From assembly GCA_003697105.1 (NCBI GenBank), contig RFFQ01000133.1:1-15677 (forward strand): DNA of 15,677 bases, read 5' to 3'. Under the pieces are notes generated by a model. The model did no database searches. It saw nothing but the letters and a program-made list of their open reading frames with translations, and was not told the DNA's origin. Within the stretch, counting starts at the first letter, position 1. Every line of letters begins with the position of its first letter. The position numbers and the translations under genes are program-made. This DNA is from Gemmatimonadota bacterium (lineage in GTDB: Bacteria; 4572-55; J002). Positions 1 to 15,677 of this stretch are shown here, one piece after another.

Positions 1-91
1 CATCTGCGGAGGATTCTTCCGGTGCGGTATCGTCCCTTTGGGGTTCAACAGCGGGGGATTCTCCACGCTCAACGTCATCTGCGGAGGATTC
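1..91 (-). repeat. Imperfect in-frame repeat encoding an acidic TAPE(E)SSAD tail
   Basis: A 16-base block is identical at 1-16 and 76-91, 75 bases (25 codons) apart, and similarity continues a few bases further, with one copy carrying an extra Glu codon. It encodes the repeated acidic unit in the tail of the coiled-coil protein. More copies may lie beyond the window edge. Confidence 0.6.
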
Positions 92-1102
92 CGGCGCGGT
101 TTCATCCGCTACAGGGGTTTGGTTGTCTTCCTCTGCTTCACGGATCACCCGCGCAATTTTTTCTTCCAGACCCGCGTTGGTTTTCTGAATATCTTCAATT
201 TTATTCCGCTTTTCCTGAATCCAGTTCTGCGCTCGTTCCACAAAATTATCCGACCATGCGGTCTCAATATCTTTTTCCAACTCGATAATCTGTTGTTCCA
301 ACCGGTAAATGACATCTTTATTTTTGGCGATTAAGGCTTGCCAGCGATCAATATGTTCCATCTGGCGTTGTTTCCATACTTTATCCCGTCGTTGTCGGTC
401 CGAGCGAATTTGGTCAATCCGCTCATTTGCCCGATCCCAAGCGGCATTGAGCGTTTTGCGCAGTTTTTCGCGTTGGGCGCGCCCTAAATATAGCGTTTTG
501 AATTCCGATTGAATTTGTTTGATGGTATTGAGCACGGCATACGGATCCTCGGTTTCCGCTTGTTCGCGGATCGCTGTGGCGCGGCGGTTGGCATCTTCAA
601 AGGTTTGGTTCCACATTTCTTCGCGACGCATTTTCCAGAGGTCATTCACATCTCGCCATTGCTTCCAGCAGACATCTTTATCTTCTTTGAACATCCGAAC
701 GTGGTCGCCTTCATGTTCTACCGGTACTCCTTCGGTGAGCCATTTGAGGGCTTCGTTCAGCAGGTCTTTTGCGCCTCGAATATCGGCACCATTTTCGGCG
801 GAATTGAGTTTTGCCACGGCCTCATGGATTTTTGTCTCGATTTTCTCCCGTTGTTGGAAGGATCCCAACTGCCGGATTTGCATCAATTCTTCGTGTTCTG
901 TGCGCGTTTCTTCACACAGATTGCTAAATTTGTCCCACAGGCGTTCCCGGTCTTCTCGCAACAAGTGACCGGCATCTTTAAACATTTGAGAGATTTTGCG
1001 AGCATCGACCCAAAATTCACCGTATTTTCGGTCATGTTGTTCCAGTTCGAGAATCGCCTGTTCAATCTGTTCCGCCGTGACCGGCGTTTTTTGCTCAGAC
1101 AT
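1..1102 (-). CDS. Coiled-coil protein with DUF349-like helical segments (partial, runs off the left edge)
   Basis: An open frame runs without a stop from an ATG at 1102 to the window edge (367 codons), preceded by an AGGAG ribosome site 10 bases upstream. The product is highly charged and helical, rich in Glu, Lys, Arg, Gln and Trp. It has several units of the kind W-x-x-x-R-x-x-x-LW-x-x-F, for example FKDAGHLLREDRERLWDKF at about residues 41-59 and WRDVNDLWKMRREEMW near 155-170, which recall DUF349 repeats. No signal peptide or membrane segment is visible, so it is probably cytoplasmic. After about residue 325 it turns into an acidic, low-complexity tail with a repeated TAPE(E)SSAD unit. It follows the decarboxylase gene after 92 bases that contain a hairpin, so it may be the last gene of that unit or be partly uncoupled from it. 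Function unknown; the DUF349 assignment is by eye. Confidence 0.8.
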   Translation of the reverse strand, partial: MSEQKTPVTAEQIEQAILELEQHDRKYGEFWVDARKISQMFKDAGHLLREDRERLWDKFSNLCEETRTEHEELMQIRQLGSFQQREKIETKIHEAVAKLNSAENGADIRGAKDLLNEALKWLTEGVPVEHEGDHVRMFKEDKDVCWKQWRDVNDLWKMRREEMWNQTFEDANRRATAIREQAETEDPYAVLNTIKQIQSEFKTLYLGRAQREKLRKTLNAAWDRANERIDQIRSDRQRRDKVWKQRQMEHIDRWQALIAKNKDVIYRLEQQIIELEKDIETAWSDNFVERAQNWIQEKRNKIEDIQKTNAGLEEKIARVIREAEEDNQTPVADETAPESSADDVERGESPAVEPQRDDTAPEESSAD

Positions 1103-1159
1103 CGTTGGTAACTCCTCTTGTAAAAGGTTCGTGAATGGATATGGCAGGTATCGGTTCTG

Positions 1160-1187
1160 CTGATTTGGGTGATTTCCTCCAAATCAG
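1160..1187 (-). other. Intergenic hairpin between decarboxylase and coiled-coil genes
   Basis: The arms CTGATTTGG and CCAAATCAG form a perfect 9-bp stem (1160-1168 with 1179-1187) around a 10-base loop, starting 8 bases after the decarboxylase stop. No T-run follows on the minus strand, so it is not a canonical intrinsic terminator. It could mark mRNA processing or stabilise the upstream transcript. The 5' arm and loop include a GGAGG run. Confidence 0.45.
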
Positions 1188-1194
1188 AATCGCA

Positions 1195-2604
1195 TTATCT
1201 AACCGCACCGGTTGGTGCGTGTGAAGTGTCTAATGTATCAAATTTCAATCGTTCTGGCAACCGTTCTCTTTGGTCAATATCGTTCAAATCTTCTTTTTCC
1301 CGAATCACATCCACCTGACCGGCATCCCCAATCAAGACCACATTGGGGCGATATTCAATAAATTGCATCCACTGGGTCACATTGTATGCTCCCACCGGTG
1401 AGAAGATCAAGCGGGTTCCCCGGTCCAAGGGGGGCAAAAGTGAGCCTTCATCGATAATGTCAATATTCATACACAGGGGACCATAAATGACGGCGGGTTC
1501 ATTAACCCCTTGTATTTCGCGATCCAGTTCAATCGTATATTTATACCAGTAGGAGGTGTACAGCAAGTTCACGCCGGCATCCGCTACATAGGAACGGCGC
1601 CCATCTGGCAGGCGTTTTGTCGCAACAACAGAGGTGATTAGATACCCCGCCTCATCGATAAGCCACCGGCCCGACTCTAAAAAGAGGCGTGGAAAATCAC
1701 CCGGTCGCAAATGGCGATAGAGGGCATCGGTGATCCGCTCGGCATAGTCATCAATTGGCGAAATCGCTACCTCCGGCGGTAGATACATCCCTTTGAGGCG
1801 GCTCTTGGAGGGGAAACCACCGCCAATATCCAGATATTCGATCTTAAAACCAAATTGGTCTTCCAGTTCGTAAGCAAAGCACACCATTTTTTCCACTTCT
1901 CGCGCATACGCCGAGGGGTCTAAAATGTACGTCCCAATGTGGCAATGCAACCCGTTGATCGCTATTTTGCCGCCGCTGGCAATCCGTTTGACGGCATCCA
2001 TTGCTTGCCCAGAATCCAGATTTAGCCCAAAACGTGACCACTGGGGATGGATGCCGGTATCCATGTTCAACCGGATGCCGATTTTCACGGGTTTACCCCA
2101 AGCATCTGCTACCCGCTCTATATCATAAATTTCATCAAAATGATCCAGGTTCACCATTGCCCCTTCACTTAACGCTTTTTGGAGAGCAAATGGTGACTTA
2201 AACGGGCCATTAAAAATAATGTCCTTCCCTTCGACTCCCAGCCGGCGCGCTTTGTCGTACTCCATTTCGGAGACCACTTCAGCAATGGAGCCTTCTTGGT
2301 GCATAATGGCACAAATTGCCTGCAAATAGTTGGTTTTGTACGACCAGCCAAAGGTAACATGGGGATAACGCGTGTTGAACGCCGTGAACATCTCCCGGTA
2401 GCGGCGGCGAAGTGTTGCCTCTGAATAGACAAACAACGGCGAACCAAATTGTGAAACCAACTGGTCAATACTGACTCCGTCAATGTCCTTCCGAATCTTC
2501 CGGGCATAATACGGACTGCTACCAAATTTGTTCATAAAACCGCTTTCCAACTTGATAAACACCGGTTTTTCATAGATTTTTTTCATGCCCATATCCTTTT
2601 CCAT
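1195..2604 (-). CDS. Diaminopimelate decarboxylase-like PLP enzyme (fold type III), divergent specificity
   Basis: The protein (469 aa) has the alanine-racemase-like barrel and C-terminal beta domain of the LysA/ornithine decarboxylase family. Visible landmarks are the PLP lysine K90 in YKTNYL, HCHIG at 220-224, the phosphate-binding GGGFP at 261-265, ESGR at 310-313 (EPGR in LysA), the catalytic-type Cys378 in GPLCMNID, and GAYN at 405-408. In true LysA the Cys motif reads CESGD; here it is CMNID, so I infer that the substrate is not meso-diaminopimelate but another amino acid or an amino acid conjugate. About 35 residues precede the usual N-terminus. The ATG at 2604 abuts the stop of the ATP-grasp gene; the ATG at 2586, with AAGGA 7 bases upstream, is an alternative start. 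Clearly the partner of the ATP-grasp and PqqD-like genes. Family is sure, substrate unknown. Confidence 0.88.
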   Translation of the reverse strand: MEKDMGMKKIYEKPVFIKLESGFMNKFGSSPYYARKIRKDIDGVSIDQLVSQFGSPLFVYSEATLRRRYREMFTAFNTRYPHVTFGWSYKTNYLQAICAIMHQEGSIAEVVSEMEYDKARRLGVEGKDIIFNGPFKSPFALQKALSEGAMVNLDHFDEIYDIERVADAWGKPVKIGIRLNMDTGIHPQWSRFGLNLDSGQAMDAVKRIASGGKIAINGLHCHIGTYILDPSAYAREVEKMVCFAYELEDQFGFKIEYLDIGGGFPSKSRLKGMYLPPEVAISPIDDYAERITDALYRHLRPGDFPRLFLESGRWLIDEAGYLITSVVATKRLPDGRRSYVADAGVNLLYTSYWYKYTIELDREIQGVNEPAVIYGPLCMNIDIIDEGSLLPPLDRGTRLIFSPVGAYNVTQWMQFIEYRPNVVLIGDAGQVDVIREKEDLNDIDQRERLPERLKFDTLDTSHAPTGAVR

Positions 2605-3642
2605 CTAGTTTTCACCCTGAGTCGTTATTTTCTGGAACATCTGCATATCCGTAACCAGCTCATCGGTGTAACGGATATACAGTTTGCCGGGGTCATAATC
2701 GAAGGTGGCCGGTAAAGGCAACTGGTAAATCTTACGGATGATATTCGCCGGAAGGTTGACTCCGACCCCAGTCGCAAAATATGACCATGCGGGAAAACGC
2801 GGATTGATTTCAATCAGATAAACCGTATCGCCATCGACCATACATTCCATTTCCAGTGGTCCCTTCCAACGATACCGCCGGATAAAGTTGGCTGTGACGT
2901 CTCGCATTCGCTCATTTTTGATGGTCACGCCCGTCCATATTTTACCCAGTGAGGTAATCCACATTTTTTTGATACCCACCTGCCCGAGCAACTCACCCTG
3001 CCCATCACCGACCGCCACAACGTTCATCTCTTCGCCAAAGACCATCCCTTGGACGATAACCGGGTAGCCCCATTCGGCAACCAACTTGTGATAATGCGCC
3101 ACCGCTTCCTGATAGGTATAGGCTTTGTACGCCTTATAGAAAGCACCTTTAACCATCACCGGCAAACCGATCCGCTCTACGGCACGGTGCAGTTCTGCCA
3201 GCGAGGTTACCACCTTTGTGGGGGGAATACTCACCTGAATGGCCTCTGCAATATCAGCCAACCGGTCTTTGCCACGCAAGTTAAATTGATCCAAGGTTGG
3301 CAGGAACGTACGAATGCCCAGCGCTGCTATTTCGTGCTGGTATTTGGTAAAAAAGGGCAATTCTGCATCTAAACACGGCAAAACCACATCCAGCCCATAA
3401 CTGTGTTTGATGTAGTGCAACCGTTGCAAATATGCCTCCGCATCCGCGGAGGGATAGGGCATAATGAATGCCTTATTGATAACCCAATCCATGTAGATGC
3501 CCGGCTCCTGAGTGTCGTATGCCAAACCCACAACATGGACCTTGAGATCGGGGTCTTCGTGCAAACTGCGGGCAACGCCTACCCCCGGACCCGGATTATC
3601 CACCGCATTAATCCCAGAAATACCCACATAGATTTCTGCCAT
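2605..3642 (-). CDS. ATP-grasp ligase (carbamoyl-phosphate synthase/biotin carboxylase-like)
   Basis: The protein (345 aa) has an ATP-grasp layout: a Gly-rich N-terminal pre-ATP-grasp segment (GINAVDNPGPGVGVA, about 10-24), NLRGKDRL with K125, the second ATP-contacting lysine in VMVKG (K165), and the Mg-binding region with E266 and the final EINPRF block (E278, N280, R282). ATP-grasp enzymes couple ATP cleavage to joining a carboxylate with an amine or thiol through an acyl phosphate. I do not recognise the acceptor. It starts at an ATG with AAAGGAG 6 bases upstream, 26 bases after the PqqD-like gene, and its TAG stop directly abuts the decarboxylase ATG. That layout implies coordinated translation. 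It lacks the other domains of biotin carboxylase or CarB, so it is a stand-alone ligase. An amino-acid or peptide ligase role is inference. Confidence 0.88.
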   Translation of the reverse strand: MAEIYVGISGINAVDNPGPGVGVARSLHEDPDLKVHVVGLAYDTQEPGIYMDWVINKAFIMPYPSADAEAYLQRLHYIKHSYGLDVVLPCLDAELPFFTKYQHEIAALGIRTFLPTLDQFNLRGKDRLADIAEAIQVSIPPTKVVTSLAELHRAVERIGLPVMVKGAFYKAYKAYTYQEAVAHYHKLVAEWGYPVIVQGMVFGEEMNVVAVGDGQGELLGQVGIKKMWITSLGKIWTGVTIKNERMRDVTANFIRRYRWKGPLEMECMVDGDTVYLIEINPRFPAWSYFATGVGVNLPANIIRKIYQLPLPATFDYDPGKLYIRYTDELVTDMQMFQKITTQGEN

Positions 3643-3668
3643 ACATGCTCCTTTCCAGCTTCCAGCCG

Positions 3669-3905
3669 CTAGATCAACTTGTGGGTCCGTAAAACATCTA
3701 TAAAATCATTGATGTCCCGTTCCGCGTCTTCGGGTTGGACTTCAAAATCTGCACAGAGGTCTTCGACAATTTGCGATGGTGATTTTTGGGCGCGCAAGCC
3801 TTGCAGGATAGTCAAGCCGGTGGGGTTGGTCGTGAAGCTTTCACCTGTCGTTGGATCAAACACAAAACCTTCATCATTTATTGCCAATTGGTGCAGCCGG
3901 TTCAT
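3669..3905 (-). CDS. PqqD-like protein (stand-alone RiPP recognition element fold)
   Basis: This 78-aa protein resembles the PqqD family: a short beta hairpin first (LAINDEGFVFDPTTGESFTTN), then the conserved NPTGLTILQGL segment and a C-terminal winged-helix part (IVEDLCADFEV ... DINDFIDVLRTHKLI). PqqD proteins bind the leader of a peptide substrate and present it to a modifying enzyme. The same fold also occurs in systems without a known peptide. The ATG at 3905 has AAAGGAG 6 bases upstream; the same GGAAAGGAG block precedes the ATP-grasp gene. It heads the three-gene cassette with the ATP-grasp ligase and the PLP decarboxylase, which suggests it is their substrate-presenting partner. No short ORF that looks like a precursor was found next to it. 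Confidence 0.82.
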   Translation of the reverse strand: MNRLHQLAINDEGFVFDPTTGESFTTNPTGLTILQGLRAQKSPSQIVEDLCADFEVQPEDAERDINDFIDVLRTHKLI

Positions 3906-3957
3906 GGGGTCTCCTTTCCGATAAAGTCGTCGTCAAGCCAGATACGCTTTAGCTACT

Positions 3958-4512
3958 CTAATCAAGTTCGTTATGGTGCTTCTCATGTTCGTCGGGGTCT
4001 TCCTTGGAGTCTTCTTGTTGAAGAGTGACCGTTAGCGAACCGGTCTGTTTGACCCCGGTATTCGCCGGAGGTTTAATCCCCGCTTCGTGTAGCCTCATCG
4101 ACCATGTTTTAATGGTCTCTTTTTGGGAGTCATTTAACTTTGCGTCTGGATGTAGGGGCAGATAGATTGCTAGGGGCATTTTGCCTTCTGCGACTTCTTC
4201 CCAAATTTCCTCCGCCAAATCGATCTGTTCTTCTGCATCCATTAGACCCCATTCCGAAAAATTGAGATATTCCCTGCCGTGATTGACATCCCGCGCTACC
4301 AACCACGAGACCGGAGCAATTTTACTGTACCAGGGCCACACCGTTTCATGGGAATGGCAATCATAACAAGATGTTTTAAAGATCGATTTGACACCGGGGG
4401 GAGCCTCTAAATCCGCCCGAACAACCGGATTTGTGCGCTCCACCGGCACAAATTGAATCCCGATAAACCCAAGCCCCAAAAGGACAACCATAATGCGTAA
4501 TAGTGCTTTCAT
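3958..4512 (-). CDS. Membrane-anchored heme-binding domain protein (CxxCH)
   Basis: A 184-aa protein with an N-terminal hydrophobic signal or anchor (about 3-22; no lipobox Cys) and a single c-type heme motif CYDCH (C49, C52, H53), followed by SHETVWPWYSKIAPVSWLV. This pattern is typical of the small haem-binding domain family found in many Gram-negative phyla. M112 in GKMPLAIY is a possible distal ligand. The last 35 residues are an added polar tail rich in Glu, Asp and His. The protein should sit on the outer face of the inner membrane. Its ATG overlaps the cyclase stop by four bases (ATGA), so the two are translationally coupled, pointing to a joint function such as redox or gas sensing feeding the cyclase. 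That last step is inference. Confidence 0.83.
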   Translation of the reverse strand: MKALLRIMVVLLGLGFIGIQFVPVERTNPVVRADLEAPPGVKSIFKTSCYDCHSHETVWPWYSKIAPVSWLVARDVNHGREYLNFSEWGLMDAEEQIDLAEEIWEEVAEGKMPLAIYLPLHPDAKLNDSQKETIKTWSMRLHEAGIKPPANTGVKQTGSLTVTLQQEDSKEDPDEHEKHHNELD

Positions 4513-5846
4513 ACCCTCTCCTCCACTGAGCCCTCGATATGGGTAATAACAAAAAGGGTAAAATCCCCGCTTTTTCCTTTAATTTGAATGTTTTCCAAGG
4601 TTTCTGTTTGTACCGGCAGGGTTAATCGATTTCGGACAGCTTGACTTACAATAACTTGACCGGGTTTGGCAATGGATTCCAGACGAGAGGCAAAATTGAC
4701 CGTATCTCCAATGACGGTGTAATTCATGCGGTCTGGGGAGCCGATATTACCCACAATCGCCTCACCGCAATGGATGCCAATCCCTAGGGAAATGGGAAGG
4801 TCAACATCTTGTTGTTTTGCCTCCCGCAAGTATGCCGCAAAGATTTTCTGCATTTTCAAGGCGGCACGGACTGCGCGTTCCGTATCATCCGGTTTGCGGA
4901 TCAGGGCACCGAAAACCACCATCACACTGTCTCCAATAAATTTATCAATCGTTCCGCCAAATTCGTGAATGACACCGGTCATTTTTGAGAAAATCTGGTT
5001 CAGAATACGCACCACGTGTTCCGGTGAGGTTTGTTCTGAGAATGCCGTAAACCCCCGAATATCCGCAAAAAGCACGGTTACATCCTGCTTAATACCACCT
5101 AATTGGATCTGACCCGGTTGTTTGAGGATCGTCTGCGCCACTTCCGGCGAGACGTAGTTCCCGAAGATCGTCTTCAGTTGATCCTGTTCAGCTTGTTGGG
5201 TTTCAATCCGTTTACCTGCCTGATTGACGATGACACCCAGCAAGAGAAACAACATCCCCGAGCCTAGGGTCAGCACCACACTGACCCGCCAGACGACAGC
5301 CCCGATTTCCCGGTCCATCCCTTCTAACGATTGGTCTAGCACCAGAACGTAGCGCACGGTATCGTCAATGGCAATCGGCTGCCCGGTACAGATCACATGA
5401 TGCCCGTACTCCTTTTGGGTGCGCTCCTCGACAAACAACGTGCCGGCTAACGGAATTGTCGCTTCTTCATCTGTTTCGGTTTGCCCCAGTTCATCTGTTT
5501 CCAAACTGGCGATGATCTCCTGTGCCGCATTGACAACCAGCGCTTCGGTTATCTCTTTGTCTTCCGCAATATCTTCCAAATAATCCTGCACCTTAGCCAA
5601 AAAAGCATCTTCCGTTAAATGTCTTTGATGATATTGGAGTGCCGCTTCTCGGACCAAATCACCGATAAATTCAGATAGATATAACGCATTTTCCTGTGTG
5701 CGAGCGGTGATCTGCTGAATTTGAATGCGCGTAATCACGACCACCGTGATCGCAATAATCAGCAAGGAGACCAACGCTCCTCGCAGAAAAAATTGTGTTA
5801 ATAACTGCCGGCGATATGAATATACCATGAACTTTTGCATCTCCAT
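4509..5846 (-). CDS. Membrane-bound class III adenylate cyclase
   Basis: The 445-aa protein has a TM helix at about 20-39, an extracytoplasmic sensor segment (40-185) with no cysteines except C153, a second TM helix at about 185-208, a short linker, and a class III cyclase domain (about 252-440). The metal-binding aspartates are D262 (FADIRGF) and D306 (IGDSVMVVFG). K302 and D381 match the adenine-recognising pair, and N384 and R388 in DTVNFASRLE match the transition-state residues, so the enzyme looks active and specific for ATP, making cAMP. No HAMP domain is obvious. Start codon is uncertain: ATGs at 5846, 5840 and 5828 are in frame, with GGAAG upstream of the first. It is coupled to the heme-protein gene by ATGA. 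The AMP nucleosidase gene lies 92 bases upstream. Confidence 0.9.
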   Translation of the reverse strand: MEMQKFMVYSYRRQLLTQFFLRGALVSLLIIAITVVVITRIQIQQITARTQENALYLSEFIGDLVREAALQYHQRHLTEDAFLAKVQDYLEDIAEDKEITEALVVNAAQEIIASLETDELGQTETDEEATIPLAGTLFVEERTQKEYGHHVICTGQPIAIDDTVRYVLVLDQSLEGMDREIGAVVWRVSVVLTLGSGMLFLLLGVIVNQAGKRIETQQAEQDQLKTIFGNYVSPEVAQTILKQPGQIQLGGIKQDVTVLFADIRGFTAFSEQTSPEHVVRILNQIFSKMTGVIHEFGGTIDKFIGDSVMVVFGALIRKPDDTERAVRAALKMQKIFAAYLREAKQQDVDLPISLGIGIHCGEAIVGNIGSPDRMNYTVIGDTVNFASRLESIAKPGQVIVSQAVRNRLTLPVQTETLENIQIKGKSGDFTLFVITHIEGSVEERV

Positions 5847-5938
5847 AACCAGATGTTACTTCCATATTTCCTAAGATGGTATCCCCTTCAGGGGGAGTGG
5901 GGGCACGTATTTTAGGGCAACCGGTTTACCACCAGCCC

Positions 5939-6715
5939 TCAATAGCGGAAATGTTTAATCGCCTCGCCCTTTTCCTCAATTTCCGTCATGGCTTGAATCC
6001 CCAGTTGCAGATGGATGTCGGTCCATTTGGCGGTCACCTGTTTATCGGATTGCTCTGTTTTGACACCATCGGGTGTAACCGGCACATCCGAGACCAACAA
6101 TAACGCCCCGCGTGAAATCTCGTTATAATGCCCCACAATAAAAAGGGTGGCGGTTTCCATATCAATGGCAAGACAGGTCATGGCGCGCAGTTTTTCTCGG
6201 AACGCCTGATCATGCTCCCAGACACGGCGATTGGTCGTGTACACTACGCCGGTACGATATTCATAGCCTCCCTCGACGATCTTTTCGGAAACAAATTTAT
6301 GGAGTTTAAACGAAGGTAGCGCTGGTACTTCCGGAGGATAATAATCATTGCTCGTCCCTTCGCCCCGAATAGCGGCAATTGGCAGAACAAAATGCCCTAT
6401 TTCACTGGATTTTTTCAGTCCCCCACATTTACCTAAAAAAAGCACCCCTTGGGGACGAATCGCACTCAACAAATCCATGATAGTCGCCGCATTTGCCGAC
6501 CCAATCCCAAAATTGATGATCGTCAACCCTTGACCATTACTCGCGGCTTGCATCGGCTTGCCCAGCCCGTACACTTGGCAATCAAACTGTTCCGCAAATT
6601 GCACCACATAATTTTGAAAATTAGTCAACAAAATGTACGATCCAAATTCTTCCAACGGCATACCGGTATAACGGGGTAACCAATTTTTCACGATTTCAGT
6701 ACGGTCAATCCACAT
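5939..6715 (-). CDS. amn: AMN-like AMP nucleosidase (short form)
   Basis: This 258-aa protein belongs to the nucleoside phosphorylase fold. It shows the glycine-rich NFGIGSANAA (68-77), FLGKCGGL (93-100), the substrate-binding IDMETATLF (184-192) and the SDVPVTPDG segment with the probable catalytic D210. The length and sequence suit the short putative AMP nucleosidases (AMN-like, about 260 aa) rather than the 480-aa enzyme of E. coli, which has an extra N-terminal domain. Expected reaction: AMP plus water to adenine and ribose 5-phosphate, in the cytosol. The ATG at 6715 has AAGGAG about 11 bases upstream. It lies 45 bases after lgt and just before the adenylate cyclase gene. A different purine nucleoside or nucleotide substrate cannot be excluded from sequence alone. 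Confidence 0.83.
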   Translation of the reverse strand: MWIDRTEIVKNWLPRYTGMPLEEFGSYILLTNFQNYVVQFAEQFDCQVYGLGKPMQAASNGQGLTIINFGIGSANAATIMDLLSAIRPQGVLFLGKCGGLKKSSEIGHFVLPIAAIRGEGTSNDYYPPEVPALPSFKLHKFVSEKIVEGGYEYRTGVVYTTNRRVWEHDQAFREKLRAMTCLAIDMETATLFIVGHYNEISRGALLLVSDVPVTPDGVKTEQSDKQVTAKWTDIHLQLGIQAMTEIEEKGEAIKHFRY

Positions 6716-6760
6716 TCGTCCGTGTCTCCTTCTCGTTTGGATTATTTAACAGCAAATAAG

Positions 6761-7597
6761 TTACGAGCCTTTCGCCTCTACCCGTCTTCCCCACATCCAC
6801 ATTCCAATGGCGACGCCCATCATACCTAAGCAGAGCATCTGTCCCATGGAAAATTGCAAAAAGACAAATCCGAGATGGGCATCCGGTTCACGGAAGTATT
6901 CGATAAAAAATCGAACAAAGCCATATCCGAACACGTACATCCCGCTTAAAAAACCGAGAAACGGTGTTTTTTTGCGCAACAACCACAGTACAAAAAACAG
7001 AAAAATTCCCTCAAAAAAAGCTTCATACAACTGCGAAGGGTGGCGCAAAAGATTATCTCCCGCGTTTGGAAAGTACATCCCGATAGCGGCTTCCGTAACC
7101 CGTCCGTAAAGCTCGCCATTGATGAAATTCCCGATCCGTCCAAAGGTGTATCCCAAGGGAATTGCCGGAGCAAACAGGTCGGCAACGTGGAAAAAGTGCA
7201 TCTGATGTTTGCGAGCAAAGAGAATCCATGCGATAATCACCCCGATCAGCCCCCCGTGATACGACATGCCGGAAATCCCCACAAACCGTCCCTCACGAAA
7301 GGGCAAAAAAATATGGATCGGGTCCTGAATAAGCATACGAAAGTCATAAAAAAACACGTAACCCAACCGCCCTCCCAAGATCACGCCCACAATCGCCCAC
7401 ATAATCGCATCGGCAGCAAAGTCTCGCGGATAGCGCAATTTGTCATGTGTTATCCGGTATTGAACAAGGAAGTACGTCAAGGCAAACGCCACAATATACA
7501 TCGTGCCGTACCAGCGTATCGCAAAACTACCGACACTAAAAATAATTGGATTCATTTGAGATGGCAGATGTTGCCACCACTGGATAAAAGCCTCCAC
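6761..7597 (-). CDS. lgt: Prolipoprotein diacylglyceryl transferase
   Basis: Lgt moves a diacylglyceryl group from phosphatidylglycerol to the lipobox cysteine of prolipoproteins in the inner membrane. The 278-aa product has about seven hydrophobic helices, the conserved YHGGLIG (113-119), the Lgt signature GRIGNFINGELYGR (153-166) and RHPSQLYEA (185-193). Length is normal for the family. The start is a GTG at 7597 with a strong AAGGAG upstream. The gene lies 20 bases after the V4R-like gene and is probably in the same transcript. No sign of damage. Confidence 0.96.
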   Translation of the reverse strand: MEAFIQWWQHLPSQMNPIIFSVGSFAIRWYGTMYIVAFALTYFLVQYRITHDKLRYPRDFAADAIMWAIVGVILGGRLGYVFFYDFRMLIQDPIHIFLPFREGRFVGISGMSYHGGLIGVIIAWILFARKHQMHFFHVADLFAPAIPLGYTFGRIGNFINGELYGRVTEAAIGMYFPNAGDNLLRHPSQLYEAFFEGIFLFFVLWLLRKKTPFLGFLSGMYVFGYGFVRFFIEYFREPDAHLGFVFLQFSMGQMLCLGMMGVAIGMWMWGRRVEAKGS

Positions 7598-7617
7598 AAA
7601 TTACTCCTTCAAAATAA

Positions 7618-8871
7618 TCAAGAATGGGGTGTTACTTCCACTTCACACCAGTCATCGCCCATTGCCCGGCATTTGACTTGAACCCCCCAAAACGTGTCAT
7701 CCCGACGTCGGAGGTGGTCATAAAAGTCATCGTTTAGTACTGGTTTCGTCGTGATGTCTTCACAATAGAGGAGATTCATCACTCCGGCGGCACCACCGGT
7801 CACTAGGTAACTCACCGGTCGAGTTGATTTACCGTACATCGCTAGGTAACTGTTGCTCTCATAATCACCATCGACCCGCAAGACCATTCGCTTGCCCGGG
7901 TCAAGTTCTGTCACCGTCCAATAGCCCCAACCCAGTGCGTTCACTACCGCCATCATACCACTGATCCAGTCTTCCCGGGTTTGGCATTGCGGCACCACCA
8001 ACCCGTACCACTCATCCGATTCCATAATACCCCCAAAGGTATAAACGGCACAGACGTGACCCGCTTCCACAAACAGATCACGTGCCAGTTCTGGTTCGCC
8101 GGTAGCGTTGGTGATTGCCCTTGCCGCTTCATAAGTGATGTAATTGTAGTAATTGGCAAAATGGCGGGTGAGGTAAACACCAAAGGCGGGGATCAATCCA
8201 TCGGCATTGCCTTCCAGGGGTATCCCCCGGACGGCATTTGTGATGCCGGCTTCATCTACTTGAGTGGGTATCCCCTTTCGACGCGAGGTGGCATCCCGGA
8301 TGGTTACGCCTGTACCCACGGAAACCGGCACATACGGCATTTCTGGGTCAATAGCAACGTTAAACTCATTCTGAGAATGTCCCATGCTTAAACATTTTTC
8401 TTGAGCCACCCGGTAAAATCCGGGGGTTTTGTAATAGGCAATCGCCATAGCCGCCTGTATAAAACCGCAGGTGAAATAATCAACGGGTTGTTCGCGGACA
8501 CCCCACTTTTCTTTCCAGCCCAGACTGTAGTGGGTAAGCGGTGTGACCACCGTTCCGCCGTTCTCCGGTAAACCGCTCAAATCCAGTGTACCGAATCCTA
8601 ATTGCCCATAGATCGTGCTGGCAACACGCAACCGGTGCTGGGGGTCCCGAATGTGAGGGTGGGTTTCAAACAACCGGTGTAGCATCCCATAGGTACAGAC
8701 CACTCCCCCGCGTGTTAAAATTTCGGCGGCAGGAATATAAGACCCCGCATCCTCAATGGTGCGCTGCAAAAACAGATTGTAATGGTTGCAGTGGAAGATC
8801 ATCGGTTCGCCATAGAGTACCGCGAGACCTTCCTGCTCATGGAGCGTAATTTCCGCCTTGAAAGGTGTCAT
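7618..8871 (-). CDS. Tandem V4R-like (4-vinyl reductase-like) domain protein
   Basis: A 417-aa soluble protein that seems to be an internal duplication. Half 1 (about 20-175) and half 2 (about 225-413) share a helix (HCNHYNLFLQ versus FANYYNYITY), a G-x-V-C-x-x-Y turn (RGGVVCTY versus EAGHVCAVY), an LG-aromatic-G strand start (LGFG at 91, LGWG at 313) and an ending of the type K-C-x-x-MG-x-x-x-x-E-x-x-V (EKCLSMGHSQNEFNV versus VKCRAMGDDWCEVEV). That ending is typical of V4R domains, small-molecule-binding modules known from bacteriochlorophyll enzymes and from sensors of aromatic compounds. The C-terminal half keeps Cys401 and Cys409, while the N-terminal half has only Cys160. The ATG has GGGAGAGGGG just upstream. 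No DNA-binding or catalytic domain is attached. A ligand-binding or sensing role is inference; the family call is by eye. Confidence 0.6.
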   Translation of the reverse strand: MTPFKAEITLHEQEGLAVLYGEPMIFHCNHYNLFLQRTIEDAGSYIPAAEILTRGGVVCTYGMLHRLFETHPHIRDPQHRLRVASTIYGQLGFGTLDLSGLPENGGTVVTPLTHYSLGWKEKWGVREQPVDYFTCGFIQAAMAIAYYKTPGFYRVAQEKCLSMGHSQNEFNVAIDPEMPYVPVSVGTGVTIRDATSRRKGIPTQVDEAGITNAVRGIPLEGNADGLIPAFGVYLTRHFANYYNYITYEAARAITNATGEPELARDLFVEAGHVCAVYTFGGIMESDEWYGLVVPQCQTREDWISGMMAVVNALGWGYWTVTELDPGKRMVLRVDGDYESNSYLAMYGKSTRPVSYLVTGGAAGVMNLLYCEDITTKPVLNDDFYDHLRRRDDTFWGVQVKCRAMGDDWCEVEVTPHS

Positions 8872-8888
8872 GTTCCCCTCTCCCTCGT

Positions 8889-9092
8889 TTAGTTGATGGT
8901 AATCGGTTTCCCTAAAATAGCGTGTGCCGCTTTTAGTAGCTTTTCTTCCAGCACGGGGTCATCCGGTGTGGACTCATCAATTTTACTTAGATTAACTCCC
9001 GCTTTTAACCCCACCCGGGCAACGATCAATTTGGCTTGTGCCCCTTTAGATTCCGCCGCAATGGCATCGATTATTTTTTTAAGCCGTCCCAT
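8889..9092 (-). CDS. Small helical protein of unknown function (67 aa)
   Basis: I do not recognise this family. The product is amphipathic and mainly helical: a basic N-terminus (MGRLKKIIDAIAAES), a middle helix with many Ala, Lys and Val, a short acidic turn (DESTPDDPVLEE), and a final helix. No cysteine or membrane segment. I chose the ATG at 9092 because a GGGAGGG ribosome site lies just upstream; an in-frame ATG at 9125 would add 11 residues but has no such site. It sits 17 bases before the V4R-like gene and is likely its partner. A possible extended -10 promoter lies upstream at 9146-9154. Confidence 0.72.
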   Translation of the reverse strand: MGRLKKIIDAIAAESKGAQAKLIVARVGLKAGVNLSKIDESTPDDPVLEEKLLKAAHAILGKPITIN

Positions 9093-9145
9093 AGCAACCC
9101 TCCCTGATCCGGTGAAAAATGGCATAAAATTCTGCTAATATCATA

Positions 9146-9154
9146 ATTATAACA
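9146..9154 (-). promoter_or_regulatory. Possible extended -10 promoter element
   Basis: The minus strand reads TGTTATAAT, a perfect TATAAT with the TGn extension, overlapping the stop codon of the 106-aa gene. No clear -35 hexamer lies 16-18 bases upstream. If used, transcription would start near 9140, giving a leader of roughly 50 bases before the 67-aa gene. Confidence 0.35.
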
Positions 9155-9467
9155 ACTGTTGAACCTGCTGTTGGTACTGCTCACCAAAATTGGGGAAAAG
9201 TGCCTCTAGGGCACGGATCGCATCCATTTTAAGCAGGTAGTGAAAGGTAACGGTCACTTCCATTGCACCGAAAATACCGGTAATTAAAATTTGGTCATCC
9301 CAATAAAACCGGAAAAAGCCTGCGCCGGCATGTTCCACGACGTATTTGTTTGTCACCCGTTGCGAGTCCAGCCGGTCTAAATCCAGGGGTTGATCCAGCC
9401 GGAGCCGTAAATGAACGCCTTTTTCCAAGCAACAATGACCTATTTCCACATTTGCCACCCGGCTCAT
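9147..9467 (-). CDS. Unknown protein translationally coupled to the MCP-like gene (106 aa)
   Basis: I do not recognise this family. The 106-aa product looks like a small alpha/beta protein: strands around HLRLRLDQPLDL, FFRFYWDDQILITGIF and MEVTVTFHYLL, then a C-terminal helix ending in a Gln-rich QQQVQQLL. It has two adjacent cysteines (C12, C13) and no signal peptide. Its ATG overlaps the stop of the MCP-like gene (ATGA) and uses a GGAG site inside that gene, so the two are made together. It may be a partner or regulator of the signalling protein, but nothing in the sequence fixes a function. Confidence 0.72.
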   Translation of the reverse strand: MSRVANVEIGHCCLEKGVHLRLRLDQPLDLDRLDSQRVTNKYVVEHAGAGFFRFYWDDQILITGIFGAMEVTVTFHYLLKMDAIRALEALFPNFGEQYQQQVQQLL

Positions 9468-10522
9468 TGCAACATCTCTCCTAAATCTTCAGCAGTTTGG
9501 AGTACATTTCGGGTTACATCTTGAATTTCGCCGATCTCGCGCTCAATGTCTGCTAATTGCTCTACTAACCGTTTCAGAAGGGGGGTCTGTTGATCCACGG
9601 AGGCTAACGTATCATTGAAAATATCATATAGCCTTTGAATGGACTGCTCAATTAAGATGGCATTTTGGCTGATCGAGGCAAGCTCATCAACGATCGTCTC
9701 GGCACGACTGATATCCGTTTTCAATTGGTCCAAAATATCCGCGGAGTTCGCAAATAGGTCATCGAGATATATCTGCACTTTTCGGGTGGAATCCCGTGCT
9801 TCCAACGCCAGCCGGGAAAGTTCTTCGGCAATCACCCCAAAACCTCGCCCCCGGTCACCTGCCCGCGCGGCTTCGATGGTTGCATTGAGTGCCAACATAT
9901 TGATGGCATCCGTTACCATATCATTTGTGTTCAGTATTTCGGTTAAATCCTGAATTCCACGTTCCAAAATATCCAGTTTGGTAATATGATCCCGGCTCAT
10001 ATGGAGGGTCGTTTCTGTCTCTTTTAGATGTTCTTGAATGGAGTGCAAGGTCTCTGCAGTTATCATCCGCACCTGTTGGTACTCCGCATTATTCGTCTCT
10101 GACAAAGACATTAACTGCGCATTCTGGTCGATCAAGGTTGACGTCATGGATCGGAACTTGAGCAACGTCTCATTGAGCCGGTCTTCATTTTCCAAACCAG
10201 CTTCAGTGACAGCAGAAAGGGTGAACCGGACAATATCCAACGTATTTTGGAGGCTCTCCAGTTGATCCGTTACGGAAGATACAGCCTCGCCACGGGCATC
10301 TGGCGCTTCGGATTCTGGATCGAAATCCGGCGGTGATGGGGGTGAAGATGGTACTTGCCGGTGGTACTGCTGAATCATCAGTCCAGCGGTGACGAGTAAC
10401 ATCAGTGAAAATAATCCACGGGCGAAAAGCCAAGGTAGCGGGTCATGCCAGCGAGTATCCAGCACAACGACAAATGCGGATAGAATCAGTAATATCGTGC
10501 CCAATCGAGGAAGCCAAGACAT
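9464..10522 (-). CDS. MCP-like signalling protein without sensor or HAMP domain
   Basis: A 352-aa protein with two closely spaced TM helices (about 8-22 and 34-51) and a loop of only some 12 residues between them. A Pro-rich linker (57-66) follows, then a long coiled-coil signalling domain. The hairpin tip, MLALNATIEAARAG then GRGFGVIAEELSRLA (about 209-239), matches the CheA/CheW-binding tip of methyl-accepting chemotaxis proteins. There is no periplasmic ligand domain, no HAMP domain and no C-terminal CheR-tethering pentapeptide. Such a protein could sense membrane state or act through a partner. The ATG at 10522 follows AAGGAG at good spacing and a promoter at 10558-10586. No other chemotaxis gene is in the window, so a role outside chemotaxis is possible. 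Confidence 0.87.
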   Translation of the reverse strand: MSWLPRLGTILLILSAFVVVLDTRWHDPLPWLFARGLFSLMLLVTAGLMIQQYHRQVPSSPPSPPDFDPESEAPDARGEAVSSVTDQLESLQNTLDIVRFTLSAVTEAGLENEDRLNETLLKFRSMTSTLIDQNAQLMSLSETNNAEYQQVRMITAETLHSIQEHLKETETTLHMSRDHITKLDILERGIQDLTEILNTNDMVTDAINMLALNATIEAARAGDRGRGFGVIAEELSRLALEARDSTRKVQIYLDDLFANSADILDQLKTDISRAETIVDELASISQNAILIEQSIQRLYDIFNDTLASVDQQTPLLKRLVEQLADIEREIGEIQDVTRNVLQTAEDLGEMLQ

Positions 10523-10557
10523 GGATACTCCTTGGAGAGAGGTTCGGTTTCATTCGC

Positions 10558-10586
10558 ATTTTCGCACAAACCCGGCAACTTGTCAA
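10558..10586 (-). promoter_or_regulatory. Sigma-70-like promoter for the MCP-like gene
   Basis: On the minus strand a perfect TTGACA (10581-10586) is followed by a 17-base spacer and GAAAAT (10558-10563) with a TGC extension just before it. It lies in the 151-base gap upstream of the MCP-like gene and would give a leader of about 30 bases. Confidence 0.55.
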
Positions 10587-10673
10587 TCGTTTTCTAATGA
10601 TCGAGACCGATGTCCGGTAATTTGCGGCATTTTTGCACAAGGGGTACCATTCCATGGGGCAAGAGGGGGAGGG

Positions 10674-11924
10674 TTAACTGAGATGCTGGGCAACATCGGT
10701 GGCATACGCCCGCAGCGCCGGTAACACACCGGCAAGCGCACTGAGAAGGATAATCCCCAGTGGCGCTAAGAGGAAGATCCATTGCGGTAAAAAGAGATGA
10801 AGCACAACACCGGTTTGTGCCCGAATAACGATACCTGCCACTCCTACAATCAACAGATAAAATCCGAAACCCACCAGCGACCCCCAGACGCCAATCAAGG
10901 TGGACTCTAGGATGATAACAGTGAACAAGGTACGGCGACGCGCACCCAATGCCCGCAAAATAGCAAATTGCTGGCGGCGTTCGCTAATGGTGTTGTAAAT
11001 ACTCGCCAAAATGGAGCCGGCGGCAACAAGCACCACGAGATAGGCTACAATCGTTAAAACCCGGTGAATCCAGCCCAATTTCTCAAATAAGTCTGCCATT
11101 ACTCGTCCAATAGGATACGCCAGCGTTGCCATGTTGCCTTGTTTGTTGATCTCCTGATCCAGAAAGAAGCCGCCCTGTGGGTCGCGCAATTTGAGCATCA
11201 CGACACTCACTTCTTTGTGCGCATCCGGGATAGGTTGCCCGCGTACCGGTTGGTACACCTCACCACTACCTCGCAGTACGTGCCCTGCCATCCGAAAAAC
11301 ACCTTCAATCGGAATCCAAATAACCCGGTCCGAAGGGGTATTGGTCGGCTTTAAAATACCGGTCACGACATAGTCCTCGTCATGGTCGTGCCCCCCTGTG
11401 CCCAAGCCGTGAGTTGGGTGAAAGGTATCGCCCACCTTCAGACCTGTTTTTTGCGCGGCGAAACTACCGAGCACCGCTTCCTGCCGGGTGGAATCAAAAA
11501 ATCGACCGTGCTTCAGTTCGTATTTTTTGCCTTGCTGGTACTCAAAATCCGTGAAGAGCACATCCGTCGTACCGACAATCCGAAAACCCTTATAATGGTC
11601 TCCGACAGCATAGGGAATTGCCAGTTCCACGCGGGGGTCACGCTGCATCTGCTGGAACAATCGCCACGGGATATTGCCCGGCGAGGTCTCCAAATGAAAG
11701 ACGGCATTTAACACCAGTTGCAACGGGCTACCCCGTGCTCCTAAAACCGCATCAAAGCCGAAGTTACCACCGGTAAATGCCCGGTAAGTCTGGGTTTGTA
11801 AACTGAAAACCGCCATCACCAATCCGGCGGCGAGCGCCACTGAAAAGGTGGTAACCAGTGTTGAAAGGGCATGTTGGCGCAAACTACGCCAAACAATGCG
11901 GATCAAACCACGGAATTTTGCCAT
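10674..11924 (-). CDS. ABC transporter permease, MacB/FtsX type, with His/Asp-rich loop
   Basis: The protein (416 aa from the ATG at 11924) has the four-helix MacB/FtsX layout: TM1 at about 18-43, a large extracytoplasmic domain (44-285), then TM2-4 at about 288-311, 336-363 and 381-405. Between TM2 and TM3 lies the coupling segment SERRQQFAILRALGARR. The extracytoplasmic domain carries HPTHG and GGHDHDED (about 169-184) just before a VVTGILKPTNTPSDR block, a pattern I associate with permeases of metal-related, often zinc-linked, operons in other bacteria. A TTG at 11945 would add seven residues; neither start has a strong ribosome site. It lies 51 bases after its ATPase gene. Members of this superfamily usually do mechanical work such as lipoprotein or peptide extrusion rather than import. 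The substrate is unknown. Confidence 0.87.
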   Translation of the reverse strand: MAKFRGLIRIVWRSLRQHALSTLVTTFSVALAAGLVMAVFSLQTQTYRAFTGGNFGFDAVLGARGSPLQLVLNAVFHLETSPGNIPWRLFQQMQRDPRVELAIPYAVGDHYKGFRIVGTTDVLFTDFEYQQGKKYELKHGRFFDSTRQEAVLGSFAAQKTGLKVGDTFHPTHGLGTGGHDHDEDYVVTGILKPTNTPSDRVIWIPIEGVFRMAGHVLRGSGEVYQPVRGQPIPDAHKEVSVVMLKLRDPQGGFFLDQEINKQGNMATLAYPIGRVMADLFEKLGWIHRVLTIVAYLVVLVAAGSILASIYNTISERRQQFAILRALGARRRTLFTVIILESTLIGVWGSLVGFGFYLLIVGVAGIVIRAQTGVVLHLFLPQWIFLLAPLGIILLSALAGVLPALRAYATDVAQHLS

Positions 11925-11975
11925 AACGGTCTGTCTTTTAATCAAAATTGCCTACCAAAGAAGGTATGGCAACGC

Positions 11976-12656
11976 CTACGCTAATACCCGGTTAATCGTT
12001 TCAAATGGAATCACGTGATCAAACTGAGCCAACATTGCTGGGTCGTGGCTGACCAGTAGCAGAGCCGCACCTTGTTCGGCGCAGACTCGACGGATCAAGT
12101 TGAGTGCCTCCTGTGCATGGTGCACATCCAGATTGCCAGTGGGTTCATCGGCGAGAACCAGTTGGGGTTGGTTCGCCAATGCGCGAGCCACCGCAACCCG
12201 TTGTTGTTGTCCGGCAGAAAGTTGTGACGGCCGGTAGTGCAATCGATCCGCCAAGCCGACGGTTTCCAGCAAGTAGCGCGCCCGTTGCCGGTCAATCCCC
12301 TGCCCGAACATCATCGCCAACTCGACATTTTCGAGCGCCGTGAAACCATCCAATAGGTTAAACGCCTGAAATATGTAGCCGGTGCTTCTGGCGCGCACGA
12401 CATCCCGCTCCGGCTCTGATAGCGCCGTAATCTCCTGTCCATCAAGGAAAATCTGCCCGCTATCTGCTTGTAAAATTCCGGCAATCAGGTGGAGAAAGGT
12501 CGTTTTGCCGGAGCCACTGCGTCCATGAACGGCAATTTGGTCACCGGAGGAAACGTGAAATTCCGGTACGTCAATAATCGGTAAGGGGTCGCCATCTGGC
12601 GTGTAATAGCTTTTTTTAAGGTGGGTGACAGTAAGAAGTGGTGCAGAATCCGGCAT
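11976..12656 (-). CDS. ABC transporter ATPase, MacB/LolD family
   Basis: A complete nucleotide-binding domain of 226 aa: Walker A GRSGSGKT (45-52), Q-loop Q97, signature LSAGQ (146-150), Walker B LVLADE followed by PTGNLD (167-176), and the switch histidine H204. The PTGNLD and compact length are typical of the MacB/LolD/FtsE group that works with FtsX-like permeases, and the next gene is such a permease. I start at the ATG at 12656. The longer frame begins with a TTG at 12707 inside the aroF coding end and adds a non-conserved stretch. The ribosome site at 12656 is weak. A perfect 12-base palindrome lies just upstream, overlapping the aroF stop. Confidence 0.93.
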
Positions 12657-12670
12657 CGTATTCCCAACAG

Positions 12671-12682
12671 GTGAACGTTCAC
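12671..12682. promoter_or_regulatory. Perfect 12-bp palindrome GTGAACGTTCAC
   Basis: The loopless palindrome overlaps the stop codon of the DAHP synthase gene and lies 15 bases before the ABC ATPase start. Its position between two unrelated functions suggests a possible operator for the transporter pair, but no promoter hexamers are clear beside it. Confidence 0.3.
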
Positions 12683-13695
12683 AATTGTTTACCCATCGCC
12701 GCGGCAATTTGGCGACATTGGTCTATCATCATTAAAAATTGAGCGGGGTTAAGGGATTGGACGCCATCCGAAAGCGCTTGATCCGGGTCTGGGTGAACTT
12801 CCACCAGTAAGCCGTGTGCTCCTGCCGCTACCGCCGCCCGTGCCATTGCGGGTACATATTCCCGAATACCAACGCCATGGCTCGGATCGGCAATGACCGG
12901 CAGGTGGCTGCGCGCCTGTAGGGTCGGAATTGCGGACACATCAAAGGTGTTGCGGGTGTAATTCTCAAATGTGCGAATCCCCCGTTCGCAGAGTATGACT
13001 GCCGGATTGCCTCCTGCCATGATATATTCCGCCGACATCAGCAGTTCTTCAAGGGTCGCGGAAATGCCTCGTTTGAGTAAAACGGGTTTGGGGAGCGCCC
13101 CCAACTCCTTGAGGAGATCATAATTGTACATGTTACGGGCGCCCACCTGAAAAATATCGACGTAATCCTGCATCAGTGGTAATTGCGATTTATCCATCAC
13201 TTCCGAGACAACCAGTAAATCGTACCGGTCGGCGGCGGCACGGATCAGCTTTAAACCGGGTTCCCCCAATCCTTGAAATGAATAAGGCGACGTGCGTGGT
13301 TTGAATGCGCCACCGCGCAGGATTTTCGCGCCGCTTTCCTTGACGATTGCCGCAACCGTGTTAATTTGCGCTTCGGACTCAATCGAACACGGTCCCGCCA
13401 TGAGGATCACCTCGTCTGGGCGCCCGATCTCCACATCGCGAATGCGGATGGTGCTGTCCGCCGGATGGAACGAACGATTGGCTAATTTGTAAGGTTCTGT
13501 AACCTGATGCACGTAATCAACTCCATCCAACACCGCTATTTTGTCCGGGTCAAAAGGGCGATGATTTCCGAGGGTCCCCCAAGCGGTACGTTCCACTCCA
13601 GAGATACGCTGTACCGGAATACCCCACTCTGCAAAGCGATGTTCTACCTGTTGAATTTGCGCTTCTGTGGCATGTTTTTTCATTACCACCAGCAT
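12679..13695 (-). CDS. aroF: 3-deoxy-7-phosphoheptulonate (DAHP) synthase, type I beta with N-terminal regulatory domain
   Basis: This enzyme condenses phosphoenolpyruvate and erythrose 4-phosphate in the first step of the shikimate pathway. The 338-aa protein has a ferredoxin-like N-terminal domain (about 1-70, MLVVMKKHATEAQIQQV), as in the Thermotoga-type enzyme, where it mediates feedback control. The barrel follows, with GPCSIES (101-107), KPRTSPYSFQG (132-142), KRG (208-210) and DPSHG (270-274). I chose the ATG at 13695 because AAGGAGATATC precedes it. The frame could extend to 13797, but that stretch holds the promoter and does not resemble the family. It is followed by the ABC ATPase gene after 22 bases, probably in one transcript. 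Confidence 0.94.
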   Translation of the reverse strand: MLVVMKKHATEAQIQQVEHRFAEWGIPVQRISGVERTAWGTLGNHRPFDPDKIAVLDGVDYVHQVTEPYKLANRSFHPADSTIRIRDVEIGRPDEVILMAGPCSIESEAQINTVAAIVKESGAKILRGGAFKPRTSPYSFQGLGEPGLKLIRAAADRYDLLVVSEVMDKSQLPLMQDYVDIFQVGARNMYNYDLLKELGALPKPVLLKRGISATLEELLMSAEYIMAGGNPAVILCERGIRTFENYTRNTFDVSAIPTLQARSHLPVIADPSHGVGIREYVPAMARAAVAAGAHGLLVEVHPDPDQALSDGVQSLNPAQFLMMIDQCRQIAAAMGKQL

Positions 13696-13726
13696 GATAT
13701 CTCCTTCATTAAGATATGCTTCCCAG

Positions 13727-13790
13727 CGAATTCGGCAAGAGTTGTTTGCACGGAAGATTAGCCGCGCCATTATAAAACGTGGCGAATTCG
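13727..13790. repeat. Paired CGAATTCG palindromes around the aroF promoter
   Basis: The 9-mer GCGAATTCG, containing an 8-bp palindrome, occurs twice: palindromes at 13727-13734 and 13783-13790, 56 bases apart. The upstream copy lies between the -35 and -10 hexamers of the aroF promoter and the other lies in the leader, as expected of an operator pair. Confidence 0.4.
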
Positions 13791-13797
13791 TTGACAT
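13769..13797 (-). promoter_or_regulatory. aroF: Sigma-70-like promoter of aroF
   Basis: On the minus strand, ATGTCA (13792-13797, four of six matches to TTGACA), a 17-base spacer and a perfect TATAAT (13769-13774). Transcription would begin near 13762, about 67 bases before the chosen aroF start, which also supports that start. Confidence 0.55.
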
Positions 13798-13834
13798 CTA
13801 TTTATTCCAAAATCAGCGGAGTCACTCGTATGAG

Positions 13835-13883
13835 AAAAATGTCCCGTACACGTGCCATCCGGCTATGATGCAACGGGGTACGG
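13835..13883 (-). terminator. Candidate intrinsic terminator after lysS
   Basis: On the minus strand, CCGTAC (13878-13883) pairs with GTACGG (13844-13849). Inner pairing is imperfect, with a further four-base stem near the loop. Five T residues follow at 13839-13835. It lies between the lysS stop (13960) and the aroF promoter, where a terminator is expected. The stem is interrupted, so confidence is modest. Confidence 0.35.
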
Positions 13884-13959
13884 TGAATAATATAACGCAC
13901 CAAATTTCACTGGGATAAAATGGCATCGCAAGTCTGGCATGGCTCTATTTCCGTGCAGG

Positions 13960-15540
13960 TCACTCCGCTTCAGGCTCGTTCTCATCCCCTTTAAGTGGAC
14001 GCATCATCGGGAAAAGTAACACATCGCGGATGCTGGGAGCATCGGTCAAGAGCATCACCAGCCGGTCAATACCGATACCACAACCGCCGGTGGGGGGCAT
14101 ACCGTATTCAATCGCGGTGAGGAAATCTTCGTCCAGTACTTGTGCTTCTTCATCCCCCCGTGCTTTTAAGCCCATTTGTGCTTCAAACCGCTCCCGCTGG
14201 TCGATGGGATCATTTAACTCGCTAAAGGCATTCGCGTACTCCGCATTGGCGATGTACAACTCAAACCGTTCGACGGTTTTATCGTCGCTCCGGTGTTTTT
14301 TCGCCAGCGGGGAATTTTCCACCGGGAAATCCATCACAAACGTGGGTTGTACCAATTTTGGCTCGACCCATACGTCAAAGATTTCTTCCAGTAAATGTCC
14401 GCGGTCCATCGTATCATCCACGACAATCGGTTCTGGGACACTCGCTTGCGATGCCGAGTCATTCGGGTGCTCCTGATGAAACTGTGTGCGCAATTCCAGC
14501 GCGGTTTCATTGAGCTGGTGGATGACTTCGCGCAATTGAGCCTCATCCATCGACTTCGTATCAAAACCGGTATGCGTTTGAATCAGGTCGAACCACTTTG
14601 CCCGGTGGAACGTACTCAGGTCAATCTCCATGCCCTGATAGGTAATATTCAGCGTCCCCAACACGTTCTGGGTGACGGTCTGGATCAATTTTTCAGTGAT
14701 GTTCATCATATCATAGTAATCGGCATACGCTTGGTAAAACTCCATCATAGTGAATTCCGGGTTGTGGGTGCGGTCCATCCCTTCATTACGGAAATCTTTG
14801 CAGATTTCATACACCCGGTCAAATCCCCCGACGATCAACCGTTTGAGATAAAGCTCATCGGCAATGCGCAGATAAAGCGGGATATTAAGGGCATTCAGGT
14901 GCGTTTTGAACGGGCGGGCATTGGCGCCGCCATAAAGCGGTTGCAGGGTAGGGGTTTCGACCTCCAAAAAGTGGAGACCATCCATAAACAATCTTGTTTC
15001 GCGGATGATCCGGCTACGGAGTTCAAACGTTCGCCGCACATCGGGATTCATAATCAAATCAGCGTAACGCTGGCGATAGCGGATTTCCTTATCTTTCAAG
15101 CCGTGCCATTTTTCGGGCAACGGATGAATCGATTTGCATAAAACAGAAATCGCGCCGGCGTGGATGCTTTTTTCACCGGTTTTGGTGGTAAAGGCGTAGC
15201 CTTCTGCACCTAAAAAATCGCCGACTTCGAGTTTTTTGAACAGTCCGTTATAAACATCTGCTCCCACGTCATCCCGCCGGATGTAAATCTGGATTCTACC
15301 GGAAGCATCTTCCAGATGGCAAAACGAGGCTTTACCCATCCGCCGTAAGGACATGATCCGCCCGCACACCCGGACATTTTCTTGACTCTCGCTCAGGTGT
15401 TCAAATTGGTCCACCACTTCCTGCGCAAAATGGGTGCGGTCATAGCGGTAGGGATACGGATTAAAGCCTTGCTGGCGGATTGCCTCTATTTTAGCGATCC
15501 GCTCCGCGATCAAAGGGTGCTGATGATGTTCTGCTGCCAT
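13960..15540 (-). CDS. lysS: Lysyl-tRNA synthetase, class II
   Basis: LysRS attaches lysine to tRNA-Lys in the cytosol. The 526-aa protein has an N-terminal helix, an OB-fold anticodon-binding domain (about 55-140), and the class II catalytic domain with motif 1 near 170-200, motif 2 around KDFRNEGMDRTHNPEFTMME (248-267) and motif 3 GIGIDRLVML (488-497). The conserved EPKLVQPTFV and SPLAKKHR blocks are present. It is slightly longer than the usual 490-505 aa because of a polar insertion at about 352-376, before the GHLLEEIFD segment. The ATG at 15540 has AAAGGA about 10 bases upstream. It follows the pseudouridine synthase gene after 37 bases. Confidence 0.97.
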   Translation of the reverse strand: MAAEHHQHPLIAERIAKIEAIRQQGFNPYPYRYDRTHFAQEVVDQFEHLSESQENVRVCGRIMSLRRMGKASFCHLEDASGRIQIYIRRDDVGADVYNGLFKKLEVGDFLGAEGYAFTTKTGEKSIHAGAISVLCKSIHPLPEKWHGLKDKEIRYRQRYADLIMNPDVRRTFELRSRIIRETRLFMDGLHFLEVETPTLQPLYGGANARPFKTHLNALNIPLYLRIADELYLKRLIVGGFDRVYEICKDFRNEGMDRTHNPEFTMMEFYQAYADYYDMMNITEKLIQTVTQNVLGTLNITYQGMEIDLSTFHRAKWFDLIQTHTGFDTKSMDEAQLREVIHQLNETALELRTQFHQEHPNDSASQASVPEPIVVDDTMDRGHLLEEIFDVWVEPKLVQPTFVMDFPVENSPLAKKHRSDDKTVERFELYIANAEYANAFSELNDPIDQRERFEAQMGLKARGDEEAQVLDEDFLTAIEYGMPPTGGCGIGIDRLVMLLTDAPSIRDVLLFPMMRPLKGDENEPEAE

Positions 15541-15556
15541 TTTAGAGGTTTCCTTT

Positions 15557-15578
15557 CTATGATATTCACTATGATATT
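15557..15578. repeat. Two direct 10-mer repeats upstream of lysS
   Basis: CTATGATATT (AATATCATAG on the minus strand) occurs exactly twice at 15557-15566 and 15569-15578, 12 bases apart, filling most of the gap between the preceding stop codon and lysS. Confidence 0.45.
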
Positions 15579-15677
15579 TAATTAGCTAAAATTGCCATAA
15601 TCTGATTAAAATCGTCCGGTAAACCGGAGGTAAACTGCATTTTTTCTTGGGTGTGCGGGTGCACAAACTCGATTTCG
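15578..15677 (-). CDS. RluA-family pseudouridine synthase, C-terminal end (partial)
   Basis: Only the last 32 residues are in the window. They read EIEFVHPHTQEKMQF then SGLPDDFNQIMAILAN and stop. The pattern of HP-x-T, then E-x-M-x-F, then LP-x-DF is typical of the C-terminus of RluA/RluD-type 23S rRNA pseudouridine synthases. The catalytic part lies outside the window, so the exact family member cannot be named. It is 37 bases upstream of lysS and probably in the same transcript. Confidence 0.62.
   Translation of the reverse strand, partial: EIEFVHPHTQEKMQFTSGLPDDFNQIMAILAN

Follow-up and report, generated by a model that had tools for sequence, protein, structure and literature searches.

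A conserved gene cassette in which a discrete RiPP recognition protein accompanies a decarboxylase bearing a leader-type motif

The established role of RiPP recognition elements (RREs) is to read precursor peptides. The locus described here raises the question of what such a protein would read when it is encoded beside an ATP-grasp ligase and a PLP-dependent decarboxylase. The DNA analysed (the window) is a stretch of 15,677 nucleotides of contig RFFQ01000133.1, with the following features:

3669..3905, minus strand: PqqD-like discrete RiPP recognition element, 78 aa (ORF list and PF05402)
2605..3642, minus strand: ATP-grasp ligase of the CPSase-like type, 345 aa (ORF and family scan; E-x-N-P-R invariant)
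1195..2604, minus strand: alanine-racemase-fold PLP decarboxylase with a putative FigC-like pocket (C378-M379); likelier start at 2586
2521..2574, minus strand: lasso-type leader motif in the decarboxylase N-terminus, Y11-E-K-P14-V-F16 ... N25-K26-F27-G28, in a tail that precedes the enzyme fold and is predicted to be disordered
1..1102, minus strand: lineage-specific charged ORF on the decarboxylase side of the urea-transporter gene, running off the contig end and continuing on contig C51

The three-gene locus and its distribution

The three genes are arranged head to tail on the minus strand in the order PqqD-like protein, ATP-grasp ligase and decarboxylase, with gaps of 26 and 0 bases, and the ORF coordinates together with the Pfam and NCBIfam scans agree with the position, tight spacing and family names given in a preliminary description of this DNA. 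Matching strong ribosome sites had also been described for all three genes; this is true of the PqqD-like and ATP-grasp genes, both preceded by GGAAAGGAG, but the decarboxylase has a weak site at its annotated start. An ATG at 2586 is likelier to be the start of this gene than the annotated 2604, since homologues begin MKK-YEKP and AAGGA lies 7 bases upstream of that ATG. Directly upstream of the trio on the same strand (3958-5846), the window encodes a haem-binding-domain protein and an adenylate/guanylate cyclase, which were not found beside the cassette in the other loci.

A scan of GTDB genomes for the ATP-grasp protein returned 20 loci in eight named phyla: Calditrichota, Aquificota (Persephonella and relatives), Gemmatimonadota, Nitrospinota, Planctomycetota, Verrucomicrobiota, Campylobacterota (Desulfurellales, Hippea) and Pseudomonadota (Cellvibrionaceae). 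Wherever the contig permits, the order of the three genes is kept in 20/20 independent loci, in nearly all of them with no more than a few tens of bases between genes, and the proteins are 38-64% (PqqD), 56-68% (ATP-grasp) and 63-73% (decarboxylase) identical to those of the window. As the same order recurs in all 20 independent loci, the arrangement is beyond chance. The trio had been proposed as a possible new biosynthetic system, with non-conservation named as the observation that would speak against it, and the scan gave the opposite result. The cassette occurs in at least nine phyla if the phylum of the window differs from these eight; the single other genome of the window's phylum in the searchable set has no ATP-grasp gene. 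Of 398 Pseudomonadota genomes drawn evenly, 37 had the ATP-grasp gene, and in the loci fetched from this phylum the PqqD and decarboxylase genes adjoin it except at contig ends. No plasmid-borne relatives were found at E 1e-30.

Two further settings were observed in this survey. Conserved ORFs of about 1026 aa (RND-pump size) and about 160 aa precede the PqqD gene in four Aquificota loci (L007, L009, L011 and L024). In the gammaproteobacterial loci L097 (6974-7789), L092, L090 and L088, a longer protein (about 270 aa) ends in the PqqD domain and begins with a TetR-type helix-turn-helix (HTH), above the Pfam cut-off in L097; its domains mark it as a regulator joined to a recognition element.

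A six-gene cassette with a urea-transporter/M23 fusion

The trio had been described as a cassette. It is indeed a conserved one, but three more genes belong to it: the first encodes a fusion of a urea transporter (UT) with an M23 peptidase, the second a putative barrel of the outer membrane, and the third a TPR protein. The gene next after the decarboxylase in 17 loci encodes the fusion (about 690 residues), in which a PF03253 domain (215 bits against a cut-off of 25, in the homologue from L006) is joined to an M23 peptidase domain. In many loci it is followed by a protein of about 300 residues and then by a TPR protein of about 205 residues. The protein of about 300 residues has no Pfam match, and its putative assignment as an outer-membrane barrel was read from its sequence. 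Gammaproteobacterial loci contain the same six genes, for the most part arranged alike (PqqD, ATP-grasp, decarboxylase, UT-M23, barrel, TPR). The fusion was found in 17/17 trio genomes searched, even where it is not adjacent, and among the 398 Pseudomonadota genomes 36 have the fusion and 32 have both it and the ATP-grasp gene (Fisher p=1.5e-37, phylogeny not corrected for).

The periplasmic part of the fusion is modelled with confidence (AF2 pLDDT 92) and matches LytM/M23 structures at Z ~14, and the residues TH..DF, H and PHxH (His/Asp/His) are invariant in 20 aligned copies. From the confident fold, the structural match and these residues, the peptidase site looks intact; a degenerate M23 domain with a broken metal site was rejected on the same invariant residues. 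Fold comparison of the C-terminal beta domain gave nothing beyond weak resemblance (Z ~9) to a lipid-transfer protein and to a YmcC-like protein. The fusion shares the PF03253 match and retained LPF motifs with bacterial urea transporters, but differs from them in carrying the peptidase and C-terminal beta domains, and falls under the cut-off of the Yut urea-transporter equivalog (111 vs 274.6). No description of such a fusion was found in the open-access literature.

The contig of the window stops inside the cassette, and contig C51 of the same genome holds the remainder. The last 75 bases of the window on the coding strand (window 1-75) are identical to the first 75 of C51 (L029 1-75). The fusion lies at the start of C51 (403-2478 of L029; 59% identical to the L006 copy), and the same contig carries the barrel (2453-3409) and the TPR gene (4709-5341). 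We infer the contig order C9-C51 from this 75-base overlap, which lies within a short repeat. Joining the contigs completes a 396-residue ORF between the decarboxylase and the fusion, with the barrel and TPR genes after. The assembly break coincides with a short repeat inside the charged ORF.

A leader-type motif on the decarboxylase and its putative reader

The PqqD-like protein matches PF05402 with 53.7 bits (cut-off 23.4), and the best PDB matches of its profile are the lasso RREs TfuB1 (E=8.6e-10) and TbiB1 (E=5.6e-9), in line with the earlier designation as a stand-alone RRE-type protein. The absence of a precursor ORF had also been reported. No conserved small ORF other than PqqD was found near the cassette in 33 loci, but a leader motif is present on the decarboxylase itself. 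All 50 decarboxylase tails contain [YW]x[KP]Px[I/L/F/M], with Tyr in first place in 25 and Trp in 25, and Pro always fourth. In 47/50 tails a Lys or Thr stands 12 residues past the Pro and a Gly 14 past it. The spacing is shorter by one residue in three W[ED]PP members, and Thr replaces the Lys in L085. These residues form part of N-K-F-G or a close variant, found in nearly all 50 tails at nearly fixed spacing, and the stretch downstream varies in length and sequence. When the columns of the tail alignment were shuffled, the motif appeared in at least 95% of rows in 33/20000 trials.

About 35 residues precede the enzyme fold, and because the LysA and FslC family models match only from residue 36-38, the tail is an addition to the enzyme. 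It is disordered in the AF2 model (pLDDT <50, residues 1-36), a model of moderate quality overall (mean 67.7). Discrete lasso RREs recognise [Y/W]xxPx[L/V/I/F/A] (Nat. Commun. 2026, PMC13381572), and in lasso leaders YxxPxL spans -17 to -12 with Thr at -2 and Gly at +1 (register Y-17 P-14 L-12 T-2 G+1; PMC10368454). The decarboxylase tails match this register, with Lys (Thr in L085) and Gly at the -2 and +1 places. Comparison of the tail with NCBIfam leader models gave no match, a result of little weight as the stretches are short. Judged from the alignments, the precursor-type signal is on the decarboxylase N-terminus rather than on a separate peptide.

It could be argued that the trio is a RiPP pathway whose precursor gene lies elsewhere, and that the decarboxylase bears the motif by coincidence or as a vestige. 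RREs normally serve precursor peptides, and the same genome has further RRE loci. However, the 33 loci hold no conserved small ORF near the cassette, and the motif is universal on the decarboxylase, with a Y/W exchange as in leader motifs. In addition, no N-terminal tag was seen in 17 start regions of LysA-like paralogues from cassette genomes (a few of them read out of frame), where the sole match to the pattern falls outside the stretch before the enzyme. We regard a distant precursor as improbable.

The leader contacts of LppB (N33, D70, F74, M78 and L83) align to N27, D64, F68, L72 and L77 of the PqqD-like protein, at a constant offset of six placed by hand. D64, whose LppB counterpart bonds the tyrosine, is present in 25/25 members with a Tyr tag, and the only members without it are five of the W[ED]PP (Trp-tag) kind. 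This pattern agrees with the published Tyr/Trp distinction, although the covariation of tag and groove involves two clades with one exception, and thus few independent events. L77 is not retained in the W-tag clade, so conservation of the groove is not universal. Together with the tail motif, these residues strongly suggest that the RRE binds the tail of the decarboxylase. The preliminary description had offered a further option, in which the PqqD-like protein itself serves as the carrier. Most of its invariant residues (L7, A8, G13, F16, P18, G21, D64, D67, F68 and L72) are those of the RRE fold or of the groove for the leader, neither a conserved Cys or Lys nor a phosphopantetheine site is seen, and this option was dropped.

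Two other places in the genome of the window encode PqqD-like domains. On contig C14 (L031, 2291-5324), a Cys-rich candidate precursor containing RYEKPTV lies beside a radical-SAM protein that ends in a PqqD domain, and close by are a chain-length-type gene, an ORF resembling HPr kinase and a possible nucleotidyltransferase; this is a candidate separate RiPP locus, in which the leader motif would occur in its ordinary setting. On contig C48 (L030, 1157-1895), a polysaccharide-export-like gene has two stand-alone PqqD-like ORFs, of 89 and 147 aa and next to each other, as neighbours, with no obvious maturase within the stretch read.

Enzyme chemistry, proposed function and comparison with known systems

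The decarboxylase scores 223.8 bits with the FslC model (NF041039, cut-off 500) and 216.5 with lysA (TIGR01048, cut-off 297.9), under the cut-off in both cases. By profile, its nearest PDB entry is N-citrylornithine decarboxylase (266 bits), followed by DAP decarboxylase (192), and the former is also the nearest by fold. In the cassette enzyme the catalytic Cys is followed by Met (C378-M379) and not by an acidic residue; FigC, an N-citrylornithine decarboxylase, has C354-M355, and the DAP, Orn and Arg enzymes are acidic at that place (PMC7857480). FigC, SbnH, AcsE, MccE and BtrK have been grouped as enzymes acting on modified or tethered amino acids rather than in polyamine synthesis (PMC7857480). 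The Met bears out the earlier view of a LysA-like enzyme with altered specificity. For the second enzyme, the match to the CPSase-like family and the invariant E-x-N-P-R, the canonical metal/ATP motif, confirm an ATP-grasp ligase.

The same data bear on whether the enzyme is no more than the housekeeping diaminopimelate decarboxylase, with incidental neighbours. The genome of the window gives this some room, as its 97% complete assembly has DapF but no canonical LysA above the cut-off, and the cassette enzyme is its only strong lysA-family match. Across the family, however, a separate LysA above the cut-off is present in 16/23 cassette genomes tested, the cassette enzymes reach only 200-235 bits against 297.9, and Met takes the place of the acidic residue. 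As most of these genomes have a canonical LysA of their own, the housekeeping role is rejected for the family, a rejection that does not cover the window's genome taken alone; overall we consider it very improbable.

It is probable, in our judgement, that a conserved cassette for biosynthesis and transport, which spans the envelope and reuses a RiPP recognition module, has its cytoplasmic half in the window. The PqqD-like RRE would bind the [YW]xxPx[IL] N-terminal tail of the decarboxylase instead of a free precursor peptide, and so bring this enzyme next to the ATP-grasp ligase. The ligase, judged by its family, would join an amino acid in amide or ester linkage, and the decarboxylase would then strip the acylated amino acid of its carboxylate, leaving a small amine. 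This product, or a related small polar solute, may be moved or sensed across the envelope by the urea-type channel-M23 fusion, the putative barrel and the exported TPR protein, a role suggested by the co-occurrence of these genes with the trio.

The tail may be a docking tag alone, or a site loaded by the ligase. If it were the true substrate, the RRE would present it, the ligase would ligate an amino acid (e.g. Lys/Thr at position 16), and the decarboxylase would act on the tethered amino acid in cis or in its dimer partner, as a BtrI/BtrJ/BtrK system built into one protein. The nearly fixed spacing of N-K-F-G in the 50 tails, which a simple docking tag does not need, is consistent with this, as is the action of the relative BtrK on a carrier-tethered amino acid (PMC7857480). 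On the other hand, the Lys is a Thr in L085, the spacing is one residue shorter in the three W[ED]PP members, and the second motif could equally touch the RRE or the ligase; the tail as substrate is therefore possible but unlikely. A fuller version seems likewise unlikely; in it the leader and core, both of RiPP type, are part of the enzyme, which decarboxylates the substrate tethered to itself, and release and transport follow through the urea-type channel/peptidase fusion.

The proposed assembly of enzymes by an RRE can be set against three described systems. With the RRE-leader module of lasso and LPP pathways (TfuB1/FusE, TbiB1, LppB, PbaB1), the cassette shares a discrete PqqD-like RRE, the [Y/W]xxPx[L/V/I/F/A] motif, the leader-contact Asn, Asp and Phe, and the register Y-17 P-14 L-12 x-2 G+1. 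In contrast to that module, the motif here is on a full-length catalytic enzyme and there is no core peptide; neither a B2 transglutaminase-like protease nor an Asn-synthetase-like cyclase is among the domains of the conserved cassette genes. Butirosin BtrI/BtrJ/BtrK likewise combines an ATP-grasp ligase, an alanine-racemase-fold decarboxylase and a small protein, but in the cassette the small protein is an RRE, in which no acyl-carrier domain or conserved attachment motif was seen, and the decarboxylase is nearer to FigC than to BtrK by profile (266 vs ~119 bits). FigC/FslC of rhizoferrin synthesis is the best PDB match by both sequence and fold and has the same Met beside the catalytic Cys; the cassette differs in having no NIS synthetase among its six genes, in the extra leader-like tail, and in its FslC score (223.8 vs 500 bits).

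The separate precursor gene of a RiPP cluster was not found near the cassette in the 33 loci. Since the cassette falls outside the definitions of a RiPP cluster, a lasso cluster, LysA, FslC and the butirosin trio, the arrangement would be of a new kind made from known parts, and we could not find a matching described system. The earlier statement that no pathway with this trio had been described agrees with a full-text search of the open-access literature, with subscription journals outside its scope, which found no description of the cassette.

If this reading is true, the RRE module also assembles enzymes, and the signal for its reader can be on a full-length metabolic enzyme, across phyla. 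It would also provide a rule for mining RRE genes that apparently have 'no precursor'. The link to the urea-transporter/M23 fusion points to a widespread small molecule or envelope process that has yet to be described.
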